Origin: Cellulomonas sp. JZ18
GTDB taxonomy: Bacteria; Actinomycetota; Actinomycetes; Actinomycetales; Cellulomonadaceae
Assembly: GCF_009720485.1 (NCBI RefSeq)
Contig: NZ_CP045245.1
Coordinates: forward strand, 2,108,001-2,172,000
Reading direction: 5' to 3'
Length of the DNA: 64,000 bases
Of the stretch, positions 1-64,000 are shown in pieces. Every line of letters starts with the position of its first letter. The stretch's first letter is position 1. The notes beneath the pieces are model-generated. The model was not told the DNA's origin. It worked only from the letters and a program-made list of their open reading frames with translations, and did no database searches. A program made the position numbers and the translations under genes.

Positions 1-4
1 GCTG

Positions 5-760
5 ATGTGGCTCGTCCTGTGCACGCCGGAGGACGACAGCGCGCTGTGGCTCTACCGGCGCCTGCGGGCCCTGGAGCGCACGCCCGTGCGCCTCGTCGAC
101 CAGGCGAGCCTGTCGATGCCGCTCGCCGTCGAGCACCGGGTGGGGCGGGACGCGCCGTCGACGCGGTTGACGCTCGCGGACGGCGGGGAGCTCGACGCCG
201 CGGGGGTCGGCGGTGTCGTGAACCGGCTGACGGGGCTGACCCCGCACCACCTCGCGCTGGCCGCTCCCGAGGACCAGGAGTACGCCCTCGCGGAGCTCTA
301 CGCGTTCGCGCTCAGCTGGTTGCACGCCCTCCCCTGCCCGGTCGTGAACCCCGCCACGCCGCTGGGCCTCGGCGGCCCGGCCGCGCCGCCGTCGCGGTGG
401 GTCCTGCAGGCGCAGCGGTGCGGGCTGCGCACCCGCCCCTACCGCGTGGACGACACCGACCCGGCGGCGGCCCGGTTCCCCGATCCCGGCGGGACCGGCC
501 TGCGCCGGCGCGGCGACGTCGACGTCCTCGTGGTGGGCGACCGCGTCGTGCCCGGGCACCTCCCGACGGAGCTCCATGCCGCCTGCGTCCGGCTCGCACG
601 GTGCGCGGGCGTCCCGCTGCTCGGGCTCACCTTCCGGCGCGACGCGGACGGCTGGTGCCTGCACGACGTGCAGGTGCGTCCGGACCTGCGGGTGGGCGGC
701 GACGCCGGCGTGGCGGCCCTCGCCGACCTGTTCCCGGCGACGACAGGAGGTGCGCCGTGA
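5..760 (+). CDS. Degenerate ATP-grasp-like partner protein
   Basis: A 251-residue protein of no named family. Compared by eye with the next protein it looks like a shortened, catalytically dead paralog. PVVNP (residues 112-116) matches the RVVNRY segment of the neighbour, the stretch around DVLVVGDRVV (173-182) matches its EDVRVHVVGTRV, and GVPLLGLTF followed by HDVQVRPDLRV (202-230) matches GLPFAGIDLK and the ExN metal-binding block, but with the acidic and Asn ligands lost. About 70 residues including the ATP-binding lysine region are missing. The ATG forms TGATG with a possible upstream stop at the window edge, and the 3' end overlaps the ligase start by four bases (GTGA), so the two are probably co-translated partners. 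The function as a scaffold or substrate-binding subunit is inference. Confidence 0.7.
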   Translation: MWLVLCTPEDDSALWLYRRLRALERTPVRLVDQASLSMPLAVEHRVGRDAPSTRLTLADGGELDAAGVGGVVNRLTGLTPHHLALAAPEDQEYALAELYAFALSWLHALPCPVVNPATPLGLGGPAAPPSRWVLQAQRCGLRTRPYRVDDTDPAAARFPDPGGTGLRRRGDVDVLVVGDRVVPGHLPTELHAACVRLARCAGVPLLGLTFRRDADGWCLHDVQVRPDLRVGGDAGVAALADLFPATTGGAP

Positions 761-1695
761 TCCTGCTGGCCGGCATCCCGAGCGAGACACCGCTCTCGCT
801 CGTGGTGGACGAGCTGGACCGGGTGGGTGCGGCGTACACGACGTTCCACCAGCGCCACGTGGCCGGTGCGTCGGTGGACCTGCGCGTGGAGGAGGGCCGC
901 GTCCGCGGTCGGCTCGAGCTCGGCGGCGTGAGCCACCCCCTGGAGTCCTTCACCGCCGCGTACCTGCGGCTCATGGACGACCGGATGCTGCCCGAGCTGG
1001 CGGACGAGCCCGAGGGGTCCCCGGCACGCACGCACGCGCGGGCGGTGCACGAGGTGCTGGTCCGGTGGTCCGACGTGGCCCCGTGCCGCGTCGTCAACCG
1101 GTACTCCGCGATGGCGTCGAACGGCTCGAAGCCCTACCAGGTCCAGCTGATCCGCCGGCACGGCCTGGACGTGCCGGAGACGCTCGTCACCAACGTCCCG
1201 CAGCTCGTGCGCGAGTTCCGCCGCCGCCACGGCCGCATCGTCTACAAGTCGATGAGCGGGGTGCGCTCGGTGGTGCGGGTCTTCGACGACGAGGACGACG
1301 CCCGGCTCGACCGGATCCGGTGGTGCCCGACGCAGTTCCAGGCCTTCGTCCCGGGCGAGGACGTGCGCGTCCACGTCGTCGGCACGCGCGTGCTGGCCAC
1401 GGCCATCCGCTCGGACGGGGTCGACTACCGGTACGCGGGGCGTGACGGGCACGACGGGAGCGAGGCGCAGCTGCGGCCGGTCGAGCTCGAGCCCGCGCTC
1501 GCGCGGCGGTGCGTCGACCTCGCGCGGGCCCTGGGGCTGCCCTTCGCCGGCATCGACCTGAAGGTCACGCCCGACGGGGACGTGGTCTGCTTCGAGGTCA
1601 ACCCGAGCCCCGCCTACAGCTACTACGAGCTGTCGACCGGGCAGCCCATCGCGGCCGAGCTGGTGCGGTACCTGCGGGGGCTCCAGGAGGCGTGA
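757..1695 (+). CDS. RimK-like ATP-grasp ligase
   Basis: A 312-residue ATP-grasp enzyme of the RimK/MvdD type, expected to join an amine to a carboxylate through an acyl phosphate. Visible landmarks: the pre-ATP-grasp N-lobe (1-120), YKSMSG (163-168) as the nucleotide lysine/glycine loop, QAFVPGEDVRVHV (195-207), GIDLK (265-269) and the metal-binding block FEVNPSPAYSYYE (279-291). The GTG start lies inside the stop of the preceding gene with GGAGG seven bases upstream. Substrate unknown; relatives modify ribosomal protein S6, coenzyme F420 or graspetide peptides. No precursor peptide is visible downstream; one could lie upstream of the window. Confidence 0.85.
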   Translation: MILLAGIPSETPLSLVVDELDRVGAAYTTFHQRHVAGASVDLRVEEGRVRGRLELGGVSHPLESFTAAYLRLMDDRMLPELADEPEGSPARTHARAVHEVLVRWSDVAPCRVVNRYSAMASNGSKPYQVQLIRRHGLDVPETLVTNVPQLVREFRRRHGRIVYKSMSGVRSVVRVFDDEDDARLDRIRWCPTQFQAFVPGEDVRVHVVGTRVLATAIRSDGVDYRYAGRDGHDGSEAQLRPVELEPALARRCVDLARALGLPFAGIDLKVTPDGDVVCFEVNPSPAYSYYELSTGQPIAAELVRYLRGLQEA

Positions 1696-1725
1696 GCCGC
1701 GTCGCGCGGGTGGCCGCGGCTCACG
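1691..1725. terminator. Bidirectional stem-loop spanning two stop codons
   Basis: A perfect 11-bp stem (1691-1701 with 1715-1725) with a 13-base loop. It contains the stop codons of both convergent genes, and has no U tract, as is usual in very GC-rich actinobacteria. Confidence 0.6.
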
Positions 1726-1948
1726 TCGGGCGGAACGACCCGCTCCGGTAGCGCACCCGCACGCCGTCGAGCTCGCGGGGGCCGTCCACCGCCCGCCCCG
1801 GCGCCAGCACGACGACGATCACGGGCCCGTCCTGGTCGCGCGAGACGCCGACGCCCTGCGCTCCCCCGGCGATGATGCGCGCCCGGTGCGTGCGCAGGAC
1901 GGCACGGGCGCGCTCGAGCCCCGGGTCGGGGTCCGGCTCACGCCCCAT
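1721..1948 (-). CDS. Small hypothetical protein
   Basis: A 75-residue protein with a central strand-like segment GPVIVVVLAP and a C-terminal RVRYRSGSFRP. The start ATG is preceded by a good GGGAGGT site, and a TAGCGT -10-like hexamer lies about 28 bases upstream, so it looks like a real gene with its own promoter. The alternation of hydrophobic residues after a helical N-terminal half (residues 10-30) suggests a small alpha/beta domain. No family recognised and no catalytic motif seen. It converges on the ATP-grasp ligase with a shared terminator stem. Confidence 0.5.
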   Translation of the reverse strand: MGREPDPDPGLERARAVLRTHRARIIAGGAQGVGVSRDQDGPVIVVVLAPGRAVDGPRELDGVRVRYRSGSFRPT

Positions 1949-1975
1949 CGTGACCTCCCGTGCCGTGTGCCGGCC

Positions 1976-1981
1976 ACGCTA
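1976..1981 (-). promoter_or_regulatory. Putative -10 element TAGCGT
   Basis: On the minus strand this reads TAGCGT, about 28 bases upstream of the small gene ending at 1948. The same hexamer recurs before several other genes in the window. No clear -35. Confidence 0.4.
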
Positions 1982-2020
1982 CGCCGCGGGGCGGCCGGTG
2001 CGCCGGCGGGCCCGCGGCGG

Positions 2021-2836
2021 TCAGCGGGTCACCGTGACCGGGCACGGCGCGTGCGCGACGAGGTCGCGGCTGACCGAGCCGAGCAGGACGCGGTCGAGCC
2101 CGGTCAGGCCCCGGTGCCCCACGACCAGGCGCTCCGCCCGTGTCGCCGCGTCGAGCAGCGCCCGGCCCGGCGGGGCGTGCACGAGCGTGCGCACGAGCCG
2201 CCCCTCGGGCAGGGTCACCCCCGAGTGCGTGACCACCTCGTCCAGCAGGCGCGCGGCGTGCCGCTCGTAGTCGTCCAGGGGCGGGACGTACCCCCACTCC
2301 TTGCCGGGCAGCGGCGCGAGGGTCGTGATCTGCCAGGCGAGCACCGCCTCGAGCGCGACACCGCGGCGCGCCGCGACGTCCGCGCCGTGCCGCAGGGCGT
2401 CGCACGCGTGCCGTGAGCCGTCGACCCCGACCACGACCGGGCCCCCGGGCGCCGCACGGTCGTCCTCACCGTGCGGGACGACGGTGACGGGGACGCGGGC
2501 ACGTTCGAGGACCGCGGTGGTGGTGCGTCCCGGGGCGCGCCGGCGCGCCCGCCGGCCGAGCACGAGCATGTGCGCGTCGAGCGCGGTCACCGCGTCGGCG
2601 ACGTGCTCCGCGCTCGTCACCCGCACCGACGTGGCGACGTCGGCCCCGGCGCGCGCGCACGCCGCGGCGAGCCGGTCGGCGAGGTCGGCCCCCGCCGCCG
2701 CCTCGTCGGCCTCACGCCGCCCGTGGCGCACGTGCACGGCGGTGAGCGGGCGGCCGAGGTCACGGGCCTCCGCCGCCGCCCAGTCGAGCACCGTGTCGGC
2801 GGCGGACCCGCCGACCGCGACGACGATGGCGTCCAT
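2021..2836 (-). CDS. Universal stress protein, tandem UspA domains
   Basis: A 271-residue protein with two UspA folds, roughly 1-145 and 150-271. Each begins with a buried strand (DAIVVAVGGSAAD; PVVVGVDGSRHA). The second domain keeps a full ATP-binding signature, GHRGLTGLDRVLLGSVS; the first has a worn version, RRARRRAPGRTTTAV. Proteins of this kind accumulate in stress and dormancy and bind nucleotides in the cytosol. The frame stays open far upstream, but the start at MDAIVVAVGG is set by GGGAGGGG eight bases before it and by the family's usual N-terminus. It is transcribed away from the catalase-like gene, with a roughly 220-base intergenic region holding nothing else that I recognise. Confidence 0.88.
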   Translation of the reverse strand: MDAIVVAVGGSAADTVLDWAAAEARDLGRPLTAVHVRHGRREADEAAAGADLADRLAAACARAGADVATSVRVTSAEHVADAVTALDAHMLVLGRRARRRAPGRTTTAVLERARVPVTVVPHGEDDRAAPGGPVVVGVDGSRHACDALRHGADVAARRGVALEAVLAWQITTLAPLPGKEWGYVPPLDDYERHAARLLDEVVTHSGVTLPEGRLVRTLVHAPPGRALLDAATRAERLVVGHRGLTGLDRVLLGSVSRDLVAHAPCPVTVTR

Positions 2837-3060
2837 CTGCCCCTCCCTGTCCCGGTGCCGAGCGGCAGGACCAGTCTCGCGACGCCCGGGCCGGTGCGCC
2901 TGCGGAGCGCTCGCCGGCCGGCCGCGACGCCTGCCGTCGGGCCGCCACCGGCCGAGGTGCGGGGCGGGTCGACGCGCGGCGCACCGACGCGGCGGGGATG
3001 CTGGACGGGCACGCGCCGCGTCGCCCGGGCCCGCCCGGTCCGCCGTCCCGGAGAACCCGC

Positions 3061-3816
3061 ATGCCCGTCCCCGAGGGCACCACGCCCGACGCGTCCGCTC
3101 CCTCCCGGCCCGACCTCGCGGCACCGGCCGCCGCCCGCGTCGCCGGCCGCGTCCTCGGTGCCGTCTTCGGCCCGCTCGCGGTGCTGCGCAGGGGACGGCC
3201 GCTGCACCCCCGCGGCACCGTGCTGCGGGGCACCCTGCGCCTCGGCGACGACCCGCACGCACCGGGCGCCGAGCTCGCGTACGCGGGTCCGGCGCTCGTG
3301 CGGGTGTCGCGGTCCGTCGGCCTGCCGTCCGGGCTGCCCGACGTGCACGGCGTCGCCGTGCGCTGGGAGGTGGACGGGCGCCTGCACGACCTGCTGCTGT
3401 CGGGGACCGGCAGCGGACGTCTCACGCGGTTCCTGCTCGCACCCCGCCTGCGCCCGTGGGGCGGCTTCCTGGGCTCGTTGATGCCGTTCCGCACGGCGGA
3501 CGGGCCGGTCCTGCTCGGTGCGGTCCCCGGTCCCGGGGCACGCGGCGACGCCGACGACCCCGACCTGCGCGTCGACCTCCTGCTCCTGTCGGCGCGGGCC
3601 GGCGGCCCGTGGCAGCGCTGCGGCCGGCTCGTGGCCGAGGAGGTCGACCCGGACGCCGACGTGCGGTTCGAGCCGGTGCTGCACGTGCCGGGGCCCTACC
3701 GCACGTACGGCTGGGCGGCTGCGCTGCGGCTGCCCGCGTACGCGGCCGCGCGCCGCCGCTCGCCCCGGCGCCCGACGCGCGCGACGGGCACCGCGCGCCG
3801 ATACTCGGGCGGGTGA
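3061..3816 (+). CDS. Catalase-fold-like (heme-dependent catalase superfamily-like) protein
   Basis: About 251 residues. SVGLPSGLPDVHGVAVRWE resembles the segment of catalases that leads into the heme pocket, and the protein is much shorter than true catalases (about 480 residues), as in the poorly characterised short actinobacterial relatives. I do not see the usual catalase His/Asn/Tyr set with confidence, so activity is uncertain. ATG at 3061 is chosen over the earlier in-frame ATG at 2998 because a CGGAGA site precedes it and the extra N-terminus is only Pro/Arg-rich. The stop overlaps the permease start by four bases, so the two are co-translated. Confidence 0.6.
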   Translation: MPVPEGTTPDASAPSRPDLAAPAAARVAGRVLGAVFGPLAVLRRGRPLHPRGTVLRGTLRLGDDPHAPGAELAYAGPALVRVSRSVGLPSGLPDVHGVAVRWEVDGRLHDLLLSGTGSGRLTRFLLAPRLRPWGGFLGSLMPFRTADGPVLLGAVPGPGARGDADDPDLRVDLLLLSARAGGPWQRCGRLVAEEVDPDADVRFEPVLHVPGPYRTYGWAAALRLPAYAAARRRSPRRPTRATGTARRYSGG

Positions 3817-5174
3817 CCAGCACCGACACCGGCGCCGACGCGCCCACCCGCCTGCGGCGGTCCGTCACCGGACCGCTGCTCTTCCTCTTCATCCTCGGCG
3901 ACGTCCTCGGCGCCGGGGTGTACGCGCTGGTCGGCGAGCTCTCCGCCGAGGCCGGCGGCATGGTGTGGCTGCCGCTGCTGGTGGCGCTCGGCATGGCGCT
4001 GCTGACGGCCGCGTCCTACGCCGAGCTCGTGACCAAGTACCCGCAGGCCGGGGGCTCCGCGGTGTACGCCCAGCGCGCCTTCCGCCGGCCGGTCGTCTCG
4101 TTCCTCGTCGGGTTCTCGATGCTGGCCGCGGGCGTCACGTCCGCCGCGGGCCTGTCGCTCGCGTTCGCGGGCGACTACCTCGGCGTGTTCCTCGACGTGC
4201 CGCCGATCCCGGCCGCGATCGTGTTCCTCGCGCTCGTCGCCGCCCTCAACGCGCGCGGCATCAAGGAGTCCATGCGCGCGAACCTCGTCATGACCGCGGT
4301 CGAGGTCAGCGGCCTGCTGCTCGTCGTGGTGCTCGGGGCGATGGTCCTGGGCCGCGGCGAGGGCGACCCGGCGCGCCTGCTCGAGCTGCCGGCGGACACC
4401 ACCGCGGCAGCCGCGACCCTCGGTGGCGCCCTCATCGCGTTCTACTCGTTCGTCGGCTTCGAGACCTCGGCGAACGTCGCCGAGGAGGTGCGCGACGTGC
4501 GCCGCGTGTACCCGACGGCGCTGTTCGCCGCGCTCGTCACGGCCGGCGTGGTCTACCTGCTCGTCGGGCTCGTGGCGCCGGCCGTCGTCGCGCCCGAGGA
4601 CCTGCAGGCCTCCAGCGGTCCCCTCCTCGAGGTGGTCCGCGCCGCGGGCGGCGTGCCGCTCGCGCTCTTCTCGGCCGTCGCGCTCATCGCGGTCGCGAAC
4701 GGCGCCCTGCTCACGATGATCATGTCCAGCCGGCTCGCGTACGGCATGGCGGACGAGGGGCTGCTCCCCGCCGTCCTCGGCCGGGTGCTGCCGAACCGCC
4801 GCACCCCGGTCGTGGCGATCGTGGTCACGACGCTCGTCGCGATGGTGCTGACCGCGACGGGCTCGCTCGTCGACCTCGCGTCGACCGTGGTGCTGCTGCT
4901 CCTGCTCGTCTTCCTCAGCACGAACCTGGCGGTGCTCGTGCTGCGCCGCGACCGGGTCGACCACCCGCACTTCCGCGCGTGGACGCCGCTGCCCGTGCTC
5001 GCGATCGGCACCTGCCTCGGCCTGCTCACGCAGCAGGAGCCGCGGCACTGGCTGCTCGCGGGTGTCCTGCTCGCCGTCGGCGTCGTGCTGTACCTGCTGA
5101 CCCGGCGCTCCTCCCGGCCCGCGGCGACGCACGCGGCGGGCTCGACGGACGCCGCCGACGAGCGGCGAGCCTGA
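3813..5174 (+). CDS. APC-family amino acid permease
   Basis: A 453-residue integral membrane protein with about twelve hydrophobic segments. The first helix carries the APC substrate/sodium motif GDVLGAGVYALVG, followed by ELSAEAGG and YAELVTKYPQAGGSAVYAQRAF, which is typical of the amino acid/polyamine/organocation superfamily. It probably imports or exchanges a cationic or neutral amino acid; the substrate cannot be read from sequence. The GTG start lies in the overlap with the preceding gene (GTGA). The frame is open for 1.5 kb upstream, but that extension is antisense to the stress protein and is not coding. The C-terminus is a short hydrophilic tail ending at 5174. Confidence 0.9.
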   Translation: MTSTDTGADAPTRLRRSVTGPLLFLFILGDVLGAGVYALVGELSAEAGGMVWLPLLVALGMALLTAASYAELVTKYPQAGGSAVYAQRAFRRPVVSFLVGFSMLAAGVTSAAGLSLAFAGDYLGVFLDVPPIPAAIVFLALVAALNARGIKESMRANLVMTAVEVSGLLLVVVLGAMVLGRGEGDPARLLELPADTTAAAATLGGALIAFYSFVGFETSANVAEEVRDVRRVYPTALFAALVTAGVVYLLVGLVAPAVVAPEDLQASSGPLLEVVRAAGGVPLALFSAVALIAVANGALLTMIMSSRLAYGMADEGLLPAVLGRVLPNRRTPVVAIVVTTLVAMVLTATGSLVDLASTVVLLLLLVFLSTNLAVLVLRRDRVDHPHFRAWTPLPVLAIGTCLGLLTQQEPRHWLLAGVLLAVGVVLYLLTRRSSRPAATHAAGSTDAADERRA

Positions 5175-5230
5175 GGGCGGGCCGGGCCGAACCGGGCCCC
5201 GCTCGGCGCGCGGGCTGCCCGCACCGCACC

Positions 5231-5244
5231 TAGCGTGGACGACG
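5231..5244 (+). promoter_or_regulatory. Putative promoter, TAGCGTGGACGACG
   Basis: A TAGCGT -10-like hexamer with the following GGACGACG, found identically at 9882 and with one change at 33268. It sits about 40 bases upstream of the SRPBCC gene. No convincing -35. Confidence 0.45.
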
Positions 5245-5275
5245 CACGATCCCCGATCACGCAGGAGGAGACGGC

Positions 5276-5743
5276 ATGCCCACGATCGAGCAGACGATCG
5301 ACGTCGACGTCCCGGTGCGCACGGCGTACGACCAGTGGACGCAGTTCGAGGACTTCCCGCACTTCATGAACGGCGTGGAGCAGATCACCCAGGTCAGCGA
5401 CACGCTGACGCACTGGAAGACGAAGATCGGCGGGGTCGACCGCGAGTTCGACGCGCAGATCGTCGAGCAGGAGCCGGACCAGGTCGTCGCCTGGCGCAGC
5501 GTCGACGGCACCGCCCACGCGGGGCACGTGTCGTTCCAGTCGCTCGGCCCCACCTCGACGCGCGTCACCGCGAAGATCGAGTGGGAGGCGGAGTCCCTGG
5601 TCGAGAAGGTCGGTGCCGCGGTCGGCGCCGACGACCGCCAGGTGAAGAACGACCTCGAGCGGTTCAAGGAGTTCATCGAGAGCCGCGGCACCGAGACCGG
5701 TGCGTGGCGTGGGTCGGTCCAGGGCGGCACCCCGACCGTCTGA
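5276..5743 (+). CDS. SRPBCC family (polyketide cyclase/dehydrase-like) protein
   Basis: A 155-residue START-like/SRPBCC protein. It opens with IEQTIDVDVPVRTAYDQWTQFEDFPHFM, in which the VPVxxAYDQWTQFEDFPxFM pattern is characteristic of the stress-associated cyclase/dehydrase-like subgroup, and it ends with a long amphipathic helix (DDRQVKNDLERFKEFIESRG). The fold makes a cavity for hydrophobic ligands; no ligand is known here. It is monocistronic, with AGGAGGAG upstream of the ATG, a promoter-like TAGCGT and a strong terminator behind it. Confidence 0.88.
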   Translation: MPTIEQTIDVDVPVRTAYDQWTQFEDFPHFMNGVEQITQVSDTLTHWKTKIGGVDREFDAQIVEQEPDQVVAWRSVDGTAHAGHVSFQSLGPTSTRVTAKIEWEAESLVEKVGAAVGADDRQVKNDLERFKEFIESRGTETGAWRGSVQGGTPTV

Positions 5744-5760
5744 CGCGGCGCGCGACGGCC

Positions 5761-5794
5761 GACGGCCCGGCACCCCCGCGGGTGCCGGGCCGTC
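5761..5794. terminator. Perfect 15-bp stem-loop
   Basis: Positions 5761-5775 pair perfectly with 5780-5794 around a 4-base loop. It lies between the SRPBCC gene and the convergent DUF255 gene and can serve both strands. Confidence 0.75.
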
Positions 5795-5834
5795 GTGCGT
5801 CCGCGACCCGCCGTCCCCGGCCGGGACGGGCCGC

Positions 5835-7883
<2,049 letters not shown>

Positions 7884-7889
7884 GGGTCC

Positions 7890-7895
7890 AGCGTG
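7890..7895 (-). promoter_or_regulatory. Putative -10 of a leaderless transcript
   Basis: On the minus strand CACGCT lies six bases before the GTG start of the DUF255 gene. This is the -10-to-start spacing expected if transcription begins at the start codon. Confidence 0.35.
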
Positions 7896-7950
7896 TGCCA
7901 GGGCGCGTGCCGGTGCGAGCCGACGGCCCGGGCCGGGCGTGCGGGTCGGC

Positions 7951-8946
7951 TCAGCCGTCGCCGCGGCGGACCGTCCCGGGCGGCCGCCCCGTCTCGCGCG
8001 AGAAGGCCCGGCTGAACGCGGCCTCGGACTCGTAGCCCGTCGCGGCCGCCACGCGCGCGACGGTGTCCCCGCGGCGCAGGCGGTCCTCGGCGACGTGCAT
8101 CCGCCAGCGGGTCACGTACGTCATCGCCGGCACGCCGGCGACGGCGGTGAAGCGCTCCGCGAACGCGGACCGGGACATCGCCGCCTCGCGGGCGAGCGCC
8201 GCCACGGTCCACGGCGCGGCCGGGTCGGCGTGCACGGCGGCGACGGCGCGGCCGACGTGGGGGTCGCGCAGCGCCGCGAGCCAGCCGGTGGCGTCGTCCT
8301 GCTCGTCCAACCAGGCGCGGATCGCCTGCACGACGAGGACGTCGGCCAGCCGGGTGGTCACGGCCTCGCCGCCGGGCCGTGCGTGCTCGACCTCCGCCGC
8401 CATGAGGCGCAGCGTGTCCGCCGCCCACGGCGAGCGTCCCGCGGGCACGTGCACCACGGGCGGCAGCAGCGCGAGCAGGTGCCGCGACGCGGGTCCGTCG
8501 ACGGCGAGGATCCCGCAGACCAGCAGCGTCCGCGGGCCCGGGCCGTCGTGGCGCAGCACCGAGTACTGGTCGGTCACGTACTCCTGCGGCAGGGTGTCGA
8601 CGCGGCCCAGCGAGGGCACGCCCGGCGCGCTGCGCAGCACGTGGCCGCGCCCGTGCGGGACGAGCGCGAGGTCGCCGGCGCGCAGGTGCACCGACGTGCC
8701 GTCGACCTCGACGTGGCACTCCCCCGCCGTGACGACGTGGAAGCTCACGCAGGCGCCGAGCGCGGGCATGTCGACCGCCCACGGCGCCGCCGCGTCGGTG
8801 CGGTTGTAGAAGAGCCCGGTGACGCGCAGCCGGTGCAGCGCCGCGCCCACCGGGTCGGCGGAGCTCCACGGGCCCGGACCGCCGGGACCCAGGCCCACGG
8901 GGGCGGCCGTGGCCCGCGCGGGCGGGGCCGACGCGGTCGTCGTCAT
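7951..8946 (-). CDS. AraC-family transcriptional regulator with cupin-type sensor
   Basis: A 331-residue regulator. The N-terminal half is a cupin-like ligand domain ([26 protein letters not shown]), matching the AraC-binding cupin_6 type. The C-terminal roughly 100 residues carry two helix-turn-helices, ending in [20 protein letters not shown], the AraC signature. ATG at 8946 has a GGGAGC site. It is transcribed divergently from an NAD(P)-binding oxidoreductase gene across a 127-base gap. In this family such an arrangement usually means that the regulator controls the divergent gene; that is inference here. Confidence 0.9.
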
Positions 8947-9073
8947 CCGGTCATGCTCCCGCCCGCGCCGGACGATCGGCAATGCCCTGACGACGTCCGG
9001 TCGTTCCGCGTCCGGGGCCGGGGCCCTGGGATGGAGGTGTCCGGGCGGGACCCGGGAACCGACGGAGGTCGAC

Positions 9074-9745
9074 ATGCGGGTGCTGGTGGTGGGTGCGACG
9101 GGTGGGTCCGGACGGGCGGCGGTGGCCGCGCTCGTGCGGGCAAGGCACGAGGTGACGGCGCTGTCGCGGCACGCGTCGGCCATGACGGGGCCGGGCGTGC
9201 GCGGGGTCGACGGCGACGCGACGGACGCCGCGACCGTCGACGCGCTGGTCGCGGGGCAGGACGCGGTGGTGGTGACGCTCGGCATCAGCGAGAACCCGTT
9301 CGCCGTGCGGCTGCGGGGCCCGCGCGGCACCGTGCCGGACGTCCGCTCGCGCGGGACGGCGGTCGTCGTCGAGGCGATGCGCCGGCACGGGGTGCGCCGG
9401 CTGGTCGTGCAGACGTCCTACGGCGTCGGCACCAGCGCGGAGCGGCTGCCGCTCGTGATGCGGCTGCTGTTCGCGGTGGTCATCGCACCGCAGATCGCGG
9501 ACACGGACCGGCAGGCGCGGCTCGTGCACGCCAGCGACCTCGACTGGGTCGAGGTCCAGCCGGTCAACCTCACGGACGACGCCGTGACCGCGCCCGCGCT
9601 CGTGACGGACGACGACCGCACCGCGTCGATGAAGGTCGCGCGGAGCCAGGTCGGGCAGGTGCTCGCGGACGTGGTCGAGCGGGACGACGTGGTCGGCCGC
9701 GTGCTCGCGGTGTCGCACGACCCACGGGCACGGGCGGCGGTCTGA
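9074..9745 (+). CDS. NAD(P)-binding oxidoreductase, atypical SDR/NmrA-like
   Basis: A 223-residue Rossmann protein beginning MRVLVVGATGGSGRAAV with the GxTGxxG nucleotide loop. It belongs to the short atypical SDR/NAD(P)-binding group (NmrA or flavin-reductase-like); the classical YxxxK pair is not evident. LVVQTSYGVG marks the beta5 region. It is divergent from the AraC regulator and preceded by GGAGG at five-base spacing. It is probably an NADPH sensor or a quinone/aldehyde reductase induced by the same signal that the AraC protein senses; the substrate is unknown. Confidence 0.8.
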   Translation: MRVLVVGATGGSGRAAVAALVRARHEVTALSRHASAMTGPGVRGVDGDATDAATVDALVAGQDAVVVTLGISENPFAVRLRGPRGTVPDVRSRGTAVVVEAMRRHGVRRLVVQTSYGVGTSAERLPLVMRLLFAVVIAPQIADTDRQARLVHASDLDWVEVQPVNLTDDAVTAPALVTDDDRTASMKVARSQVGQVLADVVERDDVVGRVLAVSHDPRARAAV

Positions 9746-9753
9746 CGCCGGCG

Positions 9754-9779
9754 GGCGCACCCCGCGTCAGGGGTGCGCC
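9754..9779 (+). terminator. 10-bp GC stem-loop after the SDR gene
   Basis: 9754-9763 pairs with 9770-9779 around a 6-base loop, nine bases after the oxidoreductase stop. Confidence 0.6.
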
Positions 9780-9859
9780 GACGCCGGGGCCGGGGGCTCA
9801 CGGGTCCGTCGACGCCGGCGGGCTCCACCTTCGAGGTGTGACGCACGTCGCCCCGCCGG

Positions 9860-9887
9860 TTGCGGACGGGCCCGCCGTTCGTAGCGT
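9860..9887 (+). promoter_or_regulatory. Putative promoter TTGCGG-N16-TAGCGT
   Basis: TTGCGG (9860-9865) and TAGCGT (9882-9887) are 16 bases apart. They are followed by GGACGACG exactly as at 5231, and precede the small helical gene by about 90 bases. Confidence 0.5.
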
Positions 9888-9976
9888 GGACGACGACGGG
9901 GGTCCAGGACGCGGCCGCCGCACACCGCCCCGCCGGGCCGGCCACGGTCCGCGGGCGCCGACCGCAGGAGGCACCC

Positions 9977-10228
9977 ATGGCGACTGGCGAGACCGGCTTC
10001 GACGACGTGACGTTCGACCTCATCTCGGTGCAGTACCACTCCCTGAAGGCCGGGCACGACTACGGGCAGTACGTGCGCGACGCCCGCAACGCGGGCAAGG
10101 AGGAGATCGCGGCGTTCTTCGAGCAGGTGATGCGCGAGGACTCCGAGCGTGCGCAGCGCTGCCACCAGTTCCTCGGCGAGCTCACGCAGCACGGCACGGA
10201 CGCGACGTCGCCGCAGGGCGACGCCTGA
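9977..10228 (+). CDS. Small helical protein, half-ferritin-like
   Basis: An 83-residue protein predicted to be mostly helical: residues 10-32 and 38-68 look like two long helices joined by a short turn. The first contains the cluster YHSLKAGHDYGQY and the second REDSERAQRCHQFL, giving acidic and His residues at helical spacing as in ferritin-like half-bundles. A canonical ExxH pair is not present, so metal binding is a guess. CAGGAGG precedes the ATG, and the promoter resembles that of the SRPBCC gene, suggesting co-regulation in stress. Monocistronic, with its own terminator. Confidence 0.65.
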   Translation: MATGETGFDDVTFDLISVQYHSLKAGHDYGQYVRDARNAGKEEIAAFFEQVMREDSERAQRCHQFLGELTQHGTDATSPQGDA

Positions 10229-10244
10229 GCCGCAGCGACGACGG

Positions 10245-10272
10245 CGGGCCCGGGCGCCACCGCCCGGGCCCG
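10245..10272. terminator. 12-bp GC stem-loop between convergent genes
   Basis: 10245-10256 pairs with 10261-10272 around CCAC, between the small helical gene and the convergent glycosyltransferase. Confidence 0.65.
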
Positions 10273-10291
10273 GCCCGTCCGCGTGACGACG

Positions 10292-11071
10292 TCAGGACCG
10301 GCGCGCCGCCGGACGCCACCGTGCCGCCCACCGCTCCCACGGCGGCAGCACGCGCCACTGCCGGCCGAGCGTGCGGAAGGCGCGGCCCAGGCGGGTGACC
10401 CACTGCGGGCCGAGCCGCACGGACCGTGACGACACCCCCACGCACCAGCCGCGGTCGACGACGACGCGCGCCGCCGGTCCGAGCGCGAGCGCCAGGTCCA
10501 GGTCGTCGTGCACGTCCTCCACGCGCGTGACGTGCTCGCGCACCCGGCGCCACGCGTCGGCGCGCACGGCCATCGACGACCCCCACAGCACGGGGTGGCC
10601 CGCCGCCAGGTGGCCCAGCACGTAGTAGGCGCCCAGGTACGCCCGTGCGACGCGCCGCCCACGCCCGCCGGCGAGGTCGAACCGGCCCGTCCCGGTGACG
10701 GCGTCGACGCGCGGGTCCGCCAGCACGTGCAGGGCGTGCGCGACCCAGCCCTCGTCGGGCCGTGAGTCGGCGTCGAGGCGCAGGATGACGTCGCCCCGGG
10801 CCGCGTCGTAGCCGGCGGCGGCGGCCGCCGGGATGCCGACACGCGGCTCGTCCACGACGCGGGCACCCCACCGGCGCGCGACGTCGGCGCTCGCGTCGCA
10901 GGAGCCGTTGTCGACCACGACCACCTCGTCGGGCGGGACGCTCTGACGTGCGAGACGCCGCAGGCACGCCTCCAGGTGCGCCGCGTCGTCGCGGACGGGC
11001 ACGACCACGGACACGACGGGCTCGCGCACGGGCCGGACGACGGGCGCCGTCGGGGCACGGGTGGCGCTCAC
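10292..11071 (-). CDS. Glycosyltransferase family 2
   Basis: A 259-residue GT-A enzyme. VSVVVPVRDDAAHLEACLRR begins the nucleotide-sugar domain, EVVVVDNGS follows, and LDADSRPDEGW supplies the DxD-like metal site. The later region (GSSMAVRADAWRRV, VEDVHDDLDLAL) corresponds to the acceptor-loop and ED motif of family 2. No strong membrane segment is seen, so the enzyme is probably cytoplasmic. The GTG at 11071 is chosen for its excellent GGAGGAG site; the frame is open further upstream without a better start. The target glycan is unknown. Confidence 0.82.
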   Translation of the reverse strand: MSATRAPTAPVVRPVREPVVSVVVPVRDDAAHLEACLRRLARQSVPPDEVVVVDNGSCDASADVARRWGARVVDEPRVGIPAAAAAGYDAARGDVILRLDADSRPDEGWVAHALHVLADPRVDAVTGTGRFDLAGGRGRRVARAYLGAYYVLGHLAAGHPVLWGSSMAVRADAWRRVREHVTRVEDVHDDLDLALALGPAARVVVDRGWCVGVSSRSVRLGPQWVTRLGRAFRTLGRQWRVLPPWERWAARWRPAARRS

Positions 11072-11325
11072 GCTGCTCCTCCGGTGCTCTCGCGCCGCGC
11101 GGCCGCTGCACGCGCCGGCGCAGGACATGGTCCCCCGCGCACCCTGCCAGTGCCATCCGGCGGCCGTCGGCGCCGTCCGCGCCGGATCGGACGCGCGTCC
11201 GGTCTCCGGGTGCGGGGCTCGCGAGGCGTTGTTTGACTGGCAGGACACTGCGCGTCGAGGAGATGGCGCGTGCCGGCGGGTCGTCCCGTCCGCGGGGGCC
11301 CCGTGTGCCAGCGAGAGGGAGCCAC

Positions 11326-12207
11326 ATGTTCTTCCACCGCCAGGAGCTGCAGTTCCACGCCAAGCCCGAGAAGCCGGACGCCGTGTTCGCCCGCAAGCTG
11401 CAGGAGGTGCTGGGCGGCCAGTACGGCGAGATCACCGTCGCGATGCAGTACGGGTTCCAGTCCTGGAACACCCACATCCCGGGGAAGTACAAGGACCTGC
11501 TGTACGGGATCGGCGCCGAGGAGTTCGGCCACGTCGAGATGCTGGCCACGATGATCGCGCAGCTGCTCGAGGACGCCCCGATCGGCATCGTGGACGGTGC
11601 CGTCCAGGACGACCCGACCGTCGCGGCGATCGTCGGCGGCACGGACCCGCAGCACGCGATCGTCGCGGGCGCGGGCGCACGGCCCGTGGACTCGAACGGG
11701 AACCCGTGGACGGCCGGCTACGTCACGGCGAGCGGCAACCTGCTGGCCGACTTCACGGCCAACGCGAACGCGGAGATGCAGGGCCGCCTGCAGGTCGCGC
11801 GGCTCTACCACATGACCGACGACAAGGGCGTGCGGGACATGCTCGCCTTCCTGCTCGCGCGCGACACGATGCACCAGAACCAGTGGATCGCGGCCGCGAA
11901 GGAGCTGCAGGAGGAGGGCCTCGAGCTGCTGCCGGTGCCGTCGAACTTCCCGCTCTCGAAGGAGCACCGCGACGTGTCCTACCAGTACATCAACTTCTCG
12001 AACGGCGAGCACGCGTCCGAGGGCAGCTGGGCGTCGGGCCCCACCCCCGACGGCAAGGGCGAGTTCACCTACGTGCCGGAGCCGCCGGCGGGCGTCCCCG
12101 CTCCCCCGCCCACCCGACCGGACGCACGCCTGTACGGCACGACGGACCTGCCGAACGCGGTCGAGAAGATCGCCGGCCGGGTGCAGGACAAGCTGCACCG
12201 CGAGTGA
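11326..12207 (+). CDS. Manganese catalase
   Basis: A 293-residue non-heme catalase that disproportionates hydrogen peroxide at a di-manganese site in the cytosol. The five ligands expected for the family are in place: E35, E66 and H69 (EEFGHVEM), E150 (NANAEMQGR) and H183 (RDTMHQNQW). The C-terminal tail after residue 230 is Pro-rich, as in actinobacterial members. GAGAGGGA precedes the ATG. The stop overlaps the next small gene by GTGA. The 254-base upstream gap has no second gene; I could not fix its promoter. Confidence 0.95.
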   Translation: MFFHRQELQFHAKPEKPDAVFARKLQEVLGGQYGEITVAMQYGFQSWNTHIPGKYKDLLYGIGAEEFGHVEMLATMIAQLLEDAPIGIVDGAVQDDPTVAAIVGGTDPQHAIVAGAGARPVDSNGNPWTAGYVTASGNLLADFTANANAEMQGRLQVARLYHMTDDKGVRDMLAFLLARDTMHQNQWIAAAKELQEEGLELLPVPSNFPLSKEHRDVSYQYINFSNGEHASEGSWASGPTPDGKGEFTYVPEPPAGVPAPPPTRPDARLYGTTDLPNAVEKIAGRVQDKLHRE

Positions 12208-12623
12208 GCGTGCGCGGACGACTGCTGGCCGTGGCGGCGCTCGGTGCGGGCGCCGCCACGGCGGTCGCGCTCCGGCGCGGCCGCACGGCCCTCGACGCAC
12301 CCGGCCGCGGGACGCTCGCCGTCACGGTCGCGGTGACCTCCGACGAGGTCGACGCGCGCGCGGCGGACCTGGACGACGAGCTCGGTGCCCTGCTGGCGCG
12401 CGCACGGCGCACTCCGGCGCCCGGCGGGCGCGGGACGGAGCTGCGGGTCGACGACGACGGTCACGACCGGGCCGGCACGCGGCAGACGCTGCGGCTGCTG
12501 AAGCAGCGGCTGGAGACGGGCTCGGTCATGCCGCCCGACGACCTGTCGGGCCGGCCCCCGACGCCGCAGGGGCTGGTGCTGGACGCGGTGCTGCGCGCCG
12601 CGGGACGGGAGGGACGCCTGTGA
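12204..12623 (+). CDS. Small protein with N-terminal membrane anchor
   Basis: A 139-residue protein of unknown function. A single hydrophobic segment (LLAVAALGAGAATAVAL, about residues 7-23) follows a short basic start, so it is probably membrane-anchored or exported. The remainder is charged and Ala-rich with a region rich in Asp and Arg. It overlaps the manganese catalase stop (GTGA) and the alcohol dehydrogenase start (GTGA), so it is translated between two enzymes in one operon. GTG at 12204 is preferred over the GTG two codons later because it makes the overlap. Confidence 0.6.
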   Translation: MSVRGRLLAVAALGAGAATAVALRRGRTALDAPGRGTLAVTVAVTSDEVDARAADLDDELGALLARARRTPAPGGRGTELRVDDDGHDRAGTRQTLRLLKQRLETGSVMPPDDLSGRPPTPQGLVLDAVLRAAGREGRL

Positions 12624-13801
12624 GGGCCGTGCAGTGGACCGGGGTCAACGAGGTCAGCACGGGCGACGTGCCGGACCCCGCGATCGAGCAGCCGTACGAC
12701 GCGATCGTCAAGGTCACCGCGAGCGTCACGTGCGGCTCCGACCTGCACCTGCTCGGCGGGTACATCCCGTTCATGCGGCACGGGGACGTCATCGGGCACG
12801 AGTTCCTCGGCGAGGTCGTCGAGGTGGGGCCCGGCGTGCGCGACCGGCGCGTGGGCGAGCGCGTCGTCGTCAGCTCGTTCATCGCGTGCGGGAGCTGCTG
12901 GTACTGCCGGCAGCAGCTGTTCTCGCTGTGCGACAACGGCAACCGCAACCCCGCGGTCACCGAGACGCTGTGGGGCTTCGCGCCCGGCGGCTGCTTCGGC
13001 TACTCCCACGCGCTCGGCGGGTACGCGGGCTCGCACGCGGAGTACGTGCGGGTGCCGTTCGCGGACGTCGGCGCGTTCCCGGTGCCCGACGGGGTCGAGG
13101 ACCTGCGCGCGCTGTTCGCCTCCGACGCCGCGGCGACGGGGTGGATGGGCGCGGCCGACCTGGGCGAGGTCGGGCCGGGCGACGTCGTGGCCGTGTGGGG
13201 TGCGGGCGGCGTGGGCCAGATGGCGGCCCGGTCCGCCCAGATCCTCGGTGCGGACCGCGTCGTCGTCATCGAGACCGACCCGTACCGCCGCGCCGTCGCG
13301 CGCGACCAGCTGGGCTGCGACGTGCTCGACCCGCAGGACGCGCTCGGCGACGCGCTGCTCGACCTCACGGCCGGCCGGGGGCCGGACGTGTGCATCGAGG
13401 CCGTCGGCATGGAGGCGTCCGGGGCCACGGGCCCGCTGGCGGCGCTCGACAAGGTCACGCAGCTCGCCCGGGTGCAGACCGAGCGCATCACGCCGCTGCG
13501 GGAGGCGGTCTACCACTGCCGCAAGGGCGGACGCGTCGCCGTGCTGGGCGTGTTCGCGGCGTGGGCCGACCGGTTCCCCCTGGGCGCCCTGATGAACAAG
13601 GGGCTCACCCTGCGGGGCGCCCAGATGCACGGGCAGAAGTACATCCCGACGCTGCTCGACCTCATGGCCCGCGACGAGCTCGCGCCGGAGTACCTGGCCA
13701 CGCACGTGCTCGACCTCGAGGACGGCGCCGAGGCGTACCGCCTGTTCAAGGAGAAGGACGACGGCTGCCTGCGGGCGGTGCTGCGTCCGGGCGGGGTCTG
13801 A
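12620..13801 (+). CDS. Zinc-dependent alcohol/formaldehyde dehydrogenase
   Basis: A 393-residue medium-chain dehydrogenase. Catalytic zinc ligands C38, H60 and E61 (TCGSDLH, GHEF) and the structural zinc cysteines C90, C93, C96 and C104 are all present. The Rossmann loop is VWGAGGVGQMA. The long insertion after the structural zinc (NRNPAVTETLWGFAPGGCFGYS) and C-terminal HCRKGGRVAVLGVF resemble the glutathione-independent formaldehyde dehydrogenase-like group. The substrate is not certain. GTG 12620 overlaps the previous gene and has GGGAGGGA. Last gene of the catalase operon, ended by a strong stem-loop. Confidence 0.88.
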   Translation: MRAVQWTGVNEVSTGDVPDPAIEQPYDAIVKVTASVTCGSDLHLLGGYIPFMRHGDVIGHEFLGEVVEVGPGVRDRRVGERVVVSSFIACGSCWYCRQQLFSLCDNGNRNPAVTETLWGFAPGGCFGYSHALGGYAGSHAEYVRVPFADVGAFPVPDGVEDLRALFASDAAATGWMGAADLGEVGPGDVVAVWGAGGVGQMAARSAQILGADRVVVIETDPYRRAVARDQLGCDVLDPQDALGDALLDLTAGRGPDVCIEAVGMEASGATGPLAALDKVTQLARVQTERITPLREAVYHCRKGGRVAVLGVFAAWADRFPLGALMNKGLTLRGAQMHGQKYIPTLLDLMARDELAPEYLATHVLDLEDGAEAYRLFKEKDDGCLRAVLRPGGV

Positions 13802-13816
13802 CCCGCCCACCCCCGT

Positions 13817-13860
13817 CCTGCGGCTGCGTCCCGGGTGCGGACTCGGGACGCAGCCGCAGG
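13817..13860 (+). terminator. Perfect 16-bp stem-loop
   Basis: 13817-13832 pairs without mismatch to 13845-13860 around a 12-base loop, 15 bases after the dehydrogenase stop. Confidence 0.75.
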
Positions 13861-13965
13861 TGAGGGCGTCGAGGGCGTCACTCGTTCCGGTGGCGGGGTG
13901 CGGGGCCGGGGCCACGATGGGTCGCGCGTCGAGCCCCGGCGCCGCAGCCCGAGGGAACGAGAACG

Positions 13966-15045
13966 ATGACCAGCACGTCGGTGCCGACGGACGTCCCTGC
14001 CGAGCCCGGGCCCGCGCCCACGCGGCCCATGCCGCTGCCCTCGCCGCGCGGGCCGGTGGGCGAGGCCCTCCTGCGGCTCCTGACCGGCACCGGCACGGAC
14101 GCGGGTCCCCTGCGCGCCGCCGTCGAGGCCGCCGTCGCGGCGCCCCCCGCCTCGTGGCTCGAGGACGACGACGTGCAGCACGCGCTGCTGTGCCTGTACG
14201 AGCTGCACTACCGCGGCCTGGCCGGCGTCGACGACGCCTGGGAGTGGGACGTCGACCTGCTGCGGGTGCGCACGACGCTCGAGGGTCTCGTGGAGGCCGA
14301 GCTGCGCACGCGCGTCCCCGTGCCCGACTGCACCGACCGCAGCCGCACCGGTGTGGCCGCGCGCCTGTTCCGCCTCACCGAGGAGGACGACTCCCCCAGC
14401 CTGTCCCGCTGGGTCGCGCGCCGCGCCACCGAGGAGCAGGTGCGCGAGCTGCTCGTGCAGAAGTCGGTCTACCAGCTCAAGGAGGCCGACCCGCACACGT
14501 GGGCGGTGCCCCGCCTCGGCGGACGCGCGAAGGCGGCGCTCGTGGAGATCCAGGCCGACGAGTACGGCGGCGGCGACCCCGAGCGCATGCACCACGCGCT
14601 GTTCGCGCGGGCCATGCGCGGGCTCGGCCTCGACGACACGTACGGCCGGTACGTCGACCACGTCCCCGCCGCGACGCTGGCGTCGTCCAACGTCATGTCC
14701 CTCCTCGGTCTGCACCGGCGGCTGCGCGGCGCGACGGTCGGGCACCTCGCCGCGTTCGAGATGACGTCGTCGCTGCCCAACCGGCTGTACGGCAACGGCC
14801 TGCGCCGCCTCGGTCACGACGACGAGGCCACCACCTGGTACTTCGACGAGCACGTCGCGGCCGACGCGGTGCACGAGCAGATCGCGGCGCGCGACCTCGC
14901 CGGCAACCTCGCCGAGGAGGAGCCGGCGCTCGTCGACGACGTGCTGTGGGGCGCCGCGGTGTGCCTCGCCGTCGAGGGCTGGGCGGGTGCGCGCACGATC
15001 GCGCGGTGGGAGGCGGGCGAGTCCTCCCTGCGCCTGCCGCTGTGA
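13966..15045 (+). CDS. Heme-oxygenase-like di-iron enzyme (iron-containing redox family)
   Basis: A 359-residue all-helical protein of the heme-oxygenase-like/iron-containing redox group. Landmarks are LYELHYRGL (about residues 73-81), VEIQADEYGGGDPERMH (about 190-206), FEMTSSLPNR (about 264-273), and WYFDEHVAADAVHEQIA near the C-terminus, which supply Glu/Asp/His ligands at the spacing of a helical di-metal site. Relatives cleave or oxidise amino-acid or fatty-acid derived substrates; the reaction here is unknown. GAGGGA precedes ATG 13966. The stop overlaps the glycosyltransferase start (GTGA), and a CDGSH iron-sulfur protein follows, suggesting an iron-redox operon. Confidence 0.82.
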   Translation: MTSTSVPTDVPAEPGPAPTRPMPLPSPRGPVGEALLRLLTGTGTDAGPLRAAVEAAVAAPPASWLEDDDVQHALLCLYELHYRGLAGVDDAWEWDVDLLRVRTTLEGLVEAELRTRVPVPDCTDRSRTGVAARLFRLTEEDDSPSLSRWVARRATEEQVRELLVQKSVYQLKEADPHTWAVPRLGGRAKAALVEIQADEYGGGDPERMHHALFARAMRGLGLDDTYGRYVDHVPAATLASSNVMSLLGLHRRLRGATVGHLAAFEMTSSLPNRLYGNGLRRLGHDDEATTWYFDEHVAADAVHEQIAARDLAGNLAEEEPALVDDVLWGAAVCLAVEGWAGARTIARWEAGESSLRLPL

Positions 15046-16081
15046 GCGCCGCGCCGCGTCCCGACGCGCCGACCGTGGACGCCGGCCCGGCCACCGTGGA
15101 CGACGCCGTCTACCTCCTGCCCCTGCGCTCCCCCGCGCCCGTGCCCGACGAGACCTGGGAGTACCTGGCCCGCGTGGCCGGCGTGCTGCCGGTCGTCGTG
15201 GTGGACGGCTCGCCGCCGGACGTGCAGGACGCGCACGCGCACCGCCTGCCCGACGGCGTGCGCCAGGAGCGGGTCGGGACACCGCCGCCGGGGCGCAACG
15301 GCAAGGCCGTGTCCGTGCGGCACGGCCTGCGCGTGACGGACGCCGAGCGCGTGGTCGTCGCGGACGACGACGTGCGCTGGGACCCGGCCGACCTGCGCCG
15401 CGCGCTGCGCCTGCTCGACGACGCCGACGTCGTCCGGCCCCAGAACGTCTTCGCGCCCGCACCGTGGCACGCGCGGTGGGACACCGGCCGCGCCCTGCTC
15501 AACCGGGCGCTCGGCGGCGACTGGCCGGGCACGCTGCTCGTGCGCCGCTCGGCGCTGCCCCCGCACGGGTACGACGACAGCGTGCTGTTCGAGAACCTCG
15601 AGCTCGTGCGGACCGTGCGCGCCGGCGGCGGGCGCGAGCACGTCGCCCTCGACGTGCTCGTCGAGCGTCGCCCGCCGGACGTGCACCGGTTCCTCGACCA
15701 GCGCGTGCGCCAGGCGTACGACAGCCTCGCGCAGCCCCCGCGCCTCGCGGCCGAGCTCGCCGTGCTGCCGCTGACGGCGGCCGCGCTCCTGCGGCGCCGG
15801 CCCGGCCTCGTCGCAGCCGCGGCGGCCGCCGTCGTCGCGCTCGCCGAGGTCGGCCGTCGGCGCGCCGGCGGTGCCGGCCGGTTCCCGCCGACGGCGGCAC
15901 TGTGGGCGCCGCTGTGGTGCCTGGAGCGCGGCGTGTGCGCGTGGGCCGCGCTCGCGCTGCGCGCGCGGGGCGGCGTGCCCTATGCCGGCACGCGACTGCG
16001 CGTCGCCGCGCACCGTGAACGTGACCTGCGCCGGCCCGTCGGTCCCGCCGGCCCCCGCCCGACCCGAGGAGCACGCCATGA
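15042..16081 (+). CDS. Glycosyltransferase (GT2-like), 3' end frame-disrupted
   Basis: About 346 residues if the frame is repaired. The body has VDGSPPDV, PGRNGKAVSVRHGL and ERVVVADDDVRWDPADL (the DxD region) and a C-terminal pair of hydrophobic segments (about 245-275), as in membrane-associated family 2 enzymes. As given, the frame has no stop until 17285 and would overprint two clearly real genes. Adding one C to the CCCCC run at 16052-16056 places a TGA at 16079-16081, overlapping the ATG of the CDGSH gene as ATGA, exactly the coupling seen at its own start (GTGA with the upstream gene). I therefore give 16081 as the likely end. Confidence 0.7.
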
Positions 16082-16347
16082 CCCAGGAGCTGCACCGCAC
16101 CGACGTGACGAGCGACACGGACGCGCCGACGCACGGGGCGCCGCGCACGCCCGCACCGCGCGCCTCGGTGACGTTCTGCCCCGACGGGCCCGTGCTCGTC
16201 CGTGGCGACGTCGAGCTGCGCGACGAGGACGGGATGCCCGTCACCAAGCCGCGGCCGACGGTCGCGCTTTGCCGCTGCGGCGGCTCGGCCATCAAGCCGT
16301 GGTGCGACGGCACCCACAAGGTCAACGGGTACCGGTCGCTGGACTGA
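16078..16347 (+). CDS. CDGSH iron-sulfur domain protein
   Basis: An 89-residue protein with one CDGSH-type [2Fe-2S] site: C65, C67, C76 and H80 in LCRCGGSAIKPWCDGTH, the 3-Cys/1-His pattern in which the fourth ligand is His. The N-terminal 30 residues are low-complexity. Such proteins transfer or sense iron-sulfur clusters and electrons. GAGGAG precedes the ATG. It follows the heme-oxygenase-like enzyme and glycosyltransferase and probably acts with the former. Intact and the right size for a bacterial single-CDGSH protein. Confidence 0.9.
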   Translation: MTQELHRTDVTSDTDAPTHGAPRTPAPRASVTFCPDGPVLVRGDVELRDEDGMPVTKPRPTVALCRCGGSAIKPWCDGTHKVNGYRSLD

Positions 16348-16467
16348 CCTGCGCACACGCCGGCGGGCGGCCCGTCGCCCGTTTGCTTCGCCACGTGCGT
16401 TCGCCTAACTTTCACCACGGGTCAGGACACGGCCCGCCGGTTCGTGACCGACGTGAGGCCCCATCCC

Positions 16468-17115
16468 GTGTCCACCACTCTCCGCGACGACCACCCCGTG
16501 GGTCGCGACCTCCCCGCCGCCGTGACGGCGCGGCTCCGGCACCTTCCCGTGGACGGCACGTGGTGGTGGTCGGACGAGTGCTTCGCGCTCCACGGCTTCG
16601 AGGTCGGCGAGGTCGTCCCCACCACCGAGCTCGTGCTGGCACACGTGGACGCCGGCGACCGGGACCGGTGGTGGGCCGAGCTGACGGGCGCCACCGCGGC
16701 ACCGGCGCACTCCCGGTTCCGGCTGCGCGACGCGCTGGGCCAGGAGCGCCACGTGGTCGCCGTCTACCGGCGCACGCCCGAGGACGCCGTCGAGGCGGAC
16801 CTGGTGGACGTGACCCGGCTGGTCGCGGCCGAGGGCAGCCGGCTCGCGACCGCGCAGATCGCCGCGTCGGCAGCGTCCCGCGCCACCATCGAGCAGGCCA
16901 AGGGCATGCTCGCCGCCGCCTACGGCGTCACGCCCGAGCTCGGCTTCGCCCTGCTGCGGGAGGCGTCGATGCGCAGCAACGTGAGCCTGCGCACGATCGC
17001 CGAGGGCGTGGTCGAGCACGTGGTCTCGCACGGGACCCGCATCGAGGCGCTCGCCGCACGGCTCGCCCCGTACCTGCTCGGGGTCGGCCCGGAGGACGTG
17101 CTGGGCCGCGACTGA
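16468..17115 (+). CDS. PAS-like/ANTAR RNA-binding regulator
   Basis: A 215-residue regulator. The N-terminal 120 residues form a PAS-like sensor (GTWWWSDECFALHGFEVGEV, VVAVYRRTP). The C-terminal 70 residues are an ANTAR domain (RATIEQAKGMLAAAYGV, then LLREASMRSNVSLRTIAEGVV), which binds paired RNA hairpins to block termination. GTG 16468 is chosen over GTG 16444 because a GAGG site precedes it and because it makes the protein the same length, 215 residues, as its paralog at 33330. The ligand and RNA target are unknown. A strong terminator follows. Confidence 0.85.
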   Translation: MSTTLRDDHPVGRDLPAAVTARLRHLPVDGTWWWSDECFALHGFEVGEVVPTTELVLAHVDAGDRDRWWAELTGATAAPAHSRFRLRDALGQERHVVAVYRRTPEDAVEADLVDVTRLVAAEGSRLATAQIAASAASRATIEQAKGMLAAAYGVTPELGFALLREASMRSNVSLRTIAEGVVEHVVSHGTRIEALAARLAPYLLGVGPEDVLGRD

Positions 17116-17132
17116 GCGACGGACGACGCACC

Positions 17133-17167
17133 ACGGGGGCGGCGGGTGGTGCACCCGCCGCCCCCGT
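17133..17167. terminator. Perfect 16-bp stem-loop
   Basis: 17133-17148 pairs with 17152-17167 around a 3-base loop, between the two convergent ANTAR genes. Confidence 0.75.
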
Positions 17168-17196
17168 CGTCGTCTCCTGGACCGGCGACGAACCGC

Positions 17197-17931
17197 TCAG
17201 CCGTTGCGCGGCTCGAACGTCGACACGGGCGGCTCCGCGCCACCCACACGTCGGACCATCTCGTGCGCGAGGTCGCGCAGCCTGACGTTGCGCCCCTGCG
17301 ACGCCCGCCGCAGGAGCGCCAGCGCCTCCTCCGCCGAGCAGCGGTTCTGCGCCATGACCATGCCGATCGCCTGGTCGATGACCGCCCGCGACTCCAGCGC
17401 CGTGCGCAGGTCGGCGGTCGTCGTGGCGAGGTCGGCCAGGCGCAGGGAGTAGTCGAGGACGTGCCGGAGCTCGGTCGCGAGCCGCTGCGCCCGCGCGACG
17501 GTCGCGTCGTCGAACGCACCGCCGACGTCCGAGTAGGCGTTGAGCGACACCTCGAGGTCGCTGTTGACGCGCACCGGGAACGCGGCCGACGCCACGAAGC
17601 CGGACTCGAGCGCCGCGTCGCGCCACGCGGGCCACCGCGACTCGCTCGCGACGTCGTGCACGAGGATCGTCTCGGCGACGTCGAGGGCGGTGAGGCAGGG
17701 GCCACCGCCGCTCGCGTACTCGACCTCGTCGCAGCGGCGGGCCCGCTCGCCGGTCCAGGCGACCGCACTGGCGCGGCCGTCGCGGCGCAGGGTCACGGTC
17801 GTCTCCCCCGCCTCGCCCGCGATGACGGCGGCGCAGGCGTGCGCCACCGCCTCGAGGACCTGCTGCACGTCGGTCGCCTCGACCAGGGTCGTGTGCAGGC
17901 GCTCCATGGCCTTGTCGACCGGCTCGTCCAC
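17197..17931 (-). CDS. GAF-ANTAR RNA-binding regulator
   Basis: A 244-residue protein. Residues 1-165 are a GAF sensor (VEYASGGGPCLTALD, ARQ-like helix RAQRLATELRHVLDYS) and residues 175-235 an ANTAR domain (ALESRAVIDQAIGMVMAQN, ALALLRRASQGRNVRLRDLA). It is typical of actinobacterial GAF-ANTAR antiterminators. GTG 17931 has GAGGAGAGG upstream; an in-frame ATG nine codons later is possible. It sits directly downstream of the sugar-binding protein gene on the same strand but 35 bases away, so it may be at the end of that operon. Confidence 0.88.
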   Translation of the reverse strand: MDEPVDKAMERLHTTLVEATDVQQVLEAVAHACAAVIAGEAGETTVTLRRDGRASAVAWTGERARRCDEVEYASGGGPCLTALDVAETILVHDVASESRWPAWRDAALESGFVASAAFPVRVNSDLEVSLNAYSDVGGAFDDATVARAQRLATELRHVLDYSLRLADLATTTADLRTALESRAVIDQAIGMVMAQNRCSAEEALALLRRASQGRNVRLRDLAHEMVRRVGGAEPPVSTFEPRNG

Positions 17932-17966
17932 GGTGCCGTCCTCTCCTCACGGGAGGACCTGGTCGG

Positions 17967-19355
17967 TCACCCCTCCGCCGTCACGTTCTCGTACGCCCGC
18001 TCCGCCGCGTGCTGGGCGTCGGCGAGCGCCTCCTCGACCGTCGCGTCGCCGAGCAGCGCCGCGGTGACCGCGTTGTTGAGCGCGTTGGTGATCTCCTGCC
18101 CGGCAGGCGACGCGCCGTAGGTCCGACCGTAGTCCAGCACGTCGTAGTAGGTGGCGATCACCTGGTCGAAGCCGGGGTCGCCGCTCGGGACGACCCAGCG
18201 CTCGCGGACGAGCTGGTCCGCCTCGGGCGAGCCGGTGAACAGGCCGGTGTTGATGCCGCCGTCCTCGGCGCGCGTGGCGGCACGCGCCTCACCGGCGGCC
18301 TCCCACGCCCCGAGCTCGGTGAGCGCGAGCATCCACGCGCACGCGGCGTCCGGGTTCTGCGCCCCGGCGGGGACCACGAAGGCCGAGCCGCCCGCGACGG
18401 AGAACGGCTCGCCGTCGGCGCCGCGGAACGGCACGGCCCGCAGCTGCACCTGGCCGATGTACGGCGAGAGCACGTTCGGGTACCACTGCGCGTTCACCTG
18501 GGCGGCGACCTGGTCGGTGACGTACTGGTTGGCGTCGCCGAACGTGTCGAACGCGTCGGTGAACGACTTCACCTGCGCGTACCCGCCCTGCGCGTCGGTG
18601 ATCTGCTTGAGCAGCTCCACGCCCGCGTGGTTCGACGGGTCGTCGAGGGTGGGCCGGCCCTCCTCGTCCGTGAGCTGCCCGCCCATGCCGATCACCCAGA
18701 GCCCCGCCTGCCCGGTGGCGACCGGGTCGAAGCCGAGCCGCGTCGGCGTGCCGCCCTCCGCCTGGTAGGTGGCGGCGACCGCCTGCAGCAGCTGGTCCGG
18801 CTTCGAGGTGTCGAACTGCTCGTCGGTCAGGCCCGCCGCCTCGGTCACGCGGGTGTTCAGGATGATCGCCGGCGGCTGGTAGAACTGCGGCACCGCCCAC
18901 AGCTGGTCGTCCCACTCGACGTCGTCGACGACGAAGTCGTAGAACCGCTCGTCCGCCTCGACCCCGTGGGCCTCGTAGCACGCGTCCAGCGGCAGGATCA
19001 GGCCCTGCGCGGCGTACGTCGGGACGAAGCGACGGTCCATCTGCACGACGTCGGGCACCTGCCCGCCCGCGACGCGGGTCGTGAACTTCTGGGCGTCGAA
19101 CGAGGTCTGGTCCATCGTGATCTCGAGGTCGGACAGCTGCTCGGCGGCGTAGGCCATGCGGGCCTCGCCGACGTCGTCCGCGTTGTCGAACGCCCAGGCC
19201 GACAGCTCACCGGTGGGCGCCGTCGTGAAGTCGGTCGGGTCGCCGGCACCGGCACCCCCGCCGTTGCCGCCGCCCGGTCCGCACGCGGCGAGCGTGGCGG
19301 TGGCCGTGACGAGCGCGAGCCCGGTCAGCAGAGGTGTGCGTCGTGCGTTCTTCAT
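17967..19355 (-). CDS. Carbohydrate ABC transporter substrate-binding lipoprotein
   Basis: A 462-residue family-1 solute-binding protein. The basic N-terminus and hydrophobic stretch end in the lipobox L-A-A-C (C25), followed by a Gly-rich spacer, so it is tethered to the outer face of the membrane. The body has the usual features of sugar binders (VPDVVQMDRRFVPTY, LPLDACYE, WAVPQFYQPPAIILNT). The start at 19355 has AGGGA at nine-base spacing; the in-frame ATG three codons earlier has no room for a ribosome site. It follows two permease genes. The sugar is not predictable. Confidence 0.92.
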   Translation of the reverse strand: MKNARRTPLLTGLALVTATATLAACGPGGGNGGGAGAGDPTDFTTAPTGELSAWAFDNADDVGEARMAYAAEQLSDLEITMDQTSFDAQKFTTRVAGGQVPDVVQMDRRFVPTYAAQGLILPLDACYEAHGVEADERFYDFVVDDVEWDDQLWAVPQFYQPPAIILNTRVTEAAGLTDEQFDTSKPDQLLQAVAATYQAEGGTPTRLGFDPVATGQAGLWVIGMGGQLTDEEGRPTLDDPSNHAGVELLKQITDAQGGYAQVKSFTDAFDTFGDANQYVTDQVAAQVNAQWYPNVLSPYIGQVQLRAVPFRGADGEPFSVAGGSAFVVPAGAQNPDAACAWMLALTELGAWEAAGEARAATRAEDGGINTGLFTGSPEADQLVRERWVVPSGDPGFDQVIATYYDVLDYGRTYGASPAGQEITNALNNAVTAALLGDATVEEALADAQHAAERAYENVTAEG

Positions 19356-19360
19356 GGGGG

Positions 19361-20305
19361 TCATCCCTTGCGTCCGGTCGTCGCGATGCCGTCGACGAAG
19401 TAGCGCTGCCCGAAGGCGAACAGCGCGAGCATGGGCAGCGTCACCAGCAGGGACGCCACCATCACGTACTGGTAGTCGCCCTGACCGCCGGCGGTCGGGC
19501 TGTAACGGGTCATCGCGTACGCGATCCCGAGGGGCGCGGTGAACTGCTCGACGCTGCCCGCGTTGAGGTAGATCAGCGCCGACTGGAGGTTGTTCCACGA
19601 GGCCTGGAACTCGAACAGCAGCACGATGACGAACGACGGCACGGCCAGCGGCATGGCGATCCGCCAGAACTGCCGCCAGTACCCGGCGCCGTCGATGGTC
19701 GCCGCCTCGAAGATCTCGCGCGGCAGACCGAGGAAGAACTGGCGCTGCAGGAAGATGTAGAACGCCGAGCCGAACAGGTTCGCCCCCCACAGCGGCACCC
19801 ACGTGCCGAGCAGCCCCGTCTCCTTCCAGATGAGGTAGGTCGGGATCATCGTCACGGCGCCGGGCAGCATCATCGTGCCGAGCACGAGGCCGAACAGCAG
19901 GCTGCGGCCCGGGAACCGGAACCACGCGAAGCCGAACGCGACGAGCGAGCTCGACACCGCGACCGCGACGGCGGCGAGCACCGCGATCGAGACGCTGTTC
20001 GTGAGCCAGCTGAGCAGCGGCAGCTCCTGCCACACCGTGACCCAGTTGTCCCACCGCACCGGCGAGGGGACCAGCGAGTTGTCGAAGACCTGACCGCGCG
20101 ACTTCAGGCTCGCGGCCACGAGCCAGGCGAGCGGGTACAGGAACAGCGCGGTGATCGCGAGCAGCACGACCCAGCGCACGACGCGACCGACGCCGCTGAA
20201 CCTGCTGCGCCGCCAGACGGGCGTCGCCTCGTCGACACCGCGGGCGCGGGCCGTCGCCGCGGGCACCTGCCGGGGCGCGCCGAGGGGGGTGGTCGTGGCA
20301 GCCAT
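19361..20305 (-). CDS. Carbohydrate ABC transporter permease (MalG-type)
   Basis: A 314-residue inner-membrane permease with six hydrophobic segments. The cytoplasmic EAA loop, which contacts the ATPase, reads EIFEAATIDGAGYWRQFWRI, and LYPLAWLVAASLKS marks the first helix end. It is the second permease of a carbohydrate uptake transporter-1 system. The start overlaps the upstream permease stop by one base (TGATG), and the stop lies just before the binding-protein gene. The ATPase is not in the window and is probably a shared MsiK-like protein. Confidence 0.93.
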   Translation of the reverse strand: MAATTTPLGAPRQVPAATARARGVDEATPVWRRSRFSGVGRVVRWVVLLAITALFLYPLAWLVAASLKSRGQVFDNSLVPSPVRWDNWVTVWQELPLLSWLTNSVSIAVLAAVAVAVSSSLVAFGFAWFRFPGRSLLFGLVLGTMMLPGAVTMIPTYLIWKETGLLGTWVPLWGANLFGSAFYIFLQRQFFLGLPREIFEAATIDGAGYWRQFWRIAMPLAVPSFVIVLLFEFQASWNNLQSALIYLNAGSVEQFTAPLGIAYAMTRYSPTAGGQGDYQYVMVASLLVTLPMLALFAFGQRYFVDGIATTGRKG

Positions 20306-21273
20306 CAGCGATCCGCCTCGTAGTAGACGAAGCGGTTCCCGAACCGCACCTGGACGATCGTGACCAGCATGACGATCACGAAGAGCAGCCACGCCATCGC
20401 GGCGGCGAAGCCGAAGTTGAACTGCCGGAACGCCTGCTGGAACAGGTAGATCGCGTAGAACAGCGACGCGTCGGGCGCGGTCGAGCCCTGGTCACGCCAG
20501 AACAGCAGGTACGCGGAGTCGAAGATCTGGAAGGCCGCGATCGTCAGCACGATCGTGTTGAAGAAGATCGCCCCGGAGATCATCGGCACGGTGATGTGCC
20601 GGAACAGGCGCCACGGGCCGGCACCGTCGAGCGTCGCGACCTCGTACAGCTCGCGCGGCACCGACTTCAGCGCGGCGAGGAAGATGACCATCGTGCCGCT
20701 GACGGCCCACAGCGACATGAGCACGATCGACGGCTTGATCCAGTCGGGGTCGACGAGCCACTGCGGTGCGGGCAGGCCGAGGCTGCGCAGGAAGCGGTTG
20801 ACCGCGCCGTTCGAGCCGTTGAGCAGCAGGAAGAAGATCGCCGCCGTCGCCACGGCCGGTGTCATCTTCGGCAGGTAGAAGACCGTGCGGAAGAAGCCCG
20901 CGCCCCGGCCGACGCGGTCGAGCAGCACCGCGAGGAACAGCGCGAACGCGATCTCCAGCGGGACGGCCAGCACGGCGTAGAAGAGCGTGTTGCCGAGCGC
21001 CGTCGCCACCCGCGGGTCGTCGAGGAGCTCGCGGTAGTTGTCGAGGCCGACCGGCGTCGTGGCACCCGTCGCGAGGTTGTACCGCGTGAACGAGATGTAC
21101 AGGCTCCACGCCATGGCGCCGGCGGTGAAGACGAGGAACCCGACGACCCAGGGCGAGATGAACAGGTAGCCCGCGATCGCCTCGCGGTCGAGCCGGCGTC
21201 GTCGTCGCGGCGGTGGCGCCGTCCCCGTCGTGGTCGCAGGGCCGCCCGCCACTGCGGGCGCAACATGCGTCAT
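20305..21273 (-). CDS. Carbohydrate ABC transporter permease (MalF-type)
   Basis: A 322-residue permease. The basic N-terminus (RRRRRLDREA) precedes six transmembrane segments, and the EAA loop reads ELYEVATLDGAGPWRLFRHI. It is first in a three-gene operon (permease, permease, binding protein), the reverse of the common order with the binding protein first. ATG 21273 has a GGGAGCC site; a second ATG lies nine bases downstream on the plus-strand coordinate but out of frame. Upstream lies a GTTC-N8-GAAC repeat that overlaps a TATCGT hexamer. Confidence 0.92.
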   Translation of the reverse strand: MTHVAPAVAGGPATTTGTAPPPRRRRRLDREAIAGYLFISPWVVGFLVFTAGAMAWSLYISFTRYNLATGATTPVGLDNYRELLDDPRVATALGNTLFYAVLAVPLEIAFALFLAVLLDRVGRGAGFFRTVFYLPKMTPAVATAAIFFLLLNGSNGAVNRFLRSLGLPAPQWLVDPDWIKPSIVLMSLWAVSGTMVIFLAALKSVPRELYEVATLDGAGPWRLFRHITVPMISGAIFFNTIVLTIAAFQIFDSAYLLFWRDQGSTAPDASLFYAIYLFQQAFRQFNFGFAAAMAWLLFVIVMLVTIVQVRFGNRFVYYEADR

Positions 21274-21358
21274 CGCCGGCTCCCGTCGTCCGTCCGCACC
21301 GGCGAACCGGGTCGGAGCTCCCCCCCTCGTGCGTCCACCTGCTGGAACGTCGAGGACG

Positions 21359-21374
21359 GTTCGGACGATAGAAC
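21359..21374 (-). promoter_or_regulatory. Putative operator-promoter GTTC-N8-GAAC
   Basis: An inverted repeat, GTTC-N8-GAAC, whose spacer contains, on the minus strand, TATCGT, a good -10 hexamer for the sugar-transporter operon about 90 bases upstream of its start. A repressor bound here would block the promoter. No regulator gene lies next to it. Confidence 0.4.
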
Positions 21375-21426
21375 TGCTTCTCCTGCTCCGCGACTTCTCG
21401 ACGGGCCGCCCGGCCTGGGCTGCGTC

Positions 21427-22773
21427 TCAGGCCGCGGCGGCGCGCAGGCGCAGGTGCTCGTGGGCGAGCGTCGGCGGGAGCGGGTCGTCGGCGAGCGCCG
21501 GGTGGCTGTCCGGGCTCCACCGGACGTCGCGCACGAGGTCGGACAGGAGCGTCGACGCCGTGAGGAGCACCACGTCCTCACCGGGGCACACGACGGGCCC
21601 GGCGCTGAACGGCACGACCAGCCACGGCTCGACGGAGCCCGCCGGACCGGTCCAGTCGGTGCCGTCCCAGAAGCCCGGGTCGAACGTGTCGGCAGCCGGT
21701 CGCCGGTCGGGGTCCCGGTGGAACCACGAGCTGACGAGGGCCACGCCGTGGCCCGGCGGCAGCACGTCGTCGCCCCAGACCGTGGGCGCGACCGTCTCGC
21801 GCAGGAGCACGAGCGTCGTCGGCCACAGCCGCACGCTCTCGAGCACGGCGGCACGCGCCAGTGGCAGGACGTGCACCCCGCCCGCCGCCGCCGCGTCGAC
21901 CGCCTCGGCGCGCAGGGCGTCCTGCAGCGCGGGACGCGCAGCCGCGACGGCGAGCGCCCGCCACAGCGCGATGCGGGCGGCGTCGAAGGCGAAGAGCCAG
22001 TGCGGCACCTGCGTCGCGGCCAGCAGCGGGTTCCCGCCCCGGGCCACCCCCGCGCCCGCGAGGCTGTCCAGCGGCGCACGGCGCACGTGGTCGAGCACGT
22101 GCCGCGAGAACCGGGCGCGCAGCGCACGGCGCTGCGGCACGGCGAACGCCCAGTTGGCGCGCGTGCGCAGTGCCTGCAGCTCGTCGGTCAGCACGGTGTC
22201 GTCCCGCGCCCCAGGACCGAGCGTGACGGTGCGGGCGGCCGACCACAGCGGCCCGTCGACGTCGTCGAAGCCGAGGCCGCCCTGCCGGCGCGCGCCGCGG
22301 ACCACCGCGTCGGCGATGCCGTGCAGGGCCCCGACCACGCCCTCGCCCGCGGCGTGGACCGGGCGGCCCGTGTCGAGCGCCCGCTCGTTCCACTCCCGCA
22401 GCGCGGGCCGCTCCTCGAGCGGGCTGATGAGCACGCCGCGCGGCTGGAAGTGCGACAGCGCGGCGCGCTTCTCCCACGACGCGGGCGAGAACGGGTCGGG
22501 AGACGCGTCGAGCACGGCGCGGCCGTCGTCGTGGTGCAGCGGGAGCACCAGGCGGCGCGGGCCGAGCGTGACGGCGACCGGCCGGCGGTCGTGCCGCTCG
22601 GCGAGCCGCTCCAGCACGGCCGCGGCGCGCGCGTCGCTGCGGGCGCGCTCGGCCGCCACGGTCACGCGCGGGCGACGCACGATCGCGCCCTGCGCGAGCA
22701 GCGGGGCGAGGACGCCGCCGAGCACGCGCGCCTGCTCCGCCGGTCCCAGGGTCACGACGTCACGCGGCCCCAC
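21427..22773 (-). CDS. Cytochrome P450 with atypical I-helix
   Basis: A 448-residue heme-thiolate protein. The heme ligand is C396 in FSAGPVVCPGED, and the K-helix pair is E312/R315 in ESVRLWP. The usual Arg three residues before the heme Cys is Val. In the I-helix (FAFDAARIAL, 261-270) the acid is kept but the oxygen-activating Thr is Ala, as in P450s that do not use the normal monooxygenase cycle. No ferredoxin or reductase gene is next to it. GTG 22773 has GGGAGC. The substrate is unknown; a peroxygenase-like or isomerase-like reaction is only inference. Confidence 0.82.
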   Translation of the reverse strand: MGPRDVVTLGPAEQARVLGGVLAPLLAQGAIVRRPRVTVAAERARSDARAAAVLERLAERHDRRPVAVTLGPRRLVLPLHHDDGRAVLDASPDPFSPASWEKRAALSHFQPRGVLISPLEERPALREWNERALDTGRPVHAAGEGVVGALHGIADAVVRGARRQGGLGFDDVDGPLWSAARTVTLGPGARDDTVLTDELQALRTRANWAFAVPQRRALRARFSRHVLDHVRRAPLDSLAGAGVARGGNPLLAATQVPHWLFAFDAARIALWRALAVAAARPALQDALRAEAVDAAAAGGVHVLPLARAAVLESVRLWPTTLVLLRETVAPTVWGDDVLPPGHGVALVSSWFHRDPDRRPAADTFDPGFWDGTDWTGPAGSVEPWLVVPFSAGPVVCPGEDVVLLTASTLLSDLVRDVRWSPDSHPALADDPLPPTLAHEHLRLRAAAA

Positions 22774-22817
22774 CCGGTGCTCCCGGGCGGGGCCGGCGAC
22801 GTGCGACGGGGCCGCGG

Positions 22818-22955
22818 TCAGGACGGGTCCTCGACGTCGCGGTCCGGCGTCGGCGCCTCGCCCTCGTGCCCCTCGGGCACGGGGTCCGGGTCGACGCCGA
22901 GCGACGGCAGGTCCGGCTGCTGGGGGTCGAAGCTCTCGGGCAGCTGCTCCGTCAT
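22818..22955 (-). CDS. Tiny acidic Pro-rich protein (45 aa)
   Basis: Forty-five residues, strongly acidic and Pro-rich, with SFDPQQPDLPSLGVDPDPVPEG in the middle of which the DP repeat recalls its neighbour. No fold is expected; it is likely disordered. It begins inside the stop of the preceding small gene (ATGA), which argues that it is translated. Too short for family assignment. Confidence 0.45.
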   Translation of the reverse strand: MTEQLPESFDPQQPDLPSLGVDPDPVPEGHEGEAPTPDRDVEDPS

Positions 22956-23125
22956 GCGGTGCCGTCCTCGGTGCTGCGCGGGTTCAGGTTGTCCGGGTCG
23001 GCGTCCGGGTCGCCGGACTCGGCGCTCGCCGCACCGCTGGCCTGGGCCCCCGTGCGCGGGTTCAGGCTCTCCGGGTCGCTGTCAGGGTCCTGTGCCGGGT
23101 CGTAGCCCGTGGTCTCCTCGCTCAT
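22952..23125 (-). CDS. Tiny acidic repeat protein (57 aa)
   Basis: Fifty-seven residues containing two copies of a DPDxDPxxLNPR unit (DPDSDPESLNPR and DPDADPDNLNPR) separated by an Ala/Ser/Gly linker. It is highly acidic and probably disordered. The repeat and the ATGA overlap with the next tiny gene suggest a real coupled pair rather than chance frames. The start at 23125 is the first ATG after the upstream gene, though no strong ribosome site is seen. Function unknown; an osmotic or ion-binding role would be speculation. Confidence 0.5.
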   Translation of the reverse strand: MSEETTGYDPAQDPDSDPESLNPRTGAQASGAASAESGDPDADPDNLNPRSTEDGTA

Positions 23126-23232
23126 GCGTCCCACCGTGGCACCGGTCGCAGGGCCGCGCACGCCGGGCGGACGATCGCGCGGGGCCGGGGGCGCGCCCGG
23201 CGGGGGACGACCGCAGCGCGCGTCGCCGCAGG

Positions 23233-23655
23233 TCAGCCGGGCATAGAACCGGGGTCCATGGCCCGGTGGTACACCTCGGTCGCCTCGTCGAGGGCGCTCT
23301 GCGCGAGGCGCGCCACCGGCCGCACGTCGTCCACGAGCGGCTCGCTGTCCGGTCCTCGGCCCGCCTCGCGCCCGGTGAGCACCCAGGCGTAGCGCTCGCC
23401 CCCCGCGAGGTGGGCGTACTGGCACACCTGCCGCGCCATCCACTCGCGCGGGGGCCGCTGCCACCACGGCTCCGGGCTGAGGCGGTTGACGCTCAGCCCG
23501 GGCAGGGTCGCACCGCTCTCACCGTCCGTGCTGGGGTTGCCGCGGTCCACGTCGGGCCCCGCGCTGAACCGCACGTACGCGGTCTCGCCGAGCGCCTCGA
23601 CGACCTCGACGAGCTCGTCGAGGCGGGTGACGAGCAGCATGTCGTCGTCGCTCAT
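23233..23655 (-). CDS. DUF6098-like protein
   Basis: A 140-residue protein that I recognise as similar to the actinobacterial DUF6098 family: LDELVEVVE, YVRFSAGPDVD, ESGATLPGLSVNRLSPEPWW, ARQVCQYAHL, AWVLTGREAGRGPDSEPLV and VRPVARLAQSAL follow the family pattern closely. No function is known for it. It is cytosolic, with no signal or membrane segment. The ATG overlaps the stop of an 18-codon reading frame with a strong ribosome site, so translation may be coupled to that leader. Confidence 0.78.
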   Translation of the reverse strand: MSDDDMLLVTRLDELVEVVEALGETAYVRFSAGPDVDRGNPSTDGESGATLPGLSVNRLSPEPWWQRPPREWMARQVCQYAHLAGGERYAWVLTGREAGRGPDSEPLVDDVRPVARLAQSALDEATEVYHRAMDPGSMPG

Positions 23656-23708
23656 GCGCGGTCCTCGCCGTGCCCGGGACGGGCGTGGCGGCGTGCGGTC
23701 GAGGCCAT
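23652..23708 (-). CDS. Putative 18-aa leader peptide
   Basis: An 18-codon frame (MASTARRHARPGHGEDRA) with an excellent GAGGAG site seven bases before the ATG, whose stop overlaps the DUF6098-like start as ATGA. It could be a coupled micropeptide or an attenuation leader. There are no clustered rare codons or a repeated amino acid that would point to a specific attenuation signal, apart from several Arg and His. Confidence 0.35.
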   Translation of the reverse strand: MASTARRHARPGHGEDRA

Positions 23709-23841
23709 CGGTGCTCCTCGTGGGCGGCGGCGGGCGGATCGGCCCGGCGGCGGACGGACGACGCCCCGTGCTCGACGTCGCGTCCCAGCATCGCCGGGGG
23801 CGCACGGGCACGCACCCCGGCGCACGGGCGTCCGGCCGGTG

Positions 23842-24255
23842 TCAGGTCGAGGGCGCCGCGGAGATGTCGCCCAGCGTCTCGCCGGCGTCGCGCGCCACGG
23901 CGACGTCGCCGAGGGAGACGACGCCCAGCACGACCTCCCCGTCGACCACGGGCAGCCGGCGCACGGCGTTGTCGGCCATCAGCGCGGCGGCCTGCTCGAG
24001 GGTCGTGCCGGGCCCCACGTGCACCGGGTCCGGCGTGCAGACCTGGCCGACCGGGTCGCCGCCCGTGCCGCCGACGGCGAGGACCCGGGTGACCAGGTCG
24101 CGGTCGGTGACGATGCCGACGAGCCGGCCGCCGTCGGTGACCACCACGTCGCCGACGGCCCGCTCGCGCATGAGCTCGGCCACCTCGCGCACGGTGGTGG
24201 TGACCTCGGCGGTGACGACGTCGCGGTCCACGACCTCGGAGACGGTGCGGGGCAT
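23842..24255 (-). CDS. CBS-domain pair protein
   Basis: A 137-residue protein consisting of two CBS domains and nothing else. Each ends in the usual (V/L)GIVTDRDL or LGVVSLGDVA strand-helix, and the second begins DPVHVGPGTTLEQAAALM. CBS pairs bind adenine nucleotides and act as energy sensors; stand-alone ones in actinobacteria are often hypoxia or stress induced. GGAGGGAGC precedes the ATG. It lies downstream of the aldehyde dehydrogenase but behind a strong terminator, so it is separately transcribed. Confidence 0.9.
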   Translation of the reverse strand: MPRTVSEVVDRDVVTAEVTTTVREVAELMRERAVGDVVVTDGGRLVGIVTDRDLVTRVLAVGGTGGDPVGQVCTPDPVHVGPGTTLEQAAALMADNAVRRLPVVDGEVVLGVVSLGDVAVARDAGETLGDISAAPST

Positions 24256-24302
24256 GGCGGGCTCCCTCCGGCGGCTGGCGTGCGTGCAGCGCCACTGTGG
24301 CA

Positions 24303-24344
24303 CCGGCGGGCACCGGACGCGCGGCGACGTCCGGTGCCCGCCGG
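24303..24344 (-). terminator. Perfect 16-bp stem-loop
   Basis: 24303-24318 pairs with 24329-24344 around a 10-base loop, just past the aldehyde dehydrogenase stop on the minus strand. Confidence 0.7.
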
Positions 24345-24356
24345 GACGGGCGCCGC

Positions 24357-25877
24357 TCAGGCCGTGGGCGTCACCGCCGCCTCGACGTGCACCGCCTTGA
24401 GGACGGTCATCGCGGCGAGCAGGTCGGGCCCGTATCCCGCACCCGCCCCGGACTCGCGGCGCGGGTCGGCGGAGCCGCCCGGCGCGCCGCCGAACACCGC
24501 GTTGACCTTCACCGTCCCCACCTCGAGGGCCTCGGCGGCCTCGAGGGCGTGCTCGAGGCGCGGCGTGAGGACGGTCGCGGCGAGCCCGTACGCGCCCGTG
24601 TCGGCGAGCTCGAGCGCCGTGGCGAAGTCGGGGACGCGGGTGACCGCGGCCACCGGGCCGAACGTCTCCTCCGTCATGACCGCCATGTCGGCCGTGCAGC
24701 CGTCGAGCACCGTCGGGGCGTAGAACGCGCCCGGGCGGTCGAGCCGCGACCCGCCGGCGAGCACCCGCGCACCCGCCGCGACGGCCGCGTCGACGTGCGA
24801 CTCGACGACGGCCAGCTGGGCCTCGTCCACGAGCGGCCCGAGCTGCGTCGCCGGGTCGGCGGGGTCGCCGACGCGCATGTCCCGTGCGAGCGCCGTGAGC
24901 TCCGCCAGGACGGCGTCGGCGGCGTCCTCGTGCAGGTAGACGCGCTCCACGGAGGTGCACAGCTGGCCGGTGTTCGTGAAGGCACCCGTGGCGATCTGCT
25001 GCGCCGCCCACGCGGGGTCGACGCCGGCGTCCACGACGATCGGGTCCTTGCCGCCGTTCTCGCGCAGCACCCGTGCGCCGCGTGCGCCCGCGGCCGCCGC
25101 GATCGCGCGGCCGGTCGCCGAGCTGCCGACCTGGGCGACGAGCGCCACGCGTGCGTCGGCCACGATCGCGGCGCCCGTCGCGCCGTCGCCGTTCACGACC
25201 TGCAGCACCCCGGGAGGGAACGCCTCGGCGACGAGCCGGGCGAGCTCCCAGCCCGCGCGCGGGCTGCGCTCCGACGGCTTGTGCACGACGGTGTTGCCCG
25301 TCACGAGTGCGGCGGCGAGCAGGCCCGCCGCCGCCGGGAACGGGTCGTTCCACGGCGTGATGACCGCGACGACGCCGTGCGGCTCGCGGCGCACGACGTC
25401 GAGCGCGAGCGGGTCGCCGGCGAGGGTGCGCCCGGTCGCCCCGAGGCCCGTCGTCGCCGCCTCGTCGAGGATGTCCGCGGCGACGCGGGCGGACTCGACC
25501 GACGTCGGCAGGAGGCGGCCGGTGTCCGCGGACAGCACGGCGCCGAGGACGTCCGCCTGCTCGCGCACCCGTGCGGCCGCGGTGCGCAGCGCGGCCGCAC
25601 GCTCCCCCGGTGCCGTGCGGCGCCAGGCGCGGCGCGCGGCGTGCGCACCCGCGACGGCCTGCGCGACCTCCTCGTCCGTGGCGGGCACCAGCACGACCGT
25701 CGGGGCACCGTCGACCGGCGAGACGCGCGCGACCTCACGGGTGCCGAGCGCGTCGGCGACGCGTCCGTCGAGGACGTGCGCGGCGAGCCGCTCGGGGGCG
25801 ACACCGTCCGCCGGGTCCGGCGTGCGGGCGTCCTCCGGGGTGGCGGCGACGGTGGTCGGGACGGGCGTCGTGGTCAT
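24357..25877 (-). CDS. NAD(P)-dependent aldehyde dehydrogenase
   Basis: A 506-residue aldehyde dehydrogenase. The catalytic Cys is C307 (TGQLCTSVERV) and the general base is E273 in the RENGGK loop; TPWND (174-178), HKPSE (199-203) and the coenzyme loop GSSATG (251-256) are in place. The loop has Asn where most members have Leu (ELGGK). The enzyme oxidises an aldehyde to an acid; succinate-semialdehyde or a similar short aldehyde is typical of the closest groups, but the substrate is not certain. It is divergent from the heptose operon across 273 bases. Confidence 0.9.
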   Translation of the reverse strand: MTTTPVPTTVAATPEDARTPDPADGVAPERLAAHVLDGRVADALGTREVARVSPVDGAPTVVLVPATDEEVAQAVAGAHAARRAWRRTAPGERAAALRTAAARVREQADVLGAVLSADTGRLLPTSVESARVAADILDEAATTGLGATGRTLAGDPLALDVVRREPHGVVAVITPWNDPFPAAAGLLAAALVTGNTVVHKPSERSPRAGWELARLVAEAFPPGVLQVVNGDGATGAAIVADARVALVAQVGSSATGRAIAAAAGARGARVLRENGGKDPIVVDAGVDPAWAAQQIATGAFTNTGQLCTSVERVYLHEDAADAVLAELTALARDMRVGDPADPATQLGPLVDEAQLAVVESHVDAAVAAGARVLAGGSRLDRPGAFYAPTVLDGCTADMAVMTEETFGPVAAVTRVPDFATALELADTGAYGLAATVLTPRLEHALEAAEALEVGTVKVNAVFGGAPGGSADPRRESGAGAGYGPDLLAAMTVLKAVHVEAAVTPTA

Positions 25878-25915
25878 GTGCTCTCCGTTCGGGCGGACGG
25901 GCGGGCGAAGGATGC

Positions 25916-26064
25916 GGGGCGCGAAGCCCCAGGACAAGCCGGGCAACCAGATCAAAACCGTTCGAGGTGCAGGAGCGGGTGAAGTGCTCCACGCTGGGCC
26001 CGGGGTCGGACCCCTCCGGAAGAAGCCCGGATGCGCACCTGATCTGCAGCCGGACCTCGTCCGG
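25916..26064 (+). promoter_or_regulatory. Structured intergenic region between aldehyde dehydrogenase and heptose operon
   Basis: Three short hairpins in a row: GGGGC/GCCCC (25916-25930), GGGGT/ACCCC (26002-26014) and CCGGAC/GTCCGG (26050-26064). An unusually A-rich patch lies at 25947-25960 (AACCAGATCAAAAC). In so GC-rich a genome hairpins arise by chance, so a structured leader for the heptose operon is only a possibility. I could not match it to a known riboswitch class. Confidence 0.3.
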
Positions 26065-26100
26065 GACGACTGTGGACCACACACGGAAGGTCGGCCACTC

Positions 26101-26154
26101 ATGCGCCTGCTCGACGTCAGCCCCGTCCGCCACGCACCGTCGGCGGCCGCGTGA
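26101..26154 (+). CDS. Putative 17-aa leader peptide of the heptose operon
   Basis: A 17-codon frame (MRLLDVSPVRHAPSAAA) with GGAAGG about ten bases before the ATG. Its stop overlaps the GTG start of gmhB, the same coupling used by every later gene of the operon. It may load ribosomes onto gmhB. It could also be chance. Confidence 0.35.
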   Translation: MRLLDVSPVRHAPSAAA

Positions 26155-26795
26155 GCGCGGCGCGCCCCGTGACGGCGGACGCCCCGACGGCCGCAGCCCC
26201 GAGCGTCGTGCCGGACCGCTCCCGCCCTGCGCCCCGCGCGGTCCTGTTCGACCGCGACGGCACGCTCGTGCACGACGTGCCCTACAACGGCGACCCCGAC
26301 CTCGTCCGCCCGGTCGACGGCGCCCGCGACCTGCTCGACGCGCTGCGGGCCGCGGGTGTGCGGGTCGGGCTCGTCACCAACCAGTCCGGCGTCGCACGCG
26401 GGCTGCTGACGCGCGAGCAGGTCGACGCCGTGCACGCGCGGCTGGCCGAGCTGGTCGGTCCGTTCGACACCGTGCAGGTGTGCCCGCACGGCCCGCAGGA
26501 CGGCTGCGGGTGCCGCAAGCCGGCGCCGGGCATGGTGCTGGCCGCCGCGCACGCGCTGGACGTCGCACCGCAGGAGCTCGCCGTCGTCGGGGACATCGGC
26601 GCGGACGTCGGCGCCGCGGTCGCCGCCGGTGCCCGGGCCGTCCTGGTCCCCACGCCCGTGACCCGCGCGGAGGAGGTCGAGGCCGCGCCCGTCGTCGCAC
26701 CCGACCTGCGTGCCGCCCTCGCGCACCTGCTGCCCGGGGTGGTCGCCGCGGCCGCCCCGGCCGAGGTGGCGACGCCGCAGGAGGCCCGCCCGTGA
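26151..26795 (+). CDS. gmhB: D-glycero-D-manno-heptose 1,7-bisphosphate phosphatase (HAD-IIIA)
   Basis: A 214-residue HAD phosphatase. The nucleophile and acid are D34 and D36 in FDRDGTLV; motif II is VTNQSG; the zinc site is C111, H113, C119 and C121 in CPHGPQDGCGC; motif IV contains D148 in VVGDIGAD. The CxH...CxC zinc loop is diagnostic for GmhB, which removes the 7-phosphate of heptose bisphosphate. It is the first gene of a seven-gene operon in which every neighbour overlaps by four bases. The first 28 residues are a variable Pro/Ala tail. Confidence 0.9.
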   Translation: MSAARPVTADAPTAAAPSVVPDRSRPAPRAVLFDRDGTLVHDVPYNGDPDLVRPVDGARDLLDALRAAGVRVGLVTNQSGVARGLLTREQVDAVHARLAELVGPFDTVQVCPHGPQDGCGCRKPAPGMVLAAAHALDVAPQELAVVGDIGADVGAAVAAGARAVLVPTPVTRAEEVEAAPVVAPDLRAALAHLLPGVVAAAAPAEVATPQEARP

Positions 26796-27898
26796 CGCGC
26801 GTCCTGGCCGTCCGTCTCGACAGCGACGGCGACGTGCTGCTCACCGGTCCCGCGCTGCGCGCCCTCGCCGCGACCGCCGACGGGCTGGACCTGCTCGCCT
26901 CGCCTGCCGGCGCCGCCGCGGCGCGCCTGCTGCCCGACGTCGACGACGTTCTCGTCTTCGACGCGCCGTGGAGCGGCTACCGGCCGCCGGCCGTCGACCC
27001 CGCGGCGGTGCAGGAGCTCGTCGCGACGCTCGCGGCGCGGTCCTACGACCGCGCCGTGGTGTTCACGTCGTTCCACCAGAGCCCGCTGCCCGCGGCGCTC
27101 GTGCTCCGGCTCGCCGGCGTGCCGTTCGTCGCGGGCACGAGCGTCGACTACCCGGGCTCGCTGCTCGACGTGCGCCACCGGCGCCCCGACGGCCTCCACG
27201 AGGTCGAGGCGGCGCTCGACCTCGCCGTCGCGGCCGGCGGCCGCCTCCCCGACGGCGACCTCGGGCACCTCGCGGTCCGCCGCCCGCTGCCCGCCCTCGC
27301 CGAGGCCCTGCCGCCGGACGCGCGGGCCGCGGCCGCGGACGGCTACGTCGTGGTGCACCCGGGCGCGTCGGTGCCCGCGCGCGCACCGTCGCCGGCGCAC
27401 GCGCGGGCGGTCGTCGCCGCTCTCGCCGACGCCGGGCGCACCGTCCTCGTCACCGGCGGCCCCGGTGAGCGGGACCTGGCCGCCGCCGTCGCGGGCGGGC
27501 TCGCCGGCGTCGTCGACCTCGCCGGCCGCACGACGCTGCCGGGCCTGGCGGCCGTCCTCGCCGGTGCCGACGCCGTCGTCGTCGGGAACACGGGACCCGC
27601 GCACCTGGCCGCGGCCGTCGGTGCGCCCGTGGTCTCCCTGTTCTCCCCCGTCGTCCCCGCCGACCGCTGGTCGCCGTGGGCCGTGCCGAGCGTCGTGCTC
27701 GGCGACCAGGAGGCGCCGTGCGCCGGGAGCCGGGCGCGCGAGTGCCCCGTGCCCGGGCACCCGTGCCTGTCGTCCGTCACGCCGGCGCAGGTGGTCGCCG
27801 CCGTCGACGCGCTCACGGTGGCGTCCGCGCCCGCCGTCGAGCCCGTCGCCGGTGCGGTCGCCGACGTGCCGGCCGCACCCGAGGAGGTGGTCGCATGA
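26792..27898 (+). CDS. Glycosyltransferase family 9 (heptosyltransferase-like)
   Basis: A 368-residue GT-B enzyme related to ADP-heptose:LPS heptosyltransferases. VRLDSDGDVLLTGPALRAL matches the N-terminal family motif, VVHPGAS begins the donor-binding half, and LAGRTTLPGLAAVLAGADAVVVGNTGPAHLAAAVG is the family-9 signature region. A Cys-bearing insert (CAGSRARECPVPGHPCL) near the C-terminus is also common. A Gram-positive cell has no LPS, so the acceptor must be another glycan or a protein. GTG overlaps gmhB. Confidence 0.85.
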   Translation: MTRVLAVRLDSDGDVLLTGPALRALAATADGLDLLASPAGAAAARLLPDVDDVLVFDAPWSGYRPPAVDPAAVQELVATLAARSYDRAVVFTSFHQSPLPAALVLRLAGVPFVAGTSVDYPGSLLDVRHRRPDGLHEVEAALDLAVAAGGRLPDGDLGHLAVRRPLPALAEALPPDARAAAADGYVVVHPGASVPARAPSPAHARAVVAALADAGRTVLVTGGPGERDLAAAVAGGLAGVVDLAGRTTLPGLAAVLAGADAVVVGNTGPAHLAAAVGAPVVSLFSPVVPADRWSPWAVPSVVLGDQEAPCAGSRARECPVPGHPCLSSVTPAQVVAAVDALTVASAPAVEPVAGAVADVPAAPEEVVA

Positions 27899-28854
27899 GG
27901 ATCCTCGCCTGGCACGTCCACGGCTCGTGGATGACCTCGTTCGTCCAGGGCCCGCACGAGTACCTCGTCCCGGTGGACGCCGAGCGCTCCCCCGACGGCC
28001 TGGGGCGTGCCCGCACGTACCCGTGGCCCGACACCGTGCGCGAGGTGCCGCTCGAGCAGCTGCGCGACGAGCCGTTCGACGTCGTCGTCCTGCAGCGCCC
28101 GCGCGACCTGGAGCTCCTCGAGCGCTGGGCCGGCAAGCGGGCCGGCGTGGACGTGCCCGCGGTGTACGTCGAGCACAACACGCCCGTCGAGCACCCCGTG
28201 GCGACGCGGCACCTGCTCGCCGACCGCGACGACATCCCGGTCGTGCACGTCACGCGGTTCAACGCGCTCGTGTGGGACAACGGGCGCGCGCCCGTGACGG
28301 TGGTCGAGCACGGCGTGCCCGACCCCGGGCACCTGTGGACCGGCGAGCGGGAGCGGGTCGCGGCGGTCGTCAACGAGCCCGTGCGGCGCTGGCGCGTCGC
28401 GGGCACCGACGTCCTGCTGCACGTCGCCGAGCGCCTGCCCGTCGAGGTGTACGGCATGGGCATGGCCGCGCTCGCCGAGCACCTGCCGGCGCAGGCGGAC
28501 CACCTCCACGACGACGTCCCGCAGGCGCAGATGCACGCGCGCCTGGCCGGCGCGCGCGCCTACCTCCACCCGTACCGGTGGACGAGCCTCGGGCTCGCCC
28601 TGATCGAGGCCATGCACCTCGGCATGCCCGTCGCGGTGCTCGCGACGACGGCGGCGCCGGAGTCGGTGCCGGCGGCCGCGGGCGTCGTGAGCAGCGACCC
28701 GCGCGACCTCGTCGCCGCCCTGCGCCGCTGGCTCGCGGACCCGACCGAGGCGAAGGAGCGCGGGCTCGCCGCCCGTGCGCACGCGCTCGAGCGGTTCGGG
28801 ATCGAGCGGTTCCTGTCCGACTGGCAAGAGGTGATCGAGGGGGTGACGCGATGA
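27895..28854 (+). CDS. Glycosyltransferase (GT4-like)
   Basis: A 319-residue GT-B protein. LAWHVHGSWMTSFVQGPHEY opens the N-terminal domain, VYVEHNTPVEH and VHVTRFNALVWDNG lie at the domain boundary, and VEHGVPDPGHLW is the usual donor-domain entry. ARAYLHPYRWTSLGLALIEAMHLGMPV supplies the EX7E-like Glu. It is more compact than typical family 4 enzymes and lacks a long N-terminal acceptor domain. ATG overlaps the preceding gene and it ends overlapping the next (ATGA). Sugar and acceptor unknown. Confidence 0.82.
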   Translation: MRILAWHVHGSWMTSFVQGPHEYLVPVDAERSPDGLGRARTYPWPDTVREVPLEQLRDEPFDVVVLQRPRDLELLERWAGKRAGVDVPAVYVEHNTPVEHPVATRHLLADRDDIPVVHVTRFNALVWDNGRAPVTVVEHGVPDPGHLWTGERERVAAVVNEPVRRWRVAGTDVLLHVAERLPVEVYGMGMAALAEHLPAQADHLHDDVPQAQMHARLAGARAYLHPYRWTSLGLALIEAMHLGMPVAVLATTAAPESVPAAAGVVSSDPRDLVAALRRWLADPTEAKERGLAARAHALERFGIERFLSDWQEVIEGVTR

Positions 28855-30083
28855 GGATCGCGATGGTGTCGGAGCACGCGAGCCCGCTGGCCGTGCTGGG
28901 CGGCGTCGACGCGGGCGGCCAGAACGTGCACGTCGCGGCGCTCGCCGCGGCGCTGGCCGACCTGGGGCACGACGTGACCGTCTACACCCGGCGCGACGAC
29001 CCCGACCTGCCCGAGCGCGTCCCGATGACGCCGGGCGTGGAGGTCGTGCACGTCCCCGCCGGACCCGCGACGGCCGTCCCCAAGGACGACCTGCTGCCGT
29101 GGATGCCGGACCTCGGCGCGTGGGTCGCCGACGACTGGGCGACGCACGGTGCCCCCGACGTCGTGCACGCGCACTTCTGGATGTCGGGCCTGGCGGCCGT
29201 GCAGGCGGCCGAGGTGCACGGCGTCCCGACCGTGCAGACCTACCACGCGCTCGGCTCGGTCAAGCGGCGCCACCAGGGCGTGAAGGACACGAGCCCGTCG
29301 GGGCGGGTCACCGCCGAGGCGACCATCGGCCGGCGCGTCGACGCGGTCGTGGCGACGTGCAGCGACGAGGTGCGCGAGCTCGCGCGCCTCGGCGTGCCGG
29401 CGTCGCGGGTGCGGGTCGTGCCGTGCGGCGTCGACGTCGACCACTTCCGTCCCGTCCGCGGTGCGACCGGACCGTTCCCGCGCACGCGCCGGCACCGGCT
29501 CGTGTGCCTCGGGCGGCTCGTGGAGCGCAAGGGCGTCGACACCGTGCTGCACGCCCTGCCCGACCTGCCCGACACCGAGCTGCTGGTCGCCGGCGGCCCG
29601 GACGCCGCCGCGCTCGCCGACGACCCCGAGGCGTGCCGCCTCGCCGCGCTCGCCCGCCAGCTCGGCGTGGCGGACCGCGTGCACCTGCTCGGGCGCGTGG
29701 GCCACGACGACGTGCCGGCGCTCGTGTCGTCGGCCGACGTGGTCGTCGCGACCCCCTGGTACGAGCCGTTCGGCATCGTGCCGCTCGAGGCGGCGGCGTG
29801 CGGCGTGCCGCTCGTGGGCAGCGCCGTCGGCGGCCTGCTCGACTCGGTCGTCGACGGCGTGACGGGTCTGCTCGTGCCGCCGCGCGACCCCGAGTCGCTC
29901 GCGACGGCCCTGCGCGGGCTGCTCGCCGACCCCGCCCGTCGGCACGCGTTCGGCGCCGCGGCCCGCCGTCGCGCCCTCACCCGCTACTCGTGGCGGGGCG
30001 TCGCGGCGCAGACCGAGCTGGTGTACCAGTCCCTGACGAGCCCGGTCGCCGCGGCGGCACGGGTCGAGGAGGTGGCGGTGTGA
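28851..30083 (+). CDS. Glycosyltransferase family 4
   Basis: A 410-residue retaining GT-B enzyme. GGVDAGGQNVHVAALAAALADLGHDVTV is the N-terminal Gly-rich acceptor loop seen in sucrose-synthase/MshA-like family 4 members; VVPCGVDVDHFRP marks the start of the donor domain, and TPWYEPFGIVPLEAAACGVPLV holds the EX7E catalytic motif (two Glu separated by seven residues). It may transfer a heptose or another nucleotide sugar made nearby. It is the fourth gene of the operon; ATG overlaps the upstream stop. Confidence 0.88.
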   Translation: MRIAMVSEHASPLAVLGGVDAGGQNVHVAALAAALADLGHDVTVYTRRDDPDLPERVPMTPGVEVVHVPAGPATAVPKDDLLPWMPDLGAWVADDWATHGAPDVVHAHFWMSGLAAVQAAEVHGVPTVQTYHALGSVKRRHQGVKDTSPSGRVTAEATIGRRVDAVVATCSDEVRELARLGVPASRVRVVPCGVDVDHFRPVRGATGPFPRTRRHRLVCLGRLVERKGVDTVLHALPDLPDTELLVAGGPDAAALADDPEACRLAALARQLGVADRVHLLGRVGHDDVPALVSSADVVVATPWYEPFGIVPLEAAACGVPLVGSAVGGLLDSVVDGVTGLLVPPRDPESLATALRGLLADPARRHAFGAAARRRALTRYSWRGVAAQTELVYQSLTSPVAAAARVEEVAV

Positions 30084-30723
30084 GCGCGCGTACGTGGATG
30101 GAGACGCACGACGCCGAGCTGGCCGACGGGCTGCGCAGCCTGCGCCTGCAGGCGGGCACCGTCGAGCGGTGGGGCGCGACCCTGGCGCAGCGGCTCGCGG
30201 ACGGCGGCCGGCTGCTCGCGGCCGGCAACGGCGGCAGCGCCGCCGAGGCGCAGCACCTGACGTCGGAGCTGGTGGGGCGCTTCCTGCACGACCGGCGCCC
30301 GCTGTCGGCGCTGTGCCTGTGCTCGGAGAGCTCGAGCGTGACGGCGCTCGTCAACGACTACGGCCTCGAGGAGATGTTCGCGCGGCAGGTCGAGGCGCAC
30401 GGACGGCCGGGCGACGTGCTCGTGCTGCTGTCGACCTCGGGCCGCAGCCCCAACGTGCTGCGCGCCGCCGAGCGCGCGCACGAGGTCGGCGTCGCGGTCT
30501 GGTCGATGACCGGCCCCGCCCGAACCCGCTGGCCGCGCTGTCGGACGAGGTGCTCGCGGTCGACGCGCCGTCGACGGCCGCGGTCCAGGCGGTGCACCTG
30601 GTCGCGGTGCACGCCGTGTGCGCGAGCCTCGACGAGCACCTCGCCCTGCGGACCACCCGCGGGACGCGCGCGGGTGCGGCGACGGCCGCGGCGGTCGTGC
30701 CGGCCGTCGAGGTGCCCGCGTGA
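30080..30723 (+). pseudogene. gmhA: Sedoheptulose-7-phosphate isomerase, frame-disrupted as read
   Basis: A SIS-domain sugar isomerase that converts sedoheptulose 7-phosphate to D-glycero-D-manno-heptose 7-phosphate, the first heptose step. GGRLLAAGNGGSAAEAQHLTSELVGRF and LLSTSGRSPNVL are the family motifs. After SMTGPA the frame breaks: residues PNPLAALSDEVLAVDAPST continue one base off, to a stop at 30721-30723. One extra C in the C runs at 30514-30521 would give an intact protein of about 214 residues overlapping both neighbours. The start is GTG 30080. Probably functional in the organism. Confidence 0.85.
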
Positions 30724-32213
30724 GCGCGGCGCGCCCGCACGTCGTGGTCGTCGGCGACGTCGTGCTCGACCGCGACGTCGAGGGACGCGTCGACCGGCTC
30801 TGCCCGGACGCGCCCGCACCGGTGCTCGACGTCACGCACGTGCGCGAGAGCCCCGGCGGCGCGGGCCTGACCGCCCTGCTCGCCGCGGAGGGCGCGCGCG
30901 TCACGCTCGTCGCCCCCGTCGCGGACGACGACGCGGGGCGGCGGCTCACCGCGTCCCTGGCGCGCGTGCTCGACGTGCTCGCGCTGCCCCACGAGGGCGG
31001 CACCCGGCGCAAGGTCCGCGTGCGCAGCGCGGCCCACTCCCTCGTGCGCATCGACGACGGCGGACCGGGCACGCCCGGTCCCGTGCCGGTCGACGACGTG
31101 CGCCGCGTGCTCGCGGAGGCCGACGTCGTGCTCGTGTCGGACTACGGCGCCGGCGTCACGCGCGACGCGGACCTGCGTGCGCTGCTCGCCGAGGCCGCAC
31201 GCGCGCGCCCGGTCGTGTGGGACCCGCACCCGCGCGGCGGCGCGCCCGTGCCGGGCACGACGCTGGTCACGCCGAACGTCGGTGAGGCCCGCGGGGCGCT
31301 GCGGGACGAGCCCGGTACCGCAGACGCCGCACCGGACGAGCTCGCGCGGCGCCTGCGCGACCTGTGGGCGGCGCGGGCGGTGGCCGTGACGGCGAGCGCC
31401 GACGGCGCGTTCCTCGCCGGGGGCGGCGAGGCGCAGTACGTGCCGGCGCGCGCCGTCGCCGGCGGCGACCCGTGCGGCGCCGGCGACCGCTTCGCCGCCT
31501 CCGCGGCGCTCGCGCTGGCCGCCGGTGCGCTGCCGGTGGAGGCGGTGGCGCGGGGCGTGGCCGACGCGAGCGCGTGGGTGGCGTCCGGCGGCGCGGAGGC
31601 GTACCGGCGACGCACGGACGACGGCGTGCAGGAGCCCGCGTCCGCCGGCGGGGCGCCGCCCGACGCCGACCCCCGCGGCGGCCGTCCCGACGGTGCCGAC
31701 CCCGGTGCCGACCCGGGTGTCACGCCCGTCGCCGACGACCTCGTCGCCCTCGCGGCGCGCCTGCGCACCGGCGGCCGGTCGCTCGTCGCCACCGGCGGCT
31801 GCTTCGACATCGTGCACGCCGGTCACGTCGCCACCCTGCAGGCCGCCCGCCGGCTGGGGGACGCGCTCGTCGTGCTCATGAACTCCGACGCTTCCGTGCG
31901 CCGGCTGAAGGGCGAGGGGCGGCCCGTCGTGACCGCCGCCGACCGGGCCCGCGTGCTCGAGGCGCTCGACTGCGTCGACGCGGTCGTCGTGTTCGACGAG
32001 GACGACCCCGGCGCCGTGCTCGACCGCCTCCGGCCGGACGTGTGGGCCAAGGGCGGCGACTACGGCGGCGCCGAGCTGCCGGAGGCCGCCACCGTGCGCG
32101 CCCACGGCGGCCGGGTCGTCCTGCTGCCCTACCTCGACGGTCGTTCGACGACCTCGATCATCCAGCGCTCGGGCGCCGCCCGGGCCGCCACCACCACGAA
32201 GGAGACCGTGTGA
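30720..32213 (+). CDS. hldE: Bifunctional heptose 7-phosphate kinase / heptose 1-phosphate nucleotidyltransferase
   Basis: A 497-residue two-domain enzyme. The N-terminal PfkB kinase (1-295) has GGAGL (46-50) and the catalytic GAGD (253-256), though with PCGAGD in place of the more common TTGAGD. A flexible Pro/Asp/Gly linker (about 300-338) follows. The C-terminal nucleotidyltransferase has GGCFDIVHAGH with the HxGH site (366-369), MNSDASVRRLKGEGRP and WAKGGDY, matching the RfaE/HldE cytidylyltransferase-like domain. It phosphorylates heptose 7-phosphate and later activates heptose 1-phosphate. GTG overlaps gmhA and the stop overlaps the SDR gene. Confidence 0.9.
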   Translation: MSAARPHVVVVGDVVLDRDVEGRVDRLCPDAPAPVLDVTHVRESPGGAGLTALLAAEGARVTLVAPVADDDAGRRLTASLARVLDVLALPHEGGTRRKVRVRSAAHSLVRIDDGGPGTPGPVPVDDVRRVLAEADVVLVSDYGAGVTRDADLRALLAEAARARPVVWDPHPRGGAPVPGTTLVTPNVGEARGALRDEPGTADAAPDELARRLRDLWAARAVAVTASADGAFLAGGGEAQYVPARAVAGGDPCGAGDRFAASAALALAAGALPVEAVARGVADASAWVASGGAEAYRRRTDDGVQEPASAGGAPPDADPRGGRPDGADPGADPGVTPVADDLVALAARLRTGGRSLVATGGCFDIVHAGHVATLQAARRLGDALVVLMNSDASVRRLKGEGRPVVTAADRARVLEALDCVDAVVVFDEDDPGAVLDRLRPDVWAKGGDYGGAELPEAATVRAHGGRVVLLPYLDGRSTTSIIQRSGAARAATTTKETV

Positions 32214-32935
32214 GCACCACGCCGCAGTCCCCCGTCCTGCTCGCGCCGCGCGAGGTCGGCACCGTCATCGTCACCGGCGGCTCGTCCGGGCTCGGCGCCG
32301 CGGTCGTCGAGGCCGTCGTCGCCGCCGGCGGGAAGGCCGGTGTGCTCGACCGTGCGAAGCCGGCGTCGCCCGACGTCCCGTTCGTCGAGGTGGACCTGTC
32401 GGACTCCGCCGCCGCCGCGCAGGCCGTCGAGGAGCTCGTGCAGCAGCTCGGCGAGCCGACGGCCGTCGTGACCGCGGCCGGCACCGACGCGTGCGGGCGC
32501 CTCGTGGACGTCGACCCGGACACGTGGGAGAAGGTGGTCCGGGTCAACCTGTTCGGCACGGTCGCCGTCGTGCGCGCCGCGATCCCCTACCTGGAGAAGG
32601 TGCGCGGCACGGTCGTCACGGTCGCCTCGACGCTGGCCCTGCGCGGCATGAGCGACGCCACCGCCTACAGCGCGTCGAAGTTCGCCGTGCGCGGCTTCTC
32701 GCACGCCCTCGCGGCCGAGCTCGCGGGCTCCGTCGGCGTCACGTGCCTCATCCCGGGCGGGATGCGCACCGCGTTCTTCGACGGGCGCACCGAGCAGTAC
32801 AAGCCCGGCCCCGACGCGGACCTCAACGACCCGCGCGCGACCGCCGGCGCGGTCCTGGCGGCCCTCACCCAGCCCGTCGGGTCCGAGATCCGCGAGATGC
32901 TCGTGATGGCGTCCGGCGAGAGCTCCTGGCCGTGA
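32210..32935 (+). CDS. Classical short-chain dehydrogenase/reductase
   Basis: A 241-residue classical SDR with TGGSSGLG (coenzyme loop), TAAGTD in the position of the NAG motif, and the catalytic YSASK preceded by STLALR. It is the last gene of the heptose operon. It is not HldD, the ADP-heptose 6-epimerase, which is a longer extended SDR. A modification of the nucleotide-activated heptose is possible but unproven. GTG 32210 overlaps the hldE stop, with AAGGAGA upstream. Confidence 0.88.
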   Translation: MSTTPQSPVLLAPREVGTVIVTGGSSGLGAAVVEAVVAAGGKAGVLDRAKPASPDVPFVEVDLSDSAAAAQAVEELVQQLGEPTAVVTAAGTDACGRLVDVDPDTWEKVVRVNLFGTVAVVRAAIPYLEKVRGTVVTVASTLALRGMSDATAYSASKFAVRGFSHALAAELAGSVGVTCLIPGGMRTAFFDGRTEQYKPGPDADLNDPRATAGAVLAALTQPVGSEIREMLVMASGESSWP

Positions 32936-32971
32936 CCGGTCCGGTCTGACGCGCCGCGCTCGCGCGGCACC

Positions 32972-33006
32972 GGCACCGGCCGCTCCTCCCGAGGGCGGCC
33001 GGTGCC
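32972..33006 (+). terminator. 12-bp stem-loop after the heptose operon
   Basis: 32972-32983 pairs with 32995-33006 around an 11-base loop, about 35 bases after the SDR stop. The rest of the 394-base gap up to 33330 has only a promoter-like hexamer at 33268. Confidence 0.55.
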
Positions 33007-33267
33007 TCGCCGTGCCCGCCGTGCCGCCGGCACCCGCGAGGGTCCGTCCCGGCGGCACCGTCCGCCCGACCGCGTCTGCCGCGGACCCGGACGCCCGCTC
33101 GGGATGCGGCACGCGCCCGCATGTGGTGACGTCGTCCCGCCGCACACGTGGGGATGAAGCCGCCGTCCCGGGGTCGCGGCGCGAGGCGTCGGGCCGACGC
33201 CTCCCCTCGCCACGCCCGGTTCGTGCCGGTCCCACCCGTCCCGGGTGGCGCGTCCGGGATGTCCGGG

Positions 33268-33281
33268 TAACGTGGACGACG
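33268..33281 (+). promoter_or_regulatory. Putative promoter, TAACGTGGACGACG
   Basis: The same 14-base element as at 5231 and 9882 with one change in the -10 hexamer (TAACGT). It lies about 57 bases before the ANTAR gene start. Confidence 0.45.
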
Positions 33282-33329
33282 GGGTCAGGGCGCGGCCCAC
33301 GATGGTGTGTCATCCGTGGAGGGTTGCCC

Positions 33330-33977
33330 GTGCACAGTGCAGCGAACCGTCGGGACAGGACGTCCCTCAGGCCCCGGTCGCAGGTCGGCGCGTTCACCTA
33401 CGACACCCGGGCCGACTCGTGGTGGTGGTCCGACGACGTGTACCGCCTCCACGGCTTCGAGCCCCACGAGGTCGTGCCCACCACGGCGCTCGTCCTCGCC
33501 CACAAGCACCCGGACGACCGTGACGTGGCGCGTCGCCTGCTCGACGACGCCGCCTGCTCGGACGCCCCGTTCGGCAGCGTCCACCGCATCATGGACGCGA
33601 CGGGTCGGGCCCGGGTCGTCGCGTTCGTCGGGCGTCGCCGCCCCTGCGCGCCCGAGGAGGGCGCCGTCGTCGAGGGGTACTTCCTCGACGTCACGGACGA
33701 GGTCGCCGAGCGCTCACGCAGCGAGGCGAACCGCGACATCGCCGCGTCGGCGGCGCACCGCGCCCACATCGAGCAGGCCAAGGGCATCGTCGCCTTCGCG
33801 TACGGCGTCGACCCCGAGAGCGCCTTCGGCGTGCTGCGCGCGGCCTCGAACAACGGCAACGTGCCGATCCGCGACCTCGCCGCGCAGGTGGTGGAGAGGG
33901 CCGCGAGCTTCCGAGGCGACCCGTACCGCGTCTGCGAGTACCTGGCCGAGGCCGCCGGCCTCCCCCTGCCGCGATGA
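33330..33977 (+). CDS. PAS-like/ANTAR RNA-binding regulator (paralog)
   Basis: A 215-residue paralog of the protein at 16468. The sensor has DSWWWSDDVYRLHGFEPHEVV and the ANTAR domain has AHRAHIEQAKGIVAFAYGVD followed by LRAASNNGNVPIRDLAAQVV. GTG 33330 is chosen for the GGAGGG site and the equal length of the paralog; the frame is open upstream without similarity. It ends overlapping the next gene (ATGA), so the two are co-translated. The two PAS-ANTAR proteins differ mostly in the middle of the sensor, so they may respond to different ligands. Confidence 0.85.
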   Translation: MHSAANRRDRTSLRPRSQVGAFTYDTRADSWWWSDDVYRLHGFEPHEVVPTTALVLAHKHPDDRDVARRLLDDAACSDAPFGSVHRIMDATGRARVVAFVGRRRPCAPEEGAVVEGYFLDVTDEVAERSRSEANRDIAASAAHRAHIEQAKGIVAFAYGVDPESAFGVLRAASNNGNVPIRDLAAQVVERAASFRGDPYRVCEYLAEAAGLPLPR

Positions 33978-34411
33978 GCCGGGCACGGGTGGCACGTCCG
34001 GAGACGCGGATCGTCCCGCGGGCCGGCGGGCACGTCACGGTCCGGGTCGAGGGGTTCCGCGAGGGGTCGGGCGTGCTGCCGCGCCCCGACCGGCTGGGCC
34101 GGTTCAAGCTCGAGGTCGTGCGCGAGGAGCGCGGTCTGTGCCTGCTGGACGCGCACGGTGCGCCCGTGGGCCGGCTCGCCGCGTCCTGGGCCCGCACGCT
34201 CGCCGACGAGCTCGCGGGCTGCGAGCGGGACGGCGTCACGCCGGTCGTGCGCGCCTCGCTCGTGGGGCCGCGCGGCGAGCGCGACATGTTCGTCCTGCTG
34301 TCGTGGCCGGGCCGCCGCACGGGCGTCCCCGTCCCCCGGGCGGGTGCGGCCCTCCCGACCGGCACCCGCGGCGTCCCCGCCGGGGTGGCCGGCGGACGCG
34401 CCGGCGGCTGA
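33974..34411 (+). CDS. Hypothetical protein coupled to ANTAR regulator
   Basis: A 145-residue basic protein. Residues 15-115 look like a compact domain of alternating strands (GHVTVRVEGF, GRFKLEVVREERGLCLLDAHG, RASLVGPRGERDMFVLLSW) and the C-terminus is a Gly/Ala/Arg tail. No family recognised, no signal or membrane segment. It overlaps the ANTAR regulator stop (ATGA), so it is likely made in step with it and might bind it or its RNA; that is inference from position. Confidence 0.6.
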   Translation: MSRARVARPETRIVPRAGGHVTVRVEGFREGSGVLPRPDRLGRFKLEVVREERGLCLLDAHGAPVGRLAASWARTLADELAGCERDGVTPVVRASLVGPRGERDMFVLLSWPGRRTGVPVPRAGAALPTGTRGVPAGVAGGRAGG

Positions 34412-34433
34412 GCGTCCCCCGGCGCCCACGGGC

Positions 34434-34475
34434 ACGACGAGGCCCCCGGACCCTGCGGTCCGGGGGCCTCGTCGT
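34434..34475. terminator. Perfect 19-bp stem-loop
   Basis: 34434-34452 pairs with 34457-34475 around CTGC, the strongest stem in the window, between convergent genes. Confidence 0.8.
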
Positions 34476-34479
34476 CGTG

Positions 34480-35613
34480 TCAGCGACCGTGGCGTCCCGA
34501 GGTGTCCCGGTGCGCACCGCTCGCCGACGCGCCCCTCCCCTCGTCGGCCCCGCCGTCCTGCCCCTGCTCGCGCTGCGCGGCCTCGCGCACCTCCCGCCCG
34601 CGGCGCACGTCCTCCTCCGCCTTCGCCTTCTTCTTGTCGCTGGCCTTCGTGTCCCGCGGCGGCAGCTGGATGGTCCGCTCGGCCTCGATCCCGCCCTGCA
34701 GCTGGCGACCGCGCTCGAGCTCGGCGTCGAGCTCGGCCCCGAACAGCAGCGCGAGGTTCGTGATCCACAGCCACAGCAGGGCGATGACGACGCCGGCGAG
34801 CGAGCCGTACGTCTCGTTGTAGCTGGAGAAGCGCGTCACGTAGAACGCGAAGCCGAGCGTCGCCAGGACCCACACGAGGATCGCGACGAACGCGCCGACG
34901 CTGATCCACCTGAACTTGGGCTGCCGGACGTTCGGCGTCGCGTGGTAGAGGATCGCGATCGCGAGCGCCACCAGGACCACGACGACCGGCCACTTCGCGA
35001 TGTCCCAGACCGTGACGGCCGCGTCGGAGAGGCCGACCGCGTCGCCGATCGCGCGCGCCACGCCACCGGACAGCAGGATCGCGGCGATCACCAGGACCGC
35101 GATGACGACGAGCACGAGGGTGACGAGCAGCAGGATCGGACGCAGCTTCCACACGGGCCGGCCCTCGTCGATCTCGTAGACCCGGTTCATGCCGCGGCTG
35201 AAGGCGGCGACGTAGCCGGACGCCGACCACAGGGCGGTGACGAGACCGACGACCAGCGCGAGCCCGGCCGCGGGCGCCTGCGTGAGGTTCTGCAGGATCG
35301 GCTCGATCGCGGCCGCCGCGCCGCCCGGGGCCACGTCCTCCACGAGCGACGTGATGCGCGAGACCGTCTCCTCGGGGTCGGACACCAGCCCCAGCAGCGA
35401 CACGATCGCCAGCAGCGCCGGCGCGACCGCGAGCACGCCGTAGTACGTGAGCGCCGCCGCCAGGTCGGTGCACTGGTCCTTCATGAACTCGCGCACGGTC
35501 TTGCGCAGGACGTACTTCCACGACCGCTTCTGCAGGTCGCCCGGGGAGTCGGGCTTGCGCGGGTCGTCTGGGGCCGGTGCCGTGGCCGCCTTCGACGTCG
35601 AGGACTCGTTCAT
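34480..35613 (-). CDS. YihY/BrkB-family membrane protein
   Basis: A 377-residue polytopic membrane protein. After a charged N-terminus, about six hydrophobic segments run from residue 45 to 290, with the family motifs DLAAALTYYGVLAVAPALLA, VTALWSASGYVAAFSRGMNRVYE and SSYNETYGSLAGVVIALLWLWIT. The C-terminal 90 residues are very charged and Lys/Glu-rich, probably cytoplasmic and disordered. The family's function is unsettled; it was once misnamed ribonuclease BN. GGAGGTG precedes the ATG. Confidence 0.92.
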   Translation of the reverse strand: MNESSTSKAATAPAPDDPRKPDSPGDLQKRSWKYVLRKTVREFMKDQCTDLAAALTYYGVLAVAPALLAIVSLLGLVSDPEETVSRITSLVEDVAPGGAAAAIEPILQNLTQAPAAGLALVVGLVTALWSASGYVAAFSRGMNRVYEIDEGRPVWKLRPILLLVTLVLVVIAVLVIAAILLSGGVARAIGDAVGLSDAAVTVWDIAKWPVVVVLVALAIAILYHATPNVRQPKFRWISVGAFVAILVWVLATLGFAFYVTRFSSYNETYGSLAGVVIALLWLWITNLALLFGAELDAELERGRQLQGGIEAERTIQLPPRDTKASDKKKAKAEEDVRRGREVREAAQREQGQDGGADEGRGASASGAHRDTSGRHGR

Positions 35614-35718
35614 CGCCGCACCTCCGCAGGGGCTGCCGGGGGGTGCGCCGGCCGCGGGGGTCGGACGTGCGCGGCGGGCGCCGGTCGGCCGGCCCGCGTG
35701 CACCGGCCGGCACCTGCG

Positions 35719-35724
35719 ACGCTA
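35719..35724 (-). promoter_or_regulatory. Putative -10 element TAGCGT
   Basis: On the minus strand this reads TAGCGT, about 106 bases upstream of the YihY-family gene. The surrounding 238-base gap holds nothing else that I recognise. Confidence 0.4.
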
Positions 35725-35851
35725 GGCGCCGCCCCGGGGGCCGCCACCGCAGGTCGCGAGCCCGGGGCGCGCGCGGCGGGACCGCGGCGCGCCGCGGGGT
35801 CGGGCCCGCCGGTCGGGGGCAGCGGGCAGGCGCGCGGGTCGGGCGCCGGGA

Positions 35852-36643
35852 TCAGGCGCGGGCCGGCGCGTCGGTCGCGGCGGCCGGGTGCGGCCCCGTC
35901 GGGCGGGACCAGGCCCCGACGGCGACGTCCCGGACCTGCGCGTAGCGGTCGAGCACGACCTCGGCGAGCCGAGGGTCGGGGGCCAGCGCGTCGGCGACCA
36001 CGTCGGCACCCGCCTCGAGCACCCGGTCGAGGAAGTACCCCGGCGCGAGCAGGTAGGACGCGACGACGACGCGGCCGCCCGGCGCGAGCCCCTCGCGGGC
36101 CTGGGCGACCGCGACGGGCACGCGCGGGTGCGCACCGGCCCCGAACCCGACGACGACGGCACGGCCGAGGCGCTCCGCGAGCCCGTCGGCGACGACGCGC
36201 ACGGCGTCGGCCGCCGCCGGGTCGCTCGAGCCCGCGGCTGCGAGCACGACGGCGTCGGCCTCCCGCAGCCCGGCGGCCGCGAGCCGGTCGGCGAGGATCT
36301 CCACGAGCCGTGGGTCGGGCCCGAGCGGCCCCGAGGCGGCTGCGCCCGGGCGGTCGACCGCCGCCGCGACGTCCACCTTCGTGTGGAAGCCGACGGACAG
36401 CAGCAGCGGCACGACCACGGCCGGCGCACCCGTGAGCGCGTCGGCGACGACGTCCGCGACCTCCGGTTGCTGCACGTCGACGAACGCCTCGCGCACGTCG
36501 AGGTCGGGGCGCAGGCGCGCGACGTCCTCGAGGATCGACCGGATCGCCGCGCGTCCGGTGACGCTGTCGGTGCCGTGGGAGCACCCCACCAGCACGGGTG
36601 CGGGCACGGGCGCCGGCGCGACGGTCGGGGTCGGGTCGGTCAT
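35852..36643 (-). CDS. Sirohydrochlorin chelatase (CbiX-type)
   Basis: A 263-residue chelatase with two CbiX-like halves. The N-terminal half has VLVGCSHGTDS with the catalytic His, and the second half has VVLAAAGSSDPAAADAV, in which the second His is absent. VPLLLSVGFHTKVDV carries a further conserved His. In this operon it most likely inserts iron into sirohydrochlorin to make siroheme for NirB. The start overlaps the hemD stop (ATGA). The last gene of the nirB operon; the symbol would be sirB or cbiX. Confidence 0.82.
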   Translation of the reverse strand: MTDPTPTVAPAPVPAPVLVGCSHGTDSVTGRAAIRSILEDVARLRPDLDVREAFVDVQQPEVADVVADALTGAPAVVVPLLLSVGFHTKVDVAAAVDRPGAAASGPLGPDPRLVEILADRLAAAGLREADAVVLAAAGSSDPAAADAVRVVADGLAERLGRAVVVGFGAGAHPRVPVAVAQAREGLAPGGRVVVASYLLAPGYFLDRVLEAGADVVADALAPDPRLAEVVLDRYAQVRDVAVGAWSRPTGPHPAAATDAPARA

Positions 36644-37761
36644 GCCTGCTCCTGCAGCTCGAGGCGGTAGCCGCGCTTGACGACGGTGCGGATGAGCCCC
36701 CGGCTGCCGGTGGCGTCGCGCAGGCGGGCGATCGCGACCTCCGCCGCGTGCGGGTCGGCGGACTCCCCCGGCAGGGCCGCGAGCACGCGCTCGCGCGGCA
36801 CCACGGAGCCGCGTGCGGACGCGAGCAGCCGCAGGACCTCCAGCCCGGTGCGGGACAGCGGCAGCACGTGGCCGTCGAGCACGGCGGCGGCGCGGTGCAC
36901 GCGCAGGGGCCCGGCCACGGTGTCGAGCGCCTCGAGCCCGCCGTAGTGCGTGACGATCGCGCGGACGAGCGAGCCGAGCCGTCCGCGGTCCGGCAGGAGC
37001 GGGGCGATCCCGCGCTCCTCGAGCGGCTTGGCGGTGACCGGCCCGACCGCCGCGAACACCACCGTGCCGGCGCGGTGGCGCTCGACCACGGCGTCGGTCA
37101 CGCCCGCGGCGTCGGCGGCGGCGAGCCACGCGGCGGCCCCGGGCGCGGACGTGAAGACGACGGTGTCGACCTCGCCGTCGGCGACGGCCCGCGTCGACGC
37201 GGCGACGACCGCCGGGTCGGGCGGCGGGCCCCAGCGGTAGACGACGAGGTTGCGCACCCGCGCCCCGGCCAGCACGAACGCCTCGTCGAGGCCGTCGGCG
37301 CCGGCGCCGTGGTGCTGGATCACGACGTCGCGCCCCGCGACGCCCTCGTCGAGGAGGACCTCCGCGATCTCGGCGCTCGTCTCGGACTCGGCCACCCAGT
37401 CGGCACTGAGGCCGGCGGCCTGGATCGCGCCCCGCGCCTTGGGCCCGCGGGCGATGATCCGCGTCCCCCGCAGCGTCTCCACGAGCCGGTCGGCCAGGCC
37501 CGCGGCGTCGGCGGCCTCGACCCAGCCGCGGAAGCCGATGCCGGTGGTGACGACCACGGTGTCGGGCGGGTCGGCCAGCACGCGGCGGGTCTCGGCCAGC
37601 AGGAGCGCGTCGTCGGTGTGCGGGACCATCCCGAGCGACGGCGCGTGCCGCACGGTGGCGCCGCGCCGCTCGAGGGCGGCGCTCAGCTCACCGGCGCGCC
37701 GGTCCGCGGTCACGAGCACGACGCAGCCGGCGAGCGTCTGGTCGATCATCGTGGCGGTCAC
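36640..37761 (-). CDS. hemD: Uroporphyrinogen-III synthase fused to a winged-helix DNA-binding domain
   Basis: A 373-residue two-domain protein. Residues 1-270 are uroporphyrinogen-III synthase (VVLVTADRRAGELSAALERRG, VFTSAPGAAAWL, FAAVGPVTAKPLEERG), which closes the tetrapyrrole ring. Residues 280-370 are an OmpR-like winged helix (LDGHVLPLSRTGLEVLRLLA, ADPHAAEVAIARLRDATG, TVVKRGYRLE). This fusion is known in actinobacteria next to nitrite reductase genes. GTG 37761 overlaps the siroheme synthase stop (GTGA) and is preferred over ATG 37749. It may sense tetrapyrrole status and regulate transcription. Confidence 0.88.
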   Translation of the reverse strand: MTATMIDQTLAGCVVLVTADRRAGELSAALERRGATVRHAPSLGMVPHTDDALLLAETRRVLADPPDTVVVTTGIGFRGWVEAADAAGLADRLVETLRGTRIIARGPKARGAIQAAGLSADWVAESETSAEIAEVLLDEGVAGRDVVIQHHGAGADGLDEAFVLAGARVRNLVVYRWGPPPDPAVVAASTRAVADGEVDTVVFTSAPGAAAWLAAADAAGVTDAVVERHRAGTVVFAAVGPVTAKPLEERGIAPLLPDRGRLGSLVRAIVTHYGGLEALDTVAGPLRVHRAAAVLDGHVLPLSRTGLEVLRLLASARGSVVPRERVLAALPGESADPHAAEVAIARLRDATGSRGLIRTVVKRGYRLELQEQA

Positions 37762-39046
37762 CGCACCATTGTCGCGGGCGGCGCGGGTTCGTGCGCCAGG
37801 TCCTGCAGCCGCGGGTCGTGGCCGCGCCCGGGCTCGAGCAGGCCCGGCGCCGCGACCGCGCCGAGCACGACGACCGCGGGCGACCGCACGCCCGCGGCCG
37901 CGGCGGCTGCGACGACCGCGTCCAGCGGAGCGCGCGTCACGCGCTGCCCCGCGAGCGTGGCCTCCTCCACCACGGCGACCGGCGTCGTGCCGGGGACGCC
38001 CGCGGCGAGGGCCGACGCGACGAGACCGGGCAGGGCGGCGACGCCCATGAGGACCACGACGGTGCACGAGGCGTCGCGCAGACCCGTGAGGGCGGCGGCC
38101 GACCAGCCGTCCGTGCCGTTCATGACGTGCACGGCGCCGACGGTCCCCCGGTGCGTGAGCGGGATGCCGGCGGCGGCCGGCGCCGCGAACGCGCTGCTCA
38201 CGCCGGGCACCACGGTGACCGGCACACCGGCCTCCCGGCACGCGAGCAGCTCCTCGCCGCCGCGTCCGTAGACGAAGGGGTCCCCGCCCTTGAGCCGCAC
38301 GACGACGCGCCCGCGCTGGGCCTGCTCGACGAGGACGCGGTTGATCTCCGCCTGCGGCACCGGGTGGTGCCCGGGGACTTGCCGACGTCGACGACCTCCA
38401 CGTCCTCGGGGAGCTCGTCGAGCACGCCCGTCGGCCCCAGGCGGTCGGTGACGACGACGTCGGCCTCGGCCAGCGCACGCCGCCCGGCGACGGTCAGCAG
38501 GTCGACGTCGCCCGGTCCCCCGCCCACGAGCACGACGCGGCCCTGGCCGGGTGCGCCGCGCCGGCGGCGGCGCAGGTCGACGCGTCCCTCGCGCAGCGTC
38601 GCCGCGAGCGCGTCGCGGACCTGGACCGACCGGCGCGGGTCGGCGCCGCCCGCGGAGACGACCCCGACCAGCACGTCGCCGGCGCGTGTCGTGGCCGGGG
38701 TGCGCGCCGTGCCGCGGGCGGGGCGGCGCGGACCGCCGGCGTCGACGCAGAACACGCGCCGCGCGGCCGCCCACGCGACGACGGCCTGGTCGGTGGCCCG
38801 GTCGCCGGTGGCGGTGTGCACGAGCCACGCGTCGTCGAGGTCCGCCGCCACGACCTCGCGGTCGACCCACCGCACCGATCCGCCGGCCACGACCAGGTCG
38901 GCGATCGGCTCGCACACCGCCGGGGCGACGACGCGCACCAGCGCGCCCTCCCCGAGCAGCGCCTGGACGCGCCGGGCGGCGACCGGTCCCCCGCCGGCGA
39001 CGACGACCGTGCGGCCGGTCAGCTCGACGGCGAGCAGCGCGGTCAC
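37758..39046 (-). pseudogene. cysG: Siroheme synthase (dehydrogenase/SUMT fusion), frame-disrupted as read
   Basis: About 429 residues if repaired. The N-terminal third is a CysG-type precorrin-2 dehydrogenase (VVVAGGGPVAARRVQALL, VFCVDAG). The remainder is uroporphyrinogen-III C-methyltransferase: VVLVGGGPGDVDLLTVAGRRAL, VVDVGKSPG then HHPVPQAEINRVLVEQA, and RLKGGDPFVYGRGGEE. The frame breaks between KSPG and HHPVP near 38371-38376, and one extra C or G in that run restores it. Start GTG 39046 overlaps nirD. It makes the siroheme precursor for the nitrite reductase. Confidence 0.88.
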
Positions 39047-39471
39047 GGCGCGTCCTCGGCCGCCACCGCGACCTCGACGCTCCCGTCGACGACCCGCACG
39101 GGCCAGGTCCGCAGGTCCGCCGACCGGCCGGCCACGGGCTCCTTCCCGGCCGGGTCGAGGCACGCGCCGGTGCGCAGGTCGAACACCTGCTTGTACATGG
39201 GCGAGGCGACCGTCGGCACCTCGGTGCCGTCGACGGCCCGTGAGCCGACGATCCCGCGGGCCAGCACGTGCGCGTCGCTGAACGGGTCGTGCTGCTGCAC
39301 GGCGAGCACCCGGTCGTCGACGAGGCGGAACAGGGCGACCTGCTCGAGGCGGCCGTCCGGCCCGTCGGGGACGAGGGCCGCGACGCCGCGCTCCGGCGCG
39401 AGGTCGTCGAGGCGGCACACGGGGAGCCAGGTCCGCCGCGGGGCGCCGAGTGTGAGGTCGAGCGTGGTCAC
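39043..39471 (-). CDS. nirD: Nitrite reductase small subunit
   Basis: A 142-residue Rieske-like protein, the small subunit of NADH-dependent assimilatory nitrite reductase. It has LPVCRLDDLAPERGVAALV, FSDAHVLARGIVG and SPMYKQVFDLRTGACLDP. As usual for NirD, the Rieske cluster ligands are missing. The GTG start overlaps nirB (GTGA) and the stop overlaps the siroheme synthase start. Intact, unlike its neighbours. Confidence 0.92.
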   Translation of the reverse strand: MTTLDLTLGAPRRTWLPVCRLDDLAPERGVAALVPDGPDGRLEQVALFRLVDDRVLAVQQHDPFSDAHVLARGIVGSRAVDGTEVPTVASPMYKQVFDLRTGACLDPAGKEPVAGRSADLRTWPVRVVDGSVEVAVAAEDAP

Positions 39472-42059
39472 GAGCGGACCTCCAGGGTCGAGCCGGCGAC
39501 GAGGACGGGTCCGCCGTTCGCGGCGGCGGCCCGCTCGGCGGCGGTGGCGGGGCGGGCCTGGCCGCGCTCGGGCACGTAGGCCAGGGACGGGTCGGGCAGG
39601 TCGGGCGCGTTGACGAAGGACGCGAACCGGCGCAGCTTCTCGGGGTCCTCGAGGGTGGCGCGCCACTCGTCCTCGTACTCCTCGACGTGCCGGGCCATCT
39701 GCGCGTCGAGGTCGGCGCAGATGCCGAGGGAGTCGTCCATGACGACCGCGCGCACGCCGTCGAGGCCGCCCTCGACCTCCTCGATCCAGGGTGCGGTGCG
39801 CTGCAGCCGGTCGGCGGTGCGCACGTAGTAGAGGAGGAAACGGTCGATGGTGCGGATGAGCGCCTCGGTGTCGAGGTCCTCCGCGAGCAGGCGCGCGTGC
39901 CGGGGCGTGAAGCCGCCGTTGCCGCCGACGTAGACGTTCCACCCCTTGTCGGTCGCGATGACGCCGACGTCCTTGCCGCGGGCCTCGGCGCACTCGCGCG
40001 CACAGCCGGAGACGCCGAGCTTGATCTTGTGCGGTGAGCGCAGCCCCCGGTAGCGCAGTTCGAGCATGACCGCGAGCGCCACGGAGTCCTGCACGCCGAA
40101 GCGGCACCACGTGGACCCGACGCACGACTTCACGGTGCGCAGGGACTTGCCGTACGCGTGGCCGGACTCGAACCCGGCGTCGACGAGCCGCTGCCAGATG
40201 AGGGGCAGCTGGTCGATGCGTGCGCCGAACATGTCGATGCGCTGCCCGCCGGTGATCTTGGTGTAGAGCCCGAACTCCTGGGCGACCTGCCCGATGACGA
40301 TGAGCCCCTCCGGGGTGACCTCGCCGCCGGGGATGCGCGGGACGACCGAGTAGGAGCCGTCCTTCTGCAGGTTCGCCATGACGTGGTCGTTGGTGTCCTG
40401 CAGCGCGGCGCGCTCGCCGTCGAGGACGTGCCCGGGGGCGGTCGTCGCGAGGATCGAGGCGACCGCGGGCTTGCAGATGTCGCACCCGCGGCCGGCGGCG
40501 CGCGTGCCGAACCGCTCCATCACCTCGGTGAACGTGCGTACCCCGGACACGCGGACGGCGTCGTAGAGCTGCGCGCGGGACAGCGCGACGTGCTCGCACA
40601 GCGCGGTGCTCACGGTGACGCCCAGCTTCTCGAGCTCGGTCGCCATGAGCTTCTTGACGAGCGGGAGGCAGGACCCGCAGCTCGTGCCGGCGCGCGTGCA
40701 CGCCTTCACGGCGCCGAGGTCGTGGCAGCCCTCGTCGCTGACGGCGTGCCGGATCTCGCCGGCGGAGACGTTGTTGCACGAGCAGACACCCGCGTCGTCG
40801 GGCAGCTCGAGGTCGGGGGCGCCGCCGGTGCCCTCGGGAGCAGGAACGCGGACGGGTCGCCGGGCAGCTCCCGCCCGAGCATGGGGCGCAGGCTCGCGTA
40901 CGCGCTCGCGTCGCCGACGAGCACACCGCCCAGCAGCGTGCGCGCGTCGTCGGACAGGACGAGCTTCTTGTAGACGCCGGCGACCGGGTCGGCCCAGACG
41001 ATCTCGAGCGCGCCGGGCGTGCGGGCGAACGCGTCGCCGAAGCTGGCCACGTCCACGCCCGCGAGCTTGAGCTTGGTCGCGGTGTCCGCACCGGGGAAGG
41101 TGGCCCCGCCGCCGAGGAGGCGGTCGGCCGTCACCTCCGCCATCGCGTAGCCGGGGCGACGAGGCCGATGCAGGCGCCCTGGATGCAGGCCACCTCGCCG
41201 ACCGCCGAGACGTCGGGGTCCTCGGACAGGCAGGTGTCGTCGACGACGACGCCGCCCCGGGGGCCGACCGGGAGGCCGGACTCCCGCGCGAGCTCGTCCC
41301 GCGGCCGCACGCCCGCGGCCACCACGACGACGTCCGCGTCGAGGCGGGTGCCGTCGGCGAGCTCGACGCGCCCGACGCCGCCACGCCGGTGCTCGTGCAC
41401 GCGCGTCGTCATCGCCTGCGTCCGCACGCCGATGCCGATGCGGTTGATCAGGCGTCGCAGCGCCTCGCCGCCGCCGAGGTCGACCTGCGCCGACATCAGG
41501 TGCGTGTCGACCTGCAGGACGGTGGCCCGGGCGCCGAGCGCGTCGAGCGCCCCGGCCGCCTCGAGGCCGAGCAGGCCGCCGCCGAGGACGACGCCCCGCA
41601 CGGGGTGCGTCCGGTCCTCCTGCAGCTGCGTGACGTACCCGCGCAGGGCCGCGACGTCGTCGAGCGTGCGGTACACGAACACGCCCGGCAGGTCCGCGCC
41701 CTCCATCGGTGGCACCCAGGCGTACGAGCCGGTGGCGAGGACCAGGTGGTCGTACGCGTACGTGCGGCCGGACGCGGCGGTCACGGTCCGCGCGGCGCGG
41801 TCGACGGCCGTGACGGCGTCGCCGCGCACGAGCGTCACGAGCGGGTCGTCCCACAGGGCGGCGTCGCCGAGGGCGAGGTCCTCCGGCGTCCGGCCGGAGA
41901 AGTAGCTCGTCAGCGCGACGCGGTCGTAGGGGCGGCGCGGCTCCTCCGCGAGGAGCGTGATGCGCCAGGTACCGGCGGTGTCGCGGTCGCGCAGGGCCTC
42001 GACGAGGCGCTGGGCGACCATGCCGCCGCCGACGACGACGAGGTGGCGGGGGCGTCCAT
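39468..42059 (-). pseudogene. nirB: Assimilatory nitrite reductase large subunit, frame-disrupted in three places as read
   Basis: About 864 residues if repaired, the normal NirB length. Order: FAD/NAD domains (LVVVGGGMVAQRLVEAL, GVVLGGGLLGLEAAGAL), a BFD-like [2Fe-2S] domain (CSCNNVSAGEI, CTRAGTSCGSC), and the nitrite reductase domain with siroheme-[4Fe-4S] cysteines (SCVGSTWC, GVSGCARECAEARG). Breaks lie at the GGGGG run 42048-42052 just inside the ATG, at 41153-41156 (VAPGYAMAE) and at 40836-40838 (LLPEGTG); one added base at each restores the frame. ATG 42059 has GGAGG. It reduces nitrite to ammonia with NADH. Confidence 0.9.
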
Positions 42060-42136
42060 GGGGGCCTCCGGGTGCGGGTGGCGGTGCGGGTGGCGGTGCG
42101 GGTCCGCGGCTGCGGGTCCGACGGGGGCGTGAGCCG

Positions 42137-42223
42137 ACGCTACGAACGGCGTGTTTCGGGCGGCGTCGCGCGTGCGTTACCCCGGCGGAACGATCCGCGC
42201 ACACCCGCACGGGTGGCGGTGTG
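42137..42223 (-). promoter_or_regulatory. nirB promoter with GlnR-like box and CACAC-N14-GTGTG repeat
   Basis: Reading on the plus strand: ACGCTA (the -10 TAGCGT of nirB, 42137-42142), CGTGTTTCG (42150-42158, at the -35 position), GTTAC-N6-GGAAC (42176-42191, fits the GlnR consensus gTnAC-N6-GaAAC), and CACAC-N14-GTGTG (42200-42223). The narK promoter has the same four parts at the same distances. GlnR activates nitrate assimilation genes in actinobacteria; the role of the last repeat is unknown. Confidence 0.7.
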
Positions 42224-42276
42224 AGGACGCCGACGGGGGACGTCCCCGCGGACGGGACGCGCGCGCGGCGGGCGCC

Positions 42277-42282
42277 TACCGT
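42277..42282 (+). promoter_or_regulatory. Putative -10 of a leaderless transcript, TACCGT
   Basis: TACCGT ends six bases before the ATG at 42289, so transcription would begin at or next to the start codon. Confidence 0.4.
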
Positions 42283-42288
42283 GGCGGG

Positions 42289-43889
42289 ATGGGACGTGAC
42301 CGGCACCGGTCGGCGGCCGCGGCGTCCGGCCTCGCGGCGGGTGCCGTCACGGTCGGCGTCGGGGCGGTCCTCGCGGCCGTGACCGGCGCGTCGTCGGACC
42401 CGCTCGTCGCCGTGGGCGCGGCGTTCGTCGACCGCACGCCGCCCTGGCTGAAGGACTGGGCGGTCGCGACGTTCGGCACCGCCGACAAGACGGCGCTCGC
42501 GGTCGGCCAGGCGGTCGTCCTGGCGGCCCTCGCGGCGCTCGCCGGGGTCCTGGCGCACCGGCGGTGGTCGTGGGGCGCCCTGCTCGTCGTCGCACTCGGG
42601 GGCCTGGCGGGCCTCGCCGCCGTGACGCGCCCCGACGCCGGCCTGCTCGCACCGCTGCCGGCGGTCGCGGGTGCCGCCGCCGGGCTGCTCGTGCTGCGGA
42701 CCCTGCTGCGCCGCCTCCCCCGGCCGGCGCCGACCGGGCCGGCGCGGACGCGTCCGTCCCGGCGGGCCCGGCCGTGCCGTCGGAACCGGCCGTGCCGTCG
42801 GAACCGGCCCTGCCGCCGGACCCGTCCAGGCGCGGGTTCCTGCTCGCTGCGTCGCTCGCCGCCGCGCTGGGGGTCGTCGGGCTCGCGGTCGGCCGCGTCG
42901 CCGGCGCGGCCGGACGCGGCGTGCAGGCCGTCCGCGAGGGGCTCCGGCTGCCGCGGCCCGTCCGTCCCGCACCCGCTCCCCCGCCCGACGTGCAGGTGGC
43001 GGTCGCCGGCGTCGACCCGTGGGTCACGCCGCCCGCGACCTTCTACCGGATCGACACCGCCCTGGTCGTGCCGCAGGTCGACCCGGCGACGTGGCGGCTG
43101 CGCGTGCACGGCCTCGTCGAGCGCGAGGTCGAGCTGACCTGGGACGAGCTGCTGGCCTCCGACCTCGTCGAGGCGTGGGTGACCCTGGCGTGCGTCTCCA
43201 ACCCGGTCGGCGGGGACCTCGTCGGCAACCAGCGCTGGCTGGGCCTGCCCGTCCGCGAGGTGCTCGCCCGGGCCGTGCCGACCGCGGACGCCGACATGGT
43301 GCTCTCGCGCAGCGTCGACGGCTTCACCGCGTCCACCCCGCTCGACGCGCTCACGGACGACCGCGACGCCCTGCTGGCGGTCGGCATGGACGGCGCCCCG
43401 CTGCCGCCCGAGCACGGGTTCCCCGTCCGGCTCGTCGTGCCCGGGCTCTACGGGTACGTGTCCGCGACGAAGTGGGTCACCGAGCTCGAGGTCACGCGGT
43501 TCGACGCGGCCGAGGCGTACTGGACGCAGCGCGGGTGGTCGCAGCGCGGGCCGGTGAAGACGCAGTCGCGCATCGACGTCCCGCGCGCCGGTGCGACCGT
43601 CCCGGCCGGTGACGTCGTCGTCGCCGGCACCGCGTGGGCGCAGGGCCGGGGCGTCACCGGCGTGCAGGTGCGGGTCGACGACGGGCCGTGGCAGGACGCC
43701 GAGCTCGCGGGCGACGGCGGCGTCGACACGTGGCGGCAGTGGCGCTGGACGTGGCGGGACGCCGGCGCCGGCGGCCACCGGCTGCACGTGCGCGCGTCCG
43801 ACCCGCAGGGCCCGCAGACCGGCGCCCGGCAGGGCGTCGTGCCGGACGGTGCGACGGGGTACCACCGGGTCGACGTCACGGTCGTCTGA
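42289..43889 (+). pseudogene. Membrane-anchored sulfite-oxidase-like molybdoenzyme, frame-disrupted as read
   Basis: About 533 residues if repaired. The first 145 residues hold four or five transmembrane segments, followed by a Pro/Ala linker with a PAVPSE repeat, another hydrophobic segment (FLLAASLAAALGVVGLAVG) and a sulfite-oxidase-type Moco domain (VTLACVSNPVGG with the Cys ligand of molybdenum, NQRWLGLPVREVL) and a C-terminal Mo-co dimerisation domain. The frame breaks at the CCCCC run 42717-42721; one added C restores it. It is probably an outward-facing membrane oxidoreductase. It is divergent from nirB across the shared GlnR region, but its substrate is unknown. Confidence 0.85.
42768..42821 (+). 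repeat. 18-bp tandem repeat coding PAVPSE
   Basis: Two identical 18-base units (42768-42785, 42786-42803) and a diverged third (42804-42821), encoding PAVPSE, PAVPSE, PALPPD in the linker of the molybdoenzyme. Such repeats change length easily. Confidence 0.75.
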
Positions 43890-43900
43890 CGCCCGAGGGC

Positions 43901-46900
43901 TCAGTACACGTCGCGCGCGTACCGGCGCTGCTCGGTCAGCCGCTTCACGTAGGCGGCCGCGTCCTGCTCGCCCATCCCGCCGTGGCGTGCGACGACCTCG
44001 CGCAGCGCCCGGTCGACGTCCGCCGCCATGCGCGAGGCGTCCCCGCACACGTACAGGTGCGCGCCGCGCTCGAGCCACGCCCACAGCCGCGCGCCCTGCT
44101 CGCGCATCCGGTCCTGCACGTAGACCTTGGTGCGCTGGTCGCGGGAGAACGCGGTGTCGAGGCGCGTGAGGACCGCCTCGGCGCGCAGCGCGTCGAGCTC
44201 CTCGCGGTACCAGAAGTCCGTCGCCGCGTGCTGCTCGCCGAACAGCAGCCAGCTCTCGCCACGGTCGCCGCGGGCGCGGCGCTCCTCGAGGAAGCCGACG
44301 AACGGGGCGACCCCGGTGCCCGGCCCCACCATGACGACCGGGACGGAGCCGTCCTCGGGCAGGTGGAAGTGGGTGGAGGGCTGCACGTGCACGGCCACCT
44401 CGGCGCCCTCGGGCGCGTCGGCCAGGTACGCCGAGCAGACGCCCGTGCGGGCGGCGCCCGTCGGGCCGGCGTAGCGCACGACCGACACCGTCAGGCGCAC
44501 GCGCGCCGGGTCGACGAGCGGGCTGGACGAGATCGAGTACTGCCGCGGCTGCAGGCGCCGCAGCACGTCCGTCCACTCCTGCGCCGTGGCGCGCACGCCG
44601 AGCTCGGCGACGACGTCGACGGCCTGCCGGCCCCACGACCACTTGGCGAGCTCGTCGCGGTTGTCCGGGCGCAGGAGGCGGCGCAGCCGCTCGTCGCCCG
44701 TGCGCTCGGCGAGGAACCGCAGGAGCGCCGTGGACGGACGGGTGACGTCGAGCTCGTGCCGCAGCGCGTCCGCGAAGCCCTGGGTGCCGGCCCCCGCGAC
44801 GGTGACCCGCGCGTCCGCGTCCGCGCCCGTGACGTCGAGCCACTCCGCCACGAGCGCGGCGGCGTTGACCGGCCGGACCGCGAGCGCGTCGCCGGCGCGG
44901 TACGGCACGGGCAGCGGGCTCGCGGTCGTGTCGAGCACGAGCTCGCGGACCTCCTTGGCGGACCCGGGGGCGCCGAGCCTGCGGTTGACGACGAGGCGGG
45001 CGGTGCCGGGGTGGCTGCGGGTCGCACGGGCGGGCGGCCCGGGAGAGGCGGGTGCGGCGTGGGCGGCAACCGGGCGCGGCTCGGTGCGCGCGGGGCCGCC
45101 GGCCCCCGGTGCGCGCCCCGACGTCCCCGTCCCCGTCGCCGTCCCCGTCGCGCTCGCGTCGCCGTCGTCCCGCCCGTCCTCGCCGGCGCCGGTCGAAGCG
45201 GACGGCGCCGCACCGCCCGCGAGCGCGGCCGCGAGGTCGTCGACCCAGCGCGCGACGGCGTCGTCGTCGCCGGGCTCGCGGTCGAGACGCGCGACGAGCC
45301 GCCGGGCACCGAGCTCCTCCAGACGCCGGTCGAGGCGGCGCCCGTGCCCGCAGAACTGGTCGTAGGCGGGGTCACCGAGGGCGAGGACGGCGTACCGGGC
45401 GCCGTCGAAGCGCGGCGCGGCCGGGTCGGCGAGCAGCTCCCACAGGGCGGTGCCGTTGTCGGGGGCGTCACCGTCGCCGAAGGTGCTGGTGACGAGGACG
45501 ACGTCGGCGCGCCGCGGGAGGGTGTCGAGGGCGTCGTCCATGGCCACGACCCGCGGGGGCGTCCGGTCGCGGCGGCGAGGCGCGCGGCGACGTCCGCGGC
45601 GACCTGCTCCGCGGTGCCGGTCTGCGACGCCCACAGCACGACGAGCTCGCGGACGGGCGTGGTGAGGGCGGGTGCGCGTCCGCCGCCGGGGGCGCGCGAG
45701 AACATGCCGGCCAGGACGCCGTCGACCCACAGGGCCGCGGCACCGTCGAGCGGTGCGGTCGGCGGGAGCACCGGCGTCCCGGGGGTGCCGCCGCCGAGGC
45801 CCGCGAGGAAGCCGGCGAGGTAGCGCTGCTCGTCGGGGCCCAGCGCCGGGGGCGCGACGTCCTCGAGGCCGAGCGCGGCCGCGAGCGCGCGCATCGTCGC
45901 GGGGCCGTCGAGGGGGGTGCCCGCGCCACCGGCCGGGGCCCGGACGCCGTCCGCCGGGCCCGCGCCCACCGGGTCCGCGCCCGTCGGCTCCGCGACCGCC
46001 GTGTCCGCGCGCGCGCCGTCACCGGCCACCTCCGCCCCGGCGACGGGGGTCAGCGTGACGGCGCACGCCTTGAGCTCCGGCTGGAACGACAGGGGGTCGA
46101 CGGCGTCGTTGGTCACGGCGTTCACGGCGAGGTACTCACCGAACAGGTCGTTCCAGTGGAACGGGGCGAACAGCGTGCCCGGGCGCACGCGGTCGGTGAC
46201 GACGACCGGCAGGACGGCGCGCCCGCGGCGTGAGGCCACCTCCGCGGTGCTCCCGGTCGTGACGCCGTGCCGCGCCGCGTCGTCGGGGTGGACCTCGACG
46301 AACGGGCCCGGGTTCAGACGGTTGAGCGCCGGCACCTTCCCGGTCTTGGTCAGCGTGTGCCACTGGTGCTGCACGCGTCCCGAGGTGAGCACGAGGGGGT
46401 AGTCGTCGTCGGGCGTCTCGGCGGGCTCCATGTGCGGGCGGGCGTGGAAGACGGCCCGGCCGCTCGGCGTCGGGAACACCAGGTGGGGACGGCTGCCGTC
46501 GGGGCGCACGTGCACCGGCTGGTGCACGCCGTCGTTGCGGTAGCGGACCGGGTTGCGCGCAGGCCCGTCCGGCGCGGCGGGCCACTGCACCGGCCCGGTG
46601 CGCAGGCGCGCGTACGTGACGCCGCGCAGGTCGTACCCCGTACGCGGGTTCGTGCTGCCGCGGATCTCCTCGAAGACCTCCTCGGCGCACGTGTACGCGA
46701 ACCCGTCGAACCCCATCGCGGTGGCGACGCGGGCGATGAGCTGCCAGTCGGGCAGGGCGTCCCCGGGCGGGTCCAGGGCGTGACGCGCGAGCGTCATGGT
46801 CCGCTCGCTGTTGACCATCACCCCGTCGGCCTCGGACCAGAGCGCGGCGGGGAGCACGACGTCGGCGTAGGCGTTCGTCTCGGTGTCGGCGAACACGTCC

Positions 46901-48234
46901 TGGGTCACGACGAGCTCGGCGCGCTCGAGCCCCTCGATGACGGTGCGGCGGTTCGCCACCGACGCGACCGGGTTGGTGCAGATCACCCAGCAGGCCCGGA
47001 TCTCGCCGTCGGCCATGCGGCGGAACATGTCGACGGTGCCGGTGCCGACGCCGTCGGCGCGGATCGTGCCCGGCGGCACGCCCCACAGCTCCTCGACGAA
47101 CGCGCGGTCGTCGGCGTCGAGCACGGACCGCTGCCCCGGCAGGCCCGGGCCCATGTACCCCATCTCGCGCCCGCCCATGGCGTTGGGCTGCCCCGTCAGG
47201 GAGAACGGCCCGCTGCCCCGCCGGCAGATCGCGCCCGTCGCCAGGTGCAGGTTGACCAGAGCGTTCGTGCTCCACGTGCCGTGGGTGGACTGGTTGAGCC
47301 CCATGGTCCAGCACGACACCCAGTTCCCGGCACCGGCGATGAGCGCGGCCGCGGCGCGCAGGTCGTCGGCGGGCACGCCCGTGAGGGCCTCGACGACGTC
47401 CGGCGGGTAGTCCGCGAGGAACGCCGGCATCTGCTCCCAGCCCTCGGTGTGCTCCGCGACGAACTCCTCGTCGACGGCGTCCGACTCCACCAGCAGGTGC
47501 AGCAGGCCGTTGAGGAGGGCGAGGTCGGAGCCCGGACGCACCTGCAGGAACAGGTCGGCCTTCTCGGCGGTGGCGGTGCGGCGCGGGTCGACGACGATGA
47601 GCTTCGCGCCCGCCTTGACGCGGTCGAGCAGGCGCAGGAACAGGATGGGGTGGCAGTCGGCCATGTTCGCGCCGATGACAAGGAACACGTCGGCGTGGTC
47701 GAGGTCCTCGTAGGAGCCCGGCGGCCCGTCCGCTCCGAGCGAGAGCTTGTAGCCGGTGCCGGCGCTGGCCATGCACAGCCGGGAGTTCGACTCGATCTGG
47801 TTGGTGCGCAGGTACCCCTTGGCGAGCTTGTTCGCCAGGTACTGCGCCTCGATGCTCATCTGGCCCGACACGTACAGCGCGACGGCGTCCGGGCCGTGCG
47901 TGTCGAGGACCTCCCGCAGGCGCCGAGCGACGAGCGCGACCGCGTCGTCCAGGGACGCCTGGCCCGCCTCCCCGCCCCGCTCTGCGCGCACGAGCGCCGT
48001 CGACAGGCGCCCGCGGGCGGAGAACAGGTCCGCGCTCGTCGCGCCCTTGGTGCACAGCCGCCCACCGTTGGACGGGTGGCCGCGGTCGCCGGCGGCGCGC
48101 GTCACGCGCCGGGTGCCGGCGTCGTCCTCGGTCACGTCGAGGACGACGCCGCAGCCGACGCCGCAGTACGAGCACACGGTCGCGACCCGGGTCGCGGTCG
48201 TGCCCTCGGACTGCGCGGTGGTGGTGGCCGTCAC
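43901..48234 (-). pseudogene. Assimilatory nitrate reductase fused to diflavin reductase, frame-disrupted as read
   Basis: About 1444 residues if repaired. The N-terminal 700 residues are a molybdopterin nitrate reductase of the NarB/NasC type with a [4Fe-4S] site (CSYCGVGCGV, GGRLCTKG) and Moco-binding region (CTNPVASVANRR). A disordered linker leads to a flavodoxin domain ([15 protein letters not shown]) and a CysJ-like FAD/NADPH reductase ([43 protein letters not shown]). The one protein can pass electrons from NAD(P)H to nitrate. The frame breaks at the GGGGG run 45555-45559 between the two halves. GTG 48234 follows GGGGAGGG, 25 bases after narK. This fusion is known in actinobacteria. 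Confidence 0.88.
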
Positions 48235-48259
48235 GCCGGTGCCCTCCCCTGCCCCGCCG

Positions 48260-49645
48260 TCAGATCGTCGCCGCGCCGAACGCGGACCCGCGACGCTGGT
48301 ACACCGCCCACGTGGTCAGCGCCATGACCGCGTACAGGCCGACGATCACCCACAGCGCGGCCTGGATCGACCCGGTCAGCGACGTCGAGACGGCGAACCC
48401 CCGGGGGATGAGGAACCCGCCGACCGCACCGACCGCGCCGGCGATGCCGATGCAGCCCGCGGCCGCCTTCGCCCGCCGGCCCCGGTCCGCGTCGTCGCTC
48501 GCGCCGAACCGGAACACCGCCGGGATCATGCGGTACACCGAGCCGTTGCCGGCACCCGTGGCGAGGAAGAGCAGCAGGAACGAGCCGAAGAACAGGCCGA
48601 ACGACTGCGCCCGCAGGGCGAGGATCGCCCCGACCGTGCCCAGCGCCATCACGCCGAACGCGACGACCGTGACCCGTGCGCCCCCGAAGCGGTCCGCGAG
48701 CGCGCCCCCGGCGGGCCGCGCGACGGAGCCGACGAGCGCACCGAGGAACGCGATGGTGAGCGTCACCTCGGGGAACTGGGCGTCGAGCAGCGTCGGGAAC
48801 GCACCGGAGAAGCCGATGAACGAGCCGAACGTGCCGATGTAGACGAACGAGATGATCCACGTGTGCGTCGCGCGGGCGGCCGCGCCGTACGCCCGCGGGT
48901 CGGCCTTGGCGTTGCTCAGGTTGTCCATGAACCGCCACGCGAGCACGGCCGCGAGCACGGCGAGCGGCAGGAACATCAGGCCGGCCCGCTCGAGCGAGAG
49001 CCCCGCGCCCGCGACGACGACCAGCGGCACGGCGAGCTGCACCGCGGCGGTGCCGATGTTGCCGCCCGCGGCGTTGAGGCCGAGCGCCTTGCCCTTCTCC
49101 CGCTCCGGGTAGAAGAACGAGATGTTGGCCATCGACGACGCGAAGTTGCCGCCGCCGACGCCGGCGAGCGCGGCCACGGCCAGCAGCGCGCCGAACGGCA
49201 GCTGCGGGTTCTGCACGGCCCAGACGAGCGCACCCGTCGGCAGGAGCAGCAGCAGCGCCGAGACCACCGTCCAGTTGCGGCCGCCGAACACGGGCACCGC
49301 GAACGTGTACGGGATGCGCAGCGTCGCCCCGACGAGGCTCGGCACGGCGATGAGCCAGAACATCTGGTCGACGGTGAGCACGAAGCCCGCGTCGGGCAGG
49401 CGGGGCACGACGATGCTCCACAGCGCCCACACGGCGAAGCCGAGGAACTCGGCGAACACCGACAGGCCGAGGTTGCGGCGGGCGACGGCACGGCCGACCG
49501 TGCGCCACTGCTGCGCGTCCTCGGGGTCCCAGCCGTCGATCCAGCGGCCGCGGCGGACGGTCAGACCGGCGGCCGCCGCTGCGGCGTCGGGGGCGGGCGC
49601 GACCGGCGGTGCGGGCGCTGCTGCGGGCGTGGTGGTCTGGGTCAC
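48260..49645 (-). CDS. narK: Nitrate/nitrite transporter, MFS NarK/NasA type
   Basis: A 461-residue major facilitator protein with 12 hydrophobic segments. Nitrate-signature regions are GGGNFASSMANISFFYPEREKGKALGLNAAGGNIG, with its two Gly/Asn-rich parts, and the second ATGAGNGSVYRMIPAVF. The conserved Arg of helix 2 falls in VGATLRIPYTFAVP. It brings nitrate in for the reductase encoded next. GTG 49645 is preferred over the ATG at 49684 for the GGAGG five bases before it and because a low-complexity N-terminus would otherwise be added. It is first in a two-gene operon under a GlnR-type promoter. Confidence 0.92.
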   Translation of the reverse strand: MTQTTTPAAAPAPPVAPAPDAAAAAAGLTVRRGRWIDGWDPEDAQQWRTVGRAVARRNLGLSVFAEFLGFAVWALWSIVVPRLPDAGFVLTVDQMFWLIAVPSLVGATLRIPYTFAVPVFGGRNWTVVSALLLLLPTGALVWAVQNPQLPFGALLAVAALAGVGGGNFASSMANISFFYPEREKGKALGLNAAGGNIGTAAVQLAVPLVVVAGAGLSLERAGLMFLPLAVLAAVLAWRFMDNLSNAKADPRAYGAAARATHTWIISFVYIGTFGSFIGFSGAFPTLLDAQFPEVTLTIAFLGALVGSVARPAGGALADRFGGARVTVVAFGVMALGTVGAILALRAQSFGLFFGSFLLLFLATGAGNGSVYRMIPAVFRFGASDDADRGRRAKAAAGCIGIAGAVGAVGGFLIPRGFAVSTSLTGSIQAALWVIVGLYAVMALTTWAVYQRRGSAFGAATI

Positions 49646-49780
49646 GGGAGCCTCCGGGCGTCGGGTGCGCGCGGTGCGCGGCACGGGTGGGGCGTCCGGG
49701 CGCCGGGCGGTGCCCGGAGCCTCGCGGTGGTGCGGGGGCTGCAGGTCGTCGGCGGCCGAGAGGTGCGGCCGCGTGCCCCG

Positions 49781-49867
49781 ACGCTAGGGACGTCGTGTTT
49801 CGCCCGACCGCGGGCTGGCGTAACCCGCCGCGAACGTCTTCCGCACACGCCCGGGCCGGCAGGTGTG
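49781..49867 (-). promoter_or_regulatory. narK promoter with GlnR-like box and CACAC-N14-GTGTG repeat
   Basis: ACGCTA (the -10 TAGCGT of narK, 49781-49786), CGTGTTTCG (49794-49802), GTAAC-N6-CGAAC (49820-49835) and CACAC-N14-GTGTG (49844-49867). All internal distances equal those of the nirB promoter: 33 bases from -10 to the GlnR box and 8 from box to repeat. The remainder of the 284-base gap is spacer and a leader. Confidence 0.7.
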
Positions 49868-49917
49868 AGGACGTGCCGACCCGCGGCGTCCCGACGGGCG
49901 GTTCCCGCGGCGGCTGC

Positions 49918-49923
49918 CAGGAT
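49918..49923 (+). promoter_or_regulatory. Putative -10 of a leaderless transcript, CAGGAT
   Basis: CAGGAT ends six bases before the ATG of the cupin gene at 49930. Confidence 0.3.
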
Positions 49924-49929
49924 GGGCGC

Positions 49930-50271
49930 ATGCCGGACCTGAACGCCCTCGTGACCACCCACCTGGACCTGGCCCGCGCGGACGCGCACGGCCGCAGCGC
50001 CGAGCTCGTCGTGCACGACGGGGAGCTGCGCCAGACCGTCATCGCGCTCACCGCGGGCACCGAGCTCGGCGAGCACGCCTCGCCGCCGGCGGCGAGCCTG
50101 CAGGCCCTCGTCGGCCGCGTCCGCGTGCACGTCGGCGACGAGGTGCAGCAGGAGGTGGCCGCGGGCGAGCTGTGGACGCTCACGCACGAGCGGCACTCCG
50201 TGCTCGCGCTCGAGGACTCCGTCGTGCTGCTCACGACCGTGACGAGCGTCGACCGCACGCCGCACGGATGA
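49930..50271 (+). CDS. Cupin-domain protein
   Basis: A 113-residue single cupin. TELGEHASPPAASLQALVGRVRV and GELWTLTHERHSVLALED form the two beta-barrel motifs. The first motif keeps one His (GEHA) but not the full GX5HXH, so the metal site is reduced. These small cupins often sense or store a ligand. It overlaps the MoeB-like gene (ATGA) and starts the Moco region; whether it is linked to molybdate or nitrate use is inference. Confidence 0.78.
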   Translation: MPDLNALVTTHLDLARADAHGRSAELVVHDGELRQTVIALTAGTELGEHASPPAASLQALVGRVRVHVGDEVQQEVAAGELWTLTHERHSVLALEDSVVLLTTVTSVDRTPHG

Positions 50272-51437
50272 GCGACCCGCTCCCCCCGCTCGTCGCGCCC
50301 GGGCCGCCGCTGACGCCCGAGCAGGTCGCCCGGTACGCCCGGCACCTGGCGCTGGACCCGGTCGGGGAGGTCGGGCAGCGCCGGCTGCTGGCCGCGCGCG
50401 TCCTCGTGCTCGGCGCGGGCGGTCTCGGGTCGCCGGTCCTGCTGTACCTCGCGGCCGCGGGCGTCGGGACGCTCGGGGTCGTCGACGACGACGTCGTTGA
50501 GACGTCGAACCTGCAGCGGCAGGTGGTGCACGGCACGGCCGACGTTGGGCACCCCAAGGTCGACTCCGCGGCGCGGCGCGTCCGTGACCTGAACCCCGAC
50601 GTCACCGTCCGTACCCACCCGGTGCGGCTGACGGCGCAGAACGCCGAGGAGCTGCTCGGCGGCTACGACCTCGTCGTCGACGGCACGGACAACTTCGCGA
50701 CGCGCTACCTCGTGAACGACACGTGCGCGCGCCTGGGGCTGCCGTGGGTGTGGGGCTCGGTCCTGCGCGGGCACGCCCAGGTCAGCGTGTTCTGGGCGGG
50801 CGTGCCGGGCGGGGTCGACCTGCGCGACGTGTTCGGGGAGCCCCCCGCGCCGGGCACGGTGCCCTCGTGCGCGCAGGACGGCGTGCTCGGCGCGGTCTGC
50901 GCGGCCGCCGGCTCGGCGATGGCCGTTGAGGCGGTCAAGCTCGTCTGCGGCACGGGGCGGACCCTGCTCGGGCGGGTCGCCGTCCTCGACGCGTTCGACG
51001 CGACGTGGCGCGAGGTCCCGGTGCGGGCACGGCCCGGCCGGCCCGCACCGGCACCCGCCCGCGCGGCGGGTACCGTCGAGACCGTGACGACCCCCGACGC
51101 CCCCACCGACCTGACCCCGGCCGGGCTGCGCGACCTGCTGGCCGCGCGCGACGCCGGCACCGCCGACGTGGACGTGGTCGACGTGCGCGAACCCGGCGAG
51201 ACGGCGGCCGGGACGCTCCCGGGCGCCCGCCTGGTCCCGCTCGGCCGGTGGGCCGACGGCACCGCGGTGGCCGACCTGGACCCGGACCGCACGCTCGTGC
51301 TCGTCTGCCGCTCCGGCATGCGCTCGGCACGTGCGGCGGCGTACGCGCGGGCCGCCGGCGTCCGGGACGTGCGCAACCTCGACGGCGGGCTCGTCGCGTG
51401 GGCGCGCGAGGTGGACCCGGGGCTCGTCGTCCCCTGA
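50268..51437 (+). CDS. MoeB/MoeZ-like adenylyltransferase-rhodanese fusion
   Basis: A 389-residue fusion. Residues 15-270 are a ThiF/MoeB E1-like domain with the ATP loop VLGAGGLGSPVL, VDDDVVETSNLQRQ and the FATRYLVNDTC region; CxxC zinc pairs of E. coli MoeB are not evident, as in MoeZ. Residues 285-389 are a rhodanese domain with the active-site loop VCRSGMRSARA. It adenylylates the C-terminal Gly-Gly of a small sulfur carrier such as the MoaD at 54988, and the rhodanese delivers sulfur. ATG 50268 overlaps the cupin stop. Likely symbol moeZ. Confidence 0.88.
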   Translation: MSDPLPPLVAPGPPLTPEQVARYARHLALDPVGEVGQRRLLAARVLVLGAGGLGSPVLLYLAAAGVGTLGVVDDDVVETSNLQRQVVHGTADVGHPKVDSAARRVRDLNPDVTVRTHPVRLTAQNAEELLGGYDLVVDGTDNFATRYLVNDTCARLGLPWVWGSVLRGHAQVSVFWAGVPGGVDLRDVFGEPPAPGTVPSCAQDGVLGAVCAAAGSAMAVEAVKLVCGTGRTLLGRVAVLDAFDATWREVPVRARPGRPAPAPARAAGTVETVTTPDAPTDLTPAGLRDLLAARDAGTADVDVVDVREPGETAAGTLPGARLVPLGRWADGTAVADLDPDRTLVLVCRSGMRSARAAAYARAAGVRDVRNLDGGLVAWAREVDPGLVVP

Positions 51438-51442
51438 CGCCA

Positions 51443-51464
51443 CCCGCGGGCGCGCGCCCGCGGG
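51443..51464. terminator. 9-bp GC stem-loop
   Basis: 51443-51451 pairs with 51456-51464 around GCGC between the convergent MoeB-like and mogA genes. Confidence 0.55.
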
Positions 51465-51470
51465 CCGGTC

Positions 51471-52034
51471 TCAGCCGTGGTCGGCGCCGCGCAGCTGCCG
51501 GACGGCGTGCACGAGCACGGGCCCGAGCAGCGCGGCCGCGTCACGCGCGGCACCGGTGGAGCCGGCGACGTTGACGACGAGCGTGCGCCCGGCCACCCCG
51601 GCGAGCCCGCGGGACAGCATGGCCGCGGCGACCCCGCGCGCGGCACCGTCGGCACGCAGCGCCTCGGCGATCCCCGGCACCTCGCGCTCGAGCACGCGCC
51701 GGGTCGCCTCGGGCGTGCGGTCGCGTGGTCCCAGACCCGTGCCGCCGCTCGTCACCACGAGGGCCGCGCCCTCGCCGACGGCCGCACGCAGCGCCGCCTC
51801 GACCGGGTCGCCGTCGGGCACCACGACCGCGTCGTCGACGTCGAAGCCCAGCCCCCGCAGCGCGGCGACGAGGACCGGCCCCGACCGGTCCTCGTAGGTG
51901 CCCGCGGCCGCCCGGTCGGACGCCGTGACGACGACCGCGCGCCCGAGGGCGGCCTCGGCCGCGCGGCCGGCCACGGAGCCATACACGGAGTCAGTCACCG
52001 ACTCAGCCGCGGAGTCAGCCACGGAGTCAGTCAC
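51471..52034 (-). CDS. mogA: Molybdopterin adenylyltransferase (MogA/MoaB)
   Basis: A protein of about 187 residues. The MogA core has VVTASDRAAAGTYEDRSGP, VVTSGGTGLGPRDRTPEATR and the molybdopterin-binding PGIAEALR. It adenylylates molybdopterin before molybdenum insertion by MoeA. The first 25 residues are a repeating (T/A)(D/E)SV stretch that varies in register and is not part of the fold. The GTG at 52034 overlaps the moaC stop by eight bases; later in-frame GTGs inside the repeat are equally possible. Confidence 0.82.
   Translation of the reverse strand: MTDSVADSAAESVTDSVYGSVAGRAAEAALGRAVVVTASDRAAAGTYEDRSGPVLVAALRGLGFDVDDAVVVPDGDPVEAALRAAVGEGAALVVTSGGTGLGPRDRTPEATRRVLEREVPGIAEALRADGAARGVAAAMLSRGLAGVAGRTLVVNVAGSTGAARDAAALLGPVLVHAVRQLRGADHG
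51986..52034 (-). repeat. Degenerate tandem repeat at the mogA 5' end
   Basis: The block CGGAGTCAG(T/C)C recurs three times here, with a related GACTCAGCC between copies, encoding TDSV/AES-like units at the mogA N-terminus. Confidence 0.5.
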
Positions 52035-52524
52035 GGTGCCAGTCCCCGCTGCGCCCGCCCTCCTTGGCCTCGACCCGCACGTCCGTGATCGACGCGCCCT
52101 TGTCGACGGCCTTCACCATGTCGACGAGCGTGAGGCCCGCCGCCGCGACGCACGTCAGCGCCTCCATCTCCACACCCGTGCGGTCCGCGGTGCGCACGCG
52201 CGCCTCGATGCGCACGCCGTCGTCCTCCACCGTGAGGTCGACCTCGACCCCGTGGATCGCGATCGGGTGGCACAGGGGCACGAGGTCCGGGGTGCGCTTG
52301 GCCGCCTGGATGCCCGCGATGCGCGCCACGGCGAGCGCGTCGCCCTTGGGCACGCCCTCGCCGCGCAGCAGCGCCACGACCTCGGGCGTCGTCACCAGCC
52401 GCCCCGACGCGCGCGCCGTGCGCACCGTGACGGGCTTGTCGGCCACGTCCACCATGCGCGCCGCCCCGCGCTCGTCCACGTGCGTCAGGCGCGCGCCGGG
52501 CGCGCCGCTCCCCGGGTCGCTCAC
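52027..52524 (-). CDS. moaC: Cyclic pyranopterin monophosphate synthase
   Basis: A 165-residue MoaC, which with MoaA turns GTP into cyclic pyranopterin monophosphate. LTHVDERGAARMVDVADK opens the fold, LVPLCHPIAIHGVEVDL is the signature, and VDMVKAVDKGASITDVRVEAKEGG holds the catalytic Lys and Asp. Normal length. GTG 52524 overlaps the moeA stop (GTGA) and the gene ends inside mogA, making a moeA-moaC-mogA operon. Confidence 0.93.
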   Translation of the reverse strand: MSDPGSGAPGARLTHVDERGAARMVDVADKPVTVRTARASGRLVTTPEVVALLRGEGVPKGDALAVARIAGIQAAKRTPDLVPLCHPIAIHGVEVDLTVEDDGVRIEARVRTADRTGVEMEALTCVAAAGLTLVDMVKAVDKGASITDVRVEAKEGGRSGDWHRD

Positions 52525-53768
52525 GCGTCCCCCTCCCTCAGGTCCACCACGGTCACCGTCTCCCCCGCGGCGACGCGGGTCGCGTCGGCGGGGACGTCCA
52601 GGAGCGCGTCGGCCCGCGCGAGCGCGCCGAGCAGGTGCGAGCCGGGCCCGCCGACGGGTGTCGCCACGAGCGCGCCGTCGCGGACGTCGAGGCGCGCGCG
52701 CAGCAGCTGGCGACGACCGGCGGGCGAGCGCACGTCGGACGCGAGCACCGCCGGCAGCCGGCGCCGGTGCACGTGCCGCGCGCCGAGCATGCGGCGCAGC
52801 AGCGGACGCACGAACACCTCGAACGACACGAACGCGCTCACGGGGTTGCCCGGCAGGCTGAGCACGGGCGTGCCGGACGGCAGGCGCCCCACGCCCTGCG
52901 GCTTGCCCGGCTGCATGCGCACGTGCACGAGCTCCCCGTGCCCGCCCGCGAGCAGCGCGTCGCGCACGACGTCGTAGGCGCCCACCGACACGCCGCCGGT
53001 GGTGACGACGACGTCCGCCCCCGTGCCCAGCTCGTCGAGGACGCGCAGCACGTCCGGCACGTCGTCGGCGAGGACGCGCACGTCCACCACGCGCGCACCG
53101 GCCGCCTCGGCCGCGGCCGCGAGCTGCACGCCGTTCGACTCGTGGATCTGCCCGTGCGCGAGCGCACCCCCGTCGGTGACGAGCTCGCTGCCGGTGGACA
53201 CGACGGCGACCCGCGGCCGGCCGTGCACGGCCACCTGCCGGTGGCCCGTCGCCGCCAGCAGGCCGAGCGCCGCGGCGCCGAGCACGTCGCCGGCGCGCAG
53301 GACGACCTCGCCGGCGCGCACGTCCTCGCCGCGGTGGCGCACGTGCGCGCCGGGCGCGACGACGTCGCGCAGCGCCACGCGGTCGGTGCCGCCGTCGGTG
53401 AGCTCGACCGGGACGACCGTGTCGGCGTCCGCGGGGACGGGCGCGCCCGTCATCATGCGCACGGCGGCCCCGGCCGGCACCACGACCGCGCGGGTGTCCC
53501 CGGCGGGCACGTCGTCGGCGACGTCGAGCACGGCGCCGGCGCGCGCGTCGGCGGCGCGCAGCGCGTACCCGTCCATCGCCGAGGAGGGCCAGGGCGGCAG
53601 GTCGAGCGTCGACGCCACGTCCTGCGCGAGCGCCGCGCCGCGGGCCGCCGCGAGGGGCAGGACCTGCACCGGCAGCGGCCCCGCGAGCGCGAGGACCGCC
53701 GCCGCGTGCTCGTCGAGCGTGCGCACGGGGCGCGCGGGGACGGACGCGTGGTCGACGGTCTCGGGCAC
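52521..53768 (-). CDS. moeA: Molybdopterin molybdotransferase
   Basis: A 415-residue MoeA that inserts molybdate into adenylylated molybdopterin. Landmarks: PPWPSSAMDGYALRA, MMTGAPVPADADTVVPVE, VAVVSTGSELV, ESNGVQLAAA, VVTTGGVSVGAYD and LSLPGNPVSAFVSF. The GTG start lies six bases after a minus-strand TAGGTT hexamer, suggesting a leaderless transcript. It is divergent from moaA, so one 100-base region drives both halves of the pathway. Confidence 0.93.
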   Translation of the reverse strand: MPETVDHASVPARPVRTLDEHAAAVLALAGPLPVQVLPLAAARGAALAQDVASTLDLPPWPSSAMDGYALRAADARAGAVLDVADDVPAGDTRAVVVPAGAAVRMMTGAPVPADADTVVPVELTDGGTDRVALRDVVAPGAHVRHRGEDVRAGEVVLRAGDVLGAAALGLLAATGHRQVAVHGRPRVAVVSTGSELVTDGGALAHGQIHESNGVQLAAAAEAAGARVVDVRVLADDVPDVLRVLDELGTGADVVVTTGGVSVGAYDVVRDALLAGGHGELVHVRMQPGKPQGVGRLPSGTPVLSLPGNPVSAFVSFEVFVRPLLRRMLGARHVHRRRLPAVLASDVRSPAGRRQLLRARLDVRDGALVATPVGGPGSHLLGALARADALLDVPADATRVAAGETVTVVDLREGDA

Positions 53769-53774
53769 GCGACC

Positions 53775-53780
53775 AACCTA
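53775..53780 (-). promoter_or_regulatory. Putative -10 of leaderless moeA, TAGGTT
   Basis: On the minus strand TAGGTT ends six bases before the moeA GTG. Confidence 0.4.
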
Positions 53781-53857
53781 GCGGCGCGCCGTGCGGGCAC
53801 GACCGCGACGCGTGCGCCCGCCCGCCCGGCAGACCGGTGCGTCGCGGCGGGCGTCCG

Positions 53858-53863
53858 TATGAT
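53858..53863 (+). promoter_or_regulatory. Putative -10 of leaderless moaA, TATGAT
   Basis: TATGAT, close to the consensus TATAAT, ends seven bases before the moaA ATG at 53871. Confidence 0.45.
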
Positions 53864-53870
53864 CGGCCCG

Positions 53871-54986
53871 ATGGAGCCCGTCACGTCCCGCGGTGCCGTG
53901 CCGGTCGCCCTCGGACCGCCCCCCGCCCGTCCGGTCGAGGCGACCGCGGTCCCGCGACCGCCGGCACGGCTGCGCGGCGACGGGCTCGTCGACCGCTGGG
54001 GGCGCGTCGCCACCGACCTGCGGGTCTCCCTCACCGACCGCTGCAACCTGCGCTGCACGTACTGCATGCCGGCGGAGGGCCTGCCGTGGGCGCCCGACGC
54101 CACCGTGCTGACCGACGACGAGGTGGTGCGGCTGGTGCGCGTCGCCGTCGAGCGGCTCGGCGTGCGCGACGTGCGGTTCACCGGCGGGGAGCCGCTGCTG
54201 CGCCGGGGCCTCGAGGGCATCGTCGCGGCCGCCGCGGCGCTGCGCACCCCCGACGGCGCGCCCGTCGGGACGGCGCTCACCACCAACGCGCTGGGCCTGG
54301 ACAAGCGGGCGCGCGCGCTGGCGGCCGCCGGGCTGGGGCGCGTCAACGTCTCGCTCGACTCGCTGCGACCGGAGCGGTTCGCCGCCATCACCCGCCGCGA
54401 CCGGCTCGCGGACGTGCTCGCCGGGCTGCGCGCGGCCCGCGACGCCGGGCTCGGGCCCGTGAAGGTCAACGCGGTGCTGGTGCGCGGCGTCAACGACGAC
54501 GAGGCCGTCCCGCTGCTCGCGTGGGCCCTCGAGCACGGCTACCACCTGCGCTTCATCGAGCAGATGCCGCTGGGCCCCGCCGGGTCGTGGGACCGCGCGG
54601 GGCTCGTCACCGCGCAGGAGATCCTCGACGCCCTCACGGCCGCATTCGACCTCGAGCCCGAGCCGGCCGGTGCCCGCGGCGGCGCCCCCGCCGAGACGTG
54701 GACGGTGCGCGGGCGGCCGGGGGCGACCGTCGGCGTCATCGGGTCCGTGACGCGCCCGTTCTGCGGCGCCTGCGACCGGACCCGCCTGACGGCGGACGGC
54801 CAGGTGCGCAGCTGCTTGTTCGCGCGCGAGGAGCACGACCTGCGCGGTCTGCTGCGCTCGGGCGCCGACGACGAGGCGCTGGCCGAGGCGTGGCGGGCGG
54901 CGATGTGGGGCAAGAAGCCGGGGCACGGGATCGACGACGTCGGGTTCCTGCAGCCGGCCCGCACGATGAGCGCGATCGGAGGCTGA
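53871..54986 (+). CDS. moaA: GTP 3',8-cyclase (radical SAM)
   Basis: A 371-residue radical SAM enzyme that starts Moco synthesis from GTP. The N-terminal cluster is C58-xxx-C62-xx-C65 in DRCNLRCTYC; the second, GTP-binding cluster is in RPFCGACDRTRLT and SCLF; FTGGEPLLR is the Gly-rich motif, and the protein ends in the conserved GG. ATG 53871 is preferred to ATG 53859 because the latter lies within the TATGAT hexamer. An N-terminal extension of about 40 residues precedes the barrel. Confidence 0.93.
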   Translation: MEPVTSRGAVPVALGPPPARPVEATAVPRPPARLRGDGLVDRWGRVATDLRVSLTDRCNLRCTYCMPAEGLPWAPDATVLTDDEVVRLVRVAVERLGVRDVRFTGGEPLLRRGLEGIVAAAAALRTPDGAPVGTALTTNALGLDKRARALAAAGLGRVNVSLDSLRPERFAAITRRDRLADVLAGLRAARDAGLGPVKVNAVLVRGVNDDEAVPLLAWALEHGYHLRFIEQMPLGPAGSWDRAGLVTAQEILDALTAAFDLEPEPAGARGGAPAETWTVRGRPGATVGVIGSVTRPFCGACDRTRLTADGQVRSCLFAREEHDLRGLLRSGADDEALAEAWRAAMWGKKPGHGIDDVGFLQPARTMSAIGG

Positions 54987-54987
54987 C

Positions 54988-55275
54988 ATGGCGGCGGGGA
55001 CGGCCGGGACCGGCACAGGGGTGCACACGCTGACCGTGCGCTACTTCGCGGCGGCGCACGAGGCGGCGGGGGTGGGCGAGGAGCGGGTCGACGTGCCGGA
55101 CGGGGTGACGGTCGGCGGGCTGCTCGACGCGCTCGCCGCCCGGCACGACGGCCGCCTGCGCGACGTGCTCGCGGTCTGCGCGCTGCTGGTCGACGGCACG
55201 CTGCACCGTGACCGGGACGAGCCGCTGGGCTCCCCGCAGGTCGTCGACGTGCTGCCGCCCTTCGCCGGGGGCTGA
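54988..55275 (+). CDS. moaD: Molybdopterin synthase sulfur carrier subunit
   Basis: A 95-residue ubiquitin-like protein, LTVRYFAAAHEAAGVGEERV at the start and DVLPPFAGG at the end. The C-terminal GG is thiocarboxylated and gives the sulfur for molybdopterin. The gene starts one base after moaA, so the two are co-translated, and converges on moaE. Confidence 0.92.
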   Translation: MAAGTAGTGTGVHTLTVRYFAAAHEAAGVGEERVDVPDGVTVGGLLDALAARHDGRLRDVLAVCALLVDGTLHRDRDEPLGSPQVVDVLPPFAGG

Positions 55276-55294
55276 GGCGCCCGTCCCGCGCCCC

Positions 55295-55753
55295 TCAGGC
55301 GCAGTTGACCCACTCGTGGGTGCCGTCGCCGAGGACCTGACGCTTCCACACGGGCAGGTGCTCCTTGACCTCGTCGACGAGCCGCGCCGCCGCGGCGAAC
55401 GCCTCCTGCCGGTGCGCGGCCGCCACCGCGACACCGAGGGCGCAGTCGCCGACCTCGAGCGGTCCCACCCGGTGCACGACCGCCACGGCGTCCACGGGGG
55501 CGTCGGCGGCGACGGCGGCGACGACCCGGGCCAGGACCCGGCCGGCGTCGGGGTGCGCGACGTACTCGAGGGCCGTGACGGCACGGCCGTGGTCGTGGTC
55601 GCGCACCACGCCGGCGAACGTGACCACCGCGCCGGCGGCGGCGTCGGCCACGGCCGCCGCGAGCGCCGCGACGTCCACCACCGCCTGCGTGACGTCGGTG
55701 ACGACCACGCGACGTGCGGGCGCGGCGAGGCGGGAGGAGTCGTGCGGGCTCAC
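55295..55753 (-). CDS. moaE: Molybdopterin synthase catalytic subunit
   Basis: A 152-residue MoaE. VVTFAGVVRDHDHGRAVTALEYVAH is the family opening, HRVGPLEVGD and VAVAAAHRQEAFAA follow, and LPVWKRQVLGDGTHEWV contains the catalytic Lys pair. It pairs with MoaD to sulfurate precursor Z. GTG 55753 is six bases after a minus-strand TAGGGT. It is on the opposite strand to moaD, 20 bases away, an unusual split of the synthase genes. Confidence 0.93.
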   Translation of the reverse strand: MSPHDSSRLAAPARRVVVTDVTQAVVDVAALAAAVADAAAGAVVTFAGVVRDHDHGRAVTALEYVAHPDAGRVLARVVAAVAADAPVDAVAVVHRVGPLEVGDCALGVAVAAAHRQEAFAAAARLVDEVKEHLPVWKRQVLGDGTHEWVNCA

Positions 55754-55759
55754 GGCGCC

Positions 55760-55765
55760 ACCCTA
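55760..55765 (-). promoter_or_regulatory. Putative -10 of leaderless moaE, TAGGGT
   Basis: On the minus strand TAGGGT ends six bases before the moaE GTG. Confidence 0.4.
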
Positions 55766-55885
55766 GGCACGCCCGCCGGCCCGCACGCCCCTTCGCGGGG
55801 CGCTGCCGGATGCAGGACGCGTCCGCGCACCGCACACGCGGCGCTCTTCCCCCGCAGAACGCCGCGCCTGCGGCACGGCATGGCC

Positions 55886-55891
55886 TAGCCT
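55886..55891 (+). promoter_or_regulatory. Putative -10 of a leaderless mod operon, TAGCCT
   Basis: TAGCCT ends six bases before the ATG at 55898. Confidence 0.4.
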
Positions 55892-55897
55892 GTCGCC

Positions 55898-56302
55898 ATG
55901 CGGTACCGGGTGGGAGAGGCCGCGAGCCTCCTGGGGGTCAGCGACGACACCGTGCGCCGCTGGATCGACGCCGGGCGGCTGCGCTCGACGCGCACGGCGT
56001 CGGGGCGCCACGAGGTCGACGGGGTCGACCTCGCACGCCTCGCCCAGCAGGTCGCCGACGAGCAGGACGCGGGCGACGGCGGCCGCGGGCGGCACTCGAC
56101 GCGCAACCGGCTGCGCGGGATCGTCACCCGCGTCGTGCGCGACGGTGTCATGGCGCAGGTCGACATCCAGGCCGGTCCGCACCGGGTCGTGTCCCTCATC
56201 AGCCGGGAGGCGGCCGACGAGCTCGGTCTCGAGCCGGGCGTCGTGGCCGTGGCGTCCGTGAAGGCGACGAACGTCGCCGTCGAGCACGTCGAACGCGCAT
56301 GA
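55898..56302 (+). CDS. MerR-type HTH-TOBE molybdate-responsive protein
   Basis: A 134-residue protein with a MerR/excisionase-like helix-turn-helix (YRVGEAASLLGVSDDTVRRWIDAGRL, about 3-28) followed by a TOBE/MOP molybdate-binding domain (RNRLRGIVTRVVRDGVMAQVDIQAG, about 67-92, and AVASVKATNVAVE). It first senses molybdate and probably regulates the mod genes it heads. It overlaps modA (ATGA). The ModC of this operon lacks the usual C-terminal TOBE domain, which this protein may replace. Confidence 0.9.
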   Translation: MRYRVGEAASLLGVSDDTVRRWIDAGRLRSTRTASGRHEVDGVDLARLAQQVADEQDAGDGGRGRHSTRNRLRGIVTRVVRDGVMAQVDIQAGPHRVVSLISREAADELGLEPGVVAVASVKATNVAVEHVERA

Positions 56303-57087
56303 CGCACCCGCGGCGGACCCGACACGCGCGACGGGCCCTCGCCCTCGCGCCCCTCGTCCTCGCCGCCGGGTGCGCGGGTGGGCCCGCCCCTGCGGACGCG
56401 GCGGCCCCGGGCGGCCCCACCGGCCCGGTGGTCGTCCTGGTGGCGTCGTCGCTGACGGACGTCCTCGCCGACGTGGAGGCCGACCTGGAGGCCCGCCACC
56501 CGGGCCTCGACGTGCGCACGAGCCCCGCGGCGAGCTCGACGCTCGCCGCCCAGGTGCTCGCGGGCGCACCCGCGGACGTCCTCGTCACGGCGAGCGAGGC
56601 GACGATGGCGACCGTCACCGACGCGCTCGGCGGCGACCCCGTCGTCGTGGCACGCAACGCGCTGCAGATCGCGGTGCCGGCCGGCAACCCCGCGGGCGTC
56701 ACGGGACTGGCCGACCTCGCCGACCCCGCCCTGACGGTCGCGCTGTGCGACCCCGCGGTGCCGTGCGGGGCGGTGGCGGCCGAGGTGCTGGCGTCCGCGG
56801 GCGTGGCGGGCGCACCGGACACGCTCGAGCAGGACGTGCGGGCCGTGCTCACGAAGGTCCGGCTGCGGGAGGTCGACGCCGCGCTGGTCTACCGCACCGA
56901 CGTCCTCGCCGGCGGCGACGAGGTCGAGGGCCTCGACCTGCCGGCCGCGCACGACGTGGCGACGACGTACCCGGCCCTCGTGCTGCCCGACGCCCCCCAC
57001 CCGGCGGCGGCACGCGCCGTCGTGGACCACCTGCGCTCCCCCGCCGGTGTCGCCGCACTGCGCGCCGCCGGGTTCACGACGCCGTGA
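56299..57087 (+). CDS. modA: Molybdate ABC transporter substrate-binding lipoprotein
   Basis: A 262-residue binding protein. A basic start and hydrophobic segment end in the lipobox A-A-G-C (C25). VVLVASSLTDVLADVEADLEARHPG and SPAASSTLAAQVLAGAPADVL are the ModA ligand loops, whose Ser/Thr/Ala-backbone hold the oxyanion. It is tethered outside the membrane and passes molybdate to ModB. ATG overlaps the regulator stop and the gene overlaps modB (GTGA). Confidence 0.92.
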   Translation: MTHPRRTRHARRALALAPLVLAAGCAGGPAPADAAAPGGPTGPVVVLVASSLTDVLADVEADLEARHPGLDVRTSPAASSTLAAQVLAGAPADVLVTASEATMATVTDALGGDPVVVARNALQIAVPAGNPAGVTGLADLADPALTVALCDPAVPCGAVAAEVLASAGVAGAPDTLEQDVRAVLTKVRLREVDAALVYRTDVLAGGDEVEGLDLPAAHDVATTYPALVLPDAPHPAAARAVVDHLRSPAGVAALRAAGFTTP

Positions 57088-57929
57088 GCCGCCGCCGACC
57101 CGCCCCGGTCGCGCTGCTCGTGCCGGCGGCGCTCGGGCTCGTCCTGCTCGTCGCCCCGCTCGTCGCGCTGGTCGTCGCGACGCCGTGGGCGGACCTCGGG
57201 GCGCGCGTGCTGGCGCCCGGGGTCCTCGACGCGCTGCGGCTCTCGCTGGTCACGGCGGCCGTGAGCACGCTGCTGTGCGTGCTGGTCGGCGTTCCCCTCG
57301 CCTGGGTGCTGGCGCGCACCGACGTGCCGGGCCGTGCGCTGGTGCGCGCGCTCGTCACGGTGCCGCTGGTCCTGCCGCCCGTCGTCGGCGGAGTCGCGCT
57401 GCTGCTCCTGCTGGGCCGCCAGGGCCTGCTGGGACGCCACCTCGACGCGTGGTTCGGCGTCACCGTGCCGTTCACGTCCGCCGCGGTGGTCCTGGCGCAG
57501 ACGTTCGTCGCGCTGCCGTTCCTCGTCCTGGCGGTCGAGGGTGCGATCGCCGGCACGGACGCGCGGCGCGAGGCGGCCGCCGCGACGCTGGGCGCATCCC
57601 GCTGGTACGTCGCGCGGCGCGTGACCCTGCCGGCCGCGGCGCCGGGGATCGCCGCCGGGGCCGCGCTGTGCTTCGCGCGCGCCCTGGGCGAGTTCGGCGC
57701 CACGCTCACGTTCGCGGGCAGCTTCCCCGGCACGACCCGCACGATGCCGCTCGCGGTGTACCTGGCGCTCGACAGCGACCCGCAGGCCGCGGTCGCGATG
57801 TCCCTGCTGCTGCTCGTCCTCTCGGTCGCGGTGCTCGTCGCGCTGCGCGGGCGGTGGGTCGGCGGGCTCACGGGTACCGCGCCGGCGCCGCCGCGAGCGG
57901 CGCGGACGCGCGAGGTGGCGGCGCCGTGA
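57084..57929 (+). CDS. modB: Molybdate ABC transporter permease
   Basis: A 281-residue permease with about six transmembrane segments. VPLVLPPVVGGVALLLLLGRQGLLG and the EAA-like loop EAAAATLGASRWYVARRVTLP followed by ARALGEFGATLTFAGS are typical of ModB. It forms the membrane channel. The GTG start overlaps modA and the stop overlaps modC. Confidence 0.92.
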   Translation: MSRRRPAPVALLVPAALGLVLLVAPLVALVVATPWADLGARVLAPGVLDALRLSLVTAAVSTLLCVLVGVPLAWVLARTDVPGRALVRALVTVPLVLPPVVGGVALLLLLGRQGLLGRHLDAWFGVTVPFTSAAVVLAQTFVALPFLVLAVEGAIAGTDARREAAAATLGASRWYVARRVTLPAAAPGIAAGAALCFARALGEFGATLTFAGSFPGTTRTMPLAVYLALDSDPQAAVAMSLLLLVLSVAVLVALRGRWVGGLTGTAPAPPRAARTREVAAP

Positions 57930-58690
57930 GGGCCGCCCGCGGCGCCGCCGGCGTCGGGGCCGGCCTCGACGCGCACCTCGTCGTCCGCCGCGGCGCGTGG
58001 CAGCTCGACCTGCGCCTCGTCGTGCCGGCCGGCGGCGTGCTCGCCGTGCTCGGGCCGAACGGCGGCGGGAAGTCGACGGCGGTCGCGGCCCTGGCGGGGC
58101 TCGTGCCGCTGGACCGCGGGCACGTGCGGCTCGGCGAGCGGGTCCTCGCCGACGCGGAGGCGGGCGTCGACCTCCCGCCCGAGCGGCGCGGGCTCGGCGT
58201 CGTGCTGCAGGACGTGCTCCTGGTCCCGCACCTGTCGGCGCGCGAGAACGTCGCGTTCGGGCGCCGCGCTGCGGGCGAGCGGGCACGCCCCGCGCGTCAG
58301 CACGCCGACCGCCTGCTCGAGGCGGTCGGCCTCGCCGCGCACGCCCGCACGCGCGCCGAGCGCCTGTCCGGCGGGCAGGCCCAGCGTGCGGCGCTCGCGC
58401 GGGCACTCGCCGTCGACCCCGCCGCGCTCGTCCTCGACGAGCCGTTCGCGGCGCTCGACGCGCACGCCCGCCGCCACGTGCGCGACGTCGTGGCGGACCA
58501 CGTGCGCACGCGGCGGGTCCCGCTCGTCCTCGTGACGCACGCCCTGGACGACGCGCGCGACCTCGCGGACGAGGTCCTGGTCCTCGAGCGCGGCCGCGTC
58601 GTGCAGCGCGGCGCGCCCGACGACCTCGCGGACGCCCCCGCGACGGACTACGTGGCCGAGCTGGTCGGCGGCCCCGGGGTGGGGTCATGA
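57926..58690 (+). CDS. modC: Molybdate ABC transporter ATPase, short form
   Basis: A 254-residue ATPase. Walker A is GPNGGGKST, the Q-loop VVLQDVLLVP, the signature LSGGQAQR, Walker B LVLDEPFAALD and the H-loop LVTHALDD. Most ModC proteins are about 350 residues with a C-terminal TOBE domain; here it is absent and the molybdate-sensing domain lies on the HTH-TOBE protein at 55898. GTG 57926 overlaps modB and the stop overlaps mobA. Confidence 0.92.
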   Translation: MRAARGAAGVGAGLDAHLVVRRGAWQLDLRLVVPAGGVLAVLGPNGGGKSTAVAALAGLVPLDRGHVRLGERVLADAEAGVDLPPERRGLGVVLQDVLLVPHLSARENVAFGRRAAGERARPARQHADRLLEAVGLAAHARTRAERLSGGQAQRAALARALAVDPAALVLDEPFAALDAHARRHVRDVVADHVRTRRVPLVLVTHALDDARDLADEVLVLERGRVVQRGAPDDLADAPATDYVAELVGGPGVGS

Positions 58691-59295
58691 GCGCACGCGA
58701 CGCCGACGTCCTCGTCGTGGTCCCCGCGGGCGGCACGGCGCGCCGCCTCGGCGGCGGGGACAAGACCGCCCTCGACGTGGGCGGACGCACGGTCCTCGAG
58801 CGGCTCCTCGCCGACCTCGCGCCGTGGCCGACCGTGGTCGTCGCCGACCCGCCGGCACCGCACGTGCGCGCCCGTGCCCCGCACGCGCGCTGGTGCCGGG
58901 AGGACCCGCCCGGCGCCGGTCCGCTCGCGGCCCTCGCGGCGGGCCTCGCGACCGCCCCGGGCGCGCGCGTGCTCGTCGCCGTGGCCGGCGACCAGCCGTT
59001 CGCCGGGCGCGCCGTGCCCGCGCTGCTCGCCGCGCTCGACGCGGCCCCCCGGGCCGGTGCGGCGGCCGCCGCGGACGGCGAGGGACGCCTGCAGCCGCTG
59101 CTCGCCGCGTACCGCACGGCGGCCGTGGCGACGGTGCTGCGCGGCCCGGTCGCGCACCGCCCGGTGCGCTCCCTCTGCGCCGGGCTGGACGTCGTGCCCG
59201 TCCCGCTGCCGGCGGCCCAGCTGCTCGACGTCGACGACGCGGACGACCTCGACCGGGCGCGGCGCACCGCCGCGGACGGCACCGCCCCCGGCTGA
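58687..59295 (+). CDS. mobA: Molybdenum cofactor guanylyltransferase
   Basis: A 202-residue nucleotidyltransferase that attaches GMP to Moco. VPAGGTARRLGGGDKTALDVGG is the GTP-binding loop with the conserved Arg and Lys, REDPPGAGPLAALAAGL is the second motif and VAGDQPF holds the metal-binding Asp. ATG overlaps modC (ATGA). The last gene of the mod operon; it ends facing a DUF6457-like gene, a domain often found with MobA. Confidence 0.9.
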   Translation: MSARDADVLVVVPAGGTARRLGGGDKTALDVGGRTVLERLLADLAPWPTVVVADPPAPHVRARAPHARWCREDPPGAGPLAALAAGLATAPGARVLVAVAGDQPFAGRAVPALLAALDAAPRAGAAAAADGEGRLQPLLAAYRTAAVATVLRGPVAHRPVRSLCAGLDVVPVPLPAAQLLDVDDADDLDRARRTAADGTAPG

Positions 59296-59339
59296 CGACC
59301 GTCGTGCCGGCCCGGTGACCCCGTGCGGGTGTCGACGGG

Positions 59340-59618
59340 TCAGCCGCCGGCCGCGCCGCGCACGCGCAGCTCGCGCTCGACCTGCGCGAGCGCCTCGCGG
59401 ACGCGCGCGGTCGCCTCGGCGGTGCCCGCCCCGGTGCGCCCGGCCACGACGCCGACGAGGAACGCGGTCATGGGTCCGGCCGGGCGGACCACCCCGTGCG
59501 CGACGTCGCGCACCATGCCCAGCACCGGTGCGGTCGCGTCCTCGACGAGCGCGCGGTCCACGTCGAGCACCTCGGCCACGTGCACGAGCCAGTCGTACAG
59601 CGGTTCGGCGTCCGTCAT
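59340..59618 (-). CDS. DUF6457-like protein
   Basis: A 92-residue helical protein. EPLYDWLVHVAEVLDVDRALV, ILDLVRDVAHGVVRPAGPMTAFLVG (here LGMVRDVAHGVVRPAGPMTAFL) and ALAQVERELR follow the pattern of DUF6457, which is often fused to or next to MobA. It is convergent with mobA, 44 bases apart. Function unknown; a link to Moco guanylylation is inferred from position. GGAGGA precedes the ATG. Confidence 0.72.
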   Translation of the reverse strand: MTDAEPLYDWLVHVAEVLDVDRALVEDATAPVLGMVRDVAHGVVRPAGPMTAFLVGVVAGRTGAGTAEATARVREALAQVERELRVRGAAGG

Positions 59619-59683
59619 CCGGTCCTCCCCGGTCGTCGCGGCCGGGCACCCGCCGGCCCGGCGACGGCGAGCCTACGCGCCGG

Positions 59684-60214
59684 TCAGGACCCGTCGGCCG
59701 ACGTCGTGCCCAGGTGCGGGGCGAACGCCTTCTCCCGTGCGCGCGCCGCCAGGTGCTCGACGCGCTCGGCCTGGTCGCGCGAGCGCTCGACGAACCCCTC
59801 CACCCGTGCCACGTCGAGCCCCAGCGCGTCCGCGTGCTCGCGCAGCGTCACCCAGCCCATGCGCTTGCCCTCGAGCCCCGACCGCACGATCTCCAGCTCG
59901 AGCACGAGGGACAACGGGGAACGGCCGACGACACGCCCGTTCGGCTTCAGCCGCGCCACCCGCTCGCCGAGCGCGGCGGCCATCGCCTTCCAGCGCGAGA
60001 GCGGCAGGCCGAGGTCGCGTGCCGTCGCGACGTGCGTCGCGCGCTCCTCGCGCAGCTCGGCGGCCAGCCGCGCGAGGGGTTCGCGCATGTCCCCGATGTC
60101 CTCCACCCGGGACAGCCGGGTGAGCCGGGAGATGACCGCGGAGGCGCCTGCCACGTGGTCCTCGAGGTACGTCGTCAGCAGCGTGCGGTCGATCTCGGGC
60201 TGCTCGTGGGTCAT
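59684..60214 (-). CDS. Helical protein of unknown function
   Basis: A 176-residue all-helical protein of an actinobacterial family that I recognise but cannot name. LLTTYLEDHVAGASAVISRLTRL opens it, followed by LRALAAELREERATH-like (LAAELREERATHVATARDLGLP), ERVARLKPNGRVVGRSPLSLVLELEIVRSGLEGK, and a final helix VERSRDQAERVEHLAAR. The pattern recalls four-helix bundles such as ferritin-like proteins, but no metal motif is clear. GGAGC precedes the ATG. Monocistronic. Confidence 0.7.
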   Translation of the reverse strand: MTHEQPEIDRTLLTTYLEDHVAGASAVISRLTRLSRVEDIGDMREPLARLAAELREERATHVATARDLGLPLSRWKAMAAALGERVARLKPNGRVVGRSPLSLVLELEIVRSGLEGKRMGWVTLREHADALGLDVARVEGFVERSRDQAERVEHLAARAREKAFAPHLGTTSADGS

Positions 60215-60325
60215 CGCTCCTCCGCTCGCGTCCCCGGTGGCGGCCGTGCGTGCACGCCGCGGGCTCGGCACGATGCTCGGGCCTGCGGCGCGGGCGCGCC
60301 AGGCGAGCGCCGTCGCGGGACGAGG

Positions 60326-61540
60326 TCAGGGACGCTCGGACGGCACCACGGCGTCGGGGCCCTCGAGCAGGGGCGTGACCGCGTCGGGGCGGTCGGCGGC
60401 GGCGACCGCCGCGGCCGCGGGCGGCGTCAGGCGCACCCGCCGACGGCTGGACCGGGGCCGGTAGACGATCCGCGAGTGGAACGTGAACCGGGCCACGAAC
60501 GCCACGACGAGCGTGATCGCCGTGGCGAGCACCGCGGCGACGTGCATCGTCTCCACGAGCAGCGCCATCACCGGCATCCGCAGCAGCGTCTCGACGTTGT
60601 TGAACGCGAACGACTGCCCGAACCGCGCCCACGCGCCCTTGCCCTCGTGCCGCAGGTCGCGGAACACGAACCGCTCCTGGAGCAGGAAGTTGCCGACGAT
60701 CGTCAGCTCCGCCGCGACGAGCGCGGCGAGCAGCCACGCCGCGCCCAGCGAGGTCAGCGCCGCGACGATCGCGACGTTGAGCACCGCGCCGAACCCGCCG
60801 ATGATGGCGAAGCGCGACATCCGCCCGAAGCGCAGGCCGCCGAGCTGCCACAGGAAGTGCAGGCCCTGGGCCATGTTCGCCTTGGACCGGCCGGCGAACC
60901 GCTCGCCGAACACGAACGGCACCTCGACGACGCGCATCGGGTGCCGCGCGAGGATCTCGAGCAGGATCTTGAACCCGCGCGGGCGCAGCACCTCGAGGTC
61001 GACGGCCGCCCGGCGCACGAGGAAGAAGCCCGTCATCGGGTCGGAGCAGTCGCGCAGACGCACCGGGAACATCGCGCGGGTGACGGCGGTGGAGGTCGAG
61101 GACACCGCCTGACGCACGACGCCGGACAGGCCTGCGCTGCTGCCGTCGCCCACGTACCGGGAGGCGACGACGACGTCGACGTCCTCCTCGCCCGCGCGCG
61201 CCACCATCGCGGGGATCAGCTCCGGCGGGTGCTGCAGGTCCCCGTCCATGACCAGGCACAGGGGCGCGGACGAGGCCCGCAGCCCCTCCGCGACGGCACC
61301 GCCGAGGCCGCCGACCGGGTCGTCGCGGTGCAGCACGCGCACGGGCAGGCCGGCACCCGGTGCCACGGCGCGCACGACGTCCGCGGTGTCGTCGGTCGAG
61401 TCGTCGACGAACAGCAGCTCCGCGTCCAGCCCGCGCGTGGCGGCGTCGACGCGCCGCACGAGCTCGGCGACGTTCGGCGCCTCGTTGTACGTGGGGACGA
61501 TGACGGTCAGACGGGGCGTGGTCGGCGCCGGTCCGGTCAT
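60326..61540 (-). CDS. Dolichol-phosphate-mannose synthase-like GT2 fused to GtrA
   Basis: A 404-residue fusion. Residues 10-235 are a polyprenol-phosphate glycosyltransferase of family 2 (LTVIVPTYNEAPNVAELVRRVD, DLQHPPELIP, SDPMTGFFLVRR, ARHPMRVVEVPFVFGER). Residues 255-375 are a GtrA domain with four transmembrane helices (FAIIGGFGAVLNVAIVAAL, AELTIVGNFLLQERFVFRD). It probably makes a polyprenyl-phosphate sugar and helps flip it. ATG 61540 has GAGGG; in-frame GTGs at 61555 and 61564 are alternatives. Confidence 0.88.
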   Translation of the reverse strand: MTGPAPTTPRLTVIVPTYNEAPNVAELVRRVDAATRGLDAELLFVDDSTDDTADVVRAVAPGAGLPVRVLHRDDPVGGLGGAVAEGLRASSAPLCLVMDGDLQHPPELIPAMVARAGEEDVDVVVASRYVGDGSSAGLSGVVRQAVSSTSTAVTRAMFPVRLRDCSDPMTGFFLVRRAAVDLEVLRPRGFKILLEILARHPMRVVEVPFVFGERFAGRSKANMAQGLHFLWQLGGLRFGRMSRFAIIGGFGAVLNVAIVAALTSLGAAWLLAALVAAELTIVGNFLLQERFVFRDLRHEGKGAWARFGQSFAFNNVETLLRMPVMALLVETMHVAAVLATAITLVVAFVARFTFHSRIVYRPRSSRRRVRLTPPAAAAVAAADRPDAVTPLLEGPDAVVPSERP

Positions 61541-61697
61541 CTCGCCCTCGCTCACGCTCGTCACTGGTCCTGCTCGATCGTCGCAGGCGGTCGCCGGCGA
61601 CGCCACGTCACGGTAGCCGACGGTCCCGGGGACGCAGAAGGCACCGAAGCGGCGAAACGCTTAGGCCGGACGGGCGGCGCGAACCGGACAGGCCGGG

Positions 61698-61703
61698 CAC
61701 GAT
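61698..61703 (+). promoter_or_regulatory. Putative -10 of a leaderless transcript, CACGAT
   Basis: CACGAT ends six bases before the GTG at 61710. Weaker than the other examples because the first base is C. Confidence 0.25.
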
Positions 61704-61709
61704 GGCCAC

Positions 61710-62504
61710 GTGCAGCGCGACGTCTCCGCCCGCCTGTCCCTGACCGTGCGCTCGGCCGCCACGCTCGTCCTCGAGGTCGCCGTGGCGCACGTGCACGCCC
61801 CCGAGGAGGAGCTGCGGGTCACGCTCGACGGCGCACCGGCGCCGGTGCGGGAGACGGCCGGACCGCACGGGACGCGGCTGCAGGTCGTCGCGGCCCCGCC
61901 CGGCGCGCTGGTCGTCGACTACCGGGCGACGGTGCGCGGACGGGCTGCCGCCGCGCCGGGCGACGACGAGGCCGACCGCCTGTGGTTCCTGCGGCCCAGC
62001 CGGTACTGCGAGTCGGACGCGCTGGCGCCGACGGCCCGCGCCGAGTTCGCCGGGCTGGACGGCCCCGACCTGCTCGCGGCGGTCTCGTCGTGGGTCGGCA
62101 CGCGCCTGGCGTACCTGCCCGGGAGCAGCCGTCCCACCGACGGCGCCGTCGGCACGCTCCTGGCCCGGCAGGGCGTCTGCCGGGACTACGCGCACCTGGT
62201 CGTGGCGCTGCTGCGCGCGCTCGACGTGCCGGCGCGCGTCGTGGCCGTGTACGCGCCCGGGCTGGCACCCATGGACCTCCACGCGGTGGCCGAGGCGTGG
62301 GTCGACGGCGCCTGGCACGTCGTCGACGCGACGACGCTCGCCCCGCGCCCGGCGCTCGTGCGCGTGGCCACGGGACGCGACGCCTCGGACACCGCGTTCC
62401 TCACCGTCCACGGCGGCGTCGCCGTGCTCGACGCGCTCGAGGTGACCGCGGTCGCCGACGCGCTCCCCGACGACGACGTCCGCAGGCTCGTCGCCCTGCG
62501 CTGA
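61710..62504 (+). CDS. Transglutaminase-like cysteine protein
   Basis: A 264-residue transglutaminase-core protein. A beta-rich N-terminal half (residues 1-100) precedes the catalytic domain with Cys in QGVCRDYAHLVVALLRAL, His in DLHAVAEAWVDG and Asp in WHVVDATTLAP, the complete triad. It is cytosolic with no signal peptide. The family cleaves or crosslinks amide bonds. The substrate is unknown. GTG 61710 is set by the domain start and the lack of a better upstream codon. Confidence 0.88.
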   Translation: MQRDVSARLSLTVRSAATLVLEVAVAHVHAPEEELRVTLDGAPAPVRETAGPHGTRLQVVAAPPGALVVDYRATVRGRAAAAPGDDEADRLWFLRPSRYCESDALAPTARAEFAGLDGPDLLAAVSSWVGTRLAYLPGSSRPTDGAVGTLLARQGVCRDYAHLVVALLRALDVPARVVAVYAPGLAPMDLHAVAEAWVDGAWHVVDATTLAPRPALVRVATGRDASDTAFLTVHGGVAVLDALEVTAVADALPDDDVRRLVALR

Positions 62505-62599
62505 GCGGTCGGGGGGCGCGCTCCCGCGCGTCGTGCCGACCAGCGCTGTGACCTTGGCCGTCGCCCCGCGCTCGACGGGCCGACCCGGCGGTGCGCTGG

Positions 62600-62605
62600 C
62601 ACGCT
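62600..62605 (+). promoter_or_regulatory. Putative -10 of leaderless glgX, CACGCT
   Basis: CACGCT ends seven bases before the glgX ATG at 62613; the same hexamer is found six bases before the DUF255 gene start. Confidence 0.35.
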
Positions 62606-62612
62606 GTCCACC

Positions 62613-64000
<1,388 letters not shown>

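Follow-up and report, generated by a model that had tools for sequence, protein, structure and literature searches.

Related systems in other actinomycetes

In Streptomyces and in mycobacteria, others have shown that NnaR and GlnR bind and cooperate and that they are needed for the use of nitrate or nitrite. Streptomyces coelicolor (Amin 2012) has the same HemD-like plus OmpR-type DNA-binding protein working with GlnR at narK and nirB; its HemD domain is reported to be catalytically inactive. A difference is that the Cellulomonas gene lies in the nirB cluster. The NnaR-GlnR promoters of M. smegmatis (Antczak 2018, PMC6277429) share with those described here the motif core, the N16 spacing, the order NnaR box – GlnR box – start site and the targets nirB and narK; leaderless features like theirs occur in part of the relatives here (18 of 93 promoters). 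The M. abscessus NnaR regulon (PMC11162112) also has the same protein architecture, with the motif CTCAC[A/C]..GTGAG and the targets narK3 and nasN, but it is organized as a single narK3-nirBD-nnaR-sirB operon, whereas the Cellulomonas cluster has two promoters. Finally, the promoters of amtB in S. coelicolor (PMC5826061) and nas in Amycolatopsis mediterranei (PMC10704036) have the a-b-(weak a2)-b2 layout found here, with a2 dispensable and b2 needed; unlike for nirB and narK, no NnaR box is described for them in the parts consulted.

Against this background, we consider it very probable (about nine chances in ten) that both nitrate promoters of Cellulomonas sp. JZ18 depend on GlnR and carry an NnaR box directly upstream; we propose that NnaR packs on GlnR and aids its binding and activation. 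Since the repeat matches a known NnaR site, we see in this locus a strongly conserved case of an already described control system and not a new one.

The nirB and narK promoters

Both promoters were read directly in the window, by which we mean the whole 64,000-nucleotide stretch analysed (Table 1). The earlier note had described a four-part order upstream of nirB and narK, with gaps of 33 and 8 bases, and this proved exact to the base in each. One of the four parts, CGTGTTTCG, does not count as an element of its own: b2, the GlnR half-site proximal to the promoter, lies inside it and is equally placed in glnA. Within the AGGACG said to follow the repeat, conservation is limited to AG, the two letters that close the NnaR box.

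Table 1. Features of the nitrate cluster, in coordinates of the window
Feature	Position	Strand	Remarks
nnaR	36640..37761	-	PF02602 (HemD-like) together with PF00486 (OmpR-type, DNA-binding); approximate start codon
nirB, nitrite reductase large subunit	39468..42060	-	read in more than one frame
nirB -10 element TAGCGT	42137..42142	-	sequence read, family profile
CGTGTTTCG at nirB	42150-42158		holds b2 half-site
nirB GlnR b2, GAAAC	42153..42157	-	inside CGTGTTTCG; 10 bases upstream of -10
nirB degenerate GlnR a2 position, GCGAC	42165..42169	-
nirB GlnR b1, GTAAC	42176..42180	-	family profile
nirB GlnR a1, GTTCC	42187..42191	-	family profile
nirB box GTTAC-N6-GGAAC	42176-42191
nirB predicted NnaR box, gene strand CTCACA-N16-TGTGCG	42198..42225	-	motif and profile match; CACAC-N14-GTGTG at 42200-42223
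nasN-like nitrate reductase	43901..48234	-	molybdopterin and CysJ-like flavin parts, each in its own frame; gene lies downstream of narK; name by analogy with M. abscessus (PMC11162112)
narK, nitrate/nitrite transporter	48260..49684	-	start codon uncertain; NarK/NarU models, below cut-offs
narK -10 element TAGCGT	49781..49786	-	sequence read, family profile
CGTGTTTCG at narK	49794-49802
narK GlnR b2, GAAAC	49797..49801	-
narK degenerate GlnR a2 position, CCGCG	49809..49813	-
narK GlnR b1, GTTAC	49820..49824	-
narK GlnR a1, GTTCG	49831..49835	-	family profile
narK box GTAAC-N6-CGAAC	49820-49835
narK predicted NnaR box, gene strand CTCACA-N16-TGTGCG	49842..49869	-	motif and profile match; repeat at 49844-49867

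The proposed GlnR-type control of the two genes stands. Upstream of the -10 element both promoters have a and b half-sites with 11-bp spacing, a layout shared by glnA, and the genome encodes GlnR (C1:448505; GlnR_1st, PF21695, 145.2 bits), the best solved relative of which is 8hih, with 4o1h, named GlnR, matching too. Neither promoter has a canonical a2 half-site; published a2 sites are likewise atypical and dispensable, and a2 was therefore not counted as defining a GlnR-activated promoter.

NnaR as the probable second regulator

The repeat had been thought to fit no operator. Its gene-strand sequence agrees with the motif published for NnaR, ctCAC[a/c]-N16-[t/g]GTGag, the core CAC[a/c]-N16-[t/g]GTG being present at both sites with the left flank CT and, instead of the ag of M. 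smegmatis (PMC6277429), the right flank CG. Moreover, the window contains nnaR, whose start is separated from that of nirB by about 4.3 kb in the downstream direction and whose product matches PF02602 (120.2 bits), PF00486 (37.6 bits) and NCBIfam NF005568 (399.4 bits against a cut-off of 273). A second regulator acting with GlnR, as the earlier note supposed, is very likely. NnaR is not the only HemD of this genome; a second, better HEM4 match lies at C1:3880329.

That note had offered a nitrate or molybdenum sensor as the second regulator; NnaR is a HemD-like orphan regulator and no demonstrated sensor of either. A third, so far unknown sensor of nitrate or molybdate, acting with GlnR, could be imagined at the repeat, considering that the genes belong to nitrate use, that a molybdopterin enzyme is among their products and that sequence alone names no protein. 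The published NnaR motif is nevertheless matched in core and spacing, and in all 58 family loci that have both genes nnaR is found on the strand of nirB and downstream of it. We dropped the third sensor once motif and nnaR had been matched and regard it as extremely improbable.

The position of nnaR downstream of nirB implies that NnaR probably also activates its own gene. As for a promoter belonging to nnaR itself, a bare CAC-N18-GTG occurs in some of 61 upstream regions, that of the window included, in a scan restricted to the NnaR-type repeat. Most of these matches fall in apparent upstream coding sequence, and only that of locus L107 looks promoter-like by eye.

The arrangement and its significance

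Taken alone, the repeat is weak evidence. The window holds two exact copies of CACAC-N14-GTGTG and the whole 4.04-Mb genome four, against none of the reversed pattern used as a control; with up to two mismatches the window has 28 matches, against a mean of 49 in its shuffles; and at least 92 of 121 family genomes have an exact copy somewhere, and in many the reversed control is present too. Of the two further genomic copies one adjoins a start codon, where no GlnR box was seen, and the other falls inside an apparent gene; both were taken as chance.

The significance rests instead on the arrangement. A held-out profile, built from 81 promoters outside the genus, scored 75.5 at nirB and 72.9 at narK; the next best score in the window was -3.1, at an overlapping position, and the best in 30 random 64-kb windows was -2.8. 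The recurrence of the parts at equal distances is thus far beyond chance.

A model search of the genome recovers two full modules, that of nirB (70.1 bits) and that of narK (66.0 bits), and no third; the list for M. smegmatis (PMC6277429) names seven transcripts. The next matches are glnA and urea carboxylase (26.2 bits each), urtA (20.2) and amtB (17.0). For the NnaR half-sites the two nitrate promoters each score 21.7 of a maximum of 22.8, the others -0.5 (glnA), 5.6 (urea carboxylase), -1.3 (urtA) and 9.2 (amtB). Because the urea carboxylase match covers model positions 5-101, a weak NnaR contact is possible there.

Conservation in the family and the class

Lack of conservation of the repeat in homologous promoters had been named as a finding that would count against the idea; the family retains the repeat, and so does part of the class. 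The family sample comprised 60 of 95 NnaR-bearing genomes, the best-scoring ones and spread over genera (A1 took in 52/60 non-redundant promoters), and the narK regions of L108 and L109 were dropped as too short. The module is present in 55 of 58 nirB regions and in all 38 narK regions, and the NnaR box lies 32 bases from a1 in both window promoters and in 85/96 family regions (box and a1-b1 scored separately), but the profiles behind these counts and the b1-b2 steps given below were trained on the same related promoters, the 75.5 and 72.9 scores being the only held-out ones. The three nirB regions that lack the module (L120, L121 and L123) belong to loci whose NnaR homologs are 38-44% identical. 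About nine tenths of 88 sequences anchored on the box show a TANNNT at position 80 or 81. In 26 family genomes with no NnaR match, NirB was found in one and NarK in four (one partial), with no module beside them; mostly lacking nirB and narK, such genomes are poorly informative on a loss confined to the box.

Across the class (40 of 171 sampled), a module match at E <= 0.001 was obtained in 26 loci, many of them adjoining narK, nirB or nasN, in families f2, f4, f5, f9, f10, f24, f25, f26 and f33; the other 14 gave none at that threshold, and 7 of 21 named loci had no match in the stretch examined. The 32-base distance was found in 16 of 89 upstream regions and 31 bases in three, in a diluted spacing test run with family-trained profiles. 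Many of the regions off this distance were without a good NnaR box. Anchoring on the NnaR half-sites alone gave a clearer picture: N18 occurred in 20/89 and N17 in eight, every other spacing from 8 to 28 occurring at most once.

Could the likeness of the two promoters merely reflect an old duplication, their spacing being inherited and not selected? The stretch from b2 to the -10 element is indeed almost identical in the two. However, the sequence has drifted apart in the N16 and over most of the b1-b2 interval, whereas contacts and spacing are maintained across 93 promoters from many genera, and the consensus still differs in part between nirB and narK; we find this explanation very improbable.

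A common register and the proposed mechanism

From a1, exactly one 11-bp step upstream leads to the downstream NnaR half-site. This right half-site and the GlnR half-sites share an 11-bp register, which we did not find described in the passages on NnaR-GlnR consulted. The b1-b2 step is 22 in 52 of the 93 promoters and 23 in 41, those of the window among the latter, and in these the register slips by one base. The arrangement of b2 GAAAC and -10 is found in 90/93, a figure that leans upward since the b2 register was picked among four offsets to favour GAAAC and the -10; the TANNNT at 80/81 is the unfitted figure.

In the mechanism that we propose, GlnR would bind direct half-sites in steps of about 11 bp (a1, b1, the degenerate a2 and b2), and b2, ending 10 bases before the -10, would replace the -35 element, as at glnA of the same genome. 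NnaR would bind the inverted repeat CTCACA-N16-TGTG(A/C)G, and the single 11-bp step to a1 suggests a head-to-tail packing of its DNA-binding domain against the first GlnR, which would help GlnR to bind and activate. GlnR would report nitrogen limitation while NnaR adds a pathway signal, perhaps via its HemD-like domain. For M. smegmatis the association of the two proteins is reported as weak in a pull-down and absent in a two-hybrid test, which argues against a strong contact off DNA.

NnaR bound at its upstream site might instead work by repression or anti-repression, directed for instance at PhoP or MtrA, both users of GlnR-like sites, rather than by co-activation. In other actinomycetes, OmpR-type regulators are reported to overlap with GlnR at its sites or to compete for them, and the model weakly picks pstS (16.5 bits). 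On the other hand, in nitrogen-depleted M. smegmatis deletion of nnaR is reported to reduce the transcripts of narK and nirB, and Streptomyces NnaR is described as a possible co-activator; we judge this alternative highly unlikely and retain co-activation.

A more tentative extension, which we think possible though doubtful, is that the two proteins together build an unbroken nucleoprotein array in one 11-bp register, with GTG[A/C]G replacing a further GTnAC and its inverted partner two steps upstream, and that the HemD-derived domain licenses GlnR by reading an intermediate of the uroporphyrinogen/sirohaem path. If so, nitrite reductase would be made only when sirohaem can be supplied.

These results add Cellulomonas and its family to Streptomyces and the mycobacteria as bacteria with the NnaR-GlnR system. 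The fixed register of the two regulators' sites in part of the class turns a "similar spacing" into a precise and testable geometric rule and yields a testable model of NnaR-GlnR packing, and the module is a usable signature for assimilatory nitrate promoters.

Two nitrate promoters share a module that is not due to chance

Read directly, the nirB and narK promoters agree with the earlier note in every part of the shared module and in every distance between the parts. Both modules lie on the minus strand, as do the two genes, so that from far to near the order is repeat, GlnR-like box, CGAAACACG and the -10 element TAGCGT. Alone, the plain repeat carries little signal: when as many as two mismatches are allowed it has 28 matches in the window against 49 expected, and an exact copy occurs somewhere in 92 of the 121 genomes from the family. 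The arrangement of the parts is not chance, since a profile built from 81 promoters, all outside the genus, scores 75.5 and 72.9 at the two promoters, versus -3.1 at the next-best place in the window and -2.8 at the best place among 30 random windows matched to it in size and first-order composition.

The repeat matches the published NnaR motif

The earlier note matched the repeat to no operator, but on the gene strand it reads CTCACA-N16-TGTGCG, which has the core and spacing of the M. smegmatis NnaR motif ctCAC[a/c]-N16-[t/g]GTGag, found near GlnR sites (Antczak and co-workers, PMC6277429). CACAC-N14-GTGTG is the NnaR-type repeat with one extra base counted per side. In that study the spacing between motif and GlnR sites is alike in most transcripts studied, and NnaR shifted the nirB, narK and trHbN promoters; at equal concentration it did not shift those of msmeg_4008 and msmeg_5360, the latter carrying the motif. 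A compatible motif is given in the M. abscessus NnaR study (PMC11162112).

The NnaR encoded in the window (Table) shares 94% identity with C. telluris NnaR. It scores above the cut-off of the NCBIfam model NF005568, which bears the name uroporphyrinogen-III synthase and aligns across both NnaR domains (residues 43-407 of the stretch searched). A second HemD is encoded in the genome. The M. abscessus study states that in Streptomyces NnaR the HemD domain has no catalytic activity (PMC11162112). A GlnR gene (PF21695) lies elsewhere in the genome.

Conservation of the module

NnaR is present in 95 of the 121 family genomes. Sixty family loci were taken, of which, the window aside, 57 contain nirB and 39 narK; 96 upstream regions were of usable length (58 nirB, 38 narK). 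An iterated ungapped profile, trained on the same promoters, finds the module in 55/58 nirB and 38/38 narK regions. With the two elements scored apart, the distance from the NnaR box to GlnR half-sites a1-b1 is 32 bases in 85 of the 96 regions, and a reversed NnaR profile reaches at most five at any one distance. The form CTCAC-N18-GTG[AC]G occurs in 85 of 98 family regions and the N17 form in two; every other spacing between 8 and 28 is seen in five regions at most. In 88 box-anchored sequences TANNNT stands at position 80 (0.49) or 81 (0.43), and with the b2 register fitted it lies 15 bases past the b2 start in 90/93. An ATG follows the -10 by 6 or 7 bases in 18/93, a leaderless-message pattern also reported for mycobacteria (PMC6277429).

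In the wider Actinomycetes sample NnaR is present in 171 of 296 genomes. The module model matched 26 of the 40 loci fetched at E up to 0.001, the other 14 giving no match at that threshold; many matches precede narK, nirB or nasN, and some adjoin none of these. Among 89 upstream regions from this sample, 20 have the N18 form and eight the N17 form. In the 20 regions picked by NnaR half-sites alone, the AC dinucleotide peaks at positions 46, 35 and 68 (0.55, 0.50 and 0.45), and, of the 95 AC between positions 26 and 75, 33 share a single phase out of eleven (family: 175/424). Of 21 named loci, 14 match at E up to 0.1: all eight Cellulomonas, two Janibacter, one of two Phycicoccus, Kineococcus and two metagenome-assembled genomes. 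Five Demequina, one Phycicoccus and a short Actinotalea contig gave no match at this threshold within the stretches examined. In three of the family loci (L120, L121, L123) the NnaR homolog near nirB is a distant one (38-44% identity) and the module is absent; these homologs may use another operator or form a separate subfamily.

GlnR half-sites elsewhere in the genome

A sequence-only model, from an alignment that includes both window promoters, gave 27 whole-genome matches at E up to 10. The only good ones are nirB (70.1 bits) and narK (66.0 bits), followed by glnA and urea carboxylase (26.2 bits each), urtA (20.2), amtB (17.0) and, fifth, pstS (16.5); urea carboxylase was named from an incomplete protein piece that scores under the cut-off of its model. 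At glnA the match starts at model position 35 and so leaves out the NnaR box; the promoter there reads GTAAC-N6-GAAAC-N6-GGCAC-N6-GAAAC-N10-TAGCCT. From this layout, CGAAACACG includes GlnR half-site b2, ten bases from the -10 as at glnA; urtA carries GAAACACGACGTCCCTAGCGT, like narK. The weak a2 position in the window promoters is consistent with the published nas (PMC10704036) and amtB (PMC5826061) promoters, where a2 is described as dispensable and b2 as needed. A profile of the NnaR half-sites gives 21.7 of a possible 22.8 at nirB and narK, 9.2 at amtB, 5.6 at urea carboxylase, -0.5 at glnA and -1.3 at urtA. Since the urea carboxylase match covers model positions 5-101, a weak NnaR contact may exist there.

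An exact CACAC-N14-GTGTG also lies directly 5' of the ATG of a small gene elsewhere in the genome (C1:2520100-2520123), with no GlnR site seen beside it.

Gene order and probable autoregulation

Table. Features of the nitrate cluster in the window
Feature	Position	Strand	Remarks
nnaR	36640-37761	minus	HemD-like domain joined to OmpR-type DNA-binding domain
cysG-like gene	37758-40003	minus	split over more than one frame
Rieske-type (NirD-like) piece and tetrapyrrole-methylase pieces			between nirB and nnaR
nirB	39468-42060	minus	split over more than one frame
Sulfite-oxidase-type molybdopterin oxidoreductase	about 42290-43889	plus	divergent, close behind NnaR box; start by eye
nasN-like nitrate reductase	43901-48234	minus	split over more than one frame
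Small protein without Pfam match	about 49932-50271	plus	divergent, close behind NnaR box; start by eye

Counting the window, all 58 loci with both nirB and nnaR have the two genes on one strand, nirB upstream; in all 37 loci that contain narK together with a nasN-like gene, the latter comes after narK. This order makes it probable that NnaR is expressed from the nirB promoter, which it would itself activate. Among the 26 family genomes without an NnaR match, NirB is found in one and NarK in four, of which three show 37-40% identity and one is a partial match; none of these five matches has a module beside it. As to the split frames, sequence errors in the assembly seem likelier than decay; in one fetched locus, L064, both nirB pieces are in one frame.

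Other layouts were also seen. In some genera (loci L076, L077, L078, L080, L082) narK and nirB are divergent, with their two NnaR boxes back to back and in some cases almost touching. Upstream of nnaR in locus L107, two box-like sequences near -116 and -50, counted from the nnaR match start, hint at a separate nnaR promoter; nirB and narK were not found in the stretch fetched.

An 11-bp register for NnaR and GlnR

Both regulators, the NnaR motif, NnaR-GlnR cooperation and a roughly conserved spacing are already published. The exact register was not found stated in the accessible parts of the NnaR, GlnR and nitrate literature; part of it may already be in print, in Amin 2012, the earliest paper on NnaR, or in the figure of NnaR-GlnR spacing that supplements Antczak 2018 (PMC6277429). 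No literature was found on Cellulomonas with GlnR and nitrate.

Numbered from the C of CAC, the NnaR right half GTG[A/C]G occupies 21-25, a1 (GTTnC) 32-36, b1 (GTAAC) 43-47, a2 54-58 and b2 65-69 or 66-70, with the NnaR left half inverted two 11-bp steps upstream. The b1-b2 step is 22 in 52 of 93 promoters and 23 in 41, a one-base slack resembling the one-base separation of GlnR boxes reported for a nasA promoter (PMC10704036). In M. smegmatis NnaR and GlnR are described as associating only weakly off DNA and not at all in a two-hybrid test (PMC6277429), which counts against a direct contact between them. GTG[A/C]G is similar to GTnAC, OmpR-type domains are common to both proteins, and GlnR domains in the solved complex are reviewed as binding DNA head to tail; in the packing that we propose, NnaR would extend this head-to-tail row of GlnR on the DNA.
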